From the IMG/VR virus record IMGVR_UViG_3300007511_000001, positions 62,001 to 126,000 of that record: a stretch of DNA of 64,000 nucleotides. The stretch is one strand, 5' to 3'. Both the position numbers and the translations under genes were made by a program. Position 1 is the stretch's first letter. Each line of letters begins with the position of its first letter. This DNA is from a virus. Below are positions 1-64,000 of the stretch, in pieces. The notes beneath the pieces were generated by a model. That model had not been told where the DNA came from and searched no databases. It saw only the letters and a program-made list of their open reading frames with translations.

Positions 1-986
1 ATTTACGGCCTTGGGTGCATTTAACTAGAACAGGTAATAGCGGGTTTGTAGAGTATGATGACAGGCCTGATATCAGTCCTAATGATGTATTAGCCGGGGC
101 GTATTTTGGTGTAAAAGGCCATGCTGGCGATCCTTATAATATGCTTAGTGGGTATGCTCACGATCAGTTACAAATAAGTAATAATAAGTTTATCTATCAA
201 CCAGCCGATTGCCCCGAATGGTCAGGGCAGGCTCTTAACTACTATGGAACTGATTGGTCGTTGTATCCGAGAACATCAAATGTAGAAAACAGCGGATTAA
301 CTCATCTACCTGTATTGTTCGATGTTAAAGCTTATGATAGTTCATTTAGTAGCAGCGTATCTGGTGTATTTGGTGATTTTCCTTATTATGACGAACTAAT
401 TTGGGAATGCGGGGCAGCAGCGTTACAACCACTTGATCAATTAGCTAACAAAGATAGGCCTTATCCGATTAATAGTGGTTCTACATTTACAGATAATGTA
501 ACTTATGGAATGAGTGGTAATTATTCTACCTGGATTGAATATAGACCATCTGGTTATTATTATACTCAAATTTCTGGTACATGGTATCCTCCATTTGATG
601 GTTATGCAAGTAATTATGGCGGTGGAGTACATGCTTATACTTTTACTGTAGGTGAACCTTATGATGAGTTTTTGGCGTTAGCTAGTGGTAACGTGTATTG
701 GTTTAGAGGACCAACTCCGTATCCTGATAGGTATCAGTTTGGTACGAGCGCATATTTAACTTATACTGGTACAGGAACTTATACAGCAATTCCGCAATAT
801 GACAGGGTGAGAACAGATCCAAAAGATTTAACGACATACCCCTCAATGCCTACGGTTTCTGGTTTGTTCTATTACCTGGACAATGAAAACGAAGGGGACT
901 TTGTAGGGACAGGGAATACTGTATCTGGAACTATAACATTTACAAGCACAGATGTTAACAACGCAAGTTTCTTGGATGAGGCTTAA
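1..986 (+). CDS. Virion structural protein, 5' end outside window
   Basis: The reading frame is open through base 3 at the left edge, so the GTG at 15 is probably not the true start and the gene is cut by the window. The visible part (about 325 residues) is rich in Tyr, Gly, Ser and Thr, with twelve Ser-Gly dipeptides, and has no recognisable enzyme motif. It ends 2 nt before the next structural gene, whose ATG follows a GAGG in the shared junction. Position ahead of baseplate/fibre-like, sheath and tube genes suggests a tail, baseplate or fibre component. The exact role cannot be named from sequence. Confidence 0.6.
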   Translation, partial: LRPWVHLTRTGNSGFVEYDDRPDISPNDVLAGAYFGVKGHAGDPYNMLSGYAHDQLQISNNKFIYQPADCPEWSGQALNYYGTDWSLYPRTSNVENSGLTHLPVLFDVKAYDSSFSSSVSGVFGDFPYYDELIWECGAAALQPLDQLANKDRPYPINSGSTFTDNVTYGMSGNYSTWIEYRPSGYYYTQISGTWYPPFDGYASNYGGGVHAYTFTVGEPYDEFLALASGNVYWFRGPTPYPDRYQFGTSAYLTYTGTGTYTAIPQYDRVRTDPKDLTTYPSMPTVSGLFYYLDNENEGDFVGTGNTVSGTITFTSTDVNNASFLDEA

Positions 987-988
987 TA

Positions 989-3670
989 ATGAAAATTAGG
1001 AATACCCAGCTATCTCAGATATGGAATCATCTTGGAGATTTCTGGGGTAAATTTGAAGATAAAGATACGATTGAGAATTGGTGGGAATCGTTTAATTCTT
1101 TGGTTTCAGATTTATATAAAAAAAGTTACTGGACACATTATAGCAAAAGTATTAAATATTTATCACCCATAATAAGTGGTTTAGATTTTTATTTGCCTGT
1201 ATACTATGGGGATACTATACCCAATTTATCGGGGCTATTAAACATTAACGTTAGTGGGGAATACAATCCACAGATAGGCGCTATAGCCGATATAGGAAAT
1301 TTAATAAATATTTATTATGAAAGTGAATCTGTTCCCTTTGCCGAAGAAGAATTAGTTGAAAATACCAATTATACTATTAGTGCTAATAAAGAATATATAA
1401 CCTTCGTTGATTACCCTGATACTGATCCTTTTACTGCCACGGCGAACCAGTCTAATGTGAACTATGGTTTACTGTATATGTCAGGCGTGTCAATTGTAAA
1501 CCCGTTTTTATTTAATTATTGGGGGCGAATAGCAAATGTGGATATTGATTTATATCTAGATTCTACATATAACAATTATGTAACTACTGTAAATGGTATA
1601 GAGTATACTCAAATTCAAAAAGATTTAACTTTTTATAAATATTTTATATGGTCTTTAATATATCTTCGTAAAAAAGCTTATACTTTTGATACTATTGAAA
1701 ACTTATTAGGTATAGTATACGGATTCCCCTTTGCTTATGAATCTGGCCTAGTAACCGATATTTCAGCATTGGGCATGGGGCATACTATAACTATATCCGG
1801 TGAAATAGGTGAAATAGTTTATTCACTTGATGAGCCGCTTGATAATTTTATAGCTGTTTCTGAAGCAGACGAAATTAGCTCTTTTCAACTACTTGTATCT
1901 GGCTTTGAGTACAATGATTATATTTCTGATTCTGGGTTAATCTGCACCTATGCCAGTGGGGAGGTTGATAGGTATAGTACTACAGTTATTACTATCCCAG
2001 ATATTATTAGCGGAACATTAAGCGAAGCAAACGCTATTAGTGGGTTAATAGAAAGTGTAATACCGGAAGGCTTATTAGTATATCACCATTATTCTTCTGT
2101 TACATTTAGTTATTTAGAGGAAGAAAGTTCTATTGTATTTGAAGACCAATACAAAACAAGCACAAGCCCAGCAAAAGTTTTATATTTATCTAATATTACG
2201 AATCAGCCTTTAAGTAATATTACTTACACTCTTTCAAATTCTAACGCATTTTCTTACGGAGCGGTTCCTACTGATTTGGCGGCTAGTGGCGAAATAGTAA
2301 TACCCGTAGAATTTAGCCCATATCATACTTACTCGTATACGTCGGATCTCACAGTCGATTATGAAATTAATGGTATTACTTATAGTAGTACATTTACAAA
2401 CATAGTTTCTGGTATGGGATTAGTTAGACCCCAGTGGGATGACTTTATATTGGTTGCAATGAATGGTGACGATGGTAACGATGGTACTTGGGCTGGTGGG
2501 GCAGTTAAGACTATAGCTACAGGTATTGCGTTAGCGACAGTACCTGGTAAAGATTACATAGGCACAGTATATATAAGAGAAGGAACGTTTGATGCGCAGC
2601 TAAAAGATATTTTCCCATCTGGTGCAACTTGCTGGGAAAGTGGGCTAACTTTGGCATCGTACCCTGGGGAGACCGCAGAACTAAAGCCAACTGCTTGGGG
2701 GTACGGAATAGAGAGTAGCGATAACCCATTTTATGTAATTAATGTTGGTTCGGGTATAAATTACTTAAGATTTGAAGATTTAACGTTAAATGCTTTATAC
2801 GCAGGAGATTATGGAGTAGCGGCAGTGATTAGTGGCGGTGCTCATAATATAATTTTTTCCGGATGTACTTTTATAGGAGATATAGAAGCTTTTACTGAAT
2901 GTCCCGTGGTTGCTTCTTTTGCAACTGATAATCATTTCCAGGATTGTATAATTTGCTCTGGAAACGATAATGGTTTATACTTAGGTAGTGATTCTTCAGG
3001 AACATTTACTAGCGGTATTATAGAAAATTGTACATTTTATACTTTTAGTGGTAGTGCAATTCGTTTTAACAACGATGGTACAGAGCCATTAATACAAAAT
3101 ACAATAATACGAAATAACGTTATTTGGGATACGGGGGATTATGCATTAGGAATGGCGGGAGCTAGCGGTACACACATATATAACAATGTAATGTATGATT
3201 GTTATCAGGGTATATACTTTGGGGATCATGATCAATATGATATTAAATTTTATAATAATACTATAAATCATACTACTGTGGGTACCCCAGTTATTTATAT
3301 ACATGATTCTTATTCCCATAACTTAGAAATTATAAATAATATTGTAGCAGATTTAGAAGGCGCCTGGGCTACGCCTATTCTTAATTTACCTGCCTCTGTT
3401 ACACCGCCGGCGTCTGCAACTATTACTTATAACTTCATAGGCGGTGGATTGCCGTTTACATATGATTCCAGCAATATAACATCAGGGGATACAGGTGAGC
3501 GTGATCCAGGTTTTGTAGATGCAGATTTAAATATTTATACACTTAATCCTTTATCTTGTTGCGTAGGTTCAGCAACTGCCACAGTGTCTGGAATTCGTTC
3601 AACAGACTTTTATGGTCGTGACCCCGGAACTGATAATTGGGATATAGGAGCTTTTGAATTTAGGAATTAA
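989..3670 (+). CDS. Baseplate/tail-fibre protein with C-terminal parallel beta-helix
   Basis: An 893-residue virion protein. The first ~370 residues look like a baseplate-type domain with many aromatic residues. Residues ~380-480 resemble an Ig-like or ASPM/HYDIN-type domain (alternating beta strands, NITNQPLSNITYTLSN). From ~490 the repeated turn pattern (IIFSGCTF, IIENCTF, IRNNVIW, IYNNVMY, FYNNTIN) is that of a right-handed parallel beta-helix, as in pectate-lyase-like tailspikes. This suggests receptor or polysaccharide binding; catalytic residues are not evident, so depolymerase activity is unproven. It contains about 25 Ser-Gly dipeptides. An AGGA within the 3' end serves the next gene. 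Confidence 0.75.
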   Translation: MKIRNTQLSQIWNHLGDFWGKFEDKDTIENWWESFNSLVSDLYKKSYWTHYSKSIKYLSPIISGLDFYLPVYYGDTIPNLSGLLNINVSGEYNPQIGAIADIGNLINIYYESESVPFAEEELVENTNYTISANKEYITFVDYPDTDPFTATANQSNVNYGLLYMSGVSIVNPFLFNYWGRIANVDIDLYLDSTYNNYVTTVNGIEYTQIQKDLTFYKYFIWSLIYLRKKAYTFDTIENLLGIVYGFPFAYESGLVTDISALGMGHTITISGEIGEIVYSLDEPLDNFIAVSEADEISSFQLLVSGFEYNDYISDSGLICTYASGEVDRYSTTVITIPDIISGTLSEANAISGLIESVIPEGLLVYHHYSSVTFSYLEEESSIVFEDQYKTSTSPAKVLYLSNITNQPLSNITYTLSNSNAFSYGAVPTDLAASGEIVIPVEFSPYHTYSYTSDLTVDYEINGITYSSTFTNIVSGMGLVRPQWDDFILVAMNGDDGNDGTWAGGAVKTIATGIALATVPGKDYIGTVYIREGTFDAQLKDIFPSGATCWESGLTLASYPGETAELKPTAWGYGIESSDNPFYVINVGSGINYLRFEDLTLNALYAGDYGVAAVISGGAHNIIFSGCTFIGDIEAFTECPVVASFATDNHFQDCIICSGNDNGLYLGSDSSGTFTSGIIENCTFYTFSGSAIRFNNDGTEPLIQNTIIRNNVIWDTGDYALGMAGASGTHIYNNVMYDCYQGIYFGDHDQYDIKFYNNTINHTTVGTPVIYIHDSYSHNLEIINNIVADLEGAWATPILNLPASVTPPASATITYNFIGGGLPFTYDSSNITSGDTGERDPGFVDADLNIYTLNPLSCCVGSATATVSGIRSTDFYGRDPGTDNWDIGAFEFRN

Positions 3671-3672
3671 TT

Positions 3673-4371
3673 ATGGGTTTATTTACGCCAATAAAATCTA
3701 CACTTTGCCCGGATGTGTTTAATAAACAAGACAAATTAAACACGTATGTACGCAAAGTATTGATGCAGGGAGCTTTAACTATAGTGGCGCAAGAGCATAT
3801 AGGTGGCATTTTCCTTCGTGGTTCTGTTATAGATTATAAATGGTCGGCCACCTCTGATATAGATGTTAATGTATTGCTTAAACAGGAATATGCCGAACTT
3901 AAACCGCAGTATCATAAATTATCCAAATTGGCTAGTGGTAAAGCATTTATTAAAAGTCATCCAATTAACTATTTTGTAGATATAATGCCAGATGAATGGA
4001 ACATGGTGCATCTACGTCGATTATACGACGTATTGAATAACAAATGGGTAGCTAAGCCCTTGCGTGCAAATGCCATAACTCGCGAGAAGGCACTAGAAAT
4101 TGCTTCACCTATTGCTAGTATAGCGGCTGGTAATTCTGAGCTACAAATAGACCAACTTGCAGCAGCAATTAGGTCTGGTAATATGGATAGAATTTTACAC
4201 GAGGCAAAAGACGTAAAAGATTTTTATAAAAAATTGGACAGATTACGCAAGCGTGGTTATAATATAGGAGCAGGCACACAATCTTATCAGAATGCTTTGT
4301 ATAAGTATGTGGAGCACGAAGGTAAATATCCTGGCTTGTTAGGAAAGCTTTACGAGCTGCTTAGGAAATAA
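3673..4371 (+). CDS. Pol-beta-superfamily nucleotidyltransferase
   Basis: A 232-residue protein with a minimal nucleotidyltransferase signature: a GS at ~50 (LRGSVIDYKW), a DID metal-binding pair (SDIDVNVLL) and a third acidic residue downstream (FVDIMPDEW). This spacing fits the GSx(n)DxD fold of the DNA polymerase beta superfamily. The substrate is unknown. It is followed within 3 nt by a helicase and then a phosphoesterase-ligase, so a nucleic-acid end-processing role is likely (inference). An antitoxin-like or tRNA-modifying NTase is the main alternative. The start follows AGGA with suitable spacing. Confidence 0.7.
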   Translation: MGLFTPIKSTLCPDVFNKQDKLNTYVRKVLMQGALTIVAQEHIGGIFLRGSVIDYKWSATSDIDVNVLLKQEYAELKPQYHKLSKLASGKAFIKSHPINYFVDIMPDEWNMVHLRRLYDVLNNKWVAKPLRANAITREKALEIASPIASIAAGNSELQIDQLAAAIRSGNMDRILHEAKDVKDFYKKLDRLRKRGYNIGAGTQSYQNALYKYVEHEGKYPGLLGKLYELLRK

Positions 4372-4374
4372 ATA

Positions 4375-5727
4375 ATGTCAAACGAAGTTGTAGAACGCTA
4401 TAAAAAATCTAGACAGGGCTTACTAGTTGTAAGACCTACTGGGTCTGGTAAGACCAGGCTTGCCCTTAAAGCTACCCGCGAAGCGCCCAAGAACACTGTC
4501 GTAGGCACAGCTTCTTTGACTAAGAATTTTACTAACGAAGAACTAAAGGTATTCAAAAAAGAGACGCCTAGAAAAGTTACAACTTATTCTAGCGTAGCTA
4601 GAGGAAAAGAGCTGGCTGGTGGTGATAATTTAATACTAGATGAATCTCATTATATAAGGAATCCTCAAACTAGTACTGCTAAAAACTTAAAAGAACAAAG
4701 AAGCAAGTATAATAAGGCGCTTCTTTTAACAGCTACTCCAATAGTTAATGAGCCCTATGACTTAGCTTCACAAGTTAATTTGGTAGCAAACCGTGAGGTA
4801 ATGCCAAAAATAAGAAAAGAGTTTTATAATAAGTATTATAAGGATGTTCGTGTAAAACCGGGTATTTGGGGCAGATTACTGGGAGTTAAATCTGGTACTG
4901 TCCGGAAGTTAAGAAGCGCCGATAAAGTAAGATCAGATGCGGCTCATTTGGTGGATATTGCTCCTAAGAAAGAGTTTGAAAAGTATATGCCTAAGACAAA
5001 GCATGAAAAAGTTCACGTGCCAATGTCTTCAGAACAAATTAAATTATATAAGTATGTAGAAGGCAAACTGCCGTATCATATACGCTATAAAATTAAAAAA
5101 GGCTTACCACCCTCAAAGACTGAAGCCAAGAATTTAAATGCTTATATGTCTGGTTTACGGCAGACCTCGAATACCACAGCCAATTTTGTTAAAGGCGATG
5201 TAAAGCCCGTTAGCTCTAAAATGGATAAAATTATAGACGATATACAGGCAGAAGTTAATAAAAAAGGTAAGGTGATTACTTATTCTAATTTCTTGGGTTC
5301 TGGAACCAGCAGGATCAAATCCAGATTAGATGCTAAGGGCATAAGTTATAGCGAAGTGCATGGAGCACTAAGCAAAAAAGAACGTGCTGCACAGGTAAAG
5401 AAATACACAGATAAGAATAAAACGAACGTATTTGTATTTAGTGGCGCTGGTTCAGAGGGTATTAATTTACCTAAAACCACTATGGTTCAAATAACAGAAC
5501 CACACTGGAACAATGCTCGTGTATATCAGGCGGCTTCTCGTGGAGTTCGTAGAGGAGACGATCCTAATAGAACAGTAAATGTTAAGCATTATTTATCTAC
5601 GTTTCCTAAATCAAGGTTAAACAGGATGGGATTTGGTAAACCTAGAAAATCTGCAGACCAATATTTACATGAATTAAGTCAGCGTAAAAAAGAAGAATCG
5701 GCCAATATATTGAAAGCTTTGGAATGA
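4375..5727 (+). CDS. SF2 DEAD/Snf2-like helicase
   Basis: A 450-residue superfamily 2 ATPase. Walker A is PTGSGKT (residues 21-27), Walker B/motif II LILDESH, motif III LLLTATP, and the second RecA lobe carries VFSGAGSEGINLP and the arginine-rich motif VI (YQAASRGVRRG). The arrangement is closest to Snf2/RapA-type translocases, without an obvious extra DNA-binding domain. Its stop overlaps the next start as ATGA, so it is probably translationally coupled to the LigD-like ligase. A role in repair or recombination is inferred from the neighbours. Its position between virion genes is unusual. Confidence 0.85.
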   Translation: MSNEVVERYKKSRQGLLVVRPTGSGKTRLALKATREAPKNTVVGTASLTKNFTNEELKVFKKETPRKVTTYSSVARGKELAGGDNLILDESHYIRNPQTSTAKNLKEQRSKYNKALLLTATPIVNEPYDLASQVNLVANREVMPKIRKEFYNKYYKDVRVKPGIWGRLLGVKSGTVRKLRSADKVRSDAAHLVDIAPKKEFEKYMPKTKHEKVHVPMSSEQIKLYKYVEGKLPYHIRYKIKKGLPPSKTEAKNLNAYMSGLRQTSNTTANFVKGDVKPVSSKMDKIIDDIQAEVNKKGKVITYSNFLGSGTSRIKSRLDAKGISYSEVHGALSKKERAAQVKKYTDKNKTNVFVFSGAGSEGINLPKTTMVQITEPHWNNARVYQAASRGVRRGDDPNRTVNVKHYLSTFPKSRLNRMGFGKPRKSADQYLHELSQRKKEESANILKALE

Positions 5728-7058
5728 AAGAATACGCTCCAGGACTTCCTAACTCCAAGATAACCACACCTGTTCCGTTATCTACTTATAAAACATGGGA
5801 TTATACTATACAGAAACATCAGGCCGACAAGGCTGGGCTACACTATGATTTGCGTATTGCTAGCCCTGCTGGCGTAGCTCATTCTTGGGCAACTCGTAAT
5901 TTGCCCGTTCCCGGGCAAAAAGTGCTTGCTGTAGAGCAGCCAGACCACACTGTTGAATATATGAAATTTTCAGGTAACCTAAAGGGCGGTTATGGAAAAG
6001 GACGTGTAGACGTAATAGAAGCTGGAAAAATGGAAGTATTGGAATCCAGCTCTGGTAAAATTGTTTTTAATATTTATAAAGGGGCGGACACACAACGTTA
6101 TGTGTTGCTAAGAACGAATGGTAAGAATTGGCTTTTCTACAATACGACTAATACGAGAGATCGTGTCAAAATACCAGACAAGAAGAGGTCTTATAAAGAA
6201 ATAAAAATAGAGGATTTAGACCCAAATAAACCTGACACGATATGGTCTCCTAAAATAGACGGTGCTCATAATCTCTTTTACTTAAAAAAAGGTCGTCGAC
6301 CCGAAGTCTTCTCGTACAGAGTATCGAGAAGGGATAAGAATAAGCTCATAGAGCATACTTATAAAACTGATCTTTATAAGCAAAGGGTTCCAGATTCGCT
6401 CGGGGAAACAATTCTCCGGGGTGAACTATATGCCACAGACGAAAGAGGCAAAGTAAAGACCAGCGCGGAAACTGCCGGAATACTTAACTCAAATGTTTGG
6501 AAAGCCCGATCCGGAAAGCTATCCGGAAATTTCCGGGTAGAGCACGTTGTATTCGATATAGACAAGTATCGTGGCAAAGATGTAAGCGATGCCCCTTATA
6601 GCCAGAAACTTTTAATGCTTAAAGAGGTGCAAAAGGAAATGCCTGCTATTAAATTGGCACCTATGGTATCTACTCCTGCACAGAAGGAACATCTTTTAAA
6701 GAACATAAAAGCAGGTACTAATCCTTTAAGCCGTGAGGGCATAATTGAAATTGATTTAAATAAATCAACGCCAATTAAAGCTAAAATAAAAAAAGATATA
6801 GATGTATTTGTAGTTAGTGTATTTTCAGGTTCTGGTAAGTATTCAGGCAACGCGGCTGGTGGGTTTTTGGCGTCTCGTACGCACGGAGGCGCGGCTACTA
6901 TAAGAGTTGGCAGCGGCTTTACAGATGCTGAACGGATACATATGTGGAACAACCGCACAAAATACGTTGGGCGATTAGCAAAAATAGAGATTCAAGATGA
7001 GCTGCCATCCGGAAAAGTGCGTGCTCCGGTGTTTAAAGAATGGCGTAGCTATATCTAA
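5724..7058 (+). CDS. LigD-like 3'-phosphoesterase fused to ATP-dependent ligase
   Basis: A 444-residue fusion. Residues ~25-130 match the LigD 3'-phosphoesterase (PE) domain: QKHxADKAGLHYDLR places H32, H40, D42 and R44 as in that family, followed by HSWATRN. Residues ~170-444 are a covalent nucleotidyltransferase ligase: KIDG (177-180, adenylation Lys), RGELY, REGIIE, a KAKIKK motif V and a C-terminal OB-like region. Bacterial LigD adds a polymerase domain and works with Ku in end joining; neither is visible here. PE-ligase order resembles archaeal and some bacterial stand-alone forms. The ATGA overlap ties it to the helicase. A sigma70-like promoter follows the stop. Confidence 0.85.
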   Translation: MKEYAPGLPNSKITTPVPLSTYKTWDYTIQKHQADKAGLHYDLRIASPAGVAHSWATRNLPVPGQKVLAVEQPDHTVEYMKFSGNLKGGYGKGRVDVIEAGKMEVLESSSGKIVFNIYKGADTQRYVLLRTNGKNWLFYNTTNTRDRVKIPDKKRSYKEIKIEDLDPNKPDTIWSPKIDGAHNLFYLKKGRRPEVFSYRVSRRDKNKLIEHTYKTDLYKQRVPDSLGETILRGELYATDERGKVKTSAETAGILNSNVWKARSGKLSGNFRVEHVVFDIDKYRGKDVSDAPYSQKLLMLKEVQKEMPAIKLAPMVSTPAQKEHLLKNIKAGTNPLSREGIIEIDLNKSTPIKAKIKKDIDVFVVSVFSGSGKYSGNAAGGFLASRTHGGAATIRVGSGFTDAERIHMWNNRTKYVGRLAKIEIQDELPSGKVRAPVFKEWRSYI

Positions 7059-7063
7059 AAAAC

Positions 7064-7091
7064 TTGACAAAGTCTAGTAAATTCGTATACT
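7064..7091 (+). promoter_or_regulatory. Sigma70-type promoter for the tail gene block
   Basis: TTGACA at 7064-7069 and TATACT at 7086-7091 with a 16-bp spacer, just after the ligase stop. A transcript would begin near 7098, giving a very short leader with AGAGG at 7100-7104 before the GTG at 7113. It would drive the structural gene, sheath and tube genes as a late or host-RNAP-read unit. Confidence 0.7.
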
Positions 7092-7112
7092 TAACAAGTA
7101 GAGGTGCATACT

Positions 7113-8231
7113 GTGAGCGTGGTAATAGATGTAAAACATAAAATCTTGTCATTTTTACAGACTTACTTCGCGAATAAGAGTAGTGCCTATCCGTGGTCTT
7201 CGACATATTCTCAAAGTAAGATTGTAATTGCAGATAAATTTGCAGTAGATTTAGAGTCTATTCAAAAGAAACCTGCGATTATAATGGCTCGTGGCCAAAC
7301 TCGTTGGGCTAAGCTTACGCTAGATCAGCGAGATTCTTCTAGTATAACTACTCACGATAAGGTCTTTAAAGACTTGGTGAGGGTGTCCTTTACCTTAAAT
7401 GTATTAGGTAAAAATGGAATAGCGCTAGAAAATATAGCTGGTACTTTATTTGATATTTTAGTTGGGTATAAAGACGTCCTAAAGGAAGTTGGAATACACC
7501 AAATCAATGCCATTGAGGTTGGCCAAGAAGAGGCTGTACAGGTTACTTCGGAAATTGATTTAACTAGGGTACCTGTTAGTGTAGTTGTTTCTATGGCTAG
7601 GAAAGTATCTTCTTACGAGGATTTTTTCTGCTCTACGGTAACAGCTTCTGGTGAAACTTTGCCAGAGACAGAAAAAGTTGACTATGATATAGTTGGCCAA
7701 ACTATTGTTTTTTATACAGCGTCTGGCGTGGAAGGTGAAGAAACATATTCTATAAATTATTTAGATAATGTGGATCTTTCAGAGCATACAGAAACGTTAG
7801 CTCCATCAGGAGTAGGTTATTATCTACCATTAACGTTTCCAGCTTTTGCAAGCTCTGGAGTTGAAGTTAGGGCTTCTAATTCTTCTGCCGTGGATCATAT
7901 AGAATATTTAATTAGTGGAAATTATATAACCACTATAGAAAATCCATCAGATGCTACCGAAATAACAAATATTAAATTAGCCAGTGGGTATGTAGTTGGC
8001 TTGCCAAGCGGTGTAACCGCTGATAATATTTATGATGTATTTAAAGTAAATTATTATTTAGATGCTGATACTCACGTACAACGATATATACTATTAAGAT
8101 CGGGTACAGTAGATTATGCCGGTTCTGGTATTTATGGTGATTATTACGCGGGTAGTTGGGGATATGACTCAGATGAAACACTTTCTACTTATACTTATGT
8201 GAGTGGTATAGTAGGAGTTATTAGTAATTGA
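7113..8231 (+). CDS. Virion structural protein (neck/tail-terminator position)
   Basis: A protein of 372 residues if it starts at the GTG at 7113, chosen because AGAGG at 7100-7104 lies 8 nt upstream; the GTG at 7104 lacks a site. The first ~165 residues (KHKILSFLQTYF... DLVRVSFTLNVLGKNG) are compact and resemble tail-completion or terminator proteins that precede sheath genes in myoviruses. The rest is beta-rich and carries ten Ser-Gly dipeptides, suggesting an added surface domain. The family assignment is by position and general fold only. Confidence 0.55.
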   Translation: MSVVIDVKHKILSFLQTYFANKSSAYPWSSTYSQSKIVIADKFAVDLESIQKKPAIIMARGQTRWAKLTLDQRDSSSITTHDKVFKDLVRVSFTLNVLGKNGIALENIAGTLFDILVGYKDVLKEVGIHQINAIEVGQEEAVQVTSEIDLTRVPVSVVVSMARKVSSYEDFFCSTVTASGETLPETEKVDYDIVGQTIVFYTASGVEGEETYSINYLDNVDLSEHTETLAPSGVGYYLPLTFPAFASSGVEVRASNSSAVDHIEYLISGNYITTIENPSDATEITNIKLASGYVVGLPSGVTADNIYDVFKVNYYLDADTHVQRYILLRSGTVDYAGSGIYGDYYAGSWGYDSDETLSTYTYVSGIVGVISN

Positions 8232-8250
8232 TTAAAATAGGAGACTTATA

Positions 8251-9885
8251 ATGTCTTATACAAAACCAGGTGTTGAAATTACCCAGGTTCAAAAAACTGT
8301 CTCTCCAAATCTGCAGGCACCTGCTTTACCTGTAGGGTTGATTGGTCCCGGTTATTATATAAGCCATGTCGTTGAAAATCCTGAATCTGCATTTATGCAT
8401 AATGGTATAACTGTGGCTGGTACGGGTAGGCATACTATTGATTTAGAGGCTATCCGAACAAGTGGTTTAACTGATATGCCATCTGGATTAACAGCGCCAG
8501 ATGCAATTTATGCTGGAGTATACGTAACCAATGCCGCTGCTGGCAGTTCTTACGCACAAACTATGATACCGGTTATTTCTGGAACAACTTGCGATACTTT
8601 TGAGTATGATTCTGACGAAGAGCATTTTGTGATTTCCGGATTAGCGGGGGTTACTTCTGGTTTAGTTTATATAGGATTCCGTTCTTTGCGTAACGACCAG
8701 GCAGGAGATGTAATAGAGTTTGATAGTGCTGATAAGATTGAATATAAATTAGGAGCTATATCAGTATTTAACCCATTGGCAAAAGCTGCTTATTTAGCTA
8801 TGCAAGCTGCCGGTTCTTCGGTGTATGGCTTTGCTATTAGTGGACTTACAGCGGGTTATTGGACAGGAGGAGTTGGCGTAGGTAGTGGAAAATATGAAAA
8901 TGTGGAAGCGTATAGTATGGTGCCCCTTACCCAGGCGGCTACCCAAACTACTGAAGTAGAATCTCATTGCACAAGCATGTCAACTGCCGCGAATAAAAAA
9001 GAACGTATTATGATTTATAGTCATGAGCTAACAGATACTGGTACAGCTAGTACGTGGGCTACGGCTATAGCTTCTTATGCAGGCTCAGTCATGAATAAAC
9101 GTTCTATTCACGTATGGCCTACTGTCATGTACATACGAGAGAGATTATTTAGTGCTCAATACAAGCCTTCTTATATTTCTTCGTACATGCAGCCGGTTCC
9201 TGAAACTACTCCTAGCACAACAATGCAGTATACTAACGCGCTGTTAACCGGTAATTTAACCCTAGCAGATGGCACAAAGTATTATAAGGGTGAAGCAATT
9301 ACAGCTGCTAATTGGAGCGGCCTATTCGCTGAATACCCATTCTTAACAGTAGATGTACCAGTACCTGGTTGGTATGGGGCAGCTATTGTAGCAGGCCAAA
9401 TTGCTGGAGAGAACCCGGAGCAAAGTTTAACTAACTTACCCGTTCTCGGCATTAGCAAGCTAAAATACGTTGCTGACCATTTCTCAGAATCACAATTGAA
9501 CACAATTGCTGGCGGCGGTAATTACTTGTTCTGGCAAGCTAATGAGTACACTAGAGTAGTGTGTAGACATCAACTTTCTACAAATACAATGAGTACTGAA
9601 ACAAAAGAACTTAGCATAACTAAGACAATTGATTATGTATCTAAGTTTGTTAGAACCTCATTGTTACCGTTCGTGGGAAGATGGAACATAAACGATAATT
9701 TAATTTCAATAGTATTCTCTCATATGAACGCAATCGGAGAATATTTAAAGAATAACGGAACAGTAGACGACTTTGTGGTTGAGAAGGTAGAACAGGACGC
9801 TAATCAAAAAGACGTTCTAAGAGTTACCATAAACGTAAAACCACTTTATCCTGCTAATTACATCCGTGTAACTTTAACATTTTAA
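8251..9885 (+). CDS. Contractile tail sheath protein
   Basis: A 544-residue protein. The N terminus SYTKPGVEITQVQ matches the tail sheath family signature (PGVYxxEV). The C terminus has the typical sheath pattern of a conserved FVGRWN-like helix region followed by a strand-rich end (VLRVTINVKPLYPANYIRVTLTF) that mediates the extended sheath mesh. The middle has Ser-Gly-rich variable insertions. A strong AGGAGA precedes the ATG, as expected for an abundant protein. It is followed by the presumed tube gene in the usual sheath-tube order. Confidence 0.93.
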   Translation: MSYTKPGVEITQVQKTVSPNLQAPALPVGLIGPGYYISHVVENPESAFMHNGITVAGTGRHTIDLEAIRTSGLTDMPSGLTAPDAIYAGVYVTNAAAGSSYAQTMIPVISGTTCDTFEYDSDEEHFVISGLAGVTSGLVYIGFRSLRNDQAGDVIEFDSADKIEYKLGAISVFNPLAKAAYLAMQAAGSSVYGFAISGLTAGYWTGGVGVGSGKYENVEAYSMVPLTQAATQTTEVESHCTSMSTAANKKERIMIYSHELTDTGTASTWATAIASYAGSVMNKRSIHVWPTVMYIRERLFSAQYKPSYISSYMQPVPETTPSTTMQYTNALLTGNLTLADGTKYYKGEAITAANWSGLFAEYPFLTVDVPVPGWYGAAIVAGQIAGENPEQSLTNLPVLGISKLKYVADHFSESQLNTIAGGGNYLFWQANEYTRVVCRHQLSTNTMSTETKELSITKTIDYVSKFVRTSLLPFVGRWNINDNLISIVFSHMNAIGEYLKNNGTVDDFVVEKVEQDANQKDVLRVTINVKPLYPANYIRVTLTF

Positions 9886-9902
9886 ATAAAGGAGTAATAT
9901 AA

Positions 9903-10532
9903 ATGCCATTAGATAATGATTATCCAGCAGTAAGTGATTGGACGCAGACATTTACTTCTAGACATGTGGATTCGGATGTAGAGGACGGGGAATTTATTTC
10001 CGGTGAATCTATCGTTGTTGCTGCTTTACAAGATGACGGTAATCCACAAAGTCCGGCTGAATATATTGCTATTGGTTTGTTAGAAACTGGACAACTTAGA
10101 CAGGATAAACAGATTCAACAACTTTTCGAGTTGGGGTCTGCCTTGCCTTATTTCGTACCAGGTCATACTATGATTTCTATGTCATTAAACAGAGTTATGT
10201 TTAATGGTGAATCTCTATTAAGAGTTTTATATGGTGATCGTAGCGCTACTGGCATAAACCCAGCTCCCGGAGCTCAGTTAAGTCTGCACGACGATAGGCA
10301 AGTTGGGTTTTATGTGAATTTAGCTTCTACGTTCTTTAATTCACCTACTACTCTTGGTTTTTTCATGTGTGATAACAATAATAACTTCGTTGGAGGCTTT
10401 GGTCTCGAAGGCTGTTATGTACAAAGCCATGTTTTAGCATTCAGTAGCAGGCAAGTTGTCATTGCAGAAAACGTTGCTATTAGGGCAACTAAGTTGATTG
10501 GATTCAGCACTGCGGTGCCTTCGGGTACTTAA
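9903..10532 (+). CDS. Putative tail tube protein
   Basis: A 209-residue protein directly downstream of the sheath with its own AAAGGAG site, the canonical place of the tail tube gene. Predicted beta-rich, with Gly/Asn-rich loops (FMCDNNNNFVGGF); no membrane segment or enzyme motif. It has only two Ser-Gly pairs, unlike the surface-exposed structural proteins upstream, which fits an internal tube. The family is not recognised from motifs, so the call rests on order and size. Confidence 0.6.
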   Translation: MPLDNDYPAVSDWTQTFTSRHVDSDVEDGEFISGESIVVAALQDDGNPQSPAEYIAIGLLETGQLRQDKQIQQLFELGSALPYFVPGHTMISMSLNRVMFNGESLLRVLYGDRSATGINPAPGAQLSLHDDRQVGFYVNLASTFFNSPTTLGFFMCDNNNNFVGGFGLEGCYVQSHVLAFSSRQVVIAENVAIRATKLIGFSTAVPSGT

Positions 10533-10542
10533 GATAAAAAAG

Positions 10543-10570
10543 AAAGGCGGGTTAATCCCCGCCTTTTTTT
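10543..10570. terminator. Bidirectional rho-independent terminator
   Basis: AAAGGCGGG (10543-10551) pairs with CCCGCCTTT (10558-10566) around a 6-nt loop, with a T run after it and an A-rich run before it. It separates the rightward tail block from the leftward block; the stop of the minus-strand gene lies within the T run. Confidence 0.85.
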
Positions 10571-11399
10571 ATTTTTTATCTTTTATTTCTGGGTCGTATC
10601 TAGCATACAAATCCATAAATTCATCACAATCCCAGCAACGATCACCCCCTATCGCTGTTATAGAATCTCGCATGATACCCTCTTCTTCGTTGTATCTCTT
10701 CTTGCCCTTTGTTGTTGAAAAACCATAGATCTTTATACCTATTTCTGACATTTTGTTGCGCGTTTCTTTAGTAGATTTAAAGAACGACCCGCGAAATGTT
10801 GCGTACTTTGTTATGAATTCTTTTTCTTGTAAGAATCCACCTATACTTATAGCTACTATTTTATAAGTATCATTGTTATCTTTTACATCTTTTAAGCTAT
10901 GATACGCATACTGTGGCCACCGATTTTTGGGGTTAGTTGTGCAACCACATTTTATAGGTGCACCATTTGCTCGGTCTTGTATCCAATATACGATCTCATC
11001 CCACAGCCGTTTATCCATACCAGTTAATAGACAATACTCGTTTAACATATTATTAACTTTAGCCCATACTCCGCCAGCTATAAGGTATTGGAATAGGTTT
11101 GTGTAGCTTTTAAAGCTGAAATCCGTCATGTCAGGTACCGGCCCGTGATTGCTCTTCCTACAGCCTCTTAGATATTCTATACACGCGCTTACGTATGTGA
11201 TGGTAATTGGAGCTCCATTTATTCTTCCATGAGTCTCCGGGCTCTCTGCTGCCCTATTAAGAATTGTTTTCATGGACTCGCCTTTATTCTTGCGAGAACC
11301 AACACTTATTCTTCTATAGTCGCCTTTTTTACGAGTTTCAACTTTTGTAAATGTTACAAAGTCTCTCATCTTCTCGATTTGTTTTTGAAGATTGAACAT
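10569..11399 (-). CDS. Putative GIY-YIG-like (T5orf172-type) protein
   Basis: A 276-residue basic protein. The region IKCGCTTNPKNRWPQY ... IVAISIGGFLQEKEFITKYATFRGSFF has the spacing of a divergent GIY-YIG/T5orf172 domain (Arg in the first helix, Glu in EKEF), but the two Tyr-containing strands are not well preserved, so nuclease activity is uncertain. The ATG at 11399 is preferred over an upstream in-frame TTG. It is the last gene of the leftward block and runs into the shared terminator. Confidence 0.45.
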   Translation of the reverse strand: MFNLQKQIEKMRDFVTFTKVETRKKGDYRRISVGSRKNKGESMKTILNRAAESPETHGRINGAPITITYVSACIEYLRGCRKSNHGPVPDMTDFSFKSYTNLFQYLIAGGVWAKVNNMLNEYCLLTGMDKRLWDEIVYWIQDRANGAPIKCGCTTNPKNRWPQYAYHSLKDVKDNNDTYKIVAISIGGFLQEKEFITKYATFRGSFFKSTKETRNKMSEIGIKIYGFSTTKGKKRYNEEEGIMRDSITAIGGDRCWDCDEFMDLYARYDPEIKDKK

Positions 11400-11431
11400 G
11401 ATAATTTTCTTTCTTATAATTGTTTTTAAAC

Positions 11432-13261
11432 TCAATGAATCCAACAGTCTCCAACATTTGATTCCGCAACCATTGGGACTGTTTTGATTAATTCGTACGC
11501 TGCTTGTACCATCTCATTTTCTATGAGGGCGCAAACTTCGTCTACTTGCGATGCATGTACTTCAACTAAAATTTCATCGTGAACTACATTTATAATTTTT
11601 GCATCAAAATCATTCTCTTCTAGTTTACTCTTTACCCTATACAATGCTATTTTTGTTATCGTTGCATTGCCCCCTTGGAATGGTAGGTTCTTTGCTTCAT
11701 TTGAAGCATGTGCTTTTTCTGATGGTACTCCCCAGTCAGTGTGTGTTAAGTAACGTCTTCTTCCATCTAACGGGCTATAGGCGTACCCATTTTTCTCAGC
11801 ATCTTTTACTAGTTTGTCTAGTAACTCTTTAATAGCCGGGAATTTTTCCCAGAATTGATTTAACAGTTTCTGTGCTTTTCTTTGCTCAATATCTAATTCC
11901 TTAGCTAGGCGGTGCGCGCCCATACCATAAGCAACCCCGAAATTAATTGACTTGGCTTGTTGCCTAAGTTCTTTATATTTTTTCTTAATTACATTATTTT
12001 CAGTCAATTCTTTATACTCTATCTCGAAAATAACCGAAGCGACATAACTATGCAAGTCATAACCTTTTTCAAGTGCTTCCATCCAACCTGCTTCTTGTGA
12101 TAGTTCAGCAATTTCACGAAGTTCGCATCCTGCATAGTCGGCAGCTATTATTTTATAACCATCAGGGGCAACAAAGGCTGCTCGGTATTCACTTGCTCTT
12201 GGTATGTTTTGCATGTTAGGATCGCTGCTGGAATATCTTCCTGTAACGGCTCTTACCTGGTTGAAGTTGGCATGTACGCGCCCGGTATCGGCTCTTACAT
12301 GTTTATCGTAGAATACTGTGCCGTATGTACTTATTTTTTTAGCAGCTTTTCTCCAAGCTAATACTCCAGATACTATTTCGTTACTTGAATATCTTTTTAG
12401 TACCTCATCCCCGGTACCGGGTAAGGCATGTCCTACAGCCTTTTCTAAAACCGGTTTTACCTGCAACGGTGAGCCGTAATTTATCACTTTTTTAAAAGCA
12501 TCCCCGAAATCCAGCTCTCCTTGTGCTGGTTTATCTACTAACGGCTCTACCAACTTATCTAGCTCTATGCGTATTTTTTCTTCTTCTTCCTTAGCTATGG
12601 TTTCCAGCGCTTGCCATTTAACTTTATCTAGCTTAATACCATTAAGTTCCATATCACCGGTAACTGCTATAGCTTGGCATTCTATTTCAAGTAATCTTAA
12701 TACTTTCGGATCTCTTAGTTCTCTTGCGAATCCTAACTGTCTTTTAAATAAGGGGATAAGTACTTCTACATCGTAAGCGGCATATTCTATTTGTTCATCA
12801 GTAAATGTATCACCATAAGACATATCCTGAAAAGATGATCTCTCTTCTTTGGACATTGGTCTATTTTCAGGTAACCACCTTTCTACTAGATCTGCTAAAC
12901 CGAAGCCTTTTTGCCTCCTACCCTTATTGAGAATATGTTCAATTATAAAGGTATCTCTCATATGCTTTAGCTCTACGCCAAAGTTTGTTTTGATCATTTT
13001 ATAATCAAATTTTATATTCTGTCCTATCCATCTTATTTTTGGGTGGGCTAAGAATTCGCCAAGTTTAATATATTCTAAAGCACTAAGCCGAGCAACATCG
13101 AATACGTATTGGTGTTCGACGGTGCCGGCTTGTACTAAAAGTATTTTATCTGTTAATGCATCAAGTCCTGTAGTTTCTGTGTCTAGCCCTAGTGCTGGAT
13201 ATTTATCCAGCCAGTCTAGTGCGGCTTGTAGCTCTTTTCCATTACGTACTTCATATTTCAT
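11432..13261 (-). CDS. Family A DNA polymerase (PolA type)
   Basis: 609 residues: a 3'-5' exonuclease domain at ~20-190 (GLDTETTGLD, YAAYDVEVL) and a polymerase domain from ~290. Motif A is DYAGCELR with the catalytic Asp at 375, a departure from the usual DYSQIELR. Motif B has K437 and F441 (RQQAKSINFGVAYG), and motif C is VVHDE (H561-E563). There is no 5' nuclease domain. It presumably replicates the phage genome. The 5' end overlaps the sigma gene by 11 nt, implying coupled translation. Confidence 0.95.
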   Translation of the reverse strand: MKYEVRNGKELQAALDWLDKYPALGLDTETTGLDALTDKILLVQAGTVEHQYVFDVARLSALEYIKLGEFLAHPKIRWIGQNIKFDYKMIKTNFGVELKHMRDTFIIEHILNKGRRQKGFGLADLVERWLPENRPMSKEERSSFQDMSYGDTFTDEQIEYAAYDVEVLIPLFKRQLGFARELRDPKVLRLLEIECQAIAVTGDMELNGIKLDKVKWQALETIAKEEEEKIRIELDKLVEPLVDKPAQGELDFGDAFKKVINYGSPLQVKPVLEKAVGHALPGTGDEVLKRYSSNEIVSGVLAWRKAAKKISTYGTVFYDKHVRADTGRVHANFNQVRAVTGRYSSSDPNMQNIPRASEYRAAFVAPDGYKIIAADYAGCELREIAELSQEAGWMEALEKGYDLHSYVASVIFEIEYKELTENNVIKKKYKELRQQAKSINFGVAYGMGAHRLAKELDIEQRKAQKLLNQFWEKFPAIKELLDKLVKDAEKNGYAYSPLDGRRRYLTHTDWGVPSEKAHASNEAKNLPFQGGNATITKIALYRVKSKLEENDFDAKIINVVHDEILVEVHASQVDEVCALIENEMVQAAYELIKTVPMVAESNVGDCWIH

Positions 13262-14069
13262 CTATAAATTCTTTTAATTGGTTGTCTTGATCTTCAGCCA
13301 GCTTTTCTAGAACGGCTTTCTTTATTTGTCTTACCCGTTCTCTGGTAATTCCGAATAAATTACCTATCTCTTCTAGAGTAAGGGGGTGTATATCAGCTAT
13401 ACCATAGTATAGTCTTAAAATATCCTTTTCTCTAGGCTCTAACTCGCGTATAACGCGCTCTACCTGGTTAAGTTTTTCGTCCTGTTGGAGAAAATATTCT
13501 GGTCCGGGTTCTTCTGACTGTATAGTATCTTTTAATTCAACACCATCCTGGTTTGGATCATATAAACTTATAGGAGTTAAACTTCCGTGTAATAATTCAA
13601 AGGTATCGACAGATTTGCCAAGCTCATCTTGAATCTCTGTGGCAGTTGGAGTTCTCCCCAAGTTTTTAGATAGTGCTTCTAGTTTATTTTTATATTTACT
13701 TATATCTATATTTTTATTAGCTGGTAACCTAATAAGGCGGCTTTGATCAGCTATAAATTTCAAGATAGATTGTCGTATCCACCAAGTGGCATACGTTATT
13801 AATCTGAATCCGCGGAAGGGGTCGAAGCGCTCTACGGCTACTATTAGTCCCTCGTTTCCAGCTTGTATAAGATCGTCTAGGTCTAGTTTTGGTCCTTCGT
13901 ATTTCTTCGCTAGTGTAATAACATAGCGTAAATTGCATACGATTAGGCGTTCTTTAGATGGCGGATCCTGGTCTTCGTTATACTTCAGTGCTAATTCTAA
14001 TTCCTTTTCAGGGGTTAGTAGCGGGTAACCAGATATTTGACGTAGGTATATTTTTATATTATTATCCAT
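13251..14069 (-). CDS. Sigma70-family RNA polymerase sigma factor
   Basis: 272 residues with a near-complete group 1/2-type sigma: region 1.2 (IKIYLRQISGYPLLT), regions 2.1-2.4 (IVCNLRYVITLAKKY, DLIQAGNEGL, TYATWWIRQSI), region 3 (GRTPTATEIQDEL) and region 4.2 helix-turn-helix (TLEEIGNLFGITRERVRQIKK). Such full-length bacterial-style sigmas are less common in phages than small T4 gp55-like ones. It would direct host core polymerase to phage promoters (inference). It sits between polA and a degenerate phosphoesterase with short overlaps on both sides. Confidence 0.93.
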   Translation of the reverse strand: MDNNIKIYLRQISGYPLLTPEKELELALKYNEDQDPPSKERLIVCNLRYVITLAKKYEGPKLDLDDLIQAGNEGLIVAVERFDPFRGFRLITYATWWIRQSILKFIADQSRLIRLPANKNIDISKYKNKLEALSKNLGRTPTATEIQDELGKSVDTFELLHGSLTPISLYDPNQDGVELKDTIQSEEPGPEYFLQQDEKLNQVERVIRELEPREKDILRLYYGIADIHPLTLEEIGNLFGITRERVRQIKKAVLEKLAEDQDNQLKEFIDEI

Positions 14070-14568
14070 TAGTGATCCCTCTTAATATTTCTGTGAAGGG
14101 CACAGGCGTGTTTTTCCATAGGCTTTGATCTACATTTATAACCGTCTTTTTAAGAAGGTACATGTAATCATGGCCTACTATTCGCTGTCCTGCATATTTA
14201 TGGGTCCAATCGCTATCTGCTTCACCAACTACTTCAGGTTTGTTAGAGTCAGTTAAGTTTTCAGCAGAGGTATTTAAGACACATAGAACTTTTTTATCCG
14301 GGTTTTTGCGTTGGGAAAAAGTAAGATCATCATAAAGAAACAAGTTTTTAAATTTAGTTCCTTTTAGGTCTGAATTTGAACTGTTTGTAATATATACAGT
14401 TAGACCATTTAAAACGCTCTGAAAGTATTCAATATTATCTTTTGCAAATTCCCCTATATGTATCACCATATCTCCCCTGCCGACAGCTTTGTTCCAGTTT
14501 TCTACAAGTCTATCTGAAGATTTCTTATCAGACATTGAAAACTTTGCGTTGCCCACTATAAATATCAT
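14062..14568 (-). CDS. Degenerate calcineurin-like phosphoesterase (pseudoenzyme)
   Basis: 168 residues that align along their length with the intact phosphoesterase at 43003-43560: ENWNKAVGRGDMVIHIGEFA versus QNWNEVVKPNDTVWFLGDFA. The metal-binding residues are gone: the DxH motif became VGNAKFS, GNHD became SSNSD, and GHSHG became GHDYM. It therefore probably keeps the fold without hydrolysis and may bind nucleotide or protein (inference). The reading frame is intact, so it is not a simple pseudogene. It overlaps the sigma gene start by 8 nt. Confidence 0.65.
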   Translation of the reverse strand: MIFIVGNAKFSMSDKKSSDRLVENWNKAVGRGDMVIHIGEFAKDNIEYFQSVLNGLTVYITNSSNSDLKGTKFKNLFLYDDLTFSQRKNPDKKVLCVLNTSAENLTDSNKPEVVGEADSDWTHKYAGQRIVGHDYMYLLKKTVINVDQSLWKNTPVPFTEILRGITNG

Positions 14569-14864
14569 TAATTAGCTTTTTCCTCAAAGAAAGAGGGATC
14601 AGTGTCGTCATCTAATTCTATACCATATTCGTCAATATATTCTTTTGTGAGAGTAAACAGAGCGGGGCGCAAGATAGCTAATGTTGCTGACAGCGCTTCT
14701 TTTTCTGATAGCATTTCGCCTGTTTCTTCATCGGTTACTAATTGTTCATTCACTTCAACTTTAATATTTCTGTCGGGCGTTAAATATATTTGTATTGCTA
14801 TCACATCTTCGTCTGTTACATCGCCCTGGTCTGTAAAGTCTTCGTTAATATTTTCTTTTGCCAT
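14568..14864 (-). CDS. Small acidic hypothetical protein
   Basis: 98 residues, strongly acidic (many Asp/Glu in EDFTDQGDVTDEDV and ELDDDTDPSFFEEKAN). No membrane segment or known motif. It starts behind AGGAGACTC and shares one base with the next gene. High negative charge would allow DNA mimicry, but nothing in the sequence proves it. Confidence 0.7.
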   Translation of the reverse strand: MAKENINEDFTDQGDVTDEDVIAIQIYLTPDRNIKVEVNEQLVTDEETGEMLSEKEALSATLAILRPALFTLTKEYIDEYGIELDDDTDPSFFEEKAN

Positions 14865-14871
14865 GAGTCTC

Positions 14872-15582
14872 CTAGTGCTTTATAAATACTACATCTTTAA
14901 CGGTCTTTCCGCTAAAGCATAACTTACATTTTTCACATGCCCCAGCCATTTCGGCTTTGCCGTTGGTGGCTGGACATACAAATGATCTCTTGGGCAGGTC
15001 TTTATCCTTGTCCCAAGGGCCGTAAGCTAATTTAAGCTTATACTTTGTGGCAAATTTCTTTGCCTCTACTATATTATAATCATCTATTGATACAAGTAAA
15101 CTAAAGTTGGGTAACTTTACTATATTCTTATACCCTAAATTAAACGATCTTGTATAAGCCCAGAATGTAACATCAGGGCGAGACTTAATAACTTCTATCC
15201 AAACGGATATTGAAAATTGACTGTGGAAATCTCCGGATTCGTGTATACGGAATATCTTTGCTTTTTTAGGTATCATTTTACCCAAAGAATCAGCGCAAGG
15301 TTTGATACCTTTTTTACCCAAGGCTTCAAACTGCACCAACAAATTCCAATTCATTAGAAAGAGAGACTGTACGTTATAGAACACATGTCTTCCTTTCATG
15401 GCATAACAACCTTCACAGGCTTTTGTTTCGCCAGGACAGGAATACTGCGCACTCGCGGGAAGCGAGAAAGCGCATCCTTTAGTCTTAGATATTTTCTCCG
15501 GGGAAGATGCTTTAAATTTATCTATAACAGTTCCACATTTAGCTAAACTGTTCATTTTATTAATATATGTATTAGTTATCAT
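14872..15582 (-). CDS. GP88-like cysteine-rich protein
   Basis: 236 residues with conserved cysteine clusters: CPGETKACEGCYAMKG near 49-64 and C-x-x-C pairs near the C terminus (CEKCKLCFSG), plus RIHESGDFHS and FWAYTRS. This is the pattern I associate with the phage GP88 family (mycobacteriophage gene 88-like). Its biochemical role is not established; the cysteines suggest a metal or Fe-S site (inference). It is monocistronic-looking on the right, with a 50-nt gap containing a small hairpin. Confidence 0.65.
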   Translation of the reverse strand: MITNTYINKMNSLAKCGTVIDKFKASSPEKISKTKGCAFSLPASAQYSCPGETKACEGCYAMKGRHVFYNVQSLFLMNWNLLVQFEALGKKGIKPCADSLGKMIPKKAKIFRIHESGDFHSQFSISVWIEVIKSRPDVTFWAYTRSFNLGYKNIVKLPNFSLLVSIDDYNIVEAKKFATKYKLKLAYGPWDKDKDLPKRSFVCPATNGKAEMAGACEKCKLCFSGKTVKDVVFIKH

Positions 15583-15631
15583 TGTTGTCCTTGTAGTTAA
15601 GTGTATTAAACACTTAAACTTACACTAGGAC

Positions 15632-16111
15632 TTAAACATCGTCTTCGTCTTTGTTTTTCTTATATGTTGGTTTATTAAGCAAATCGCTTATTCTTGTATT
15701 CATTATGCTTTTTTCGAAAGCGTCGTTTGCTTCCCTAACTGCGTCTATTGCCTGGTCACCAAATTCAAATGTTCTTGAGGTAGTACCCCCACCGCCATAA
15801 ATTTCAGGGGGCGAATCAGGCGGATCCCAGGTTTTCATACCAGGATCATGTCCTAATTTTTTAAACATCTCTTCTAGTTCGTTATTTGTTATTACCTCGG
15901 GGGAAGCTTTTTTAATTATTTCCATTAATTCATTAATTATCTTAGCTTTGTCGTCTACTAAAGGCATCGTTAATTCTATTCCCTCCCGCGCCCCTGCAAG
16001 CTCTAAAACATCCATTAATAATAATTCACAAAGAGCTTTAGCCCAATCTGGGATATCTGGATACTCTGCCCCTTCTATATAATCTTTTGTATAATCGCCG
16101 TATTCATTCAT
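15632..16111 (-). CDS. NEYG-tag small protein 1
   Basis: 159 residues from the ATG at 16111. The N terminus NEYGDYTKDYIEG is shared with four neighbouring genes. Residues ~20-75 also align with the paralogue at 16667-17068 (CELLLMDVLELAGAREGIEL versus SELLLMGAASVGLSLSEGFV), showing duplication. The C-terminal half is unlike its paralogue (Gly-rich linker, then a helical acidic end). The start codon overlaps the stop of the previous gene, so translation is probably coupled. Function unknown; see the finding on the shared tag. Confidence 0.65.
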   Translation of the reverse strand: MNEYGDYTKDYIEGAEYPDIPDWAKALCELLLMDVLELAGAREGIELTMPLVDDKAKIINELMEIIKKASPEVITNNELEEMFKKLGHDPGMKTWDPPDSPPEIYGGGGTTSRTFEFGDQAIDAVREANDAFEKSIMNTRISDLLNKPTYKKNKDEDDV

Positions 16112-16331
16112 TGTTATCACTTGCTAATCTAGTAGTTACATTTAGGTAGGATACCGGGGCAGGCAATTTACAAGTCATGGTAATATTTAAGGTGGAGCCA
16201 GACATCGTTGCTTCGGAAAAACTAAATTGAGGAGTGCCTGCGCTTATACCAGACATTGTGAAAGCATAAGCCGGTTCTGGGGCTTCTTTGCCTTCGACAA
16301 AGTTTTCTATATAATTTCCATACTCATTCAT
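16104..16331 (-). CDS. NEYG-tag small protein 2
   Basis: 75 residues from the ATG at 16331: NEYGNYIENFVEG followed by a short beta-rich Ser/Thr domain (TMSGISAGTPQFSFSEA, LNITMTC) resembling the C terminus of the paralogue at 16667. The module after the tag thus differs between members. Start and stop overlap both neighbours. No known family recognised. Confidence 0.6.
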   Translation of the reverse strand: MNEYGNYIENFVEGKEAPEPAYAFTMSGISAGTPQFSFSEATMSGSTLNITMTCKLPAPVSYLNVTTRLASDNNE

Positions 16332-16663
16332 GATTACTTTGCCCAATAACTGGTTTTAAAGCTGGTAAACTATCAACCTCTATTACTTGTTGCACAGAAA
16401 TTTCTTCTTTACCAATTTTTGCGCTAACGGTTACTCGAACGAATCGTCTTTCTTGTGACTCCATACCGGGCACATCATATTGCTCTATTTTGATATTCTG
16501 GCCCATATCTATCTGCTCCAATGCCCAACTCTTCAGGTCTTCTTTCATTCTATTTAATACATAATAAGCTCTTCCTTCTATGGCCTTTAACTCATTATCA
16601 GAAAAAAAATGGCGATTCTCCCTCCACAAACTTTTCTGTGTAGTCTCCGTATTCGTTACTCAT
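16324..16663 (-). CDS. NEYG-tag small protein 3, frameshifted at a T8 run
   Basis: The ATG at 16663 opens NEYGDYTEKFVEGESPFF and then reaches a stop just after a run of eight T (minus strand; A run at 16602-16609). The continuation NELKAIEGRAYYVLNRM to the stop at 16324 lies in another frame. Removing one T joins them into one protein of about 112 residues with the same tag as its neighbours. The 101-residue reading frame starting at 16629 in the second frame would be an incomplete version. This could be a sequencing error, a phase-variable tract or programmed slippage. Confidence 0.6.
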
Positions 16664-16666
16664 GGT

Positions 16667-17068
16667 TTAGGACTCCGCATCTGTATAGGTTACAGCTGGT
16701 CCAGCGTTAGTATTCCAAGTGTATGTTATACTACCATCTATTGCGTTGGAGCTGTAGGATGTCCATATTGCCCCAGCTGCAGGTTGAGTGGTAATCATGC
16801 CAGAGTAGCCAAATGCAATATCTGTTACCGAGACTGGTGGTACTATTTCATTTAATTTTTTTATTAATTCATTTATTTTATCTTTGTTGGGATCATCTTT
16901 ATCTACCTCAGCTAACGATATTACGAAACCCTCACTGAGTGATAAGCCTACACTAGCTGCCCCCATCAGTAACAGCTCACTTAATATTTGTTTATCTTCG
17001 CTTAACTCAAGGAAATCTTCTCCTTCTATGAAGCGCTCTAAATAATTTCCGTATTCGTTTTCACTCAT
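16667..17068 (-). CDS. NEYG-tag small protein 4
   Basis: 133 residues beginning SENEYGNYLERFIEG. Residues ~20-80 are homologous to protein 1, while residues ~85-133 form a beta-rich, Ser/Thr-rich end (GYSGMITTQPAAGAIW) similar in style to protein 2, so the family looks modular. Its ATG overlaps the stop of the gene at 17061. No enzymatic motif. Confidence 0.65.
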   Translation of the reverse strand: MSENEYGNYLERFIEGEDFLELSEDKQILSELLLMGAASVGLSLSEGFVISLAEVDKDDPNKDKINELIKKLNEIVPPVSVTDIAFGYSGMITTQPAAGAIWTSYSSNAIDGSITYTWNTNAGPAVTYTDAES

Positions 17069-17303
17069 CTATTTCCCAAATGTCCATGTTAAATTTTGCT
17101 TGAAATTCTTTCTCCATAGCTCCTATGCAACTGTTTGTGTGGATTGTTAGGTCGTTATCATGCGCGTTTTTTAAGTCCTTGGCAAGCAACTCTCGCATTT
17201 TTCTGTAAGTAGTAGTTTCCCCTTTCCAGGTTAGCACCTCACAATTAAAGTTTAGTGGGCTGCCTTCAGTATATTCATTTATATAATTTCCGTATTCATT
17301 CAT
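17061..17303 (-). CDS. NEYG-tag small protein 5
   Basis: 80 residues: NEYGNYINEYTEG followed by a different, mostly helical domain (YRKMRELLAKDLKNAH) and an acidic C terminus. Overlaps neighbours at both ends. Only the N-terminal tag links it to the other four genes. Confidence 0.65.
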   Translation of the reverse strand: MNEYGNYINEYTEGSPLNFNCEVLTWKGETTTYRKMRELLAKDLKNAHDNDLTIHTNSCIGAMEKEFQAKFNMDIWEIDE

Positions 17304-17512
17304 GTTCTATTACGTTTGAATACTTTAAATAGGCTTCCAAAAGCTTGTTCGTTACCCATAAAGCAAAATGACCATCTAGTATTTTCCAGCTCTGTTACCT
17401 CTTGTCTAAAATCCTTCTGACCAATACCTTCGGTTGATACCATTGCGTATTCAACGCCTTTGTTTAATTCTCTGATCTTTTTATTTATATAAAATTCTAC
17501 TAATTCACTCAT
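17300..17512 (-). CDS. Small GVEY-domain protein, paralogue of next gene
   Basis: 70 residues. The segment GVEYAMVSTEG ... LENTRWSFCFMGN matches GVEYRAVNHRD ... LEKEKWIFAFNML in the adjacent gene, indicating tandem duplication. Basic C terminus. Function unknown. Confidence 0.6.
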   Translation of the reverse strand: MSELVEFYINKKIRELNKGVEYAMVSTEGIGQKDFRQEVTELENTRWSFCFMGNEQAFGSLFKVFKRNRT

Positions 17513-17976
17513 TGTTTAATTCTCATATATACGTGATAGTTTGTTAGACTCCCATCTAGCATATTAAAAGCAAAGATCCATTTTTCTTTCTCTAGCTTTT
17601 CTAGTAAATTTTTAAGATCGTGATCCCTATGATTTACCGCTCTATACTCTACCCCATTCATAAGAACACCAAGAAATTCGGTAAGTTTTTGCTCTATAGT
17701 TGCTTCAATATTCTTTTTTAGCTCTCGTGGTTTTATTTCGTGAGTACCAGCTAATTTTTTTATTAAACGATTAGAAGAAGCCTCAGTCATTTTTATTTCA
17801 TCAGTTTCTGGCTCTTCTTTAACCTTTTTTGGGGATTTAGCAGTACCTTTAACTGGTGATTTTTTCTTGGCAGTTTTAGCTGGTTTCTTCTTGGCGGCCT
17901 CTCTTCGTTCAAGAGCCTCCTCGGCTGATAATCCTAGTTTTATTTCTTCTTTTGTTCGTCTAAATTTCTTGGCCAC
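17509..17976 (-). CDS. Lys-rich GVEY-domain protein
   Basis: 155 residues. The N-terminal ~60 residues are an Ala/Lys/Pro-rich tail (AAKKKPAKTAKKKSPVKG) like histone H1 or nucleoid-protein tails, suggesting nucleic-acid binding. The C-terminal ~60 residues are the GVEY domain shared with the next gene. First gene after a terminator, with a GGAGG site. A DNA-condensing or virion-packaged role is possible but not shown. Confidence 0.6.
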   Translation of the reverse strand: MAKKFRRTKEEIKLGLSAEEALERREAAKKKPAKTAKKKSPVKGTAKSPKKVKEEPETDEIKMTEASSNRLIKKLAGTHEIKPRELKKNIEATIEQKLTEFLGVLMNGVEYRAVNHRDHDLKNLLEKLEKEKWIFAFNMLDGSLTNYHVYMRIKQ

Positions 17977-17987
17977 TTATCCTCCTA

Positions 17988-18015
17988 TTAAAAAAAGGGG
18001 TACACGCAGTACCCC
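17988..18015 (-). terminator. Rho-independent terminator after the E1-like gene
   Basis: GGGGTAC (17997-18003) pairs with GTACCCC (18009-18015). On the minus strand a T7 run follows, just before the Lys-rich gene. It closes the JAB/E1 transcript. Confidence 0.8.
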
Positions 18016-18023
18016 ATATCATG

Positions 18024-18635
18024 CTACCCAAAGTTGTGAACAAATTTACTAAAATATTGGTCACCTCGTATCATGTGCAGAAAAATTTGAGTGCCTATAG
18101 TTGCGACTATTTTGTTTCCTTGTTGTATGATTCCCTGGTCTAATTCAAATTGTCGTTGGCAACTCATATCTTCTTTATCTGTTTTTACGGTCGCCATTAG
18201 CGATTCTGTTGTTGTTCGTTCATGTGATGTAAATACCGCAATAGCTGTGCCTTCAGATCTCATATCAATAAACTTAAATTTATGTTTATCCCATAGCTCG
18301 AACATATGCTTTCTGAATTTTGTGTTGTCCACGCAGCAGATAACATAATCATAGCCTTTATCTAGATATTCTTGTAGGTTTTCTACTTTCTTAACCTCTG
18401 CTTTGAATATTTGCAGATGATCTTTCCACCTATCCTTTAAAGCTTCTACTTTATGCTTACCGATATCATCTTTGGTGAATTTTTGATATTTTATATTCTT
18501 TTTTTCAACCGAATCGTTATCCACCATTGTAAAAATATATTCATCTGGAATTTGTTCGGCAATTATTAATTCCACAATTTCAAACAGGAACCGGCTACCA
18601 ATACCGCCCGCCCCTACTACTAATACTTTTTTCAT
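18024..18635 (-). CDS. ThiF/E1-like ubiquitin-activating-type adenylyltransferase
   Basis: 203 residues with the E1/ThiF Rossmann start VLVVGAGGIGS, the acidic strand MVDNDSVEKKNIKYQKF that positions ATP, DYVICCVDN, and SCQ near 160 where PRTRC-type ThiF proteins have a conserved Ser-Cys. These enzymes adenylate the C terminus of ubiquitin-like or sulfur-carrier proteins. The 4-nt overlap with a JAB-domain gene matches E1-JAB pairing known in PRTRC, Bil and related bacterial cassettes. No E2 is obvious. Confidence 0.85.
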   Translation of the reverse strand: MKKVLVVGAGGIGSRFLFEIVELIIAEQIPDEYIFTMVDNDSVEKKNIKYQKFTKDDIGKHKVEALKDRWKDHLQIFKAEVKKVENLQEYLDKGYDYVICCVDNTKFRKHMFELWDKHKFKFIDMRSEGTAIAVFTSHERTTTESLMATVKTDKEDMSCQRQFELDQGIIQQGNKIVATIGTQIFLHMIRGDQYFSKFVHNFG

Positions 18636-19096
18636 ACTATTTCTACCTCTACTTCGATAAAATCATCAAGCCCTCTATCCCATTTCCATAAATGTGGCAC
18701 ACCATCAGCTCCTCCAAGAATACAGTATGGCATATCTAAACCTTTGCCGAGTCTAAATGCATTCTTATCTATTTCTGATGGAATCCCTAAACTGCGCGGG
18801 TGGTTATGCACTGCTATTGGATGCATATTTGATTTGGGATTCATGGCAGAGGTGGTGAACAATACGTTCATCATTTGCTGAGGATGCATTTGATAATCAA
18901 TAATATTGGTTTCTAGAGGTTTGATGTTATCCACCCAACTAAAATTCTGAACAGCCATTCTATGTCTGTCAGCGTCTTTGTACCGCCCTGTAAAAAATCC
19001 ACAAAATTCTCTCCCATACATAGTATCTAAAATGATAAGATGCTTTATTAAAGATTCTGGGATACTTGCTTTTCTTATACTTAGTGTCTCTAACAT
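18632..19096 (-). CDS. JAB/MPN-domain metalloprotease
   Basis: 154 residues with the JAMM motif: an upstream Glu in EFCGFFTG and HNHPRSLGIPSEID, giving H-x-H-P...PS..D zinc ligands. JAB proteases remove ubiquitin-like modifiers or trim their precursors. The gene begins after a terminator and ends overlapping the E1 gene, so the two form their own short operon. Active-site residues look intact. Confidence 0.87.
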   Translation of the reverse strand: MLETLSIRKASIPESLIKHLIILDTMYGREFCGFFTGRYKDADRHRMAVQNFSWVDNIKPLETNIIDYQMHPQQMMNVLFTTSAMNPKSNMHPIAVHNHPRSLGIPSEIDKNAFRLGKGLDMPYCILGGADGVPHLWKWDRGLDDFIEVEVEIV

Positions 19097-19114
19097 GTGT
19101 TTTCCTTATACTTA

Positions 19115-19144
19115 TAAAAATAGGAGGGCCATTTCTGGCCCTCC
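19115..19144 (-). terminator. Rho-independent terminator upstream of the JAB gene
   Basis: GGAGGGCC (19123-19130) pairs with GGCCCTCC (19137-19144) around a 6-nt loop, followed on the minus strand by TATTTTTAT. It ends the transcript of the 235-residue gene; read-through would be needed to reach JAB/E1. Confidence 0.8.
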
Positions 19145-19172
19145 CTGGTAGCGATACTTTATGTACCCGCAA

Positions 19173-19880
19173 TTAGATGCGTAAAGCCTTGGCCAGTTGG
19201 TGAGCATGTTGCTGCACAGTGCCTTCCAGCTGTTTCTTGATAGCTGCTAGAATATGTTTACGGGCATTTAATACATCGTAACGTTCTTCTGTACTTACGC
19301 GTAAGGTGAGAGCCTTATGCGCGGAATCGAAGCCTATTACAACCTGGGCGGCGGGTTTGATAGCATCTGCAAAACTTGCATTCACTGATGTCCCTTTGGC
19401 CCAGTCTCTGGTACACATAGTGTCTTCACCGATAGATTCCATTACAGAATTATATTCTTCGGAAACCAGGTTATTAAACCCAGTTTCTATAAGACCGTAT
19501 AAAACAGATCTCCACATGAAGATCTCTTTTACTCTTTTACCGTTGGCTACGATGTCGATAACATCGGGCTCTGTTCCTAATTTTATCGCCAATACAGTAT
19601 TGCCAGTGTATTTAAAATCATCTGCGACGTTAAATACCACAGCATATTGCTCAGCACCCCCTTCTAACGCAGCTGAAAGCAAGATGCTTTCTGCTCTCTC
19701 TAATTCTCCGGTAGAAATCTGTCCCGGATCCTTTAGTTCCCCATCCAGAAATACCCACTTGTCTTCATCGTCTGCGATTGCTTTGATTTTTGTTAATGCG
19801 GCCTCTGGCAGCATATCGTATGGGGTATCACCTTGTGAGCTCATCACTGCGAAATGGATTAATTTTGTTTCTTTTGCCAT
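19173..19880 (-). CDS. Unknown protein in the JAB/E1 neighbourhood
   Basis: 235 residues, soluble, mixed alpha/beta, no recognised motif. The N-terminal ~75 residues include KWVFLDGELKDPGQIS, a strand-turn that recalls ubiquitin-like domains, but there is no diglycine end (C terminus ...LAKALRI). It could be a partner or substrate of the E1/JAB pair, or unrelated. A strong terminator separates it from them. Higher G+C third positions than most neighbours suggest high expression. Confidence 0.6.
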   Translation of the reverse strand: MAKETKLIHFAVMSSQGDTPYDMLPEAALTKIKAIADDEDKWVFLDGELKDPGQISTGELERAESILLSAALEGGAEQYAVVFNVADDFKYTGNTVLAIKLGTEPDVIDIVANGKRVKEIFMWRSVLYGLIETGFNNLVSEEYNSVMESIGEDTMCTRDWAKGTSVNASFADAIKPAAQVVIGFDSAHKALTLRVSTEERYDVLNARKHILAAIKKQLEGTVQQHAHQLAKALRI

Positions 19881-19901
19881 TAGTACTTATTCCTTAAATT
19901 A

Positions 19902-22085
19902 TTATAGTGTTGTAACTTTATGCGCAACTCTTGAATCGTTTGCAACAGTTAACATTCTTGCTACGAGTATATCTTGTCCCACGACCCTATGCCCTTTGTC
20001 TACAATACAGATATGACTCTTATCTTCTCCGTATACTTCGTGGTTTCCTTCTCTATCTACATAGTAAGTTTGTTTCTTACCCTTAACTTCGTACGCATTT
20101 ATGGTTCCATTGTACGTTGTGTTTATTTGCACTTCTTTGGCTTTTAGCATTTTTACTGTGCTTTGTAATAATTTTTCTGAGCGTTTAAGTGCTTCTTTGT
20201 AAGTTTTGATACCCTCTTTCATCAGATCTATTATTTTATCTGCTGGGATATCGACGATTTTTTCATCACTAAATACTGAGGTCATATCTTGCAGTGAGTA
20301 CGACTGTCGTAATTTTGATTTAAAACTGTTTATATTTCTAATTCTATATTTTGCGTTTTTGAGGCCTTTAACGTAATTCTTTCCTTTGGTTCTGTACAGG
20401 TGGAAAGTATAATTAATGTGCTGGTTGAAGAAGTTATCGTAGTAGTTAACTGAAATGCCTGTAGCTATTAGTTTGTGTATAGCTATAGAACAGGATGTTA
20501 TAGATTTTAGAAATGCGTTGAAAGTGTCATCCGAATCATAACAAATCATTGTTTCTATAACTTCGCCTAGTTCAGATATGTTAACTCTGATGTCGTTTAT
20601 AGTTAATCTTCCAATAGTTTTTCCGGAATCGCTAGTCTTGTTTGTTTTTGCCACCTTAGCTGTTATGGTACCAACAGTTATGTCAAAGGATGCGGTACGA
20701 CTTTTTACCATGCTTTGCAAATATTGTGCAACGGCTTCTAATACATGATTAAAATTAACATCTGCTAGCCCAGTTGATCTGTATCCATTTATTTTATTTC
20801 TTAACCAGGCTCCGATGATATCTTCATCAACGTCTACTGTGCCATGTTTCATGTTCTCTACTTTTATGATTTGATTTTCGTAAGTAAGAATCTTATCTTC
20901 GAAAACCATATCATTGAACACTAGTTTTGATTTGTCCTTCAACCTTGTTTTTAGGTTCTTTTTTATAGAAGTATTCAGCTCTTCTTCTTTTTTCTGTTTT
21001 TCTTGAGCTATTAATACTGGAAACAGTGCTTCTTCTAATTCGGAGGTTTTTATCAAAATGGAGTTAGCTGCTCCTACATGATTAATGTAGGCGTCTATTT
21101 GTTGATTCCAATTTACAGCTTTTTTGCACTTTAACATTGTGTCTATATCAAAATCATTAAAGTCTAAATATAACGTATTGTGATGCCTATTATCATAGTC
21201 ATCCTGGTGCAGATAAAGTCTTCCTAGATCAATATAATTGTAATCAACAGTGTTTGCTTTAAACTCTAAATTTTTTAATGCCAGGTGTTTTCTGAGATTT
21301 GCATAGAACTCTTCCGACCCAACTTCTAATTTACGATATCTATAATTATAGGCGGCGCTCGATATTGATGCTACCAACGCTCTTCTTATATCGTCTTTTT
21401 CTGCTATTCTGATTATTATATGAGGCGAAGAAACATAATCTCCACAATCATTTAACCGATATAAGATGTTAAGTTGGTCGTCAGTTAATTCTTCTATCTC
21501 TGAATATAAAAATCCTTTATCAGTGAGAATTTCCTTCGTGTTATTCAGCCTAAGATCTATAGATACTCGTTGGTTCATCCCTGCAGTCAGTTTTTGTATT
21601 CCATTATTATTATGATAATTATCATTTACACTGCAATATGATAATAAGTTTTTTAATACCTGTAGATCTTTTGTGTCTTGTTCTGCGTTTAGAACTTTTG
21701 TAGACCACCCAATAGAATAATAATGATTAATGCTTAAGTCGTTGCCCCATTTGTCTTTCTTTTCTTCACCTTTTCCGTGCGGAGACAAGGTTACCTTAAA
21801 AGTATTTTTTATTTGGTGGGGTCTATAGTTGTTTATATTAACTTCTACTTCATCTTCAGTTACGTAAGAACAGCCTACTACTAATGGGGAATCATTGAGT
21901 TGATAGTCCTTAGTAATAGTTACAACATAATTATCTTCGAATAAAGGTTGTATTTTTTTTATATAAGCTTGTATAACTTCTACTTCTTTATATAAAGAGG
22001 TAATGCGTCTTTTGTGATTGAATTCATAAAGACTGGCCATAGTTCTTAATTGTGTCTCGTTTAAACGGCTTTTATCATTGTACAT
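19902..22085 (-). CDS. Large hypothetical protein
   Basis: 727 residues, no recognised domain. Alternating alpha/beta regions, a Lys/Glu-rich helical stretch near 365-395 (EKQKKEEELNTSIKKNLK) and a second long helix near 640-675, a candidate coiled coil. Starts behind AAAGGTAAGTA. It lies directly upstream of the 235-residue gene. No Walker, nuclease or membrane motif was seen, so no function is proposed. Confidence 0.7.
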   Translation of the reverse strand: MYNDKSRLNETQLRTMASLYEFNHKRRITSLYKEVEVIQAYIKKIQPLFEDNYVVTITKDYQLNDSPLVVGCSYVTEDEVEVNINNYRPHQIKNTFKVTLSPHGKGEEKKDKWGNDLSINHYYSIGWSTKVLNAEQDTKDLQVLKNLLSYCSVNDNYHNNNGIQKLTAGMNQRVSIDLRLNNTKEILTDKGFLYSEIEELTDDQLNILYRLNDCGDYVSSPHIIIRIAEKDDIRRALVASISSAAYNYRYRKLEVGSEEFYANLRKHLALKNLEFKANTVDYNYIDLGRLYLHQDDYDNRHHNTLYLDFNDFDIDTMLKCKKAVNWNQQIDAYINHVGAANSILIKTSELEEALFPVLIAQEKQKKEEELNTSIKKNLKTRLKDKSKLVFNDMVFEDKILTYENQIIKVENMKHGTVDVDEDIIGAWLRNKINGYRSTGLADVNFNHVLEAVAQYLQSMVKSRTASFDITVGTITAKVAKTNKTSDSGKTIGRLTINDIRVNISELGEVIETMICYDSDDTFNAFLKSITSCSIAIHKLIATGISVNYYDNFFNQHINYTFHLYRTKGKNYVKGLKNAKYRIRNINSFKSKLRQSYSLQDMTSVFSDEKIVDIPADKIIDLMKEGIKTYKEALKRSEKLLQSTVKMLKAKEVQINTTYNGTINAYEVKGKKQTYYVDREGNHEVYGEDKSHICIVDKGHRVVGQDILVARMLTVANDSRVAHKVTTL

Positions 22086-22088
22086 TAC

Positions 22089-22472
22089 TTACCTTTTAAA
22101 ATTATCGTGCTTGCAGGCAATGGCTACTTTGTATCCATTATCTTTGGGCCAGGTTGATATTTTCGTGCCCACTAATTTAGCAGGCGTACTTACACTTACA
22201 AAATTTAATAGCTGAACTAGCGTACTTCGCGAGTCTAGCTTCCCTTCTGGGTCTCTGGATATCCATAATCCTTTGTGAGTCGGCTCTTGTGTTTTATAGT
22301 CTATTACCCATGCTTCGTCTATCTGGTAATCAATACCGCCAACATCAGAGCAAGTTAAAACTACTTTTGTTGCGTTTTTACTACTGCCGGCGGTTTGTAC
22401 TATTTTTGTATCAACTGCAATTATTTCTAGGTCTTTCTTTGGAGAACCAATTTCAGTATCTAGTATTCCCAT
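22089..22472 (-). CDS. Hypothetical phage protein
   Basis: 127 residues from the ATG at 22472, chosen because AGGAGA lies 7-8 nt upstream. Beta-rich with two Trp-centred strands (EAWVIDYKTQ, KGLWISRD). The pattern resembles small OB-like or replication-associated phage proteins, but no family is assigned. Lies between dut and the 727-residue gene. Confidence 0.6.
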   Translation of the reverse strand: MGILDTEIGSPKKDLEIIAVDTKIVQTAGSSKNATKVVLTCSDVGGIDYQIDEAWVIDYKTQEPTHKGLWISRDPEGKLDSRSTLVQLLNFVSVSTPAKLVGTKISTWPKDNGYKVAIACKHDNFKR

Positions 22473-22482
22473 GTATGTCTCC

Positions 22483-22968
22483 TTAATTTTTATTATCTGT
22501 GCTGCCGAAGCCGCCTGCACCGCGTTCTGTTTCTGTTAATTTTTCTGTCCATTCGAATTTTGCATCTATTCTATGGTGCAGCACAAATTGTGCTATTTTT
22601 TCTCCAAGGTCTATGTCTATGGGGGTTGCCCCGTGGTTTGCTAAAACTACGCTGACTTCTCCTCTATAGTCTGGGTCTATAACCCCAGCTTTTATAAAAA
22701 TATTTTCTCGAACTGCTAACCCGCTTCGTTCAGATATTTGAACGTAATAATCATGTGGTATTTCTAGCGATATACCAAGAGGAGCTTTCTTTTTACTATA
22801 TCCTGGTATTCTAAAACTAGTTGTGGAAAATACGTCGAAGCCTACGGCGGTTGGGGTTGCTTGCAGGGGTAGCTGTGCCCTGGGATTATTTTTTAAAACT
22901 TTAACCTTGAGTGGTTTTAGACTTATCCCTTTGCTCGTCATATTTGTCGATTGCTTCGTTTCTTTCAT
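22483..22968 (-). CDS. dut: dUTPase
   Basis: 161-residue trimeric-type deoxyuridine triphosphatase. The five motifs are visible: PTAVGFDVFS, SERSGLA, AGVIDPDYRGEV (catalytic Asp and Tyr), EKIAQFVL and the C-terminal P-loop-like RGAGGFGST. It hydrolyses dUTP to dUMP, lowering uracil in DNA and feeding thymidylate synthesis by the ThyX encoded at 41 kb. Start behind AAGGA; it overlaps the upstream gene by 68 nt. Confidence 0.95.
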   Translation of the reverse strand: MKETKQSTNMTSKGISLKPLKVKVLKNNPRAQLPLQATPTAVGFDVFSTTSFRIPGYSKKKAPLGISLEIPHDYYVQISERSGLAVRENIFIKAGVIDPDYRGEVSVVLANHGATPIDIDLGEKIAQFVLHHRIDAKFEWTEKLTETERGAGGFGSTDNKN

Positions 22969-23233
22969 CCATTTCCTTATCTGTTATTAATTTATTTGTG
23001 CTTTTTATACTTTTTATGTCTATCAGCGTTTCTGCGTAGACTATTAACTTTTCTCCTGGTGATACGAAACCACTCTGAGCATATTCTAGTTTTTTTGTAG
23101 GTAAAGGAAAGATATTGATGAACCTGGATAACCCCTGCTCGTCATTGTAAATTTCTCCCATTAAACCTATATAACTTATACCATAATCTGTGTAAATTGA
23201 CACAGGGGTATCCTTTGAAAACATATAAATCAT
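22901..23233 (-). CDS. Hypothetical protein
   Basis: 110 residues. Beta-rich N terminus (VSIYTDYGISYIGLMGEIY) and a charged, helical C terminus that overlaps the dut start. No recognised family. One-base overlap with the RecU-like gene upstream suggests co-translation. Confidence 0.6.
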   Translation of the reverse strand: MIYMFSKDTPVSIYTDYGISYIGLMGEIYNDEQGLSRFINIFPLPTKKLEYAQSGFVSPGEKLIVYAETLIDIKSIKSTNKLITDKEMDERNEAIDKYDEQRDKSKTTQG

Positions 23234-23706
23234 TATAATAATCCTAAGTAATCTTCTAACGAAACTAACCAGTCATCGTTGAATTCGTGTATTGGAATGC
23301 TTTTTCTTCCTTCATCATCGTAGGCTTTGTCCCAGTAATCGCATATAAGGCTCATAGGAGCCCTGTGAGCGTGTCTTTCATATAAACTGTAAAAGTGTAC
23401 TAGAAAAAACCCATCGCCTCCTAGAGCGTCCCACAGGCGCAAAAATTCGACCTGGTGTTGCTTAAAGTAACTAAGCGGAAGAGACGTTTCAGATTTGCAT
23501 TCTTTGGCGTCAAAGGCAATGGCTTTACCCCCGGATAAAACACCTATAAAATCCACTGTGCTCAACTGCGGAATCAAACCAGCTTTGGTTGGTACAATGG
23601 GTGTTTCTATCTTCTGGATCTGTGCTAATCGTTTCTTCCGGTATTCACGGTTGCACTTTTGTACTGCTTTTTCAAGCGTTTTACCTTTGGGGGTTTTTTT
23701 AGCCAT
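23233..23706 (-). CDS. RecU-like Holliday-junction resolvase
   Basis: 157 residues. STVDFIGVLSGGKAIAFDAKEC holds the D...(D/E)xK nuclease core of RecU (DxxG, then FDAKE), followed by PLSYFKQHQVEFLRLW and FFLVHF as in that family. It probably resolves recombination intermediates before packaging. A basic N-terminal arm precedes the core. It overlaps the glycosyltransferase gene by 8 nt, marking the border between the replication and glycan blocks. Confidence 0.8.
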   Translation of the reverse strand: MAKKTPKGKTLEKAVQKCNREYRKKRLAQIQKIETPIVPTKAGLIPQLSTVDFIGVLSGGKAIAFDAKECKSETSLPLSYFKQHQVEFLRLWDALGGDGFFLVHFYSLYERHAHRAPMSLICDYWDKAYDDEGRKSIPIHEFNDDWLVSLEDYLGLL

Positions 23707-24475
23707 TTTTATAAAATTTCCTAAAATCTCTTATTTTAATTAGTGGAGATTCTTCTATGAGTTTTGGGTGATTATTTGTGTACACAAATAGATCTCCATT
23801 GTCCGTTTTCATTCCGCCCTTAATGAACATATCGAAGTTATAGTTGTCTTCTAAATAAGAATCGAGCCACTTTATTTTGTTTTTTTGTGGTGAATTATAT
23901 TCTGTGCTCCAGAAATCCCTTTTCATGTACGGGTTCTGCAGCATGCTATAATGAAACATACCATGACCATCGATGTGGTAAGGGTTTCGACCTGGCCAAT
24001 TATTAGTAGGAGTAAATTTATGAGCGGTGTTTTCTATTCTCCATAATCTCATTCTATTGCTTTTTAGATAGCGAGTCATATTAACGAAAAAGAACTTTTC
24101 GTTAGTTTCAATTGCGTTATATTTTCCTGATTCGATGATTTTCTTTATTCTTAAAATTTCATCATCAAAATAGAATTCGTCTGCGTCTAGTAACCATATC
24201 CAATTTCCTTCTTCATATAACTCACTATATTGCAGCATAGAATTCATAGTAGCTGCTTTTGTGGTACTATGGTTATTTTTAAATACTACATCCACTAAAG
24301 ACACCGGGTAGTTTTTGCATAAGTCCAATGTACCGTCTTCGAATTTTTCCAAAGAGATGCTATGCGCTCCCACAGATACTAACACTTCATCGCACATGCT
24401 AATGGCTTGTTTAAGAGCCACTTCGATCCAATGTTCACAGCCCCAGGCGGTCATTATACCAATTATTTTATTCAT
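23699..24475 (-). CDS. Glycosyltransferase, GT2-like
   Basis: 258 residues with a GT-A start (IGIMTAWGCEHWIEVALKQA) and the metal-binding motif WLLDADEF near 95. The remaining length fits a small GT2-type transferase without membrane segments. Donor and acceptor unknown. It follows the phosphonate genes with an 8-nt overlap, so may act on the same glycan. Confidence 0.75.
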   Translation of the reverse strand: MNKIIGIMTAWGCEHWIEVALKQAISMCDEVLVSVGAHSISLEKFEDGTLDLCKNYPVSLVDVVFKNNHSTTKAATMNSMLQYSELYEEGNWIWLLDADEFYFDDEILRIKKIIESGKYNAIETNEKFFFVNMTRYLKSNRMRLWRIENTAHKFTPTNNWPGRNPYHIDGHGMFHYSMLQNPYMKRDFWSTEYNSPQKNKIKWLDSYLEDNYNFDMFIKGGMKTDNGDLFVYTNNHPKLIEESPLIKIRDFRKFYKNG

Positions 24476-25250
24476 TTATTAGTAATTTTTTTATTTTTTC
24501 TTTATTTAAATTGAAATACACGTTATTAATTTTATCATAGGTGAAAGCTTCTTCTATCACTTTTTCGATGTCTATAATATTTTTTAAATCTTTGATATCG
24601 TCTTGTTCAAACAGGTGATTGGTTGTTATCTGGGTTATGGGCTTTAGTTTCGAGATTAAAAAGCCTAAAGCAGCTCCGTGGCTAATTCCATAAAAACCTG
24701 TTATTGGGTAGGATAGCGCGTGTAATAGATTGGTACCTGTTATCTCTATGGCCCCGCCTGCTAAAATTCCAGCGCCTACAATAAGTATATTAGTAGGGTA
24801 ACCGGTAAGAAGACTCATTGCATCGGTCGCTTGTATAGCGCTATGATTAGTGATATTTTTAGAAAGTAAGCTATCTATACAATGGGCTATTATATCAAAT
24901 TTTGTATCCGCCCATACCTGATATGGTACAGTTTTTAAATAGTTTTCAATTATTTCTACTGTTTTTGGTCTGTGTCTTTTTATGCTATGTTTTCTATGTT
25001 TATCCCAGTACACCGCCCAGGAAGTAGAACTTGCGCCTGCTCCGGTAGTAGGGTAACAAGTGATGGGATTCTTTGCCAATATTTTGGCGGTATCTATAAC
25101 TGCCCCACCCCCGACAGCAACTACGTCTTCTTCGCTGTCAATCTCTGCCAAAAGAGAAATATCTGGAGCTTCTGTTACTATTCGTGCGCGGTCGTATTCA
25201 GGTAGTAAATCTCTGGTAGATTTAGAACATACGAGTAATGTATTATTCAT
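24468..25250 (-). CDS. Compact iron-type alcohol dehydrogenase, probable phosphonoacetaldehyde reductase
   Basis: 260 residues of the group III (Fe) alcohol dehydrogenase fold: NAD(P) loop VGGGAVIDTAK near 46-56, metal ligands in FDIIAHCID and GISHGAALGF. The usual fourth ligand region is unclear. Typical members have about 380 residues, so this is shortened at both ends. Next to PepM and phosphonopyruvate decarboxylase genes, the best role is reduction of phosphonoacetaldehyde to 2-hydroxyethylphosphonate (PhpC-like). Assignment to this substrate is inferred from context. 8-nt overlaps on both sides. Confidence 0.72.
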   Translation of the reverse strand: MNNTLLVCSKSTRDLLPEYDRARIVTEAPDISLLAEIDSEEDVVAVGGGAVIDTAKILAKNPITCYPTTGAGASSTSWAVYWDKHRKHSIKRHRPKTVEIIENYLKTVPYQVWADTKFDIIAHCIDSLLSKNITNHSAIQATDAMSLLTGYPTNILIVGAGILAGGAIEITGTNLLHALSYPITGFYGISHGAALGFLISKLKPITQITTNHLFEQDDIKDLKNIIDIEKVIEEAFTYDKINNVYFNLNKEKIKKLLINE

Positions 25251-25707
25251 TTAATTCCCTTTTTATTATTACAGCATTTGTGGCGCCTTCAAGAAGTACA
25301 CGGGCTTTTTTGCCTTCTTTGTTTATTTTTATTATGGAAGTAATCCCAGGATAGGTTCCTTCTAAAGGAGCACATGCGTAGCCACCTACAGATTCATGGC
25401 ACCCGTTATCTAGAATATATACAAACAAATTATCCGGAGCCTCGTCTCGTATCGTGTGGGTTATTCCTAAATGCATAAGCAGGGCGGCATCTCCGCTTAT
25501 TACTACTACGGGCTTGTTTGTGTTGAGGGCCATACCCAAACCTATACAAGGAGCCAGTCCCATACTGCCCTGCATGTAGAATATGTTTTTGTTGTGCGGG
25601 TACTTATCGTACATCGCCCTTGATATATAGCCCGTGCTAGTGATGTAAATAGCTTTATCCCCGTGTGTAGAATAAATATGAGTTAATGCTCGATCTCTAC
25701 TTAGCAT
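25243..25707 (-). CDS. Phosphonopyruvate decarboxylase, C-terminal (TPP-binding) subunit
   Basis: 154 residues corresponding to the second half of Ppd: [39 protein letters not shown], then the thiamine diphosphate/metal motif SGDAALLMHLG...ILDNGCHESVGG. Ppd converts phosphonopyruvate to phosphonoacetaldehyde and CO2, pulling the PepM equilibrium forward. The enzyme is split over two genes here, as in sulfopyruvate decarboxylase ComDE. Sulfopyruvate as substrate is the alternative, but the adjacent PepM favours phosphonopyruvate. Overlaps the first subunit by 11 nt. Confidence 0.82.
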   Translation of the reverse strand: MLSRDRALTHIYSTHGDKAIYITSTGYISRAMYDKYPHNKNIFYMQGSMGLAPCIGLGMALNTNKPVVVISGDAALLMHLGITHTIRDEAPDNLFVYILDNGCHESVGGYACAPLEGTYPGITSIIKINKEGKKARVLLEGATNAVIIKRELNE

Positions 25708-26086
25708 TATTACTACCTTTCACAATAATGTAATTATCGTAATTAATTAGTGTAAGTAAGGACTCATCTACTTTGCCCATAACCGCATGCTGGGGGAGAG
25801 AATGTCGATGTCCGATTATTAGTAATGGTTTTATATTATGAGGTATACATAAGCTTGTTAGCGGGTTTATTGTGTTGCCCAAGCCGGAATTTTGCAGGTA
25901 TACGCAGCTTTTCTTCCCAGCCAACTCAGCCCCAAAAGCAATGCCTATGGCTTGTCCTTCATTAGCGGCTATTATGTGTTTTATTTCGCTGTCTATTATT
26001 TCGTCTATAAGAGGCTTTAGCCCGCTGTCCGGAACACCTACAAAGAAATTATAGCCCCTGTCAAGTAAATGTTGTAATTTAATCAT
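25697..26086 (-). CDS. Phosphonopyruvate decarboxylase, N-terminal subunit
   Basis: 129 residues matching the first half of Ppd/Com[17 protein letters not shown], the catalytic-Glu region [27 protein letters not shown] and HAVMGK. It supplies the residues that activate TPP held by the partner subunit. The fused enzyme's inter-domain linker is missing, so this is a real split rather than a frameshift. Its start overlaps the PepM stop by 8 nt. Confidence 0.8.
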
Positions 26087-27362
26087 GAGGTATTAACTTT
26101 AATATTTCTTTAATTGGTAAGCAAAGATTATTAGCTTCCCAAGATCTTTTATGTTTTAGTATAGAAGTTGCTGTAGTTAGCATAGCGGGGTATGAGCTAC
26201 GCAATAAATGATTAGCATATATAACTATATCTACGCCCATGCTAATTAGCTCTTCTTCAGTAATAGTGTTATAGGTAGAAGGGACTACTACTAAGGGTAC
26301 TTTTATTTTAAGCTTCTTGTACTCGTTACAAAATGCTTGGATTTCATCGGGTTTGGGGCTCTTGCTGTGTATCATAATACCATCGGCTCCGGCCTTGATA
26401 TAAGCTTTAGCTCTTTTTACGGCGTCTTTTAGTCCTTTGCCCAATATAAAACTTTCTATTCGAGCTATTATCATAAAATCTTTTGTGATTAATGACTTTT
26501 TACCTTCTAGTATTTTATAGCTAAACTCTTTTATGGTATCTTGTTTCTGCGAAGACGTGTCGGCATGTAGAGAATTTCGTTTATTACCTATTTTATCTTC
26601 TATTATAACTGCGGAAACTCCTAGCCTTTCTAAGTGCCTAACAGTAAATTTAAAATGTTCTACAAGACCTCCGTTGTCTGCATCTACTATCATAGGCTTT
26701 GTAGTTACGTTAAAGATTTCATTTAGGGTTTGATTGATGGTAGTTATATCTACATATTGGATATCTGGTTTACCTTTTGACGTAGAATGAGTTAAGCTGC
26801 TTAGCCACATTCCGTCAAATTCACTTCGTTCATGCTGTACCTTTTCGACTATTAGGCCAGTTAACCCGTTATGTACTTCTAATATTTTAACAATAGGCTT
26901 TGCTTCGATTAGTCTTTTAAGAGTTTTTATTCTGACATTGGGAGTTATGCCGAGGTCCTTTTCATAGTTTTGTAATTTTGTAGATGATATATCTGAGGTA
27001 TATGGTACATCTATAACCTGGCCGCCCCATTCGCTTAGTTTGTCTATAACAGCTTGTCTGGTTTGTTTTTGTACTCCTTTTTTCCAATCATCTCCGTGTA
27101 CGACATAATCTGGTTTTAATAGTTCTAAATTTGGTATATAATCCAGGGTAGTTTGCGGCACTACCTTATCTATGCCTTTAATATTTTCTACTACTGTTTT
27201 GCGCTGCTCATAGTTCAGCACGGGTAGTCTTTTGTAGCTAGCAATAGCTGCGTCGGTTAGTAATCCTATGGTAACACTGCCATGCTGCCTGGCTACTTTA
27301 ATAATATTTAGGTGTCCGTGGTGTATTATATCCGCACACATCCCAATGTATACAGTTTTCAT
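26079..27362 (-). CDS. Bifunctional nucleotidyltransferase-PEP phosphomutase
   Basis: 427 residues. Residues 1-135 are a TagD/PntC-type nucleotidyltransferase: HHGHLNI (the HxGH motif) and ISSTKL. Residues ~145-427 are PEP phosphomutase with the diagnostic EDKx5NS motif ([10 protein letters not shown], 255-264) and the metal-site strand MIVDADNGG. PepM makes the C-P bond by converting PEP to phosphonopyruvate, the first step of nearly all phosphonate synthesis. The N-terminal domain would activate the final phosphonate with CTP. Such fusions exist in bacteria; finding one in a phage is striking. Start 1 nt from the TagF-like gene stop. Confidence 0.9.
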
Positions 27363-27363
27363 A

Positions 27364-28410
27364 TTAATCTACATAATTTAAGTCGTGTTCTAATAAGTTA
27401 TCTATAACGGCTAATATGCGGCTAGCGCAAGCTCTTCCAGTATAATCTATATATTTAGTAGTAACTCTTTTTCTTTCTTCTCTATAACCGTCATCAGTAC
27501 TTGCCTTGTCAATGGCGGGTAACAAATCTTGAAATTCGCTTATAATTTTACCTGCACGGTCTTCTAGTTCCCAGGCTACTCCCCTTGCAGGAAGCGTTTT
27601 AGTTTTAAAGGGGGCAAGTCCTAGATGAATTACAGGTTTATCCATAAGATAGAAATAGCTATTAACGCTGGATAAATCGCCTATTAACATGTCTGAATAT
27701 CTAAAATATGGAAACCCATAGCGGTCATCGTTTACATGATGTGCGTATACATTGTAAGCCTTAAAGATATCCTTGTACACAGATACCCAGTTTTTTGTGT
27801 ATCTATGCGACTCGTGTAAACGTATTACAAAATTAGCGTCGTGTTTATTTACTACGTGATTACAAAGGATTTCTACACGTTCCTTTTCTTTTCCGTCTTC
27901 CCACCAATCTACAAACAGACCTCTTTCTTGCTCTTGGTTCCACGTAGGCGCGTACAGAATAGTCTTTTTGTCTGGGGCTAGCCCCCGATCACTTAAGAAT
28001 TGATTTTTAAGTGACACATCTTCATGCTTTAGCAAATCTATGGATAGAGGCATGCCAATTACTATTACATCATTATAACCTATTTTAGCATATTCTTTCT
28101 TCATATACTCGCCGTATACCAATAGGTATCTTTGGCATTTCTTTTCATTTTGTACCTGGGCTTTTTGATCTTGATTTTTTAGCCAACCGATTCCGCCAAA
28201 ACCATGGCCTACATGGAGTACTTTATTTACTGGGTAGGGACCAGGAGTTAGATGTGAGGTTATTATAAGATCTGCGCCTTCTCCTGACCCTTGCTTTTCT
28301 TTTGTCCTGACATCGTGCCAGGTTATTTTATATCTACTCGCTTCGCCCAATAGGTTTTTAATTGAATATGCATCCCCCATTTTAGAGGCATAAAAGTGTA
28401 TGTGTTTCAT
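27364..28410 (-). CDS. TagF/CDP-glycerol glycerophosphotransferase-like transferase
   Basis: 348 residues of the GT-B-like glycerophosphotransferase fold: [21 protein letters not shown] and [24 protein letters not shown] (family motif SD..SS). These enzymes transfer an alditol phosphate from a CDP donor. Beside a cytidylyltransferase-PepM fusion, the likely reaction is transfer of a CMP-activated phosphonate onto a sugar (inference). No membrane helix; length matches the catalytic domain alone. Confidence 0.75.
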
Positions 28411-29126
28411 AGCTTTATCTCATCTAAATCAGTTATAAAGTCAACATACCAATCTGGGTGATATCTTTTTTCCCAGTTAGGTTCTTTTGTAGAGTATATT
28501 TTTTTGCGCGACAGCCCCGCTACGTATACTATAAATCCTGGATGTCCAATAATTATTTTGGCATTATGAATTAGAGACATAGCCTGTGGTATTGAAGTAG
28601 TGTTCATGTAATTAAAGCAATTCTCTATATTAAACGCAGGCAAATCTCCGGGCTCGCATGTTCCAACTAGTCCTATTTTGTACTCTTTGTTATGTTTGTT
28701 TATAAAATTCTTAATAGAGTTTACGCTGAATCTTCGAGTACTATTTCTGCCTGCGTATGGAGAAATTATTATGTCAATATCTGTTAATCCCTTATCATTG
28801 TTTTTCACATTTACTATGCTATCAACAAAAGGGTCTGTTTCCCAAGATATGGGGTCGCCTTCGCTTTCTGCTCGCCACCCCGGGCCTATCTGGTAATCAG
28901 CTATATTTGTATAATTTTCTATGTCTGCATCAGTAGTAACTGGAACAACTAAGTGATTTATTTCGTGATACAGGTAAAAAGCATTTATAGCGGGCAGCAG
29001 TTTTAAAGGGCGCATTGTGTGCGTCAACAAAACGTCTTTCTTTTTGACCGGAGAATTTTTAGAGTATAATTTTGCTACCATCATAGCCGCGTCTCCAAGA
29101 CCTCCTCCTCCCCATATATTAGTCAT
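28407..29126 (-). CDS. GT9/heptosyltransferase-like glycosyltransferase
   Basis: 239 residues beginning WGGGGLGDAAMM, a glycine-rich loop like the GT9 start, and continuing with IIIGHPGFIVYVAGLSRKKIY, which resembles the GT9 acceptor/donor motif. The same GGGLGD start occurs at 39976. Donor unknown. 4-nt overlap with the TagF-like gene. Confidence 0.6.
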   Translation of the reverse strand: MTNIWGGGGLGDAAMMVAKLYSKNSPVKKKDVLLTHTMRPLKLLPAINAFYLYHEINHLVVPVTTDADIENYTNIADYQIGPGWRAESEGDPISWETDPFVDSIVNVKNNDKGLTDIDIIISPYAGRNSTRRFSVNSIKNFINKHNKEYKIGLVGTCEPGDLPAFNIENCFNYMNTTSIPQAMSLIHNAKIIIGHPGFIVYVAGLSRKKIYSTKEPNWEKRYHPDWYVDFITDLDEIKL

Positions 29127-29508
29127 CTATCTCTCTTTTCTTTAGTACAATCATAGTGTCGAGTCTATCTATCTGTGTATACAGTGAGAAGATAGATTCC
29201 CCAAAATCAACTTCACCTCTTGTTTTATTTCCGTATGATTTTCTGAAAAAATCGTCTATAAATAAGATACCACTATCGTTCATAAATTCGTGTACCTTAT
29301 AAGCACAGAAAGTACGTGCGCGCCCGTCTATTAATATCTTGTCGAATATCTTTACTCCTAAATCGTTAATTTTGTTGACATAATCTCTATATTGCCAATA
29401 TCTACAAATTGATGAATATGGTCCCTCTTTGGCGTATGGGTATTGATTCAGTATATCATTATATTCTTTTTTTTGGTATTGTCCAAATTCCATGTACCTT
29501 TTCATCAA
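29119..29508 (-). CDS. Methyltransferase-like fragment, C-terminal part
   Basis: 129 residues whose core (KINDLGVKIFDKILIDGRARTFCAYKV, FMNDSGILFIDDFF) is the second half of a Rossmann methyltransferase-like protein with a DGRARxxCA motif. The first half lies in the overlapping frame at 29459-29785. Shortening an A8 run on the minus strand (29465-29472 region) by one base fuses them. The ATG at 29508 may therefore not be a true start. Confidence 0.55.
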   Translation of the reverse strand: MMKRYMEFGQYQKKEYNDILNQYPYAKEGPYSSICRYWQYRDYVNKINDLGVKIFDKILIDGRARTFCAYKVHEFMNDSGILFIDDFFRKSYGNKTRGEVDFGESIFSLYTQIDRLDTMIVLKKREIDD

Positions 29509-29785
29509 ATATTTCTTCTAATTTATTACCCGGGTCTATTTCTTTGCTGTACGCCTCTCCGCCATAGTTAGGCGATACGAAGTAATAATGTATATTTTGG
29601 CGTTTGCTTGTTTCAGGTACTAATTTATTGTACCATTCTTTTTCGTGCTCTATTGAATAATACTGTTTTGACCAGTTTGAAAATTGTAAGGTGCTTCCAC
29701 CAGATCCGTATTCTAGCATAATGTCTTCAGGGGTTAAGTAATTTTCTATTCCGTTTACCTGTGCTTTAGACATGAATACTTGCAT
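29459..29785 (-). CDS. Methyltransferase-like fragment, N-terminal part
   Basis: About 108 residues with the SAM-binding-type loop MLEYGSGGSTLQFS and YSIEHEKEWYN, typical of the N-terminal half of this methyltransferase-like family. The frame ends after an A8 run; with A7 it continues directly into the neighbouring fragment, giving one protein of about 220 residues. Either an indel error, a phase-variable switch or a recent disabling mutation. Confidence 0.55.
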   Translation of the reverse strand: MQVFMSKAQVNGIENYLTPEDIMLEYGSGGSTLQFSNWSKQYYSIEHEKEWYNKLVPETSKRQNIHYYFVSPNYGGEAYSKEIDPGNKLEEIFDEKVHGIWTIPKKRI

Positions 29786-30494
29786 CTGTATCACCCCATA
29801 TTTTTTTATAATCTATTTTCATTTGTTCGTATCTATTATTAATATCTTTATCAAATACACCTTTACCTGCGTAATGAATTATGTATGAAGAAAACCTATC
29901 TTCTTTATTATTCCAGGACTCAGAAAACATGGTCATATGATTCCACATATAGGACAACTCTTTGATTCTGAATCCCTGATTGTGTATTTGATAGCCCAGT
30001 AGGGAACAGTCATAACCAGTGTTAAGCCACCATTCCCCATTTATTGGCTTAAAGATATTTCTATGCATTTTTGAGGTCAAAAAAGTCCCAACGTTTGGGT
30101 AGCCATCGTGCCAATTTACTGACCCAAATTTGTTTTGAATATCGGTAATACGTCGTTTTCTATCTTCTTTTCTACTGCCAACATCTTCGTAAATTACGCC
30201 TATTTTATCTACTGGTACAAAGTCGAACGGGTTAGGACATTTATTTGTTATAATCATATCCGAGTCTAGATAAAGTACCCTATCGTAATGTTCATACAGA
30301 TCATATATGTTTAATATCCTATAATGGTCTGTGTTGGCGTAGCCTGCCCCGTGTCTTTTACAACATTCCGACGGGTTCGATATCACTTCAAAATCTGCGT
30401 TCCACAAAGCTGCAAATTTTTTGAATAACGGATGCGTTATATCCGTAATAGGCTTTATAAATTCATCTGCTTGAGTAGTTACCAATAGCTTCAT
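29766..30494 (-). CDS. Glycosyltransferase, GT8-like
   Basis: 242 residues. YDRVLYLDSDMIIT is a clear DxD motif of GT8-type GT-A enzymes, with YPNVGTFLTSKMH and HYAGKGVF downstream. Retaining glycosyltransfer from a UDP-sugar is the family activity; the actual donor is unknown. It overlaps the DegT gene by 4 nt. Confidence 0.75.
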   Translation of the reverse strand: MKLLVTTQADEFIKPITDITHPLFKKFAALWNADFEVISNPSECCKRHGAGYANTDHYRILNIYDLYEHYDRVLYLDSDMIITNKCPNPFDFVPVDKIGVIYEDVGSRKEDRKRRITDIQNKFGSVNWHDGYPNVGTFLTSKMHRNIFKPINGEWWLNTGYDCSLLGYQIHNQGFRIKELSYMWNHMTMFSESWNNKEDRFSSYIIHYAGKGVFDKDINNRYEQMKIDYKKIWGDTDASIHV

Positions 30495-31411
30495 ACTAGG
30501 TGAGGTTTTACATTATTTATAATATGAGTTATCTCGTCGTCACTTAGCTTCTCGTTGAACGGAATGCTTAGTGTTTGTTTTTCTGCTATTTCTGATTTCT
30601 CCAGAACGGTGTTCTGGGCGTAAACTGGGTGTTTGTGTAAGCATTTATAATGAAGACCGGTAGCGATATCTCTGCTGTGCAGGTTTTTGCTGATTGTTTC
30701 ATTATTTACTACATTAATTCTGTATAAATGGTTACTAGTATTATTACAACCGAAATTATAATTATAATGTATTCTAATATCTTTTAACTTTTTTAATTTT
30801 AATTCATAGGTTCTAAAATTATTGAGTATAACAACGGCCTGGACACTATTCATGTACATTTTCCAGCCGGGGAATTTTATATCCCTGTTCCACGAATTAT
30901 GACCAGTACCCATGCCGTTGAAAACAGCCTCTCTAAACCAGTTAATTTTTTCTTTATCATTGCTAACCACGAGTCCTCCGTCTATACCGGCAAGCGGCTT
31001 AGTCGGGTAAAAGCTAAAGATCATTAGGTCGTGTGCGTTAGCTTCCTGGGCAAATTGATTGTGTTCTAGCTTTTGAGCAGAGTCTATTATTTTATAGTCT
31101 CCGAAATTGTGAAGTGTGTAGGATCCTCCTACCCAATTTATATCATCTATAAAATTGACTTTGTTACCGGAAGTTATTATGGCGTTGGCTACTACCGGCG
31201 GCAGTAAGGACGGGGCATTTATAACTAAATCTTTATTTCTTACCAAGGCTAAGAAAATAGCGCTCGTAGCACTGTTTACAGCGCAAGCATATTTAGCCCC
31301 CACGTATCGTGCCAACAGGGTTTCAACTAACCCTACTCTCGGATCGTGAAGCATGTGCGAAAACGAGCTAGTGTCTATTATATGATTTTCTATATGAAAT
31401 AGCTTTATCAT
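30491..31411 (-). CDS. DegT/DnrJ/EryC1/StrS-family sugar aminotransferase
   Basis: 306 residues, shorter than the usual ~370. AVNSATSAIFLAL is the cofactor-phosphate site and SFYPTKPLAGIDGGLVV contains the PLP-binding Lys region. The family transaminates keto-sugars bound to nucleotides. With Gmd and an FdtA-like isomerase nearby, a GDP-linked amino-deoxyhexose is a plausible product. Tightly coupled (4-nt overlap) to a methyltransferase gene. Confidence 0.8.
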   Translation of the reverse strand: MIKLFHIENHIIDTSSFSHMLHDPRVGLVETLLARYVGAKYACAVNSATSAIFLALVRNKDLVINAPSLLPPVVANAIITSGNKVNFIDDINWVGGSYTLHNFGDYKIIDSAQKLEHNQFAQEANAHDLMIFSFYPTKPLAGIDGGLVVSNDKEKINWFREAVFNGMGTGHNSWNRDIKFPGWKMYMNSVQAVVILNNFRTYELKLKKLKDIRIHYNYNFGCNNTSNHLYRINVVNNETISKNLHSRDIATGLHYKCLHKHPVYAQNTVLEKSEIAEKQTLSIPFNEKLSDDEITHIINNVKPHLV

Positions 31412-32160
31412 TTTCTGTAAATTTCTAAATATTTTATCGTATCACCTGACCCCCATTGGGGTATCTTGTCGACTAGTGTTAGCCCGAGTTCTTGTAAAAC
31501 GATGCATAGATTATCATGATACTTAGCATTGGTATCCAAGGCTAATTTATAGTTATTGATGAATCTAGCGGTTAGTAGCAATATCCCATCGTTGTTTAAA
31601 GCATCAAATAAAAGATTAATTGTAGATATTAAATTAGGAACATGCTGCAGCACCTCAAAGCAGGTGATGGCGTCATATTGTTCTAGTTTAGGTGATTCCC
31701 CAAATTCTATATCAATAGTATGTATGTCTAAATTTCTATTTGTAAACCGCCATTTTGCGAAATCAAAAGTTAGTCCTGGTATATCACAAGCACAGGCAGT
31801 TAGGCCCGCTTCGTTTTGTTTGATGCTGTCTTGCCCTATACCACACCCAAAATCTAATACGGTTTTACAGTTATTTTCTATCAGCAGGTTCACACAACTT
31901 TGGACTAGACGTTTTTTCTTTTCGCCCGAATGATATTCTATACATTCTGGTATATAGTTTTCAGTGGTGCTATAAAAATTATATATTGATTTTAAATCGG
32001 AAGTGGATACAGTGTCTAGCCATTCTTTTTCAGTCAAATGCTGCCATTTAGTATAACCTTTATAATAGTTGTCTATTTTTTTAAAGCATTTTTCTAGATC
32101 ATCTTCTGGTATCTTTAAAAATTTAGCAGCCTCTTGTAATAATTCATTATCTATTAGCAT
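31408..32160 (-). CDS. SAM-dependent methyltransferase
   Basis: 250 residues. Class I methyltransferase fold with motif I VLDFGCGIGQDS (about 98-109), ACDIPG, AITCFEVLQHVPN and ILLLTARF. The ~90-residue N-terminal helical extension may bind substrate. Likely methylates an amino-sugar or glycan, judged only from its place between the aminotransferase and isomerase genes. Confidence 0.8.
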   Translation of the reverse strand: MLIDNELLQEAAKFLKIPEDDLEKCFKKIDNYYKGYTKWQHLTEKEWLDTVSTSDLKSIYNFYSTTENYIPECIEYHSGEKKKRLVQSCVNLLIENNCKTVLDFGCGIGQDSIKQNEAGLTACACDIPGLTFDFAKWRFTNRNLDIHTIDIEFGESPKLEQYDAITCFEVLQHVPNLISTINLLFDALNNDGILLLTARFINNYKLALDTNAKYHDNLCIVLQELGLTLVDKIPQWGSGDTIKYLEIYRK

Positions 32161-32533
32161 TTTTTATCCTTATGAATTCATCTTTATTTAGGATATAATC
32201 ATTTATATCATACTCAGTCGAGCATATGGATAAGAGTACATCATTGCCGGTATGAAAAATTTGGGAATCCCATATTAATTTATCTAAAAAGAAGCTATCC
32301 CCGGATTTTAGGAATTTGGAAACAGTATTTATGCCATCGAAGGCTATAACTTCTATAACACCTTGGACGCATATTAACACTTGTTGGGTGTTATAATGCG
32401 CGTGGTTTCCTCTTTCCTGGCCCTGTGGCACGTTGTAAATATAGAAAAGTCTTTTAGGTATAAATGGTAAAGTTAATAAATTTACGGGCACTAAAGTGCC
32501 GTCAGCCGCTTCGAATTTATTTAGTGGTTTCAT
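32147..32533 (-). CDS. FdtA/QdtA-like sugar 3,4-ketoisomerase (cupin)
   Basis: 128 residues with the WxcM/FdtA cupin signature: RGNHAHYNTQQVLICVQG and FDGINTVSKFLKSGDSFFL. FdtA/QdtA isomerise the keto group of NDP-4-keto-6-deoxyhexoses before transamination. Here the substrate may be the Gmd product GDP-4-keto-6-deoxymannose, rather than the usual dTDP form (inference). 17-nt overlap with gmd. Confidence 0.8.
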   Translation of the reverse strand: MKPLNKFEAADGTLVPVNLLTLPFIPKRLFYIYNVPQGQERGNHAHYNTQQVLICVQGVIEVIAFDGINTVSKFLKSGDSFFLDKLIWDSQIFHTGNDVLLSICSTEYDINDYILNKDEFIRIKNANR

Positions 32534-33494
32534 AATGATTTTTCCAAAAATCTATCATTTCATCTAATAAGGTTTCGAACGTATATTCAGGCACCCAATT
32601 AAAAGTTTTATTAAATTTTGTTGAATCGCCTTTTAAATATTTAAGTTCTTCCGGTCTAATGTGTTTGGGGTCTTGTATTACATAGTCCTCATAATTTAAT
32701 CCTACTTTTGTAAATACGTACTCACAGAGATCTCTAATAGAGAAAGCTTGCCCGGTGGCCACTACAAAGTCATCTGGAATACTATGTAACATTATTAAAT
32801 TCATGGCTTTTACATAATCTTTTGCATGTCCCCAATCTCTGCAAGAGTCTAAATTGCCCAATTCTAATTTATCTTGTAACCCTTTTCGTATTCTAACTGC
32901 TGCCTTCACGATTTTATTTGTAACAAAGTTTGAACCCCTTCTCGGAGATTCGTGATTAAATAGTATACCATTGCATGCAAATAGTTTGTACGCATTTCTA
33001 TAGTGCTTTACTAAACTATAAGAAAAAAGTTTGGCACAGCCATAAGGGCTTGTCGGGCTCATGGGTGTATTTTCATTTTGAAATCCGTTTGGATTAATAT
33101 TGTTACCAAACATTTCTGATGATGATGCTTGGTAAAATTTCGCTCTAGGTGAATGGTTGCGGTAGGCTTCCAGTATATTTAAAGTACCCAATGCGTCTGT
33201 TTTTACCGTAAATTGTGGTATTTCAAAACTTATTCTTACGTGGCTTTGTGCGGCAAGGTTATATATTTCACTTGGTTGTATGGTCTTTATTAATCGATTT
33301 AATGCCGATTCGTCTAAAAGGTCGCAATAGTCCGTGTTAATTTTACCATTTAGATGCGAGATGCGTGTTTTCTGATGTTCCGGCGTGGAATTTCTCCTAA
33401 GTGTTCCATAAACCTCATATCCCTTATCCAATAAAAATTCAGAAAGGTAGCTCCCGTCTTGTCCAGCAATACCAGTTATAAATGCTTTTTTCAT
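32517..33494 (-). CDS. gmd: GDP-mannose 4,6-dehydratase
   Basis: 325-residue short-chain dehydrogenase: NAD(P) motif ITGIAGQDGSYL, Gmd-type NLAAQSHVRISFE, catalytic Tyr/Lys in SPYGCAKLFSY and FNHESPRRGSNFVT. It makes GDP-4-keto-6-deoxy-D-mannose, the shared precursor for fucose and amino-deoxy sugars. ATGA overlap with the next gene (fcl) indicates a co-translated pair. Confidence 0.94.
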   Translation of the reverse strand: MKKAFITGIAGQDGSYLSEFLLDKGYEVYGTLRRNSTPEHQKTRISHLNGKINTDYCDLLDESALNRLIKTIQPSEIYNLAAQSHVRISFEIPQFTVKTDALGTLNILEAYRNHSPRAKFYQASSSEMFGNNINPNGFQNENTPMSPTSPYGCAKLFSYSLVKHYRNAYKLFACNGILFNHESPRRGSNFVTNKIVKAAVRIRKGLQDKLELGNLDSCRDWGHAKDYVKAMNLIMLHSIPDDFVVATGQAFSIRDLCEYVFTKVGLNYEDYVIQDPKHIRPEELKYLKGDSTKFNKTFNWVPEYTFETLLDEMIDFWKNHYETTK

Positions 33495-34435
33495 TTAATT
33501 ATACCCTCCCCCCTGCTTTTTAAAAAAGCTACCCAAGCCATCTTTATCCCATCTTCCAATGAAATAGATGCTTTCCAACCTAGCGATGTTAACCTACTAA
33601 CGTCTAAATGTTTTCTGGGAGTACCGTCCGGTTTGGAGTCGTCCCAGACAATTTCACCCGTGTGACCGGCGATGCGCTGGATCAGCTCAGCCAGTTCACG
33701 AATGGTGATATCGCTGCCGGTGCCGACATTAAGCGGCAGGCTGTCGGAGTAGTTTTCCATCAGGAAGAGACAGGCATCTGCCAGATCGTCCACGTGCAGG
33801 AATTCCCGGTAGGGAGAACCGCTGCCCCAGAGGGTGACCGGCTGCTGGCCGGCTTCCACGGCCAGGTAAAACCTGTGCAGCATCGCCGGCAGCACGTGTG
33901 AACTTTCAAGGTCGAAGTTGTCGCCGGGACCGTAAAGGTTGGTCGGCATAGCGGCGATGAAGTTTTTATTATACTGTTCGCGGTAAGCCTGAACCCCCTG
34001 TATACCAGCGATTTTAGCTAAAGCATAACTACGATTAGTTTCTTCTAGCGGGCCTGTCATTAAAGCTTCTTCTTGTATAGGTTGTTTAGCTAGCCGTGGA
34101 TAAATACAGGAACTACCTAAAAATAGTAATTTTTTAACATTTGTATCGTGGGCCGCCCGCATAACATTAATTTGAATCAGTAGGTTTTGTTCCAAAAATT
34201 CTACAGGAAATGTAGAATTAGCTAGTATTCCTCCAACTTTAGCGGCCGCTAGAAAAACATATTCTGGCAGTTCTGTTTCAAATAAATTCCTTACTTGTTT
34301 TAAACAGGTAAGGTCATAATCAGTTCTTTTTGGTGTAACTAAATTTTCATATCCGTTCCGTTTTAGGGCGCGTACTATAGAAGATCCCACCATACCGGAG
34401 CAACCTGCTATATAAATTTTACTTTTTTTATCCAT
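33491..34435 (-). CDS. fcl: GDP-L-fucose synthase, internally mosaic
   Basis: 314-residue epimerase/reductase: IAGCSGMVGSSIVRAL, AAAKVGGI, FLGSSCIYP, the YALAK catalytic pair, PTNLYGPGDNFD, and KPDGTPRKHLDV near the end. It converts the Gmd product to GDP-fucose. The DNA for roughly residues 150-265 (33650-33990) is about 60% GC by hand count, with GC-ending codons, whereas both flanks are about 37%. This points to recombination with a homologue from a higher-GC genome. The frame is intact. ATG at 34435 preferred to an upstream TTG. Confidence 0.92.
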   Translation of the reverse strand: MDKKSKIYIAGCSGMVGSSIVRALKRNGYENLVTPKRTDYDLTCLKQVRNLFETELPEYVFLAAAKVGGILANSTFPVEFLEQNLLIQINVMRAAHDTNVKKLLFLGSSCIYPRLAKQPIQEEALMTGPLEETNRSYALAKIAGIQGVQAYREQYNKNFIAAMPTNLYGPGDNFDLESSHVLPAMLHRFYLAVEAGQQPVTLWGSGSPYREFLHVDDLADACLFLMENYSDSLPLNVGTGSDITIRELAELIQRIAGHTGEIVWDDSKPDGTPRKHLDVSRLTSLGWKASISLEDGIKMAWVAFLKSRGEGIIK

Positions 34436-34437
34436 AT

Positions 34438-35031
34438 TTAATCGTTCCAAACTGTCACACCAATTACGGGATAATCAGTTTTTACTATTTCTTCTTCTAT
34501 AATATTGTTAAAATACGGCTTTATAAAGTGTTTAATAGTTTCGATGGTATACCCCCACTTATGTGTATTATATTCATTTTTATAAGAGCCATAAATAAGC
34601 CTGATAGCCCAATCAGCGGAAGATATAGTTCTTTCGGTATCAATTAATGCCAATGATTTCTCAAGGTCAGGAAAATTAAAATGAAATTTGCATTTCGGCT
34701 TTAGGATGATTTTAAGTTGATTTAAAATGCTTTCAGCTTCTTTTTTAGTAAAATGCTCGAAAGACGATAGCATTAAAGCGTAATCCGCGCTATTTTCTTG
34801 GTAATGTTCTGAAAGATTTCTTACATCAACAAATTTATCTGCTATGCATTTTTTTATTGGGTTTTGTCCCAATGGGTATTGGTAATATTTTTCTACAGTG
34901 GTTTGGTTAATATTTTTTATATCGGGGCGCTCTTCTGCTAGGAACGAATAGCCCGGTATATTTAAATCAAGATTATGGTAATTTTTAAGATAAACTTCTC
35001 CACAGCACAGATGCAGTTTTATAAGTTCCAT
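34438..35031 (-). CDS. Predicted methyltransferase-like protein
   Basis: 197 residues. KLHLCCGEVYLKNYHNLDLN is a motif-I-like start, DYALMLSSFEHF and IILKPKCKFHFNFPD follow, as in the COG4627-type predicted methyltransferases found in polysaccharide clusters. Substrate unknown. Confidence 0.65.
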   Translation of the reverse strand: MELIKLHLCCGEVYLKNYHNLDLNIPGYSFLAEERPDIKNINQTTVEKYYQYPLGQNPIKKCIADKFVDVRNLSEHYQENSADYALMLSSFEHFTKKEAESILNQLKIILKPKCKFHFNFPDLEKSLALIDTERTISSADWAIRLIYGSYKNEYNTHKWGYTIETIKHFIKPYFNNIIEEEIVKTDYPVIGVTVWND

Positions 35032-35042
35032 ACAACCTCTTT

Positions 35043-35780
35043 CTAGGGGATTAAATTTTCTTTTCTCATATCGTTTTTTATGGACTCATCCAGATAACCA
35101 TGTGCTTTGGTAGGAATCCAATGAAACCCACAATACTTATAGCTATAAGAGTGGGGGTTTGCATTACGACCTCCTATCCCGTTTCCGGATTTAATAGCAT
35201 GATTTCTTTTTGTTCCTAATATTTTGAATCCATCGTTTCTTGAGGTCTCGGTGCCCTCATGTTCGAATTTCCAAGGATTTCGTCCTTTCATATATTTCAT
35301 CATATATTCTCTATTCCATATAGAACCCTGCAAAGAAATACGATGTAAACAGCTCGGCCCAAGCTCTATTATATCAAAATCCTTATACTCTTCAACGATT
35401 GTATGACCATCAGTATTTTCTGCATCTATTCCCAACACTATTCTACCAATTTTGTTATCAGTTTGTATCTTACTTTTCAAGACATTAAGTATATGGTTAT
35501 TTGTTGGGGGGTATACCCATAGGTCTTCCATAAACATAATAAAATGTTCATCATCTATCGAATCAAGGTAATTATATAGATCGTTTCCCCAATTTTGTAC
35601 ACCTGTTTGTTTGCCGAGTGATACAAACTTAAAGTTATCTGGTAAGTAGAAATTTGGCGAACTAAAGCCTAATATGGTTACTTCGGGAATTGGGGTTTCC
35701 GGCCAAAATCTATTGAATAGGTAGTAAAATGGTTTTATCGCGTCTATATGATTATCTGAGGTAGTTACGTATATTTTCAT
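35043..35780 (-). CDS. Putative glycosyltransferase A
   Basis: 245 residues. MKIYVTTSDNHIDAIKPFYYLFNRFWP and FIMFMEDLWVYPP match, in position, the adjacent gene (LIPSFLILLKKYWPG; DIILMLLVKHFIT), so the two are diverged tandem paralogues. Acidic EDLW replaces a DxD. Probably GT-A-like transferases of unknown donor; recognised mainly by context. Confidence 0.55.
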   Translation of the reverse strand: MKIYVTTSDNHIDAIKPFYYLFNRFWPETPIPEVTILGFSSPNFYLPDNFKFVSLGKQTGVQNWGNDLYNYLDSIDDEHFIMFMEDLWVYPPTNNHILNVLKSKIQTDNKIGRIVLGIDAENTDGHTIVEEYKDFDIIELGPSCLHRISLQGSIWNREYMMKYMKGRNPWKFEHEGTETSRNDGFKILGTKRNHAIKSGNGIGGRNANPHSYSYKYCGFHWIPTKAHGYLDESIKNDMRKENLIP

Positions 35781-36490
35781 AATTTTTTTCCTATAAACCT
35801 GTTACCTGGAATCCAGCCTTTTTCTGGGAATAAATTTCTAACTTCTATTGCAGCTTTATGAACGTGTTTATCTATGGCCTTTCCTGCAGTAGTGGCATCT
35901 GCCATAGGTATAATTTCTTCAGTTTTATGGAAAAATATTTTCCATTTTTTCTGCTTACTGGCGGCTAGTGTTCCAGATTGTTCTTGTTCTAGATAATCCC
36001 AACCGTCCTTTATTATATCGAAATAAAAATCCTTTTTCCATAAAGAGGGTTGGTTAGATCCTGGTATCAGACAAGTTCCGTGATTACAGCTTTTATTCCA
36101 TAGCCAAAAATCGTTGACACCTTCCAAGCCCTTTTTGTCTATATTAAAACCCAACCACACTTTTCCAGTATCAGGCTTATTTATTAAATCTAAAGCTTCG
36201 TTTAAGAGGTCTTTTTTAACATCTTTTGTTATAAAATGTTTTACTAAAAGCATCAATATAATATCATCGTCTATGCGGCTTAGTGCTTTTTTTACAGAGG
36301 TTGAATAATTGTACCGCGTTGACTTTTTATCGGCGGAAATATAATTGATATTTGTATCTAAAAATTTTGGGGTATCCCCGTAGCCAAGTATATTAAGAGG
36401 CCCATGACCTGGCCAATATTTTTTTAGTAATATTAAAAATGATGGTATTAATTCATTATAACCATCGGAACTAATAGCCAATATCTGCAT
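35777..36490 (-). CDS. Putative glycosyltransferase B (paralogue of A)
   Basis: 237 residues from the ATG at 36490. Same architecture as the preceding gene, but the acidic motif equivalent is LLVKHF, so catalytic residues may be lost or shifted. 4-nt overlap with its paralogue; overlaps the upstream gene by 20 nt. Confidence 0.5.
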   Translation of the reverse strand: MQILAISSDGYNELIPSFLILLKKYWPGHGPLNILGYGDTPKFLDTNINYISADKKSTRYNYSTSVKKALSRIDDDIILMLLVKHFITKDVKKDLLNEALDLINKPDTGKVWLGFNIDKKGLEGVNDFWLWNKSCNHGTCLIPGSNQPSLWKKDFYFDIIKDGWDYLEQEQSGTLAASKQKKWKIFFHKTEEIIPMADATTAGKAIDKHVHKAAIEVRNLFPEKGWIPGNRFIGKKL

Positions 36491-37334
36491 GTATACCCAA
36501 TACTTTCTTTGCAAAATGATTCCAACTAAATTTTTGTACAGTTTTTAAACCTTGTGCTGCTATGGCTTTTCTTTTATCTTCGTGCTCAAGGTAATAATCT
36601 ATTTTGTTTTTTAAATCTTTTGAGCTGTTAAAAATAACTAGATCTTTGCCATCCTCGAAAGCTGTTTCTCGTAAAGGCCAATCATTGGTCATTACGAAGC
36701 CACTGGAGGCCATTAGCTTATAAATCCTTGTTGATGTGCCCTCGTGTTTAACAATAAAGTTAAGATTTATTTTACTACGACTAACAGTTTTAGCATGTTC
36801 TGTGCCGTACGTTCCTGTTATGTTTGTAAATCCAATATCTTTATGCCACTGTTGTCTGTCTCCGTACAGAGCACCTATAAAGGACACATCTATGTCTTGT
36901 GCTAAATCATATGGCTTATCTATGAGAGGATCAAATCCTTGATCTAGATAAAATGAATTCTTATTCACTGTTAATGATTTTTCGTAAGGAACGGTTAACC
37001 CATGACAAGCAAAAGTGGCATAACGAACCTTTAGTTCAAGATCGCTATCCCAATTATGCATAGGATCCATATACCATATACATGTTTTTGAGATCTTATT
37101 ACATTCTATTACTACCCGTGCAGATACTGTGTTACATTTACAAAAAAGAACGAGGTCCGGTTTTTCTTTTTTAGTTAATTCTATTATTTCTTCATCCCGT
37201 TTACCTGCTCCTACTTTGCCTGCACGCTCCCTATAACTATAACGTATTGTTTCACAATCTGCGTTATCAAACCCGTTTGCAATGGGGACACTGGTGGAGA
37301 ATTCTGTAAATACCCCTATAACTAGTACTTTCAT
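36471..37334 (-). CDS. CgeB/GT4-like glycosyltransferase
   Basis: 287 residues of GT-B type: N-terminal half with KPDLVLFCKCN and WYMDPMHNWD, C-terminal half with DVSFIGALYGDRQQW, EGTSTRIYKLMASSGFVMTN and AFEDGKDLVIFNSSKDL. This matches the Glyco_trans_1_2 (CgeB/spore maturation) pattern. Donor unknown. Coupled to the GT9 gene by an ATGA-type overlap. Confidence 0.75.
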   Translation of the reverse strand: MKVLVIGVFTEFSTSVPIANGFDNADCETIRYSYRERAGKVGAGKRDEEIIELTKKEKPDLVLFCKCNTVSARVVIECNKISKTCIWYMDPMHNWDSDLELKVRYATFACHGLTVPYEKSLTVNKNSFYLDQGFDPLIDKPYDLAQDIDVSFIGALYGDRQQWHKDIGFTNITGTYGTEHAKTVSRSKINLNFIVKHEGTSTRIYKLMASSGFVMTNDWPLRETAFEDGKDLVIFNSSKDLKNKIDYYLEHEDKRKAIAAQGLKTVQKFSWNHFAKKVLGIHADIGY

Positions 37335-38146
37335 TTTAATTCTTTCATAACCATATCAAGTGATATTTCATTTAGATTTTCTGCTGCAAATATAGTAGCA
37401 TTCTCTGCATATATGCTTATATCATTTTTTTCCCAGCGGTTGAAACCCTCGCCCCCAACCAACGCAATTTGCGGTACACCCTGTGCTGCTGCGATGTGCA
37501 TAGGTCCAGTATCGTTACTTATGAATAGATCGCACTGTGCAATAGCAGATACCAATTCTTCCGGTTTTAGCAGATTCCAAAAATCATAGTATACGTTTAG
37601 TACGTGTTGGTCATATATTGAACCAAAACCAGCTGTTAGTTTGTTTTGTAACTTTAGTTTTGTGGCTAGTGCTTGGTAATTTTTCCATTTTTTACCTTCC
37701 CACAAAGGGCCGGGGTTGCACCCAGCGTGTATACCTACTACGCCACGATTTTCAAACCAAGGTCCAGCCCCATAGATCGGGGCAATGAAAGGATGTTTGT
37801 GCTTATTAAGCTCTTCTTCCTCTATACCTATATTTTTTGCTAGATACAAATTTGATAACAACTCGTGAGAATGCATTCTTCTGTCGTATAGGTTACCAAA
37901 TTTTATATCTGTTATCCATACATTTTCTCCCCACCAGGTGTTAAAGATGTAGTCATAGCTATCTTCTAGTTCGCCATTTATTTTATTTACATAATCTGGG
38001 TGATTGAATACGTTATCCCATCCAGGAAAATTGCATTTGAAATAAAAGTGTGTATCGTGTCCAGCGGCTTTTAGCGCTCGTACTAATGGAGTTGCCATTA
38101 TTATATTACCAACCCCCTGGCCGGCAACTATTAAACTATTCGGCAT
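37331..38146 (-). CDS. GT9/heptosyltransferase-like glycosyltransferase
   Basis: 271 residues. GQGVGNIIMATPLVRALKAAG is the GT9 N-terminal loop and FISNDTGPMHIAAAQGVPQIALVG the family donor-site signature (D-T/S-G-P-H-A). Clear GT-B heptosyltransferase fold, somewhat shorter than LPS enzymes. May act on an LPS-like or virion glycan. Confidence 0.87.
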   Translation of the reverse strand: MPNSLIVAGQGVGNIIMATPLVRALKAAGHDTHFYFKCNFPGWDNVFNHPDYVNKINGELEDSYDYIFNTWWGENVWITDIKFGNLYDRRMHSHELLSNLYLAKNIGIEEEELNKHKHPFIAPIYGAGPWFENRGVVGIHAGCNPGPLWEGKKWKNYQALATKLKLQNKLTAGFGSIYDQHVLNVYYDFWNLLKPEELVSAIAQCDLFISNDTGPMHIAAAQGVPQIALVGGEGFNRWEKNDISIYAENATIFAAENLNEISLDMVMKELK

Positions 38147-38822
38147 TGAATATCCCCATTGCGTTTGAGTTTTCTCCTATAAAATCTTTTGCACGATCAT
38201 GATAGTTCTGTCTTGCCCATACTCCTTCTTCGCCTATATGGTCTACGATTGAGGGTAAAGTGCAGATTAAGGGATCACCATACTTTTTTACGTCTGTTGT
38301 AAGTGACCAATCCCATTCGCGAGCATTGCGCAAACCCCCGACGCTTTTATAAAAATCTGTTCCTATTAACAGATTAGCCCCGCCGATGGATGCCTTTACT
38401 CCCACATAGTTGCACTCTTCCAATACATCGTGCTGATTAGTGCGAGTATCAAAGCCTGTTATTACTGGGTATCCATGCATATTAAATATTTTATCTAATG
38501 CTTGTGCCCAGTTTTTTGAGTACAACATATCAGAATCTGATATTAAAAAGTACGGGCATTCTTCTAATATCTTACCTTTTCTTAGTATCATATTGATACG
38601 CATAACCTTACAAAATGGGATACCGATATGTTTTTCTTCTAGCAGTGTCCAGCTGTATCGCTTGCACAAGGATCTTACTTTGGTTAATAGAAGTTCTTCT
38701 GATCCATCATCTATAATTATTACTTCTACATCATCCGGTAATGCAGACTTTGCTAAGCTTTGTAAGCTTCTTAATGTTATTTCATCTCTATTATAAGTGG
38801 TTACATATAAGGGTTTTTTCAT
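38136..38822 (-). CDS. GT2-family glycosyltransferase
   Basis: 228 residues with PLYVTTYNRDEITLRSLQSL, VIIIDDGSEE and PYFLISDSDMLYS (DSD metal motif), then WDWSLTTDV. A standard inverting GT-A fold without membrane segments. Its stop overlaps the next gene by 11 nt. Confidence 0.87.
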   Translation of the reverse strand: MKKPLYVTTYNRDEITLRSLQSLAKSALPDDVEVIIIDDGSEELLLTKVRSLCKRYSWTLLEEKHIGIPFCKVMRINMILRKGKILEECPYFLISDSDMLYSKNWAQALDKIFNMHGYPVITGFDTRTNQHDVLEECNYVGVKASIGGANLLIGTDFYKSVGGLRNAREWDWSLTTDVKKYGDPLICTLPSIVDHIGEEGVWARQNYHDRAKDFIGENSNAMGIFNAE

Positions 38823-39523
38823 AGTGAAAATCTTTCTCGTTCGTCTTCTAATGGCACCGAGGGTTTAGTGATCATGCGATTACCTAAATTTCTTCCGTGG
38901 ATAATTTGAATCCAACCTTTTTGGTCAACGTATTTAATAGGTGCTCCAAATTCTTCGTCTATCTTTCCGTGTTCTGTAAATCCAGCAGTTTTAGGCAAGC
39001 CATCTACTTTTTCTATCATATTAACAAAAGATCCCCAGGCATAGTCATCATAGTCTGCTAACATGTTTTTTCCTTCCCAAAGAGTATACCCTTTAGGAAA
39101 CCTCACTAATAGCGGGCTTTCCGGATAGAAGGATCTTACCGTTTCCATGTAATCTTTGCAGATTACGTCGTCGTTGTCTAAACGTGAGCTTATGAGATAT
39201 TCTTTACCGTCTAAATGACTGGTTACTCTTTCTATCCAGGGAGTATCATCTTCCCCATGATATCTATTAACATAAATTATGTCAGGAAATAAGGATTTGT
39301 ACTCATGAAATTTATCCATCCAGCCAATAGGGGTTTCGGCGTCTATTAATATGAACCATTTAAAGTCTTTTACTGTTTGCCCCAATACGGAGGGCAGGCA
39401 ATACTTTTCAAAAATGCGTGCACGATGCGCCATCCAGGAATTTTTGCCGCCAGCGTATATGTGCGTATTGTTAGGTCTGTGCGGTATGTTAAATCTGGTT
39501 ATCAGTATTTGTTCAAAACTCAT
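38819..39523 (-). CDS. Putative rhamnosyltransferase-family protein
   Basis: 234 residues resembling the Rhamno_transf domain: ITRFNIPH, WMAHRARIFEKYCLPSVLGQTVKDFKWFILID and LISSRLDNDDVI. That family transfers sugars in surface-glycan pathways; the rhamnose label is from family naming only. Its ATG overlaps the TGA of a decayed methyltransferase. Confidence 0.75.
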   Translation of the reverse strand: MSFEQILITRFNIPHRPNNTHIYAGGKNSWMAHRARIFEKYCLPSVLGQTVKDFKWFILIDAETPIGWMDKFHEYKSLFPDIIYVNRYHGEDDTPWIERVTSHLDGKEYLISSRLDNDDVICKDYMETVRSFYPESPLLVRFPKGYTLWEGKNMLADYDDYAWGSFVNMIEKVDGLPKTAGFTEHGKIDEEFGAPIKYVDQKGWIQIIHGRNLGNRMITKPSVPLEDERERFSL

Positions 39524-39755
39524 TCTTTTCTTTCCAAAATTGTCAATCCATTATTATGTTTGAATTCTTCCTTCACAAACCAGTGTTCATTTTTTTAGGA
39601 GATCCAGCTAAAAGCGCCCAAGTTGAATTAAGATCTCTTACCCCCATCTCTGTAATATGGTCACATTCTTTCGAATATTTAAATATAATTGGGAGTAGTT
39701 GATTTATATCTGTTGTTTTTGCGCAGGCTTTTTCATAGTTGCTATGTATTGTCAC
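39520..39755 (-). pseudogene. Decayed methyltransferase with internal deletion
   Basis: The first ~53 codons (SKECDHITEMGVRDLNSTWALLAG) are the N terminus of a phage-type class I methyltransferase normally about 200 residues long. After a short A7 run the other frame gives a plausible C terminus (EHWFVKEEFKHNNGLTILER) that ends in an ATGA overlap with the next gene. The catalytic middle is missing and the ends are out of frame, so the gene is a remnant. The 60-residue reading frame alone is unlikely to be functional. Confidence 0.65.
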
Positions 39756-39979
39756 TCTCGCTCCTTTTTTTCCTTTATATACTGTGCCATTTTATATATG
39801 TCTTGTGGTGTAACCATTTTTTCATTTATGTCTTTGAAATGTGGTGGAGCATTTTTATGCATCTTGAGATACTTTGCCACAAATTCTGCAGAAGTTGCTG
39901 CGCGCTTAAGAGAGTATATATGTAATACAAACACACACAACGCCGCTATCAGTATGACACCAATTACTATTTCAATCAT
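39752..39979 (-). CDS. Small single-pass membrane protein
   Basis: 75 residues. Residues 3-22 form one hydrophobic helix (VIGVILIAALCVFVLHIY), followed by a charged cytoplasmic-type tail (KYLKMHKNAPPHF, KEKKERE). 4-nt overlaps on both sides. Could anchor a glycosylation complex, or be unrelated. Confidence 0.6.
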   Translation of the reverse strand: MIEIVIGVILIAALCVFVLHIYSLKRAATSAEFVAKYLKMHKNAPPHFKDINEKMVTPQDIYKMAQYIKEKKERE

Positions 39980-40791
39980 CTAATTTTCTCTATAAATTTT
40001 TCTAACATATCTTCAGTATAATCATCAAACAACCCGTGAATAGTGTTATCATAATTTTTGCCAAACGACCACTGATCAATAAATTCAGGATCGCTAAATC
40101 CGTGCTTTTTATCCCAAGCTTTATTATATAGTAAAATTTGTGGTATCTTTAGGTACCATGCTAAAATATTAATTGCGCTGTGGCAACATACACAGCCTTG
40201 GGCAGTTTGTAATACCTGTGCTGTTTCTGGCACCGTAAGTTTATCCACTAAGTTTATTATTTTTTTATTTTTTGGAAATTCATGCTCTGTTCTATTACTT
40301 TGATGACTATCGACAGATACATAATTTTTACCTACTGGGACTACGTAATAATTTAATTCTATTAGTTTGCTGACAATTTTTTCTACAAGTGGTTCCGGTA
40401 TGTTTTTGGCTGGGTCGCTTCCTGTTGTGCTCAACACTATGTACTTTAAATCTCTTAATTTATTAGGGTAATAGTAATTAGTAGGCTTGTACCAGTTTAC
40501 AGCTTTATTAGGCAACCCAGGCAAAGGTGGTAAATGCATTGGTATAATACCATCCTGCGACATCTTTTGTATATCTTCTACTTTTTGAAAACCGTGATTC
40601 ACCACTTTTAGTTGGTTCTTTTTGGGGTGGTGATCAAATATTTCGGTTACGGAGGGGTTGTGACAAAATAATATTATATGTACTAAAAAGTCGGGAGGTA
40701 TGTAATCAAGGGCAGCATATTGGCCGCCCTTGTACATGTTATTGAACATATCTCCCAGTCCGCCGCCCCATTGTATTTTGAACTCTTTCAT
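39976..40791 (-). CDS. GT9-like glycosyltransferase
   Basis: 271 residues starting QWGGGLGDMFNNMYKGG, similar to the gene at 28407. KLRDLKYIVLSTTGSDPAKN, VVPVGKN and QGCVCCHSAINILAWYLKIPQILLYN resemble the C-terminal donor-binding half of GT9 enzymes. Upstream end of the glycan cluster. Confidence 0.65.
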   Translation of the reverse strand: MKEFKIQWGGGLGDMFNNMYKGGQYAALDYIPPDFLVHIILFCHNPSVTEIFDHHPKKNQLKVVNHGFQKVEDIQKMSQDGIIPMHLPPLPGLPNKAVNWYKPTNYYYPNKLRDLKYIVLSTTGSDPAKNIPEPLVEKIVSKLIELNYYVVPVGKNYVSVDSHQSNRTEHEFPKNKKIINLVDKLTVPETAQVLQTAQGCVCCHSAINILAWYLKIPQILLYNKAWDKKHGFSDPEFIDQWSFGKNYDNTIHGLFDDYTEDMLEKFIEKIR

Positions 40792-40800
40792 AAACTAAGT

Positions 40801-41010
40801 TTAATCATCTTTCCCGTTTTTGTCAATTATTTCGACCGACTCCAAGTTAAATTCCGCCTTACCCATCCATATAGTTCTTGGGGCGGTATCTTGTACCTCT
40901 CTTAATCCCCCATACTGTTCGTAAGCGTAGGTTGGCATCCATGTCGAAAAGTCTTTTTCGTCGTACTCTTGGTTTTTATTTTTATATGTTACCTTGATTC
41001 GGTGTTTCAT
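40801..41010 (-). CDS. Small hypothetical protein
   Basis: 69 residues, mixed charge, with two Trp-containing strands (FSTWMPTYAYEQYGG, RTIWMGKAEF). Overlaps the thyX 3' end by 29 nt. No family recognised. Confidence 0.6.
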   Translation of the reverse strand: MKHRIKVTYKNKNQEYDEKDFSTWMPTYAYEQYGGLREVQDTAPRTIWMGKAEFNLESVEIIDKNGKDD

Positions 41011-41629
41011 CGTATTGCCTCGTCAGTTTTTGTACCTCTATAGGTAGAGCTTCGTACATTGCTCTAGCCAGTAAATAGTGGGGAGTAAATATAGTAGGCA
41101 CCAGTCTAAGATCAAGGTAAGCTTGTAAACTGGTAAAGTTGAAAGTGTATAACCCCGAAGCGAGCCAGCTTTCCGGTAACGCATGCTTTATCTCCTCAGT
41201 TTTTTGTTTTTTATTTAACCCGTGATCATTTATTATTCTAAATACTATATTGGTAAAGGCTCTGGCGATCATTTTTTTATATACACATTCATACATGTTT
41301 TCGAGTACGAATTCATGCAATTCAAACCAAGGTTTACCCTCAAAAGCAAAAAACCCGACACGATGCCGGGTTGTACGAATAGCAGGAGAAACCCCTATTC
41401 GGTGTCTAGATATTTCCTGTAGTACGTTTCGGGGGAATTGGTTAATACGATATGTAATAACCAACTGTTCCCCGATACTTGTGTGGTTTTTGTGCTTGAT
41501 TATTTTTTCTATATATTCATAATCGACTTCACCAACCTCCGCGCTGAGAAGATTTTCTGTTCCCATCGTAGTACGTGCCGCTTCTTCTACTAATTCTATT
41601 CCATCACATCTGCGGAGTATAACTTCCAT
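40982..41629 (-). CDS. thyX: Flavin-dependent thymidylate synthase
   Basis: 215 residues. HKNHTSIGEQLVITYRINQFPRNVLQEISRHRIGVSP carries the ThyX signature region (RHR...S), though the usual RHRxxSxNExSxR box reads RHRIGVSPAIRTTRH, i.e. the Asn-Glu is replaced. C-terminal LLARAMYEALPIE fits the family. ThyX makes dTMP from dUMP using FAD and methylene-THF, complementing the phage dUTPase. The altered box merits checking. Confidence 0.85.
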   Translation of the reverse strand: MEVILRRCDGIELVEEAARTTMGTENLLSAEVGEVDYEYIEKIIKHKNHTSIGEQLVITYRINQFPRNVLQEISRHRIGVSPAIRTTRHRVGFFAFEGKPWFELHEFVLENMYECVYKKMIARAFTNIVFRIINDHGLNKKQKTEEIKHALPESWLASGLYTFNFTSLQAYLDLRLVPTIFTPHYLLARAMYEALPIEVQKLTRQYDETPNQGNI

Positions 41630-41853
41630 TAATAACTCCCAGGCATGTGCAGGTTTTTAGGCTGTGGCCGTTTTACATTACGACCTATATTATTTTTAAC
41701 TTTTTCTGCAGCCTGCCTGAAATCTTTAAAAGCCAAGGGCTCTTGGCCTGTTTGTCTTTCATTGTGCGCTCTACATTTGTTTATTAAAATGTCAGCCTTT
41801 TTTACTAATTCTTCCGCGTCCCTCTTGACATTTATTACTTTTTGTAATTCCAT
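41629..41853 (-). CDS. Small basic hypothetical protein
   Basis: 74 residues, basic and helical (ELQKVINVKRDAEELVKKADILI). AAGGGATG precedes the ATG. One-base overlap with thyX. Function unknown. Confidence 0.6.
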   Translation of the reverse strand: MELQKVINVKRDAEELVKKADILINKCRAHNERQTGQEPLAFKDFRQAAEKVKNNIGRNVKRPQPKNLHMPGSY

Positions 41854-41864
41854 AACATCCCTTA

Positions 41865-42119
41865 TTAATCACCAAATATTACGGGCTTTTGACTACCGTC
41901 AGGCAAAGTAATGGTTTTAGCATTGCTTATTTTTTCTACCTGCTCTAAAAAGTCATCGAACGCCTTTTTCATGCGTTCGCCTACTTCTTCTTTCTTATCC
42001 TCTTCCCACCCAAACCCTTCCGCCAAAAGATCCAGCAAGATGCCAACTTGTATTTGTAACATGCGTATATCAATCCCCATGTTACTCAACATCTCCATCA
42101 TTTGTTCATTATTTAACAT
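41865..42119 (-). CDS. Small helical hypothetical protein
   Basis: 84 residues; Met-rich N terminus (NNEQMMEMLSNMGIDIRML) and acidic amphipathic helices. First gene after the promoter at 42162-42189, leader about 35 nt. Function unknown. Confidence 0.65.
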   Translation of the reverse strand: MLNNEQMMEMLSNMGIDIRMLQIQVGILLDLLAEGFGWEEDKKEEVGERMKKAFDDFLEQVEKISNAKTITLPDGSQKPVIFGD

Positions 42120-42161
42120 TACTAATTTTTCCTATCTATATTTTATTTAATTTACTATTTA

Positions 42162-42189
42162 ATTATCGTACATTTTTCTTAATCGTCAA
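42162..42189 (-). promoter_or_regulatory. Sigma70-type promoter for the leftward thyX/glycan operon
   Basis: On the minus strand TTGACG (42189-42184), 16-bp spacer, GATAAT (42167-42162). It lies immediately after the tRNA-Cys gene, so it restarts transcription downstream of the tRNA cluster. Confidence 0.6.
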
Positions 42190-42205
42190 TAGCCTTAACT
42201 AAAAA

Positions 42206-42277
42206 ACGAAAGGGTGGGAATTGAACCCACGATCTGGTGCTTTGCAGGCACCCGCCTTACCGCTTGGCTACCTTTCG
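42206..42277 (-). tRNA. tRNA-Cys (GCA)
   Basis: Cloverleaf with acceptor CGAAAGG/CCTTTCG, anticodon arm GGTGC-CTGCAAA-GCACC and U73, the cysteine identity base. No encoded CCA. Last tRNA of the cluster in transcription order. Confidence 0.93.
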
Positions 42278-42285
42278 GTGTTTAA

Positions 42286-42359
42286 GGTCCCATGAGGAAG
42301 TCGAATCCTCGTAACTGCAGCCACAGTGCAGCGCTCTTAACCACCTGAGCTAATGGGAC
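42286..42359 (-). tRNA. tRNA-His (GTG)
   Basis: Acceptor GTCCCAT/ATGGGAC, anticodon arm CTGCA-CTGTGGC-TGCAG, C73 as in tRNA-His. The base before G1 is T, so the usual encoded G-1 is absent. Confidence 0.92.
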
Positions 42360-42361
42360 AA

Positions 42362-42434
42362 ACCCGATACTGGACTCGAACCAGTGACTCCATGCGCGTA
42401 AAGCATGTGCGCTAACCAACTGTGCTAATCGGGC
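42362..42434 (-). tRNA. tRNA-Val (TAC)
   Basis: Acceptor GCCCGAT paired with ATCGGGT (terminal G-U), anticodon arm CATGC-TTTACGC-GCATG. The upstream gene's stop codon is the TAG at tRNA positions 8-10. Confidence 0.92.
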
Positions 42435-42634
42435 AGTTTGTATTTATCTTTTATCTCTGTCTTTATATATTTGCACTGGTATTTACGAAACTTTTTCCAG
42501 CAACGCGTGTTCCAGCGCACACGCTTATTCCAACGTTTTTCCCATATCAGATCCTGTAGCTCAAACCGGTGTTTTGGTCTATACTCTAATTCCCTTATCC
42601 GTTCTTTTAGTCCAGAAAAAGGTCTGCGCTTCAT
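42425..42634 (-). CDS. Small very basic protein ending inside tRNA-Val
   Basis: 69 residues, strongly Arg/Lys/Trp-rich (KRWNKRVRWNTRCWKKFRKY), suggesting nucleic-acid binding. Its last codons and TAG stop are formed by the first 10 nt of tRNA-Val. RNase P processing would cut off the stop codon. No family recognised. Confidence 0.6.
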   Translation of the reverse strand: MKRRPFSGLKERIRELEYRPKHRFELQDLIWEKRWNKRVRWNTRCWKKFRKYQCKYIKTEIKDKYKLPD

Positions 42635-42647
42635 AACGTATAGTTCC

Positions 42648-43025
42648 TTATTTATAACCTATAATATCTTTTTCCCATGCAAACGGGTATTCATATGTCT
42701 TTACCAAGTCTTTTAAGCAGTGATAAATATTTGCGCGTCCGGCAGGATTTAACGAATGGACTACAACTATCTGAGGAAGCTTCTCTGGGTGATCCCTTAG
42801 CCATTCAGCAACTTCATAGCCAGTATCTGGCCCGGATTCTACCATGTGCTTACCACCAAGATCATGGTCTAAAAATATAATATCAAACTTTTCGCTTGAC
42901 TCTAAGACTTCTATGCATTCTTTAACCGTGGTTACGTATACTATAAAGCGGTCTTTGCCCCCGTAATTTTTACCAAACTCGCCTATACGTTCTACATTAT
43001 CTTCAAGAACTAGTATTTTTATCAT
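42648..43025 (-). CDS. Receiver-like (cyclic-phosphate-processing REC) domain protein
   Basis: 125 residues from the ATG at 43025 (AGGTGA upstream; GTG at 43034 is the alternative). Receiver fold: KILVLEDNVERI, FDIIFLDHDLGG and IVVVHSLNPAGRANI. The LDHDLGG motif is that of the cREC family linked to RNA cyclic-phosphate processing rather than classic phospho-receivers. Such a role would fit the RNA-repair content of this phage (inference). Confidence 0.7.
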   Translation of the reverse strand: MIKILVLEDNVERIGEFGKNYGGKDRFIVYVTTVKECIEVLESSEKFDIIFLDHDLGGKHMVESGPDTGYEVAEWLRDHPEKLPQIVVVHSLNPAGRANIYHCLKDLVKTYEYPFAWEKDIIGYK

Positions 43026-43560
43026 TTTTATCACCTAAGTAATTAACGTTGTTGGGTCGTTTACTCATGATGACCTTCAGGTCGTCAAAAGAGATCGGGT
43101 AGAAATTATTGTTGTCTACACCTACATCATGTTGTTTACCTCTTGGGGGTAACCCTCCGTGCGAGTGCCCATATAATTGCCAGGCATTGAAATGTGATTT
43201 ATACCATACACGCATAGCGTAGTGACACATAGTTATATAAATATCTTCTATTCTAGTATCTATTAGGTTTGTATGGGCTGCAAACCTAGAATGATTTGCT
43301 TTAGCTGATTTATCATGATTTCCCCATACTATGTTTATATTACCATTTAATCTATCTAAATAAACACCTGCGTCGGCTTTAAAGGCAAAGTCGCCAAGAA
43401 ACCAAACCGTATCGTTTGGTTTTACCACCTCGTTCCAGTTTTGGATAAGAATTTCATCCATCTCCTCAACACTGTCGAAGGGACGATTAGTATATTTAAT
43501 TATATTAGCATGGCCAAAATGCTGGTCAGCTGTAAAAAACATATTACCAGTCAAGGACAT
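43003..43560 (-). CDS. Calcineurin-like metallophosphoesterase
   Basis: 185 residues with intact metal sites: FFTADQHFGH (D/H), WFLGDFA (GD), VWGNHDKS (GNHD), and YGHSHGGLP (GHSH). Family members hydrolyse phosphodiesters or phosphomonoesters; the substrate is unknown. The protein at 14062 is a degenerate paralogue. Confidence 0.88.
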   Translation of the reverse strand: MSLTGNMFFTADQHFGHANIIKYTNRPFDSVEEMDEILIQNWNEVVKPNDTVWFLGDFAFKADAGVYLDRLNGNINIVWGNHDKSAKANHSRFAAHTNLIDTRIEDIYITMCHYAMRVWYKSHFNAWQLYGHSHGGLPPRGKQHDVGVDNNNFYPISFDDLKVIMSKRPNNVNYLGDKNDKNTSS

Positions 43561-43822
43561 CCTCCTCTATACTTGCTATGCCCCAGATCGCGCCTACGGC
43601 TATGTCTATTAACTCTGCTTGTACTTTGCCAGGGTTATTCTCACGCACAGCATCTTTAAGTTCATCATGCTCTTCATCGACTATGCCTAGAATTTCATGG
43701 ATAGAAACGAAAGCATGTTCGCCTTTTTGTTTCATGCGAGCTTTTAAAACTTCGTCTACTAGAAGTATTGTCTTAGCTAATACTTCCGTTGATATTTGTC
43801 TGCGGTCAGTTTTTATTTCCAT
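43544..43822 (-). CDS. MazG-like nucleotide pyrophosphohydrolase-like protein
   Basis: 92 residues from the ATG at 43822. Helical, with HEILGIVDEEHDELKDAVR and VQAELIDIAVGAIWGIASI, recalling the EExxE...ExxD helices of MazG/phage NTP-PPases. Start choice favours the GGAAGAAG site over upstream in-frame codons. Confidence 0.6.
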   Translation of the reverse strand: MEIKTDRRQISTEVLAKTILLVDEVLKARMKQKGEHAFVSIHEILGIVDEEHDELKDAVRENNPGKVQAELIDIAVGAIWGIASIEEDVLDW

Positions 43823-44183
43823 TTTGTTCTTCTTCCCACTCATGCAATAATTTTGCAAATGATTTTTGTTCGTTAAAAGGTTCGTTTTCGATTACTTTTA
43901 TTTTTATATCTTTAAAAAGATTATATATAGCAAAAGCCATCCCCATGTCAAAATGAACACCAGTTGATTTAGAATTATAAAAAATATGTACCTGGTGTGA
44001 TCCGTCTATTGCATCAAAGTTATCTTTACATATTTGAAGCCCTGGATTATTTTGATTTGTATCACGATGCGGCAAATGAACCGTATGGCCAAGAGATTCA
44101 AGCCTTTTTGTGTAAGCTTCCAACTTTTCTTTGAAGGCATCATCCGCCTGCCTTACCATACATATGATTGTTATTCTACTCAT
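43806..44183 (-). CDS. Nucleoside 2-deoxyribosyltransferase-like protein
   Basis: 125 residues with a Rossmann-like core: ITIICMVRQADDAF, DGSHQVHIFYNSKSTGVHFDMGMAFAI, where the Ser-Thr-Gly...Asp-Met-Gly resembles the substrate loop of nucleoside deoxyribosyltransferases and relatives. No catalytic Glu is certain. Could act in nucleotide salvage or bind nucleotide signals. Confidence 0.5.
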   Translation of the reverse strand: MSRITIICMVRQADDAFKEKLEAYTKRLESLGHTVHLPHRDTNQNNPGLQICKDNFDAIDGSHQVHIFYNSKSTGVHFDMGMAFAIYNLFKDIKIKVIENEPFNEQKSFAKLLHEWEEEQNGNKN

Positions 44184-44203
44184 GTTTTCTCCTTTTAATT
44201 AAC

Positions 44204-44275
44204 CGGGACCGGGGGATTTGAACCCCAGACTCCGCCGTGACAGGGCGACGTGTTAGCCAGTTACACTACGATCCC
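44204..44275 (-). tRNA. tRNA-Asp (GTC)
   Basis: Acceptor GGGATCG/CGGTCCC, anticodon arm CGCC-CTGTCAC-GGCG, G73 as in tRNA-Asp. Normal D and T arms. Confidence 0.92.
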
Positions 44276-44278
44276 GCA

Positions 44279-44515
44279 TTACAAGCGCTTGTCAGAAATT
44301 CGTTTGGTGGGTTTACCTAACATTTCTGCGACACCTTCTGCTACAGAGTTGATCGAGAAGCTTATAAACTCCTGCCATTCTGTTTCCATGTTTACGACAC
44401 AAGAATTACCGCCATCCGTGAGATAAATAATGTCACCAGAATAATCTACTCCCATTGCGTCAAGAAAAGCTTTGGCTCTTTCTAATTCTTTGTCAGTCAT
44501 TTTTCTTCGTAACAT
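44279..44515 (-). CDS. Small hypothetical protein
   Basis: 78 residues; helical N terminus (DKELERAKAFLDAMGVD), a short beta region and a helical end. Stops 3 nt before tRNA-Asp. Function unknown. Confidence 0.6.
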   Translation of the reverse strand: MLRRKMTDKELERAKAFLDAMGVDYSGDIIYLTDGGNSCVVNMETEWQEFISFSINSVAEGVAEMLGKPTKRISDKRL

Positions 44516-44528
44516 AATTTCCTTCCAA

Positions 44529-44602
44529 TGGAACAGGGAAGACTTGAACTTCCGACCGCCCGCGTATCAGACGGGTACTCTAACCAACTGAGTTACTGTT
44601 CC
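44529..44602 (-). tRNA. tRNA-Ile (GAT)
   Basis: Acceptor GGAACAG/CTGTTCC, anticodon arm CCCGT-CTGATAC-GCGGG, A73. The NADAR gene's TAA stop is at positions 8-10 of this tRNA. Confidence 0.92.
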
Positions 44603-45075
44603 TGGTTTCTTAACTTATCTCTTACTTTCATTAACGTTTTACCAAGAAGATTTTCACCTTCCCATTGTGTTTCGTTATGTATACGATTACTGTGCAACGG
44701 GATACCAATGCCCCAAACTGGGTCTTCTCTTGCCTCTACTAAGACTCTATCTCCTGTCTCCAATAAAAGCTTTTTAAGTTCTGGATTCTGTGAGAACTTA
44801 GCATAACAGGCCTGGAACATAACTTCTTCTCGTAGTTCGGCCCAGGTTTTTTCAACGTAGTCGGAAACGCTACGCCCCAGAGCTTTTTGTTTATGTGGAT
44901 CTTGTTCTTCTAAAATATACTTCGCCTTTTGTGGTGCATTAAAAGCTAACGCTTTGTGCCACATATAGGCTTGTTCACTTCTATTAAACTTTTCACCCTC
45001 GAGTGTAAAGTTTGCTGGATAGAAATTACTTAGTGGCCCGCCTGAAAAATATATATGCGTATCAGTCGTCTTCAT
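44593..45075 (-). CDS. NADAR-family (YbiA-like) ADP-ribose/N-glycosidase protein
   Basis: 160 residues: FSGGPLSNFYPANF, RSEQAYMWHKA, KALGRSVSDY and WGIGIPLHS are the NADAR hallmarks. NADAR enzymes have been linked to removal of ADP-ribose from nucleic-acid guanine, countering DarT-type modification, and to riboflavin-type N-glycosidases. In a phage an anti-defence role is attractive (inference). The stop codon lies within tRNA-Ile. Confidence 0.87.
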   Translation of the reverse strand: MKTTDTHIYFSGGPLSNFYPANFTLEGEKFNRSEQAYMWHKALAFNAPQKAKYILEEQDPHKQKALGRSVSDYVEKTWAELREEVMFQACYAKFSQNPELKKLLLETGDRVLVEAREDPVWGIGIPLHSNRIHNETQWEGENLLGKTLMKVRDKLRNQEQ

Positions 45076-45520
45076 ATTTCAAGAACTCCATGGCTTTTTT
45101 ATATTTTTTCATTAACCTAACACTTTCATCTATAGAAAGCTTTTCGTGTCGTTCCGGAGACATGTTGTCCGGCAGATCAGCTGCAAGCTTTATAGTTCTT
45201 GCTATAAGATTCGCTTTTACTCTCTCTAGATACTGCGGGTAATCTTCTTTACCCATAGTATACTCCCTACGTGTAATAGCATCCACCGCCTCTATAACTG
45301 TCTCAGAAAACCCTTCTTTTTTTAGATCATCCAAAGTCCAATCGGTGTCTTCCACAACGTCGTGAAGAAGCGCTACTATTAAAAAAGCTTCTGGGTATCT
45401 TTGCATCCTAACAAATACCCTCAGAGAATGTGCTACCATTGGTTTATCTGATTTATCTGTTTCCACTTCAAAGGCTTCGCACACTATGTTTACTGCTTTC
45501 AATATCATTGGGCTAATCAT
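45062..45520 (-). CDS. HD-domain protein, small alarmone-hydrolase-like
   Basis: 152 residues with MVAHSLRV, ALLHDVVEDTDWTLDDL (HD and ED metal/catalytic motif) and TIKLAADLPDNMS, the pattern of MESH1/SpoT-type (p)ppGpp hydrolases. No synthetase domain. It could lower alarmone during infection (inference). Confidence 0.8.
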   Translation of the reverse strand: MISPMILKAVNIVCEAFEVETDKSDKPMVAHSLRVFVRMQRYPEAFLIVALLHDVVEDTDWTLDDLKKEGFSETVIEAVDAITRREYTMGKEDYPQYLERVKANLIARTIKLAADLPDNMSPERHEKLSIDESVRLMKKYKKAMEFLKYEDD

Positions 45521-46211
45521 CTTTAAATATCTCCTCTATGGCGTTTTTACCTTCGCTTGTTAATTCTCTTGATCCTATTGCGGTTATCAGGGAATAAGGG
45601 CATTTTTCATTTAATTTAAATTTATTTATATCTACTACTCTCCAATTAGGTCTATAACTTGGACCGTCAAACCAGCGTTTCCATTGGCCAGCGTTTTGGT
45701 CGAATAAAAGTATTGGATAAATTAAATCGTCTTCCAATCTACCAATTTTTGGGCTGAATACGTTTATCCAGTGTCTTTTGCTTATGGATGAGTACAGATT
45801 GCTAGTTTTGTTCTTAGCTAATTTCATCTTGTCTTTAGCAAATTCTATTGCCCAAGCGGTACCTCCGGCAACGTTGCCTTTTTTATCTATATACCCCACT
45901 GCGTAAACTGCCTGCGATACACCGAAAAAGTTCTTTAGTTGTTCGGGCGCAATCTGGTAAAAATTACGCCTTAACAGGTTAGTAGAAAATTTACTTTTGC
46001 AAGGAAAAGACCTGTTTAGTATGTGAGATACGCGTTTTAATTCGTTATCAGCTAAGAATAGCTCTCCCTTAAGTACTAATCTTGGGGCTGCTGGTTTTAA
46101 CACTTTATGGCCAGGAAAGGTTAAACCGTATGTGAAACAATTGTGTCTTTTTCCTGCTTTTGCCCAACATGTATCAGCCCCGATAGCGCCCCCGGACATC
46201 AGTTTTATCAT
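45513..46211 (-). CDS. SLOG-like nucleotide-binding protein
   Basis: 232 residues beginning LMSGGAIGADTCWAKAG, the SLOG/DUF2493-type loop (SGGAxGAD). The middle contains GYIDKKGNVAGGTAWAIEFA and the C terminus TAIGSRELT. SLOG domains bind nucleotide-derived ligands, often in NAD-linked signalling or DprA. Function not determined. Confidence 0.65.
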   Translation of the reverse strand: MIKLMSGGAIGADTCWAKAGKRHNCFTYGLTFPGHKVLKPAAPRLVLKGELFLADNELKRVSHILNRSFPCKSKFSTNLLRRNFYQIAPEQLKNFFGVSQAVYAVGYIDKKGNVAGGTAWAIEFAKDKMKLAKNKTSNLYSSISKRHWINVFSPKIGRLEDDLIYPILLFDQNAGQWKRWFDGPSYRPNWRVVDINKFKLNEKCPYSLITAIGSRELTSEGKNAIEEIFKDD

Positions 46212-46353
46212 ATAATACTACCTTTTTTGCTTTATAGTAAAAATCTATACGCCATGTATAAACTACTTTACTTATACCACAATATTTTTATTTTTTTTTA
46301 TTTTTATATTTCTACTTGCACCTTTCCGGTGTCGGATGTTCGGTAGACGAGGT

Positions 46354-46426
46354 GGTGGCATCGGCCACCCAGAGTACCGTGGTGGCGCTATGGGCCACCC
46401 CTTCAGTAAAACATACTGGATGAAGG
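46354..46426. other. Three consecutive hairpins in an intergenic stretch
   Basis: Within the 46212-46478 gene-free stretch: GGTGGC-ATCG-GCCACC (46354-46369), GGTGGC-7nt-GCCACC (46381-46399) and a hairpin with CAGTA/TACTG inside CCTTC/GAAGG (46400-46426). The first two share stem sequence. The rest of the stretch is AT-rich with a T9 run and no reading frame. May be part of a structured leader or trailer RNA. Confidence 0.5.
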
Positions 46427-46439
46427 TAATAAGTCAGTC

Positions 46440-46472
46440 AGGGCGTTGCGCCCTAATTATTGAATTCTAGAA
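46440..46472. repeat. CTAGAA hairpin element, copy 1
   Basis: AGGGCG-TTG-CGCCCT hairpin, then ATTATTGAATT and CTAGAA. A close relative lies at 49224-49263 and a looser one at 58268-58294, all in tRNA-array spacers. Confidence 0.5.
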
Positions 46473-46478
46473 ATATAT

Positions 46479-46605
46479 TGCGGGCGACTGGATTTGAACC
46501 AGCGTTCCTTGGTCACAGGAGTAGAGATCGTCTACCCGTTTATCCGTGCCTGATCAGAACACGACCCGTACGCAGAAAGGAGTACTCCTACTATACCACG
46601 CCCGC
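46479..46605 (-). tRNA. tRNA-like gene with enlarged anticodon region (127 nt)
   Basis: Perfect acceptor GCGGGCG/CGCCCGC with A73, D arm GTAT-AGTAGGA-GTAC and T arm GCTGG-TTCAAAT-CCAGT, but about 52 nt more than a normal tRNA between them. Two readings are possible: TCCTT/AAGGA closing a giant loop, or a separate arm TCCT-GTGACCA-AGGA (anticodon GAC, Val) preceded by an insertion. The variable region is only about 2 nt. Amino acid uncertain. Confidence 0.55.
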
Positions 46606-46611
46606 ATGAAA

Positions 46612-46691
46612 GCCGGTGAAGGGATTCGAACCCCTGCGGGTTGCCCGGCTGCTTACAAGGCAGCTCCAATCGACCGCTATGGGACACCGGC
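46612..46691 (-). tRNA. tRNA with anticodon TGT (Thr) and a class II variable arm
   Basis: Acceptor GCCGGTG/CACCGGC, anticodon arm GCTGC-CTTGTAA-GCAGC (UGU, Thr codon ACA). A 12-nt variable arm forms CGGG-CAA-CCCG, normally seen only in Ser, Leu and Tyr tRNAs, and the D arm is also class II-like. Base 73 reads T. Amino-acid identity is therefore ambiguous. Confidence 0.75.
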
Positions 46692-46696
46692 GTAAA

Positions 46697-46770
46697 TACA
46701 CCCAGGAAGATTCGAACTCCCAACCTTCTGATCCGTAATCAGTGGCTCTATCCAATTGAGCTATGGGTGC
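46697..46770 (-). tRNA. tRNA-Arg (ACG)
   Basis: Acceptor GCACCCA/TGGGTGT, anticodon loop TTACGGA, A73. The HNH gene's TAG stop is at positions 8-10. Confidence 0.88.
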
Positions 46771-47216
46771 TTGGAATTAAACTCATGCATAATAGCTGAT
46801 TCCAAAAGTTTTTCTCTTGGTACAGGTTCTCCCTTCTTTCTGAATTTATAAGATATAATTGTACCACATCTTCTAGAACAGCAAGCAAGGCTATTTTTTA
46901 ATCTTCTTTTGGCCTTGATAAAAACCGTACCGCAATTTGGGCATTTTAACTTTACCATGGAAACACCTCTACCCGCGCTATGGTATTTGGTATGCGCTTT
47001 CCTTGTCATCAGTTCTAAATTGTTTAAAACGTTATTGTGCCCATTATTATCTATATGATGAACTATTTCATCTTCTGTGAGCTGCCTGCCCAACTCATTT
47101 TCTATAAGAACACGATGCAAATACACATAACCCTTCTTAGTGGCTTTCGGGTGTGTTGGGATAGTAGAACAATAATTGTACTGGTTTTGTTTTATTATAT
47201 TTTTGATTTTCCACAT
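46761..47216 (-). CDS. HNH homing endonuclease
   Basis: 151 residues from the ATG at 47216, behind AAAAGG. The HNH core is LGRQLTEDEIVHHIDNNGHNNVLNNLELMTRKAH, followed by a zinc-ribbon CPNCGTVF...CCSRRC. Typical free-standing phage homing nuclease placed beside a tRNA gene; its C terminus and stop fall inside tRNA-Arg. Confidence 0.87.
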   Translation of the reverse strand: MWKIKNIIKQNQYNYCSTIPTHPKATKKGYVYLHRVLIENELGRQLTEDEIVHHIDNNGHNNVLNNLELMTRKAHTKYHSAGRGVSMVKLKCPNCGTVFIKAKRRLKNSLACCSRRCGTIISYKFRKKGEPVPREKLLESAIMHEFNSKHP

Positions 47217-47235
47217 TATTAACCTTTTCATTGAA

Positions 47236-47329
47236 ACGAATGAAAGCCTCTCCGCTGCCAGATCACCCTAAAGCATGCTGGGCCTAGCTCACTTCATCGA
47301 GGCCCAGTCGTACGCCTGTTTTCATTCGT
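47236..47329 (-). ncRNA. Candidate structured RNA closed by a 10-bp stem
   Basis: ACGAATGAAA (47236-47245) pairs perfectly with TTTCATTCGT (47320-47329). Inside, CTGGGCCT (47278-47285) pairs with AGGCCCAG (47300-47307). There is no reading frame or tRNA T loop. The overall size (94 nt) matches the element at 51052-51143. Orientation assumed from the surrounding genes. Confidence 0.5.
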
Positions 47330-47335
47330 GATTTA

Positions 47336-48166
47336 TTAGTCTAGGAATATTACGTTCCGTGCTGCGGCCGCCCTGCCTTCGGTGTTAACTATGACAAGAT
47401 GCCAAATATTTCCAAGGTCTACAGTCGCGTGTTCGTCGTGGGTTATACGTCCTTTTACGTATACTTTGGGATCCCGTACTCGTCTTTCAAAAACTATACG
47501 ACGAGCATCTTTGTTTTCTCTAATGAGCTTCTGGTATTGCTCTTCAGATAGATTAGAGAAGGAAGGTCCGCCATATTTATGGCTGCGCCCAGTATAAGTA
47601 ACGGTTCCACCAAAACGCATGAGGTAATCAGCGGTATGAGGATTGCCGCCCTGCGCCAGTGGTTCTTTTTCGTGGATAATAGTAGAGCCACTATCAGGAT
47701 CGAAGTACGGCTTCGGTACGAAACAGAATTCTCCTTGTCGGATAATTTTCCGACCATCTTTCATTTTACGCCTACGCTTGTGCAGATCTTTTCCTTTAAC
47801 CCCTGCTTGTGCTTCAATTTCTACAAGCTCTTTCGGTTTAAGGGCCTGTTTGGCTTCACGCACGTTGGAGGCTCCAGCGGTTTCTGGTATTGCGGCAGTA
47901 AACCAATTACGTTCATCGTGCCCACACAGAAAACGTGCTTTAGGGTTATCCGGGTCACGGATCATCAATAACAGATGACGATCAACCGGCTGCGCATCAA
48001 GAACATGCATCTCGATATCTTTGTTGTTGAGGATGATATCGAAAAATTCTCCTTGCCCATCTCGGCGGATATCTACTGTTACATTACGACGCCAAAGATC
48101 GTTAACTCGAACCTTTGCCCGTGCGCCGATTTTTTCGAATTTTTCCTTAACTAGGTCAGTATGCAT
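47336..48166 (-). CDS. Conserved-looking hypothetical protein
   Basis: 276 residues, basic, with higher GC than neighbours. Contains KGKDLHKRRRKMKDGRK, FCFVPKPYFDPD and IIHEKEPLAQGGNPHTAD, which look like an ordered fold without known catalytic motif; I recall no named family. 1-nt overlap with the HD gene suggests co-translation. Confidence 0.65.
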   Translation of the reverse strand: MHTDLVKEKFEKIGARAKVRVNDLWRRNVTVDIRRDGQGEFFDIILNNKDIEMHVLDAQPVDRHLLLMIRDPDNPKARFLCGHDERNWFTAAIPETAGASNVREAKQALKPKELVEIEAQAGVKGKDLHKRRRKMKDGRKIIRQGEFCFVPKPYFDPDSGSTIIHEKEPLAQGGNPHTADYLMRFGGTVTYTGRSHKYGGPSFSNLSEEQYQKLIRENKDARRIVFERRVRDPKVYVKGRITHDEHATVDLGNIWHLVIVNTEGRAAAARNVIFLD

Positions 48167-48870
48167 TACTTATCCTTATTTGCTTCTTCTTTTTCCGGGT
48201 TGTAATCGACTCTATTATGATACTGAGAGTCGAGTTCTTTTTTAAGAACAGCCTTTATAACCCTTAGCTCTTTTACTTTGAGTTCATCTAGCTGTTCATC
48301 ATCCGCGAGTTGATTGATCTTGGATTCAATTAAATCAACCCTTTCCTTAGGTTTATTGAGTTTTCCCGCTAGGAATAAACTTCTAGCGGCAGCATCTATG
48401 CCGTCACAGATCATTAAGATACAAGCTTCTGTTGTTTCTGGTTTTGTAGTCTTGTAACGGAATGCTTCAGGATTTTTCTTGTCTGATTTTTCAAAAAATG
48501 GCATAATAATAGTAGTACCATGATGCTGCATTGCGACTTTAATGACTTCTGAAGGAAAATCATTTTGCAACAAGATTTCTGCGGTGTCGCTTGCATGGCG
48601 GCTAACTAATTGGTATGACATTGCTGGTTTTAAATCATCATGTATATTGTGTTCATCCTGATTTTCGGTAAAATGCAAAGGATGTTTCATCTTACCTACA
48701 TCGTGGAATAGTGCAGCAAGCTTTAACAACTCTTTATCTGTGCCGGGCAATTCAGCTGCGATTGCCTCAGCAAGACCAGCGGTTTGTTCGCTGTGCTTTA
48801 CTGTTCCAGGAGCGGCCGCTTTAAAAGCTTCCAATAGTGGGTGCTCTAGGAATTCTTTATAGTCCTTCAT
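48166..48870 (-). CDS. PgpH-type HD phosphodiesterase
   Basis: 234 residues nearly all matching the HD domain of PgpH: HPLLEAFKAAAPGTVKHSEQT, LAALFHDVGKMKHPLHFTENQ, HDDLKPAMSYQLVSRHASD and AMQHHGTTIIMPFF, then a FRYKTTKPETTEACILMICD segment. Bacterial PgpH is a membrane c-di-AMP phosphodiesterase; here only the soluble catalytic domain is present. A role against cyclic-nucleotide defence or in resetting host signalling is inferred. Confidence 0.85.
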   Translation of the reverse strand: MKDYKEFLEHPLLEAFKAAAPGTVKHSEQTAGLAEAIAAELPGTDKELLKLAALFHDVGKMKHPLHFTENQDEHNIHDDLKPAMSYQLVSRHASDTAEILLQNDFPSEVIKVAMQHHGTTIIMPFFEKSDKKNPEAFRYKTTKPETTEACILMICDGIDAAARSLFLAGKLNKPKERVDLIESKINQLADDEQLDELKVKELRVIKAVLKKELDSQYHNRVDYNPEKEEANKDK

Positions 48871-49355
48871 ATATCCTCTATGTTTATAACTTATTCAATT
48901 CTACTTTGGTCATCCTCTTGGGATGGCGTGAGAGCGAGTGGATTTTATTAATTATATTAATTAATATTTAATTGGGTAAAGAGGTAGCTCGTGAGTAACT
49001 ATCTGTGAGAAATGTCTAATTGTATGGTATTTGAAATTTTTATATATCAATTATTTTATAAAAATCATTTTTTATAGAATAAATGTGTTTAAAAATTGGT
49101 AAATACTATATCCAATTGGACTTTTCTAAAGATTTAGTTTCGTGCTACGGGTTTTAGGTAATTAAATATTTAATAATATAATTAATAAAAATAGCGGAAC
49201 GCAATGCGCTTGTTCCACCTTACAGATTCAGGCGATGCGCCTGACTATTATTTGAATCTAGAATTGAAAGTAATTAGTGTCTGGCTTTTAAGGAAAGCTG
49301 GTTTTAGCTAGCCTTATTCAACCTTCCAATTTACCTTTAACTTATTACTTATCAG
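48871..49355. other. Long non-coding spacer with hairpins
   Basis: 485 nt without a convincing gene. AT-rich core with repeated TTAATTA/TATTTAAT strings, a CATCC-TCTTG-GGATG hairpin near 48912, a GGAAC/GTTCC hairpin at 49196-49216 and the repeat element at 49224-49263. I see no consensus promoter. It may hold a replication or packaging signal, but nothing proves this. Confidence 0.5.
49224..49263. repeat. CTAGAA hairpin element, copy 2
   Basis: Outer stem AGATTCA/TGAATCT, inner hairpin AGGCG-ATG-CGCCT (49230-49242), then ATTATTTGAATCTAGAA. Same order of parts as the copy at 46440-46472. Confidence 0.5.
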
Positions 49356-49429
49356 TACCCAAGACAGGATTCGAACCTGCGAATACTGGGCTGAAAACCC
49401 AGCGTCTTCGGCCACTTGACTACTTGGGC
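49356..49429 (-). tRNA. tRNA-Glu (TTC)
   Basis: Acceptor GCCCAAG/CTTGGGT (terminal G-U), anticodon arm CTGGG-TTTTCAG-CCCAG, normal T arm. Confidence 0.9.
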
Positions 49430-49432
49430 TGG

Positions 49433-49524
49433 TGCCGGGGGGAGGATTTGAACCTCCAAATGCGTGCGAATGCGCCTGAAAGCCCCGCTCCTAACGGTGC
49501 GTCTGCCAGTTGCGCCACCCCAGC
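49433..49524 (-). tRNA. Class II-like tRNA, anticodon unclear
   Basis: 92 nt. Acceptor GCTGGGG/CCCCGGC, A73, Leu-type D arm (TGGCGCAACTGGCAGACGC) and T arm GGAGG-TTCAAAT-CCTCC are sound. The anticodon arm does not fold cleanly: CCG-TTAGGAG-CGG is the best 3-bp candidate. Likely a Leu-type tRNA or a damaged or insert-bearing one. Confidence 0.6.
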
Positions 49525-49536
49525 TAAAATTTAAAC

Positions 49537-50253
49537 CTAGAACACTCTTCTTATACCATTATATTGGGTATATATTTTTTGACCTTGGGCTGATTCCCAT
49601 TCGAGGTCTTTATGAAAATGGCCGCTGTACCAGAATTTAAATTCTGTACGAAGTTCTATTTCGTCAAGAATCTTGCATACCGGGTCATTTAATTTGCCGC
49701 CTATTCCTGGAACCTGCATTGCATACCAAGTTGGTAAAGTATGGGTAAATATAAAATCAACTTTATAGTTTACCTTTTCTAAATTAGCGAACCCATTATC
49801 AATTTCTTTGTAAGACGGGGTTTCTTCTCTCCACCATGAAATGCCTGGTGTTCTATCAAGCTTATCTATGGAAGTAGCGCCGCCCATTACAAATACTTTT
49901 TTATCCCCAAAGGTATAAACTTCACCCCTGCGAAGATGGAATACAGAATCATTTACTTTACCAACCGGGCCACCGAACATTATAACGGTTTTTAATTTAG
50001 CAAGCCGTTGAAAATTCTCATGGTTACCGTCTATGAACACGGTTGTCCATGGCTTTTCATGCAGCCAATTAAGCCAGTATGCTTCGTGTTTGCTTTGTGT
50101 TTGTTGGAAAATAAAACCAAAATCCCCCAACACGCAAACTATGTCGTTTTTGTTGAGGTCTTTACCTTCGGGAAAATATGTGGAATTTAAATAGGACATC
50201 TCACCGCAGTAGTTGCTGTGTAAATCACCTATTGTATACATACACATACACAT
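49537..50253 (-). CDS. Metallophosphoesterase
   Basis: 238 residues with YTIGDLHSN, VLGDFGFIF, FIDGNHENF, FIFTHTLPTW and WYSGHFHKD: all five calcineurin-like metal motifs. AAAGGAGG precedes the start. This is a different subfamily from the one at 43003. Substrate unknown. Confidence 0.88.
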   Translation of the reverse strand: MCMCMYTIGDLHSNYCGEMSYLNSTYFPEGKDLNKNDIVCVLGDFGFIFQQTQSKHEAYWLNWLHEKPWTTVFIDGNHENFQRLAKLKTVIMFGGPVGKVNDSVFHLRRGEVYTFGDKKVFVMGGATSIDKLDRTPGISWWREETPSYKEIDNGFANLEKVNYKVDFIFTHTLPTWYAMQVPGIGGKLNDPVCKILDEIELRTEFKFWYSGHFHKDLEWESAQGQKIYTQYNGIRRVF

Positions 50254-50276
50254 AATAAAAACCTCCTTTCTTTAGT

Positions 50277-50366
50277 ACTCCTGGGTGGATTCGAACTAGC
50301 ATTTATCCTTAAGAGAGTTGAACTCCTCTTCGCCTATTGGGCGTGTCATCCGGACTCTGCAGCGAG
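50277..50366 (-). other. tRNA remnant or chimera
   Basis: A T-loop TTCGAATC is present, but the two T-stem strands (GCTAG and CCACC) do not pair, and no 5' acceptor complement to the 3' end exists. Small hairpins CGCC/GGCG and GAGT/ACTC lie upstream. Probably a decayed or recombined tRNA. Confidence 0.4.
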
Positions 50367-50452
50367 CGGAGAAGGAAGGACTCGAACCCTCATCCCCGAA
50401 GAGAACGGCTTTCAAGGCCGGTGCGGTCATCCAGTTACGCTATTACTTCTCC
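50367..50452 (-). tRNA. tRNA-Ser (TGA)
   Basis: Acceptor GGAGAAG/CTTCTCC, anticodon CGGC-CTTGAAA-GCCG, long variable arm, G73 as in serine tRNAs, T arm GAGGG-TTCGAGT-CCTTC. Confidence 0.9.
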
Positions 50453-50455
50453 TTG

Positions 50456-50710
50456 TTATGGTCTTTCAATAGGACCGCCTGGTCCGCCTGGTCCTGGCTG
50501 TATCTTATATTCACTTTTTAACCTACTTACTTTAGGCATATCGTCAATCTCTTCTGTCCACCATGTGCCACGAATTCTGCCATCTTCGACTTCATCATCT
50601 TTGAGCTTCTTGATTATTTCTTCAAGCTGCTCATCGGTAGTATTTTCGTCTATAGTGCAAATGACCTCTGGCTCATTTAACATCTCGCCTCGGAACATTA
50701 GTAGTTTCAT
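50456..50710 (-). CDS. Small acidic protein with Pro-Gly tail
   Basis: 84 residues; acidic helical middle (TDEQLEEIIKKLKDDEVED) and a C-terminal PGPGGPGGP stretch that recalls collagen-like or flexible surface tails. Function unknown. Confidence 0.6.
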   Translation of the reverse strand: MKLLMFRGEMLNEPEVICTIDENTTDEQLEEIIKKLKDDEVEDGRIRGTWWTEEIDDMPKVSRLKSEYKIQPGPGGPGGPIERP

Positions 50711-50943
50711 ATTATTATCCCCATATCACGTGCTTTTTGATTCATTTTCCAAGTGAGTTCAAACTCAGGAATCATTTCATCTGCTGCTTTATTTATGCTA
50801 CGTCCGGCAAGTAGTTTTACAAGAAATTTAGGAAGGTGTGTCCCCTTTTCTACACGTTCTATAAATTTTTGCCTTTGGAAACTTACGTATTCTTCAAGTG
50901 TGCTGTCAAGATGCTGTCTTAAAGTGTATGCTGTTTCATCCAT
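50707..50943 (-). CDS. Small hypothetical protein
   Basis: 78 residues from the ATG at 50943, which has GGAG upstream; the in-frame GTG at 50955 is less likely. Mostly helical (LRQHLDSTLEEYVSFQRQKF). 4-nt overlap with the acidic protein gene. Confidence 0.6.
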   Translation of the reverse strand: MDETAYTLRQHLDSTLEEYVSFQRQKFIERVEKGTHLPKFLVKLLAGRSINKAADEMIPEFELTWKMNQKARDMGIII

Positions 50944-50973
50944 AATAATCTCCACTTATTTTGTTTTACCAAA

Positions 50974-51046
50974 CAGACGCGGAAGGACTTGAACCCTCAT
51001 TGCCGGGACCAAAACCCGGTGTCCGGACCAATTGGACGACGCGCCT
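50974..51046 (-). tRNA. tRNA-Gln (TTG)
   Basis: Acceptor AGGCGCG/CGCGTCT, D arm GTCC/GGAC, anticodon arm CCGGG-TTTTGGT-CCCGG, G73 as in tRNA-Gln. Confidence 0.92.
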
Positions 51047-51051
51047 AAAAA

Positions 51052-51143
51052 TATATGCAAAGTCGATCTTGCACGACCACTCGCCCATCAGCTATGAACC
51101 GACTGCTGGTTCGGGGGCATGCTCCCCGACAACTTTGCATATA
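51052..51143 (-). ncRNA. Cloverleaf-like RNA closed by a 12-bp stem
   Basis: TATATGCAAAGT (51052-51063) is perfectly complementary to ACTTTGCATATA (51132-51143). Read on the minus strand, three arms fit inside: TCGGGG-7nt-CCCCGA, CAGC-12nt-GCTG and GTCG-8nt-CGAC. It lacks a TTCRA T loop, so it is not a standard tRNA. Function unknown. Confidence 0.5.
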
Positions 51144-51150
51144 ATAAAAT

Positions 51151-51348
51151 ACTCCCGCCAGGGCTCGAACCTGGAACCTACGGCTTCACGTTTGTGTTGG
51201 TTTCCCAACTCCGTGGACTTTCTCTTTATCTTAGCGTTTGCCTTAGATAGTGGCTGTCAAGTCTCTGCACCTTCTTGACTCGAACCTCCAGAGCTTTTAC
51301 ACCGTAGTCTGGTTAGCAACCAGGTTCCTTACCATTAGGATAGCCCAC
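51151..51348 (-). other. Unpaired tRNA halves
   Basis: The 5' part (near 51348 down to ~51260) has T8A9, D arm TCCT-AATGGTA-AGGA and a serine-type anticodon arm CTGG-TTGCTAA-CCAG (GCU), then a T loop whose 3' stem strand does not match. The 3' part (51151-51175) has a perfect T arm CCAGG-TTCGAGC-CCTGG and acceptor strand CGGGAGT with no 5' partner. A GTTGG-GAAA-CCAAC hairpin lies between. Remnants or pieces of unusual tRNAs. Confidence 0.45.
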
Positions 51349-51352
51349 AAAG

Positions 51353-51426
51353 TAGGAAGGATGAGAATTGAACTCATTGTCTCAGCCTTATAAGGACCGT
51401 GCATTTACCGCTTGTGCTACCTTCCC
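51353..51426 (-). tRNA. tRNA-Ile (TAT)
   Basis: Acceptor GGGAAGG/CCTTCCT, anticodon arm CGGTC-CTTATAA-GGCTG, T arm ATGAG-TTCAATT-CTCAT, A73. Reads the AUA codon, common in this AT-rich genome. Confidence 0.9.
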
Positions 51427-51430
51427 GTGT

Positions 51431-51628
51431 TTATCTATCGTCTTGACTTACGCCGTACCCATAAGGTCCAAAGTCCAAAGAAGACTTTTTTGCCGGCTTA
51501 TACTCTGCAGTTTTTTCCTCAAAAAGATCGGTTATAGTCCTAACTATATCTCTGAAATCTTTATCGGATATTTTCTTATTGTCCACATTTGCTTTTATAG
51601 TAAGCATGTGTATTTCTGCTGAATTCAT
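51431..51628 (-). CDS. Small hypothetical protein
   Basis: 65 residues; helical middle (DKDFRDIVRTITDLFEEKTAE) and a Gly/Tyr-rich end. Ends 4 nt before tRNA-Ile. Function unknown. Confidence 0.55.
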   Translation of the reverse strand: MNSAEIHMLTIKANVDNKKISDKDFRDIVRTITDLFEEKTAEYKPAKKSSLDFGPYGYGVSQDDR

Positions 51629-51651
51629 TTTATTCCTTTTTGTTAAACGAA

Positions 51652-51725
51652 TGCGCCCAGGAGGAATCGAACCTCCGACCGACGGATTAAAAGTCCGCTA
51701 CTCTACCTAGCTGAGTTATGGACGC
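51652..51725 (-). tRNA. tRNA-Lys (TTT)
   Basis: Acceptor GCGTCCA/TGGGCGC, anticodon arm GCGGA-CTTTTAA-TCCGT, T arm GGAGG/CCTCC, A73. This is the classic target of anticodon nucleases such as PrrC, relevant to the phage RNA-repair genes. Confidence 0.93.
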
Positions 51726-51739
51726 TAATATGTTATTTT

Positions 51740-52021
51740 TTATTTATCTTCTAAAAATAACATAAATAGTAGTTTTAGTTCTCCTACCGTTTTCCAGGTT
51801 TTACCTTCCCCAAGTTGTACTCCATCAAAACTATCCTCCTCTGAGAATAAATAGTGACCATTTCCAAAATCATACTCATAGTAATGGAGCTTCGGTTCGT
51901 TTTTTTCTCTTGGGATATCAACCCGTACAAACTCAAAATCAATAAATGTTTGTTCCGTTATAGGAGTTTCATCCATAAACGGCATTAGGTCTTCAATCGC
52001 TATTGTCTTTATCTTCGTCAT
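51740..52021 (-). CDS. Small acidic hypothetical protein
   Basis: 93 residues, acidic, beta-rich (HYYEYDFGNGHYLFSEEDSF). Overlaps the 3' end of the AbrB-like gene by 29 nt. Function unknown. Confidence 0.6.
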   Translation of the reverse strand: MTKIKTIAIEDLMPFMDETPITEQTFIDFEFVRVDIPREKNEPKLHYYEYDFGNGHYLFSEEDSFDGVQLGEGKTWKTVGELKLLFMLFLEDK

Positions 52022-52265
52022 CGAACTTCTCCTTGTGTTTAGTAAGGTTAGATACTACTATTCCATCGTGTTCGAAGGTGTCTTCGCACACATCACTGAA
52101 TTCAAATCTAAGCTCGTCACCTTCTTTCCACCCAAGTTTTTGTATTAACTCATCAGGTAATAACACATAACCATCTAAAGTGATTGTGGTTTTATATATT
52201 TTATTACCTAACACATTCTCAACACCTTCAAGTGTCTCTTTCATTTCTTCTTTTACTCTACTCAT
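51993..52265 (-). CDS. AbrB/MazE-like DNA-binding protein
   Basis: 90 residues. TTITLDGYVLLPDELIQKLGWKEGDELRFE is a swapped-hairpin AbrB/MazE-type motif. Acidic C-terminal tail. Could be a transcription factor or an antitoxin-like protein; the following gene is not an obvious toxin. Confidence 0.65.
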   Translation of the reverse strand: MSRVKEEMKETLEGVENVLGNKIYKTTITLDGYVLLPDELIQKLGWKEGDELRFEFSDVCEDTFEHDGIVVSNLTKHKEKFDDEDKDNSD

Positions 52266-52289
52266 TTTATCTCCTTTTATTTAGAATAG

Positions 52290-52362
52290 TGGAGGATGAG
52301 GTAGTCGAAACCCCGTCTGCTGGGTGCAAGCCAACTATTTTGACCACTTAAATTAATCCCCC
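52290..52362 (-). tRNA. tRNA-Ala (TGC)
   Basis: Acceptor GGGGGAT/ATCCTCC, D arm ATTT/AAAT, anticodon arm GTTGG-CTTGCAC-CCAGC, A73. The T stem ends in T53-A61 instead of G-C. Confidence 0.85.
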
Positions 52363-52466
52363 GTTGATTCCTCTTTCTTTTTTAGACGGTATTTGTCTAT
52401 GGCATGCTTTTTCCAGTTAAGATACATCTGCTAACAAAATAATCAACTGATTATTTACTCAATTTT

Positions 52467-52688
52467 TCAACCACCGGAAGTACATTCTTTAGGTGGTTTA
52501 TCTTTATTTTTGTAGTCTGTTGCGTAGAAGCCAGAACCTTTAAGAATAGGGCTTCCACCAGCTTTCATAATCCGTTCAGGCCTTCCAGCGTTACACTCTG
52601 GACATCTATCCGGAGGCGACATGTCCATTCCTTGGAATACATCGAATTTGTGTTCGCACTTACTACATTTAAATGTATATGTTGGCAT
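52467..52688 (-). CDS. FmdB-like zinc-ribbon protein
   Basis: 73 residues: PTYTFKCSKCEHKFDVFQ and CPECN give two CxxC knuckles as in FmdB-type putative regulatory proteins, followed by a Gly-rich end. Probably a small zinc-binding regulator. Confidence 0.8.
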   Translation of the reverse strand: MPTYTFKCSKCEHKFDVFQGMDMSPPDRCPECNAGRPERIMKAGGSPILKGSGFYATDYKNKDKPPKECTSGG

Positions 52689-52719
52689 ATTACTCCTTAT
52701 ATATTATAAACTAATTAAG

Positions 52720-52832
52720 AGCCCGCAGCGAGACTCGAACTCGCAACCTAGGGAGTATACACCTCCGGCTGCGATGCATGGGTTGTGTACGTTAATAAGA
52801 CTCCCCTGTTCTACCAATTGAACTATACGGGC
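52720..52832 (-). tRNA. tRNA-like gene with 40-nt insertion (113 nt)
   Basis: Acceptor GCCCGTA/TGCGGGC, U8-A9, D arm GTTC-AATTGGTA-GAAC and T arm GCGAG-TTCGAGT-CTCGC are all canonical. GGGGA/TCCCT occupies the anticodon-stem position, but the loop is 47 nt instead of 7. A second reading puts an arm GGAG-GTGTATA-CTCC (anticodon GTA, Tyr) next to a 40-nt insertion. Base 73 is T, as in glycine or cysteine tRNAs. Amino acid unassigned. Confidence 0.65.
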
Positions 52833-52837
52833 AAAAG

Positions 52838-53011
52838 GGCAAACGACGAGATTCGAACTCGCACTTTTTAAGCGGTCTGTTACCCGCAGGGACCCGCATA
52901 TGGGACTTAAATTCCTTAACCGCTTTCCTTCAGCTAAGACTTGCCACCTATAAGCTTTCTGCGAACGCATAGCTTATTCTATTCACTCTGCCAATTTAAG
53001 TTACGTTTGCC
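52838..53011 (-). tRNA. tRNA-like gene with very long insertion (174 nt)
   Basis: Eight-bp acceptor GGCAAACG/CGTTTGCC, U8-A9, D arm ACTT-AAATTGGCA-GAGT and T arm GCGAG-TTCGAAT-CTCGT. Between D and T arms lie about 120 nt containing a 7-bp helix AAGCGGT/ACCGCTT and an ATAAGC/GCTTAT hairpin. No unambiguous anticodon arm was found. Confidence 0.5.
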
Positions 53012-53015
53012 ATAA

Positions 53016-53134
53016 AAGGGACAGAAGGACTCGAACCCACATTCTCCAGAAAGCGGTACTCATACTATAGACGGGCCCGCCCATGGTCAGCAGAGTCCTA
53101 CCCTCCGGTGTTTTACCAATTAAACTACATCCCT
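53016..53134 (-). tRNA. tRNA-like gene with 53-nt anticodon loop (119 nt)
   Basis: Acceptor AGGGATG/TGTCCCT, U8-A9, D arm GTTT-AATTGGTA-AAAC, anticodon stem CCGGA/TCTGG, 5-nt variable loop AGAAT and T arm GTGGG-TTCGAGT-CCTTC. Everything but the anticodon loop has normal length; the loop is 53 nt and partly self-pairs (ACTC/GAGT). No U33-flanked anticodon is evident. Intron-like insertion or a non-translational tRNA mimic. Confidence 0.6.
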
Positions 53135-53136
53135 GC

Positions 53137-53161
53137 GAATTGTAGCACGCAGCTACAATTC
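53137..53161. other. Perfect 10-bp hairpin in a 200-nt spacer
   Basis: GAATTGTAGC/GCTACAATTC around ACGCA, directly next to the tRNA-like gene. The remaining spacer to 53339 holds AAAGACG/CGTCTTT (53186-53236 region) around a GGTAGGA/TCCTTACC hairpin. No gene is seen. Confidence 0.5.
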
Positions 53162-53339
53162 ATCAACCAGTGTGCTTTTACGCCAAAGACGGTAGGAAGA
53201 CGCTCCTTACCCGCGGACCTCACTACGTCTTTTTCCTAGGAGGCTGCTTTTAACATACCGCTACATCACAGAGTTGCTATGCATATGTGTGTCGTCACTC
53301 TTTAAATGTGGCTGCTTCTAAGCCAACATCCTGGTTGAT

Positions 53340-53711
53340 TTAATAATGACGTTTTCTGTGGCAGTTAGCACAAAGAAGAATACATTTATCTAATTCTTTT
53401 TTGATAGATTCTAGGCTTTTAGAAGTTTTACTTATAGTAAAATCCTTATCTCCTTTTATATGATGAAAATCATATATTGCTTTATTTTTATCTCGGGTGC
53501 CGCAGTCTTGACATTTACCGCCAAGATATTCAACTGCCTGTGTTTTTATAAGTTTTCGTCTTTTGCTCCCATACTCTAAACGACATGTTTTACAATAAGA
53601 ATCTAAATATTTCCATATTTGTCCATTTTTACCGCGTTGTTGTTGAGAATAGAAGGATGCACTGGGTTTTTTCTGCTTACATTTTTTGCAGGTTTTTTCT
53701 TTTTTAATCAT
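53340..53711 (-). CDS. HNH endonuclease
   Basis: 123 residues: zinc knuckles CKKCKQKKP and CKTCR, CQDCG, then YDFHHIKGDKDFTISK and CILLCANCHRKRHY forming the HNH motif. Basic throughout. Its ATG is about where transcription from the promoter at 53717-53745 would start, so the mRNA might be leaderless. Placed among tRNA genes like the other HNH gene. Confidence 0.88.
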   Translation of the reverse strand: MIKKEKTCKKCKQKKPSASFYSQQQRGKNGQIWKYLDSYCKTCRLEYGSKRRKLIKTQAVEYLGGKCQDCGTRDKNKAIYDFHHIKGDKDFTISKTSKSLESIKKELDKCILLCANCHRKRHY

Positions 53712-53716
53712 ACATT

Positions 53717-53745
53717 AATATAGCACATTAATGAGTGATTGTCAA
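53717..53745 (-). promoter_or_regulatory. Near-consensus sigma70 promoter inside the tRNA array
   Basis: Minus strand TTGACA (53745-53740), 17-bp spacer, TATATT (53722-53717). Start expected near 53710, at the HNH ATG; it would also transcribe the tRNA-like genes that follow. Confidence 0.75.
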
Positions 53746-53753
53746 GCTTTGAA

Positions 53754-53830
53754 TCCGGCTGGAAGGAATCGAACCTCCGAAATTTCCTGGTCCCAAACCA
53801 GGCGCCCTAACCTGACTAGGCTACAGCCGG
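53754..53830 (-). tRNA. tRNA-Pro (TGG)
   Basis: Acceptor CCGGCTG/CAGCCGG, D arm GCCT/GGGC, anticodon arm CCTGG-TTTGGGA-CCAGG, T arm GGAGG/CCTTC, A73. Confidence 0.93.
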
Positions 53831-53868
53831 AAAATACCCCTAACCTAAACGGTTAAGACTATTTTTAC

Positions 53869-54258
53869 TTATTCCACAATTTTTGCTTTAAGCTCTTCAT
53901 AGGTGAGATTATGATATGAACGCTGGTGTGTCACAGGATCGACCACGACGAATACTATTTTATTTATTTTACATATTTCTTTTTTAGTGGTCATGTTACG
54001 AACCATACATTCGATGGTAATCGAGCTATTACCCACCTCGACGAGATCACATCCAATTTCGATAAGATCGCCCTTACTTGCGGGTGACACAAAGTCTACT
54101 TCAGATATGTACTTAGTGACAATAGAGTTAATGCCTGTTTTTGACATTACCCACACAGCCGCTTCCTCGTCAAGCCAGCTTAATAACCGACCGCCGAATA
54201 GTGTTTCGTGACTATTCAAGTCACCTGGCTTAATTAAATGCACCGAACGATATTCCAT
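53869..54258 (-). CDS. Acyl-CoA thioesterase-like hotdog protein
   Basis: 129 residues: VHLIKPGDLNSHETLFGGRLLSWLDEEAAVWV is the acyl-CoA thioesterase (YciA/BFIT-type) signature, with the catalytic Asp in LDEEAA, followed by VDFVSPASKGDLIEI. It would hydrolyse acyl-CoA. Metabolic thioesterases are unusual in phages; a link to membrane or signalling lipids is speculative. 1-nt overlap with the ligase gene. Confidence 0.85.
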   Translation of the reverse strand: MEYRSVHLIKPGDLNSHETLFGGRLLSWLDEEAAVWVMSKTGINSIVTKYISEVDFVSPASKGDLIEIGCDLVEVGNSSITIECMVRNMTTKKEICKINKIVFVVVDPVTHQRSYHNLTYEELKAKIVE

Positions 54259-55544
54259 TAATCCGTCCTTTCGCCTTCTTCGTGAACGCGTTTTAGTGTT
54301 GGGAATCTTAATGAGGGTTTACCTGTTTTCGCATCTTTACATTCTTCAAAATATTTAACCGTTATTTGTTTTCCAATAAGCTGCTCTGGGTGATAATAGT
54401 ATTGTACACGTTGGTCATGAGACCAACCGGACCCTACCCCTACTTCGTTTTCTTTGTACATAATAATAGCCTTTGTCATACAAAGAATTTCTTCTTCGAG
54501 CCCAGATTGCTGGCTTATAATACGGAATGGCCCTGTTTCTACACTAACGACTTTAAATTCATCATCTTTAAATTTCTTTAGTTTAAGAAGTTCATCTGTT
54601 CTCTTACCTTTATAGGCAACATTTTTTCTGATCATGATGCCTTCCCAGCCAGACTCTTCGGCTTTATCCGTAAGCTCTTTAAGATGATTTTCATCTTTGA
54701 TAAGCTCGTGATTAACTATTTTTATTTTTTTATTATTTAATACTTTTACCAACTTATCGTGCCGTTGAACAAGAGTATCTGTAGATGCCGCGTTATCAAA
54801 ATCCTCTGTACTTAACATATCGAATACCAGGAATTCTGGATTAGGGATAGTGTAATCTTTTTTACGAACCAGTTTTACAATGGAAGAAAAATCTTCATCT
54901 CCATTTTCGTCAACCATGCAAAGTTCTCCATCTAAAACACAGTTTTTAAGCCCAAGCTCTTTTATCTCTTCAGCAAGTTTACCAAGAGTTGTAAAAGGTT
55001 TACCAGTACGAGAATAGAACAAAGTGTTTCCTCCAGCGTCTATTTTAGCTATACACCGTACTCCGTCCAGTTTGCGGGAAGCATACCACCCATTTTTGTA
55101 ATCTACCTTTTTCTTATGTTCCTCATATACTTTAGCAAGAGTTACTTTAAACTCTTTAATAGTATTTGGCCATACCTGGTTAATTTGCTTAATACCTAAT
55201 CTAACCTTTAGATTTTTATCTAATATCATGTGGACTATATCGCCATATCCGTTGCAGCTTGCACAATAATCATTTATAGTGCGATGAGCTTCATGACCAC
55301 TTAATCTGCCACTTGCTAAATCATCCAACATTGCTGTTAGACTAACATAGCTATTTTCTGGGGTGTCTTTTATGTTAAGCTTTAGCAAATTTGCTGAAGT
55401 TATACCAAACTGTTTGTCTGGATTATGCGCGTACTCAAAGTATGTTTTTGTATCTGGATACTTAGCTAATATTTTCTTCTTTTCGGTCATCGAATTAGTT
55501 GTATTTAATTCATCTAGACATGTTTTTAATAATTTTAAACTCAT
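54258..55544 (-). CDS. ATP-dependent DNA ligase
   Basis: 428 residues. Adenylation motif KLDG with K158 (SRKLDGVRC), LDGELCM (motif III), EGIMIRK (motif IV) and LLKLKKF (motif V), then an OB domain. The ~150-residue N-terminal region is helical with a CxxC (CASCNGYGD), perhaps zinc-binding. Seals nicks during replication. Second ligase of the DNA type in this window. Confidence 0.93.
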   Translation of the reverse strand: MSLKLLKTCLDELNTTNSMTEKKKILAKYPDTKTYFEYAHNPDKQFGITSANLLKLNIKDTPENSYVSLTAMLDDLASGRLSGHEAHRTINDYCASCNGYGDIVHMILDKNLKVRLGIKQINQVWPNTIKEFKVTLAKVYEEHKKKVDYKNGWYASRKLDGVRCIAKIDAGGNTLFYSRTGKPFTTLGKLAEEIKELGLKNCVLDGELCMVDENGDEDFSSIVKLVRKKDYTIPNPEFLVFDMLSTEDFDNAASTDTLVQRHDKLVKVLNNKKIKIVNHELIKDENHLKELTDKAEESGWEGIMIRKNVAYKGKRTDELLKLKKFKDDEFKVVSVETGPFRIISQQSGLEEEILCMTKAIIMYKENEVGVGSGWSHDQRVQYYYHPEQLIGKQITVKYFEECKDAKTGKPSLRFPTLKRVHEEGERTD

Positions 55545-55550
55545 AGGTTC

Positions 55551-55754
55551 CTATATCATAAGGTTATTTTGTATCTTTGTTAATAATTGTAAGTATATGC
55601 AATCATTTTTATGTTTCACCTCGTCTGCATCAAATGCTGTTGCAAAACAATGCTTACAAAATTTTTCTGGTCTTCTATCATCATAGGTGATTGATACTTC
55701 CTCTATTAGTAAAAATCTTTCCATCTCTTCTAACAGCTCTCTTGATATTTGCAT
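55551..55754 (-). CDS. Small Cys/His protein
   Basis: 67 residues: helical start (SRELLEEMERFLLIEEV) and a Cys-x2-Cys...His...Cys pattern (CKHCFATAF, HKNDCIYL) suggesting one zinc site. Sits between DNA ligase and RNA ligase genes. Function unknown. Confidence 0.65.
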   Translation of the reverse strand: MQISRELLEEMERFLLIEEVSITYDDRRPEKFCKHCFATAFDADEVKHKNDCIYLQLLTKIQNNLMI

Positions 55755-56426
55755 TTATACTCCTAACTTATTTATTTTTCTTGGGTCCCACTTGGTCATC
55801 CAGTGAACCCCATCTTCATTTATCTCTTTTACAAACTCTGGGCGAACTATTTTGCCCTTCATTTGTTTACGATAGTTCTTGACAACTATCCCTTCGCGCT
55901 CGTGATCTGTGCTGTAAGCAGATGGCCCTTCTACCAGGTCTTCTATCTCGGTAATAGAATCAACATAGCCCTCATAAAGCAAAGGCACCAGTTTAATTCC
56001 CAGTTCAAAACAGATTAGTTGTTTATCGTCCCTGTTTACAAATTTGCCCTCTTGGAAAATATCTATACAGATAAACCAGTCAGGAAGATTATCATAGTAT
56101 ATATGATGAGTAGCCCACATAAATTCGCCATAGATAATTGTATTCTTTGGCATGTAATACGTCAGGGCTCCCCACCGCTCATTAGCCCACGCTTTCAATC
56201 GACCAAATTGTGGATGTTCTCCCTCGTCTACAAGTGAGCCGCGTTTTTGTAAACGAAAACCGTCTTTGGTAGCGATAATGCCAACGTTAGCACCATCTAT
56301 TTTTTCTTCTACCGTTAAGTAACCGTTAAGAAGTTGTTTAACTTCTTTCTTGCTTAGCTTTCTTTTACCTGAAACATTGTATTTATTTGTAGGTATTCGA
56401 AAAGTTTTTTCGTATTTTCTAAACAT
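55755..56426 (-). CDS. Rnl2-family RNA ligase
   Basis: 223 residues with VEEKIDGANVGI (K42, the RNA-ligase KxDGxN motif), IIYGEFMW, DIFQEGKFV, EREGIVVKN and GKIVRPEF. The order matches T4 Rnl2-like ligases, lacking a large C-terminal domain. It would seal 3'-OH/5'-P RNA nicks, such as cleaved tRNA. AAAGGAGA-type site upstream. Confidence 0.9.
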   Translation of the reverse strand: MFRKYEKTFRIPTNKYNVSGKRKLSKKEVKQLLNGYLTVEEKIDGANVGIIATKDGFRLQKRGSLVDEGEHPQFGRLKAWANERWGALTYYMPKNTIIYGEFMWATHHIYYDNLPDWFICIDIFQEGKFVNRDDKQLICFELGIKLVPLLYEGYVDSITEIEDLVEGPSAYSTDHEREGIVVKNYRKQMKGKIVRPEFVKEINEDGVHWMTKWDPRKINKLGV

Positions 56427-56457
56427 GACATCTCCTTTAAACTAAAAAAATAAACAA

Positions 56458-56530
56458 CGCCATCCCTAGGAATTGAACCTAGAACCACCTGATTAACAGT
56501 CAGGCACTCTGCCAATTGAGTTAGAATGGC
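56458..56530 (-). tRNA. tRNA-Asn (GTT)
   Basis: Acceptor GCCATTC/GGATGGC, anticodon arm CCTGA-CTGTTAA-TCAGG, T arm CTAGG-TTCAATT-CCTAG, G73. A TATGCTC/GAGCATA hairpin abuts its 5' end. Confidence 0.92.
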
Positions 56531-56640
56531 CTATATGCTCCCTAACAGCGAGCATAGCAGTGTCGTGAGAGGCATTGCTACCTGTGTCTTTCGGGGTTTC
56601 TGGTTTGGAGCAAACTACTACAAACCCTTTTTCGTAATTT

Positions 56641-56680
56641 TTAAAATAAGGGCGGGGCACCTATCCTTGTGCCGCCGCCC
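56641..56680 (-). terminator. Strong rho-independent terminator in the tRNA array
   Basis: GGGCGG(C)GGCAC pairs with GTGCC-CCGCCC around an 8-nt loop on the minus strand, followed by TTATTTTAA. It ends transcription coming from the right, so tRNA-Asn and onward need another start. Confidence 0.8.
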
Positions 56681-56717
56681 AGAACATTTTTTATCTTTAT
56701 TCAATTATGTAAATTGT

Positions 56718-56831
56718 ACAGATTATAAGTCTGTTGCACTATGCGTGCTAAAGATGTAGTCTTCCACTATCGCTTTCCATGCCTATTCGTTTTAGTCTAA
56801 TACTTCTGCTCTGCCACTGAGCTAATTCGCC
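56718..56831 (-). tRNA. tRNA-like 5' half with detached anticodon arm
   Basis: Reading leftward: acceptor strand GGCGAAT (56831-56825), U8-A9, D arm GCTC-AGTGGCA-GAGC, about 70 nt of extra sequence with a GCAC/GTGC hairpin, then a perfect anticodon arm ACAGA-CTTATAA-TCTGT (UAU) at 56734-56718. No T arm follows. The matching acceptor strand ATTCGCC with T arm lies upstream at 56915-56938, i.e. in permuted order. Confidence 0.45.
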
Positions 56832-56837
56832 ATCAGT

Positions 56838-56908
56838 GGCACTATAGGTTTGCCATTGCTGCCCAGTTATGAGCTGGGTGTACGCAGTTTAGGTTGCGCT
56901 ATAATGCC
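56838..56908 (-). ncRNA. T-armless tRNA-like element with CAU anticodon arm
   Basis: GGCATTATAG (56908-56899) pairs with CTATAGTGCC (56847-56838), 10 bp with one G-U. Inside are CGCA-8nt-TGCG and CCCAG-CTCATAA-CTGGG, an ideal CAU anticodon arm. No T arm. It lies exactly between the 3' and 5' halves of the permuted tRNA-like locus. Confidence 0.5.
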
Positions 56909-56914
56909 TTTGGA

Positions 56915-57003
56915 GGCGAATATGGGGATCGAACCCATGCGCGAAGGGGTTTTACGAATATCATGTACTCGCATGAAACAGTTTCATGACCGTTAAACTA
57001 TAC
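56915..57003 (-). tRNA. tRNA-like 3' half with T arm
   Basis: Contains T arm ATGGG-TTCGATC-CCCAT and acceptor strand ATTCGCC followed by TCC. Its upstream part (from ~57003) has a D-arm-like GTTT/AAAC and a CATGAAAC/TTTCATG hairpin, but its own 5' strand CGCCGTA does not pair with ATTCGCC. The only good partner, GGCGAAT, lies downstream at 56831. Confidence 0.45.
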
Positions 57004-57129
57004 GGCGAAACACTAATCATTAAGCTGACCCATACACTACCTTCTTTAACGTCCGGTCGTATGGTTGTGATTCTAAAGCTGAGGCTACCGTATATTAAGG
57101 CGATCGCTTTTATATTCTATATAATGCGA

Positions 57130-57873
57130 TCATCCTTTATTGATGAAATTGAAAATCTTGGAACCGATTTTAACGTCTTGAGCGATGACTTGGTTGGCCT
57201 TTACTCGTGCTTTCTTGACGGCTCTGATAAGAGAGTCAATACGTCCTAGACGTTCAGATTTTTCTCCAGGAGTAAGTCTGGCAGAATTGTAAATCGTTTC
57301 GTAAGAACCGACTTGTTCTTCCTTTACAACAAGTTGTACCTGTGCAGGATGCTCCTTAGTTGCGGGAGCTAATTCAATCGGAACTTGTTTCTTAACTACA
57401 CGAAAACGTACTTCAGGATCAGTTTTCATGAAGCCAGAACCGGCACCGGTGTCTTTTTTCCAGACTCGAGCGGGATCCAGTGTAGGAATCGCTTTGTACA
57501 TGGCACGAATTTCCATGAGCTGGGTTTCCAGGGCCAGCAACGAGGTAGCAGAAAGCTCCACTTCATCGTTACCGATTTTGACAGCCGACTTAGCCGAGCC
57601 AGAACTATTAGTCATCTCTTTGGAAACGATAGCATCCACGCTTTTGGATACTTGCTTGGCTACAAAAGCGAGTTTATCGTCAACAGTTGTGACAATCGCT
57701 TTTTCGTCTTTGGGGATCTGTTCCCCGTCTTCATCCATAGGGCTATAAGTTTTCAGAACCCCGTCGAAATGTTCGGAACGTTTGGTGAACGTTGTGATGC
57801 CCTCACCCAAAGCATTTGTTGCAGAAGATCTCAACGAACCTTCCACGGCTAGCAATTCATGTAATTTACCCAC
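57130..57873 (-). CDS. Conserved hypothetical protein (DUF7873-like)
   Basis: 247 residues, GTG start with AAGGAG upstream. GKLHELLAVEGSLRSSA, VLKTYSPMDEDGEQIPKDEK, LDPARVWKKD and ATKEHPAQVQLVVKEEQVGSYETI match a conserved bacterial/phage family of unknown function known from actinobacteria and their phages (DUF7873-like, from memory). It is GC-richer than neighbours and sits alone within the RNA array. A GATCGC/GCGATC hairpin follows its stop. Confidence 0.7.
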   Translation of the reverse strand: MGKLHELLAVEGSLRSSATNALGEGITTFTKRSEHFDGVLKTYSPMDEDGEQIPKDEKAIVTTVDDKLAFVAKQVSKSVDAIVSKEMTNSSGSAKSAVKIGNDEVELSATSLLALETQLMEIRAMYKAIPTLDPARVWKKDTGAGSGFMKTDPEVRFRVVKKQVPIELAPATKEHPAQVQLVVKEEQVGSYETIYNSARLTPGEKSERLGRIDSLIRAVKKARVKANQVIAQDVKIGSKIFNFINKG

Positions 57874-57967
57874 GTAAATATACTCCTTCTTTGTTAAGAC
57901 TTACACTGATTTGAGTTGTTATATATCAAAGACCTTGTTAATGTTACTCAATAAAACATTAATAAAA

Positions 57968-58042
57968 TAGCAGAGACGGGACTCGAACCCGTGACCTAGA
58001 GGTTATGAACCTCTCGAGCTAAACCAACTGCTCCACTCTGCA
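57968..58042 (-). tRNA. Initiator-type tRNA-Met (CAT)
   Basis: Anticodon loop TTCATAA (CAU). The 1-72 pair is a T-T mismatch, D arm GAGC-AGTTGGTTTA-GCTC and overall sequence resemble bacterial initiator tRNAs, although only two of the three G-C pairs of the anticodon stem are present. T arm CGGG/CCCG, A73. Confidence 0.85.
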
Positions 58043-58064
58043 TATGTAGTTTTACTTTAGCTAT

Positions 58065-58260
58065 TTCTTGGGTCTTCGGGCATCCGTCCCACCGGTACAC
58101 GAAGTGTCTGGTGCGGTCCGTGCCCGTTGAGGGCCCTGAATAGCTAGTGTGAGATTTCCCTGGCTTCCGTCCAGGCACGGAGGCTGCCCGCGTGCCGCTG
58201 CAGTTCCGCGGGGACATGCCGGCTCCGGGCGCGCGAGCTCACAATGCGAAGCATTGACTG
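58065..58260 (-). ncRNA. GC-rich structured RNA region
   Basis: 58081-58260 is about 66% GC by hand count (118/180) in an otherwise AT-rich genome, with no convincing gene. Hairpins include CACC..ACAC-GAA-GTGT..GGTG near 58090-58115 and CCTGG-7nt-CCAGG near 58160-58176; AGCTATT/AATAGCT can pair across ~70 nt. It lies between tmRNA and initiator tRNA. Not matched to RNase P, SRP or 6S RNA. Confidence 0.5.
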
Positions 58261-58320
58261 CTTCGGCAGGACGCTACGTCCTACCCAACTAGAAACCCTT
58301 ATTCAAGGCTCAACTTCTAG
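58242..58320. repeat. Hairpin string with CTAGAA element, copy 3
   Basis: CAATGC-GAA-GCATTG, CTGC-TTCG-GCAG and AGGACG-CTA-CGTCCT follow one another, then CTAGAA (58289-58294), which pairs with TTCTAG (58315-58320) around CCTT-ATTC-AAGG. It resembles the elements at 46440 and 49224. Confidence 0.5.
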
Positions 58321-58343
58321 TCAGTAAAATAATCTAAAACTAG

Positions 58344-58710
58344 TGGAGACGGCGGGAATTGAACCCGCGTCCATCAAAACCTTTAACCAAAGTCATTCAC
58401 AGCTTAGTTAGTTTTTTACACTTTATTTAAAGACGCTAGTAACGCTTCACTAAACAACGCTCATTATCGTCTACTCCGAGTTGGTCTCCTCGGTTGTCAC
58501 AGAGTGGATTTAAATTTGTATCGCCATTAAATCCCTATGGCTAGTCAGTTATTTTTACGCCACTATCAGTACCAACTAACAGGTCTGTAGTAGCGGGTAG
58601 CCCTCAGGCTGCCAAAGCGTAAGATTTATCATTTAAATTTTGGTAAGCCTATGACTAGGCTTATGCTGCACTTCGATCTCAAATAACGACGTCGAAACCA
58701 ATTCGTCCCC
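58344..58710 (-). ncRNA. ssrA: tmRNA
   Basis: 367 nt. The 5' end GGGGACGAATTGGTTTCGACG is replaced in the text by positions 58710-58690; it pairs with the 3' end CGTCTCC, and the T arm is GCGGG-TTCAATT-CCCGC. The tag frame at 58633-58604 encodes NDKSYALAA followed by TGA, a typical proteolysis tag. The codon before it reads TTA rather than the usual Ala or Gly/Asp resume codon. tmRNA frees stalled ribosomes and tags the peptide for ClpXP. Phage copies are uncommon. Confidence 0.93.
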
Positions 58711-58715
58711 ATAAA

Positions 58716-58804
58716 TTGCGCTGGATGGACTCGAACCACCATTTGCGGGCTCTTAGTAAGCTGGCCAGCTTTGTCCCGTGCGTTACCAACTTCGCCACAG
58801 CGCA
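58716..58804 (-). tRNA. tRNA-like gene with small palindromic insertion (89 nt)
   Basis: Acceptor TGCGCTG/CAGCGCA, A73, D arm GCG/CGC, anticodon stem CGGG/CCCG, variable loop CAAAT and T arm GGTGG-TTCGAGT-CCATC. The anticodon loop region is about 25 nt and contains the perfect palindrome AAGCTGGCCAGCTT. Removing about 16 nt would restore a normal loop. It begins 6 nt from tmRNA. Confidence 0.6.
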
Positions 58805-58971
58805 AAAATTGCTCAGCTATATGAGCGCTTGGCATAATGCCTTCCATTCCTATGTATTCCTTAAATAAAGGCGCCCATAGACGATACCTGTACACATTCA
58901 GGTCGGAATGTTACGCATGAATTTCGCCGCCCATAATGACGGGTACTTTTCAGAGGCGTCCGGATTATCAA

Positions 58972-59043
58972 TGCGAAAGACGGGAGTCGAACCACGTGAC
59001 CTTCCGCAGCTCTTGCGGATACTATTCACTGAGCTACTTTCGC
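58972..59043 (-). tRNA. Degenerate tRNA-like gene
   Basis: Acceptor GCGAAAG/CTTTCGC and stem TCCGC-AAGAGCT-GCGGA are good, but U33 is replaced by A, the D stem does not close and the T stem has a bulged T. If functional the anticodon would be GAG (Leu). Probably decaying. The stretch 58805-58971 beside it holds GCTCA/TGAGC and GGCAT/ATGCC hairpins and nothing else I recognise. Confidence 0.5.
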
Positions 59044-59060
59044 TTATATAAAAAAGGAAC

Positions 59061-59090
59061 AATAAAAAAGGCGACCTATGGCCGCCTTTT
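59061..59090 (-). terminator. Terminator after the small ORF
   Basis: AAAAGGCG (59066-59073) pairs with CGCCTTTT (59083-59090) around 9 nt; the minus strand continues with T6. With the promoter at 59217 it frames a transcript of about 140-150 nt. Confidence 0.75.
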
Positions 59091-59117
59091 AATAGTCAAC
59101 TCGACCATGAAAAATTT

Positions 59118-59195
59118 TTAAGATGTATTTCTCCCTTGGTATAATACCGCCTTGGTAGACGGAATTATAGCGCTAAAGACGAGATGTTTTTTCAT
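59118..59195 (-). CDS. 25-codon peptide under a consensus promoter
   Basis: ATG at 59195 with GGAAG five nt upstream and a leader of about 15 nt from the predicted start site; TAA at 59118. The peptide begins MKKHLVFSAIIP and has no known family. A longer start at 59207 lacks a ribosome site. Could be an early small protein or a leader peptide; alternatively the transcript acts as RNA. Confidence 0.4.
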   Translation of the reverse strand: MKKHLVFSAIIPSTKAVLYQGRNTS

Positions 59196-59216
59196 TGTAT
59201 CTTCCATGATAGAGTT

Positions 59217-59245
59217 ATTATACTAAAAATTGTATGAAATGTCAA
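59217..59245 (-). promoter_or_regulatory. Perfect-consensus sigma70 promoter
   Basis: Minus strand TTGACA (59245-59240), exactly 17 bp, TATAAT (59222-59217). Expected start near 59210. It reads into the 25-codon ORF, its terminator and, by read-through, the tRNA/tmRNA array. Confidence 0.85.
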
Positions 59246-59249
59246 ATAG

Positions 59250-59534
59250 CCCTGCAGCAAGTCCAGGGCATGGAGGCTGCTCTTTTGGATGCCTCTTTCG
59301 CCAACCTGTCACCTAAAAATCCATGCTCCGGTCTCCCAGCTACACTTCGTTACCTTTAGGTCAATCTCTACTGGCATTGTCTATATATAAACGGACTTTC
59401 CCGTACCAGTCTACCAAGACCTTATCTGGCTGACTCCACCTGTACCTGTATAGGGTCAGGAATCAAGTCTAATTAAATAGGAGCTTAACATGAAAAGTTA
59501 AACACCATCTGCGTATTTCTTATACCACAAAATT
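59250..59534. other. Unassigned non-coding stretch upstream of the array promoter
   Basis: About 285 nt between the Pnkp stop and the promoter. It has G/C-balanced, structured-looking sequence (for example CAGGGC/GCCCTG near 59250-59280 and repeated CCAGT/ACTGG strings) but no T loop, gene or terminator I can defend. A structured RNA or regulatory region is possible. Confidence 0.4.
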
Positions 59535-60425
59535 TTAAAAATTTCCATAATTCACCTGAAAGCAAGGGAGCCCAAGATCTTTACGCCAAAGATCAACTAC
59601 TTGATCTCTATCATCAAGGACGAATTCAACAAAGTATTTATCCTTAATATGCTTCTCGTAAAGCTCACGTTTAACAATCGAGTCTTTTCGCGTATCTCCC
59701 GCAGCTCTCATAAAAACCTTATCATATACTATTGCATTTTTATCAAGCCATTCTATGCTTGCATCTTTAGCTACTCCGTCCCGACCTGACAAGATTATTA
59801 TGCTAATTTTATAACCTTCGAAAAAGGCTGCCTGCGCTACTAATGAGGCCACAGGTTCATTGACTTTATCGTCGCCAACTTTATCCCAATCAAAAGGTCC
59901 ACGTTGACCAGCAAACAATGCAAGTGTTCCATCCAGATCAACAAGTATAGCTGCAGGCAAAGAGTTATCCTGCTTAGCAGCAAAAGAAGCTTCAGGTGTC
60001 TTTACATACTGGTCATGCATATCACGAATAACCTTTTCGCCTACTGAATTGGGTCGGCCAAGATCACGCTTAATACATTCATCAAGTGGAAGATCAAAAT
60101 CTTTTACCTCAACTATAATGTTGGTACCTTGGACCTGGTTAAAGGTCTTAACTAAGCTTTGTATAGTAGTCAGGTGTGATGGGTGAAAGTTAGTATCATC
60201 AATGATAACACTTTTGCCATCAGACAATGCTTTGAGCATTAAATCGTTTCTGACCTGTTTGACAAATTTCTCATTGTCTCTGGACCAATGACTTACATCA
60301 AGCATAGCACGAAGATCATCCTTGTTTATCCGCTTATACCTCCCAGGATGAGCAGCAACCATCTCTTTAGCCCAAGTGGATTTCCCGGAAGCGGGCAACC
60401 CTCTTAGGAAATGTACTTTTCTCAT
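59535..60425 (-). CDS. pnkp: Polynucleotide 5'-kinase/3'-phosphatase (T4 Pnkp type)
   Basis: 296 residues. The kinase domain has P-loop GLPASGKST (9-17) and RINKDDLRAML; the phosphatase domain has DLDGTLA (D163, D165) and ILSGRD...FVLDDRDQV. This kinase-then-phosphatase order is that of T4 Pnkp, which heals 2',3'-cyclic-phosphate/5'-OH ends for Rnl1. Overlaps the RNA ligase gene by 4 nt, so the healing and sealing enzymes are co-translated. Confidence 0.95.
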   Translation of the reverse strand: MRKVHFLRGLPASGKSTWAKEMVAAHPGRYKRINKDDLRAMLDVSHWSRDNEKFVKQVRNDLMLKALSDGKSVIIDDTNFHPSHLTTIQSLVKTFNQVQGTNIIVEVKDFDLPLDECIKRDLGRPNSVGEKVIRDMHDQYVKTPEASFAAKQDNSLPAAILVDLDGTLALFAGQRGPFDWDKVGDDKVNEPVASLVAQAAFFEGYKISIIILSGRDGVAKDASIEWLDKNAIVYDKVFMRAAGDTRKDSIVKRELYEKHIKDKYFVEFVLDDRDQVVDLWRKDLGLPCFQVNYGNF

Positions 60426-61531
60426 TTATTCTCCTTATGTTCAAAATCCCACCAAACCGCTTTCCAGACGAGCTTCATTACCATTTTCTCTTTCTTATCC
60501 CACATGGCAAAGAGTAGTCCTGGGTCTTTATATCGTTGGAAAGTTTTGGCCACGTATTTACGTTCGTCTTCATCTCTTAATCTTGTATCAATAATGAAGT
60601 TTAAAGCATCCCAAGAATACTTAGCATAACTCTCCTTGAATTCCTTGACAAGTTTATCCACCCACTCCCAGTGTTCCTCAAGAACACCTTCTTTGAGCTT
60701 ATCTATTTCGTCGTTTACAAGATACTCGAATACTTTCTTTGGAGTTAGGGATACACGCATGCGTTGTAACTCCTTGTATTCTTCGAATTTAACCTTAACG
60801 CGAAGGTTGCTTGGACGATAGTGTACAACTACACCTTCCTTATTTTGGAAGATATCCTCTGTGCCCCGTTTTACAAGCTGATCAAAATCACTTTCATAAA
60901 CTGTATGGCTTGGAGTATATTCTACCGGCATAGGAAATCCCGGGTTATAGTAATCTAGCTCTTCCCCGGTAGCTGTGTTGATAACCGTTATAAGATAAAG
61001 AGCTTCTTCATCTCCGTAATCAAGTACAAGCCTATCTTCGGCTCTATCTTCTGGGTAGATAATTTCGAATTGATATGTGTAGTTGGGGTTAAGCTGATTC
61101 AGCAAGTGGCTATATTTTTTATTTAATATTTCATTAGCTCTTATAGCTTGCCGGGAGTCAAATGATCCTCTGGTAGCAATATAAGGCTTATCGCCCATGA
61201 AATACATAATGCCGGCATAACCATCTAGCTTATCTTGTATTACATAGTCATCGTCTGGTAGTACGATTCCCTGGTCTTTCAATTCATTATAATTAAAGAA
61301 CTTAGGAATAGGACGAGAAATTATTTTAAACTCATTAGTAGATGTATCTACGATAAGACCTCTACACTGGCAGATAACGTCGTTCCAGCGCCAATTGAAC
61401 ATGGCCTTATGAGCATAGTTATAAATAACTAAAGCGGGGTTGTCAGGATGTACTTGTTTTCTTATATATCCCTCAAGGATCATTTCGTCAATGGCGAATT
61501 CGTCCTCCATTGTCAAGATTCTATTAAGCAT
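60422..61531 (-). CDS. rnl1: Rnl1-family RNA ligase
   Basis: 369 residues with VIQDKLDGYAG (K101), CRGLIVDTS upstream as in T4 Rnl1, EIIYPEDR (motif III region), KEGVVVHY (motif IV) and RVKVKFEEY (motif V), plus a helical C-terminal domain that in T4 confers tRNA specificity. It would reseal anticodon-loop breaks in tRNA. Paired with Pnkp in one operon. Confidence 0.92.
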   Translation of the reverse strand: MLNRILTMEDEFAIDEMILEGYIRKQVHPDNPALVIYNYAHKAMFNWRWNDVICQCRGLIVDTSTNEFKIISRPIPKFFNYNELKDQGIVLPDDDYVIQDKLDGYAGIMYFMGDKPYIATRGSFDSRQAIRANEILNKKYSHLLNQLNPNYTYQFEIIYPEDRAEDRLVLDYGDEEALYLITVINTATGEELDYYNPGFPMPVEYTPSHTVYESDFDQLVKRGTEDIFQNKEGVVVHYRPSNLRVKVKFEEYKELQRMRVSLTPKKVFEYLVNDEIDKLKEGVLEEHWEWVDKLVKEFKESYAKYSWDALNFIIDTRLRDEDERKYVAKTFQRYKDPGLLFAMWDKKEKMVMKLVWKAVWWDFEHKENK

Positions 61532-61962
61532 AGTTCCTCCAATATTGGTTTAAGCACTTTCTTCTGCGCTTCGTTTACCATAAATAATAACATGGTTCCA
61601 TCAACCAAGAGATAATCGTCTACCTCTGGTTTTGTTTTTCTATCTATATCTGAAACAAAAGTAGAGGCACATTTAAGTTTAGATAAATCTATTTCGTGTA
61701 CTTGTATAGAAAATACAGCCATATTTTTATTTTTTATATATGAGTAAGTATCGTGGTAGGTTATAGCAGACGCGGCTACCCCGTCGTCATCAAAAACCAG
61801 TCCGGTTTCTTCTTCCACTTCTCTAAGCGCAGTACTTATTAGAAGTTCGCCATCTTCTTGAACACCTTTCGGCAGAGACCAGAAATCATGTTCGGTTACA
61901 TGGCATAGCAATATCCTGTTGGTTTTTTTATCTATTATTATAGTTGCAGCTGTTGTAACCAT
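61513..61962 (-). CDS. Nudix hydrolase
   Basis: 149 residues from the ATG at 61962 (GGAG site; in-frame TTG upstream rejected). Nudix box GVQEDGELLISTALREVEEETGL follows the Gx5Ex7REUxEExGU pattern (here written in part). FWSLPKG precedes it, as in Ap4A or diadenosine-type hydrolases. Substrate uncertain. Overlaps rnl1 by 19 nt. Confidence 0.88.
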   Translation of the reverse strand: MVTTAATIIIDKKTNRILLCHVTEHDFWSLPKGVQEDGELLISTALREVEEETGLVFDDDGVAASAITYHDTYSYIKNKNMAVFSIQVHEIDLSKLKCASTFVSDIDRKTKPEVDDYLLVDGTMLLFMVNEAQKKVLKPILEELCLIES

Positions 61963-61969
61963 TTTGATC

Positions 61970-62004
61970 TCCAATTAAATAAGCGGGGCAGTTGCCCACC
62001 CCGC
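61970..62004 (-). terminator. Terminator after Nampt
   Basis: GCGGGG (61983-61988) pairs with CCCCGC (61999-62004); minus strand continues TTATTTAATT. It separates Nampt from the Nudix/RNA-repair operon. Confidence 0.7.
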
Positions 62005-62011
62005 ATATTGA

Positions 62012-63397
62012 TTAACTATTTATTCTAGCGCGTACTTCTTCGAAAGTAGTGGGATTAACTACTTTACCGTTCTCGAATACTGTCTGTAAAAGATCCGGTG
62101 CCGCTGGAAAAGAATCTTCAGGTTCGGTTGTGTATGTACTATCGCCGGTTAGCATGAGTTTCAGACGACCTCGTTTGGAATTCTTAGAAGCCATTGTCTT
62201 TGGCTCTTTGTAGATATCGCGGTGTTCACCATCAACGACAGCATCGCAGCATTTGAAAGCAAACTGGCAGGTATCGCGATCAAACTTTTGCAGTAAACCG
62301 CCGCCGGAACCAAAAGCTATATTATCAGCTGAGAATTTTTCAGCTTTCATAGCTGATAGGATTGTCCTGATCATTTCGCGGTCAATTCCATCGCCTTGGA
62401 TAATACGCACGTGTGGATCCAAAACACGATAACCCTTATCGTTGGTAGTTCCCCCGAAACGCTCCCAAAGAATACGTAGTACATTGAGTACCACTGTAGG
62501 AGGATCACCGCTATCCGGACGTATCACAAGAGTGCCCTCGCGTGAAAGAACTTCTTCTTTCAATGCTGTTCCCCAAAGATTACGACAGGCATTGTAGATA
62601 TCGTATTGATCCGAAACACAGGCTACCAGGCCGGTTGGGTACTTTACCAGCATGTTGCGGAAGGCCTCTACTTCGCCGTCTTTGAGCCAAGCTGTCATAG
62701 TACTATGTTCTGAGGCAGGAATAGAGAACCCGATTTCTTTGTACTTGCCGTCATAATACTCGTTGGCAAAATGAAGCGCTGGTAGGGTGTCTGTCCCCAA
62801 GAAGCTGGTCAAATGTGCCATACCGCCTATACCGGCTTGTTCCATGCAGGTTACCCCGCGACAACCGAAATCATGTAATTTGAAGCCGATTGTTTCTGGG
62901 GTGCCCGTGGCTTCCAGGAATTCAAGAATGATTTTCTTGCATTCGTAAGAGTTTGTTGCTATTGTGGTTGGATACCATGTTTGTACTAGCAACGTCTCCA
63001 AATAATTTGTTAACCAATAGAATTCCGGGTCGGTATTTTCAACTGTCATCAAAACATTCCTTATAGGGATCTTAGTGCCCTCTGGAACAGCTTTAATACG
63101 GATAGGCAAAATACCACCATGCTTTTCATATAGATGTCCCCAGCCCGCCAGATTAAACAACTCTTTGTTGCCGAAATGGTGGCCAGCGATAGTCTCTGCT
63201 TCCAGTACATCACTCGGGGTAAATGCTATGCCTTCAAAAAACCTTTTGATTATGTATTGAAGACCAAAAAAGATTGTTGCAGGGAATTCTCCTCCGCGCG
63301 ATTCGAAGTAAGAATACACCTGCTCGGTACATGGCGGATACTGGGGCCAGTGAGTCATTTTATAGCTGTCAGTCAGCATCAGAAGATTGTTCAGCAT
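62012..63397 (-). CDS. nampt: Nicotinamide phosphoribosyltransferase
   Basis: 461 residues, normal family length. LLMLTDSYKMTHWPQYPP, YSYFESRGGEFP, the central GFKLHDFGCRG and SIPASEHSTM and VIRPDSGDPP, and the final FGSGGGLLQKFDRDTCQFAFK are Nampt signatures. It makes NMN from nicotinamide and PRPP. Together with the following NMNAT-like gene it can rebuild NAD+ from the product of NADase defences. 29-nt overlap with the neighbour. Confidence 0.96.
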   Translation of the reverse strand: MLNNLLMLTDSYKMTHWPQYPPCTEQVYSYFESRGGEFPATIFFGLQYIIKRFFEGIAFTPSDVLEAETIAGHHFGNKELFNLAGWGHLYEKHGGILPIRIKAVPEGTKIPIRNVLMTVENTDPEFYWLTNYLETLLVQTWYPTTIATNSYECKKIILEFLEATGTPETIGFKLHDFGCRGVTCMEQAGIGGMAHLTSFLGTDTLPALHFANEYYDGKYKEIGFSIPASEHSTMTAWLKDGEVEAFRNMLVKYPTGLVACVSDQYDIYNACRNLWGTALKEEVLSREGTLVIRPDSGDPPTVVLNVLRILWERFGGTTNDKGYRVLDPHVRIIQGDGIDREMIRTILSAMKAEKFSADNIAFGSGGGLLQKFDRDTCQFAFKCCDAVVDGEHRDIYKEPKTMASKNSKRGRLKLMLTGDSTYTTEPEDSFPAAPDLLQTVFENGKVVNPTTFEEVRARINS

Positions 63398-64000
63398 TGT
63401 TTTCTTCCTCCAGTTTGAGATAATCTACCAAAGCGGCTTTTAACACGGTATGTGCAGGAACCATTTGCAATCCCACATGGTTATCTGTAAGATGTTTGAA
63501 GGGGATCCATTTTACTTCAACGATATCGTCAGCAAATTTAGCAGCACCATATAAATAATCTACGGCAAAGAAAGCTGTTGTAACTTTATCGTCTTCGTTT
63601 TTATATCGCCAATCATCTATGAAATAGCTACCTATATAAGAAGGGGGTCCGAATTCCATGTCATAGGCAGTTTCTTCCCTGGCTTCACGTCTGGCAGCTT
63701 CTTCGAAAGATTCTCCTGGATCTACATGGCCGCCTATAAAACGCCAACCTTTTTCCCCCTCTTTTCTGCCAAGCAGCACTTCTTCCTTATTCCGATTCAG
63801 TATGGCTATGTCAACTGTGGAAATTACAGCAGGAAATTTATTACGAGTTGCCCAGACTACTCCGGCTCTAAATTCTGGAGTATCGATTACTCTATTACCA
63901 AGTCTATTCCTCAGCTCGGTACCTCGGTACTCTTTAACATATTCCCGGGGTACCAGTTCTTGTGTTGGGTATTTGCCGGAATAGTGCGCTATGAAAGAGT
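63369..64000 (-). CDS. NMN adenylyltransferase/Nudix-like protein, 5' end outside window
   Basis: The frame stays open to base 64000, so the GTG at 63779 is not the true start. The C-terminal ~150 residues form a Nudix domain (GGHVDPGESFEEAARREAREET in part; preceded by VISTVDIAILN). The visible N-terminal part (ELVPREYVKEYRGTELRNRL) resembles the end of a NadM-type NMNAT in bifunctional NadM-Nudix enzymes. Next to Nampt this would complete an NMN to NAD+ step. The NMNAT half is inferred because most of it lies outside. Confidence 0.7.
   Translation of the reverse strand, partial: SFIAHYSGKYPTQELVPREYVKEYRGTELRNRLGNRVIDTPEFRAGVVWATRNKFPAVISTVDIAILNRNKEEVLLGRKEGEKGWRFIGGHVDPGESFEEAARREAREETAYDMEFGPPSYIGSYFIDDWRYKNEDDKVTTAFFAVDYLYGAAKFADDIVEVKWIPFKHLTDNHVGLQMVPAHTVLKAALVDYLKLEEENNAEQSSDAD

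Follow-up and report, generated by a model that had tools for sequence, protein, structure and literature searches.

The closest described systems are the tRNA introns of the Lak megaphages, which Devoto et al. (2019; PMC6784885) termed 'enigmatic' and for which, to the knowledge of those authors, there was no earlier report in phages. A later paper on the Lak phages merely notes these introns (PMC8346664), and the huge-phage and jumbo-phage surveys PMC7162821 and PMC7824862 do not treat tRNA introns. The introns known from bacterial tRNA genes are group I introns (reviewed in PMC3984707). The tRNA introns of archaea and eukaryotes, which are removed by a splicing endonuclease, measure tens of nucleotides and occupy positions in the anticodon arm (PMC4090602), as do the inserts described here.

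The stretch of DNA analyzed here, called the window in the following, comprises 64,000 nucleotides (positions 62001-126000 of a 189-kb virus record). In several of its tRNA genes the anticodon arm is longer than normal by roughly 18-60 bases. To our knowledge the splicing of short tRNA introns is not known in bacteria.

Enlarged tRNA genes in the tRNA cluster of the window

On the minus strand in the right half of the window there is a tRNA cluster with about 17 ordinary tRNAs and a phage-encoded tmRNA gene (58343-58710, minus strand, predicted tag DKSYALAA). Since the tmRNA gene lies within the tRNA cluster we take the host to be bacterial. Four enlarged genes, all on the minus strand, are full-length matches to the Rfam tRNA model RF00005 above its gathering score, and in these alignments their acceptor, D and T arms are intact: X1 (46479..46605, 38.3 bits), X2 (52720..52832, 52.7 bits), X4 (53016..53134, 41.0 bits) and X5 (58716..58804, 47.6 bits). 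For X2 and X4 the RF00005 alignments and an independent parse agree on 7-bp acceptor, D and T arms and on a 5-bp anticodon stem around 47 and 53 nt, respectively, so that the anticodon loops of this size which an earlier note had seen in otherwise canonical tRNA genes are real features of the sequence.

Related enlargements had been claimed for three further places, and two of these could be verified. X1 has 64-66 nt within the anticodon stem (a loop of ~64 nt) together with an unusually short variable loop of 3 nt, and X5 has 25 nt within a 4-bp anticodon stem, its enlarged anticodon arm containing the palindrome AAGCTGGCCAGCTT. The third, X3 (52838..53011, minus strand), is a tRNA-like stretch between X2 and X4 whose acceptor ends match each other with ~120 nt in between; it reaches 21.8 bits, below the RF00005 cut-off of 29, and the match covers 52838-52944 and not the whole of 52838-53011. 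X3 is therefore doubtful as a tRNA gene. The other four of the five window genes are confirmed as tRNA genes whose acceptor, D and T arms are intact and whose anticodon arm carries an insert.

When ARAGORN was run without its intron option, X1, X2, X4 and X5 were all missed. With the option -i it calls three of them as intron-containing tRNAs, namely X1 as His(gtg) with a 57-nt intron, X2 with an intron of 38 nt and X4 as Tyr(gta) with 46 nt. X2 folds into a cloverleaf that lies 3.0 standard deviations below the shuffled sequences (z -3.0); the folds of X1, X4 and X5 are not outstanding against shuffles, their tRNA model scores are.

The cluster holds a few other unusual elements. The sequence at 49430-49524 (minus strand) is called tRNA-Pro(agg) by ARAGORN, but resembles a tRNA-Leu in its acceptor, D arm, long variable region and encoded CCA, with some additional bases around the anticodon. 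A tRNA-Thr(tgt) at 46611-46691 (minus strand) combines a D arm resembling that of tRNA-Tyr or tRNA-Ser with a long variable arm of the class II type, which is odd for threonine. Close to the tmRNA and X5 there is a weak tRNA match of 42 bits (58972-59043, minus strand) with a broken D arm and an anticodon loop of 5 nt, possibly a pseudogene. Immediately upstream of X4 a perfect hairpin, ATTGTAGCTGCGTGCTACAAT, is found at 53139-53159.

Relatives of the cluster were of little help. The single near relative of the cluster that was compared is 100% identical to the window and therefore provides no comparative information. DNA relatives in INPHARED are limited to tRNA-sized scraps, and at the protein level there are four other contigs, one with two ordinary tRNAs and three without tRNAs. 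BLAST searches with the spliced X2 and with X4 did not return informative homologs.

Restoration of the anticodon arm in a wider class of phage tRNA genes

Virus contigs were scanned for D-loop and T-loop motifs lying 20-50 nt farther apart than in a normal tRNA. A first D-loop pattern gave 48 loci, and 28 matches pass a check for paired acceptor, D and T arms. Applied to 257 billion bases of genomes from bacteria and archaea, this pattern found 52 loci, and only 9 of these pass the check. A second D-loop pattern yielded at least 120 stretches. Several pattern matches with a second, nested T arm or with a neighbouring tRNA were set aside. A generic parse of all loci recognizes at least 156 unique genes that resemble tRNA genes and have an enlarged anticodon arm, some of which will be false. 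Many of the enlarged genes sit in tRNA clusters of unrelated phages, and an Rfam search over the enlarged phage genes detects no family except tRNA.

The insert of many of these genes interrupts the anticodon stem in its 5′ strand, and the stem therefore cannot form before the insert is removed. For the 119 genes with an incomplete direct anticodon stem we compared stem-internal splicing with a control in which the ends of the insert were kept and the rest was shuffled. Among the matches listed, a perfect 5-bp stem and a 7-nt loop with U33 and a purine at position 37 are obtained in 38 of the 119 genes, as compared to 1.55 expected. The resulting anticodons are diverse (Lys, Asn, Pro, Gly, Thr, Arg, Gln, Glu, Val, Ile and others). 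Of the 38 genes whose insert is located in the loop, 35 have a purine at position 37, again among the matches listed. The simplest reading is that across the wider class selection has kept the spliced product a tRNA, and the comparison strongly supports the view that the inserts of this class usually are short introns and that a normal tRNA would result from their excision.

These results also bear on the possibility that the window genes are decaying tRNA pseudogenes with random insertions in the anticodon arm. Such decay would agree with the lack of any relationship among the window inserts or between them and other inserts, and the nearby sequence at 58972-59043 does look degenerate. However, four genes have intact acceptor, D and T arms, and in the wider class excision restores the anticodon arm with many different perfectly paired stem sequences, which requires continued selection. 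We therefore consider decay to be quite improbable. The earlier argument that the repeated pattern speaks against random decay holds for the class and carries less weight for single genes.

For the window genes we regarded a splice solution as strict when excision leaves a 5-bp anticodon stem and a 7-nt loop with U33 and a purine at 37. A canonical anticodon arm results strictly for X2 and loosely for X1. No splice site in X4 yields a loop with U33, excision of X5 never gives such a loop, and for X3 the excision test finds no solution. The simplest spliced form of X2 is GGGGA-GUCUUAC-UCCCU with the intron at the canonical position 37/38 and the anticodon CUU. The anticodon is CTT with the intron at 37/38 or 38/39 and becomes TAT, CAT or GTA at other sites; none of these is a glycine anticodon, and U73 and the acceptor sequence of X2 look like those of a tRNA-Gly. 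For X1 the spliced candidate is His(GTG) with only four of five stem pairs and the 3-nt variable loop. X2 is thus the best candidate for an intron-containing tRNA in the window, with moderate support from its sequence, and there are good grounds to expect that it would behave like the rest of the class. The case for X1 as an intron-containing tRNA of this kind is weak, and X4 and X5 might or might not behave in this way.

The failure of X4 and X5 to give a canonical loop on excision invites a different explanation, namely that the enlarged genes encode unspliced RNAs in which the tRNA body only stabilizes and processes a small structured RNA carried on the anticodon arm. This RNA could be a decoy against anticodon nucleases or have some other regulatory function. 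It would fit the fold of X4, whose loop forms one long extension of the anticodon stem as a single hairpin, and there is a parallel in bacteriophage T4 (NC_000866), whose tRNA cluster also encodes the extra stable RNAs C and D, the former with a T arm and an acceptor-like 3′ end as its terminal part. As homologs rnaC and rnaD were rejected, neither of them matching the tRNA model that the window genes match. This explanation leaves unaccounted for the restoration of the stem, U33 and the purine at 37 in the wider class, and equally the intron-less homolog in Pseudomonas phage PaBG described below. We judge it unlikely as an account of the enlarged genes; a decoy or scaffold role is conceivable for the window genes other than X2.

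Other peculiar tRNA genes came up in the scans. In one insert family (L151, 6678-6792; L173, 853-973) the insert ends pair with each other (GAAARYACAC with GTGTRTTTYC) and enclose an inner CACAAGG; insertion is probably after U33. Another family contains a hairpin of the type CGCT..GCA..TTCCTATTAAT (L051, 3733-3846; L062, 8506-8622; L067, 769-885; L068, 1815-1936; L053, 1523-1634), its site probably being after U33 in tRNA-Pro- or tRNA-Phe-like genes. Two T arms in a row are present in tRNA genes of L046, L048, L087, L054, L071 and L074, in some of which the outer acceptor pairs with the second T arm, and these may be composite phage tRNAs of a further kind. L104, a 237-kb contig filed as a Bacteroidetes MAG which may be a wrongly binned jumbo phage contig, has two enlarged tRNA genes in tandem at 5109-5437.

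An insert family with a conserved hairpin and core

The largest insert family, which we call class A, has inserts of about 40-55 nt with a core consisting of a 7-bp hairpin of freely varying sequence, two bases and the motif ACAGCAA (about 45 inserts among the matches listed). In an alignment of 16 distinct class A sequences the hairpin positions are paired in 97.3% of the cells as compared to 54.3% in shuffles, all seven pairs show changes on both sides, and the signal is lost when the partner is shifted by one column. Applied to 22 whole class A genes, RNAalifold recovers unaided, besides the cloverleaf and the hairpin, the two innermost anticodon-stem pairs, which close a loop of exactly 7 nt. 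Insertion is mostly at 28/29 or 29/30, and the 5′ splice site is most often G|UA. An independent scan using solely the D-loop, the ACAGCAA core and the T-loop as criteria gave 44 new genes that could be parsed, and the strict spliced form is obtained in 21 of them (1.58 expected).

Class A genes are also found in cultured jumbo phages, among them Serratia phage BF, the Erwinia SNUABM phages, Pectobacterium CBB, Cronobacter GAP32 and Xanthomonas XbC2, and are annotated there as tRNA-Lys, tRNA-Phe or tRNA-OTHER. Because standard annotation misses or mistypes such genes, the tRNA counts of large phages are affected. The spliced sequence of BF is 89% identical to the tRNA-Lys of Pseudomonas phage PaBG, and the gap in this alignment falls exactly on the inferred intron of BF, which makes the PaBG gene an intron-less relative. 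The predicted splice junction in the tRNA-Lys of Serratia phage BF and Cronobacter phage GAP32 would join CG to ACACTTTTAATGTCG. Comparison thus shows a restored anticodon arm in the class, a structured conserved core in class A and one relative without the intron. A family is thereby delimited by its core and splice sites, by the cultured phages that carry it and by the intron-less relative, and the way in which phages remove such introns becomes directly testable.

The window inserts do not belong to class A. Its motif, the 7-bp hairpin two bases before ACAGCAA, is absent from them, and the alignments that model R1 gives for them fall mainly on the arms of the tRNA. The inserts of X1 to X5 are unrelated to each other, and compared with all other inserts found their similarity is about that of shuffled sequences, none being clearly above it. 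By architecture the window genes belong to the same class, but by sequence only X2 is a good intron case. The spliced introns that the earlier note had considered are strongly supported for the class, owing to excision, the covarying core and the intron-less relative, and unevenly in the window, where X2 has strict solutions and X1 a loose one, X4 and X5 have none with U33 and X3 has none at all.

The invariant single-stranded core following the hairpin of class A is reminiscent of catalytic RNAs and raises the question whether the inserts derive from group I introns that once spliced themselves or form a small self-splicing ribozyme of a new type. Group I introns, being the known introns of bacterial tRNA genes (PMC3984707), likewise interrupt the anticodon arm and restore the tRNA on removal. 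They are, however, ~200 nt or more in length and have a conserved catalytic core, which inserts of the present size lack. RF00028, the model of this core, has no match in the window inserts (a sub-threshold match of 23.8 bits lies elsewhere in the window, at 51194-51405), and at its cut-offs Rfam finds no intron or ribozyme family in the inserts. The earlier note was right in setting the group I introns known from bacteria apart by their larger size, the relevant precedent being the Lak megaphage tRNA introns (PMC6784885). A self-splicing origin seems to us highly improbable, though a small RNA that splices itself is still conceivable for class A.

Putative splicing genes and comparison with known systems

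Weighing these data, we favor with a probability of about 0.6 the reading that the window genes are phage tRNA genes with short anticodon-arm introns which are not of group I, that they belong to a heterogeneous class present in many large phages and that the introns would be removed by cutting, healing and sealing. Against it stand the absence of any sequence common to the window inserts and class A or any other insert, the loops of X4 and X5 without U33, X3 without a solution and the several anticodons of X2.

Splicing itself and the enzymes responsible are inferred, and cutting, healing and sealing appears to be the likeliest route by analogy with tRNA repair. In the precursor the acceptor, D and T arms would stay folded and hold both exons in place, and the 3′ strand of the anticodon stem could serve as a splint that keeps the two exon ends next to each other. 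The insert would then be cut at both of its borders by an endonuclease, and the exons might be healed and sealed by the phage kinase/phosphatase and RNA ligases as by T4 Pnkp and Rnl1 after PrrC.

Candidate genes for these steps, all on the minus strand, are found within or beside the tRNA cluster. A T4-type polynucleotide kinase (59535..60425; phrog_505, E 1.5e-90) is overlapped by the gene of a T4 Rnl1-type RNA ligase (60422..61531; phrog_562, E 2e-58), and within the cluster there are a small RNA ligase (55755..56426; PF09414, E 2.6e-29, phrog_548) and a calcineurin-like metallophosphoesterase (49537..50253; PF00149, phrog_1649, E 4e-34) with a possible role in the healing of RNA ends. An HNH endonuclease gene (53340..53711; phrog_2255, E 2e-31) adjoins X4 and is possibly its homing partner. 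The kinase, the two RNA ligases, the metallophosphoesterase and the HNH endonuclease could together make up a complete healing and sealing set. In 31 intron-bearing records Rnl1 is found in 13, RtcB in 7 and PF09414 above the cut-off in 18, figures that come without a baseline; as the ligases are frequent and not universal, their presence is only supportive of the mechanism. Genes for a NUDIX protein and a nicotinamide phosphoribosyltransferase (61513-63397, minus strand) adjoin the RNA repair pair and possibly serve NAD+ salvage against NAD-depleting defences.

In T4, Pnkp and Rnl1 heal and seal the tRNA cut by PrrC. The window resembles this system in having its kinase and Rnl1-type ligase genes beside the tRNA cluster, and the two enzymes could seal cut anticodon arms in the same manner; the difference is that in T4 they repair PrrC damage, and a role in splicing is our inference. 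A more far-reaching proposal, which we regard as tentative, is that large phages have a dedicated tRNA splicing system outside known pathways, with mobile structured introns of 40-55 nt (class A, the other families and the window inserts) removed by an endonuclease together with an RNA ligase or else by self-splicing as small RNAs of a new kind. If true, this would be tRNA splicing in bacteria outside every known pathway.

Splicing of the phage introns is likely to depend on proteins, as it does for the archaeal and eukaryotic ones. The latter differ in that their bulge-helix-bulge consensus is not seen here, that class A inserts are mostly at 28/29 or 29/30 and that the host is bacterial. For X4 a bulge-helix-bulge can be drawn by hand; its product has a 9-nt loop without U33 and is not a tRNA, and this reading was therefore dropped.

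The tRNA introns of the Lak megaphages (PMC6784885) are alike in that a large phage has tRNA genes which are intact apart from a short insert, and this sole phage report of such introns in the literature searched left them unexplained. Unlike class A, the two enlarged tRNA genes of Lak-A1 (101 and 104 nt) are without the ACAGCAA core; they do not match the window or class A sequences, and a strong class A match was not found in the Lak-A1 genome. The class A core was not found described in the literature searched, which missed most subscription papers. Class A as a family, its breadth and the evidence for its splice sites therefore appear to be new, while the kind itself is already known from the Lak megaphages.
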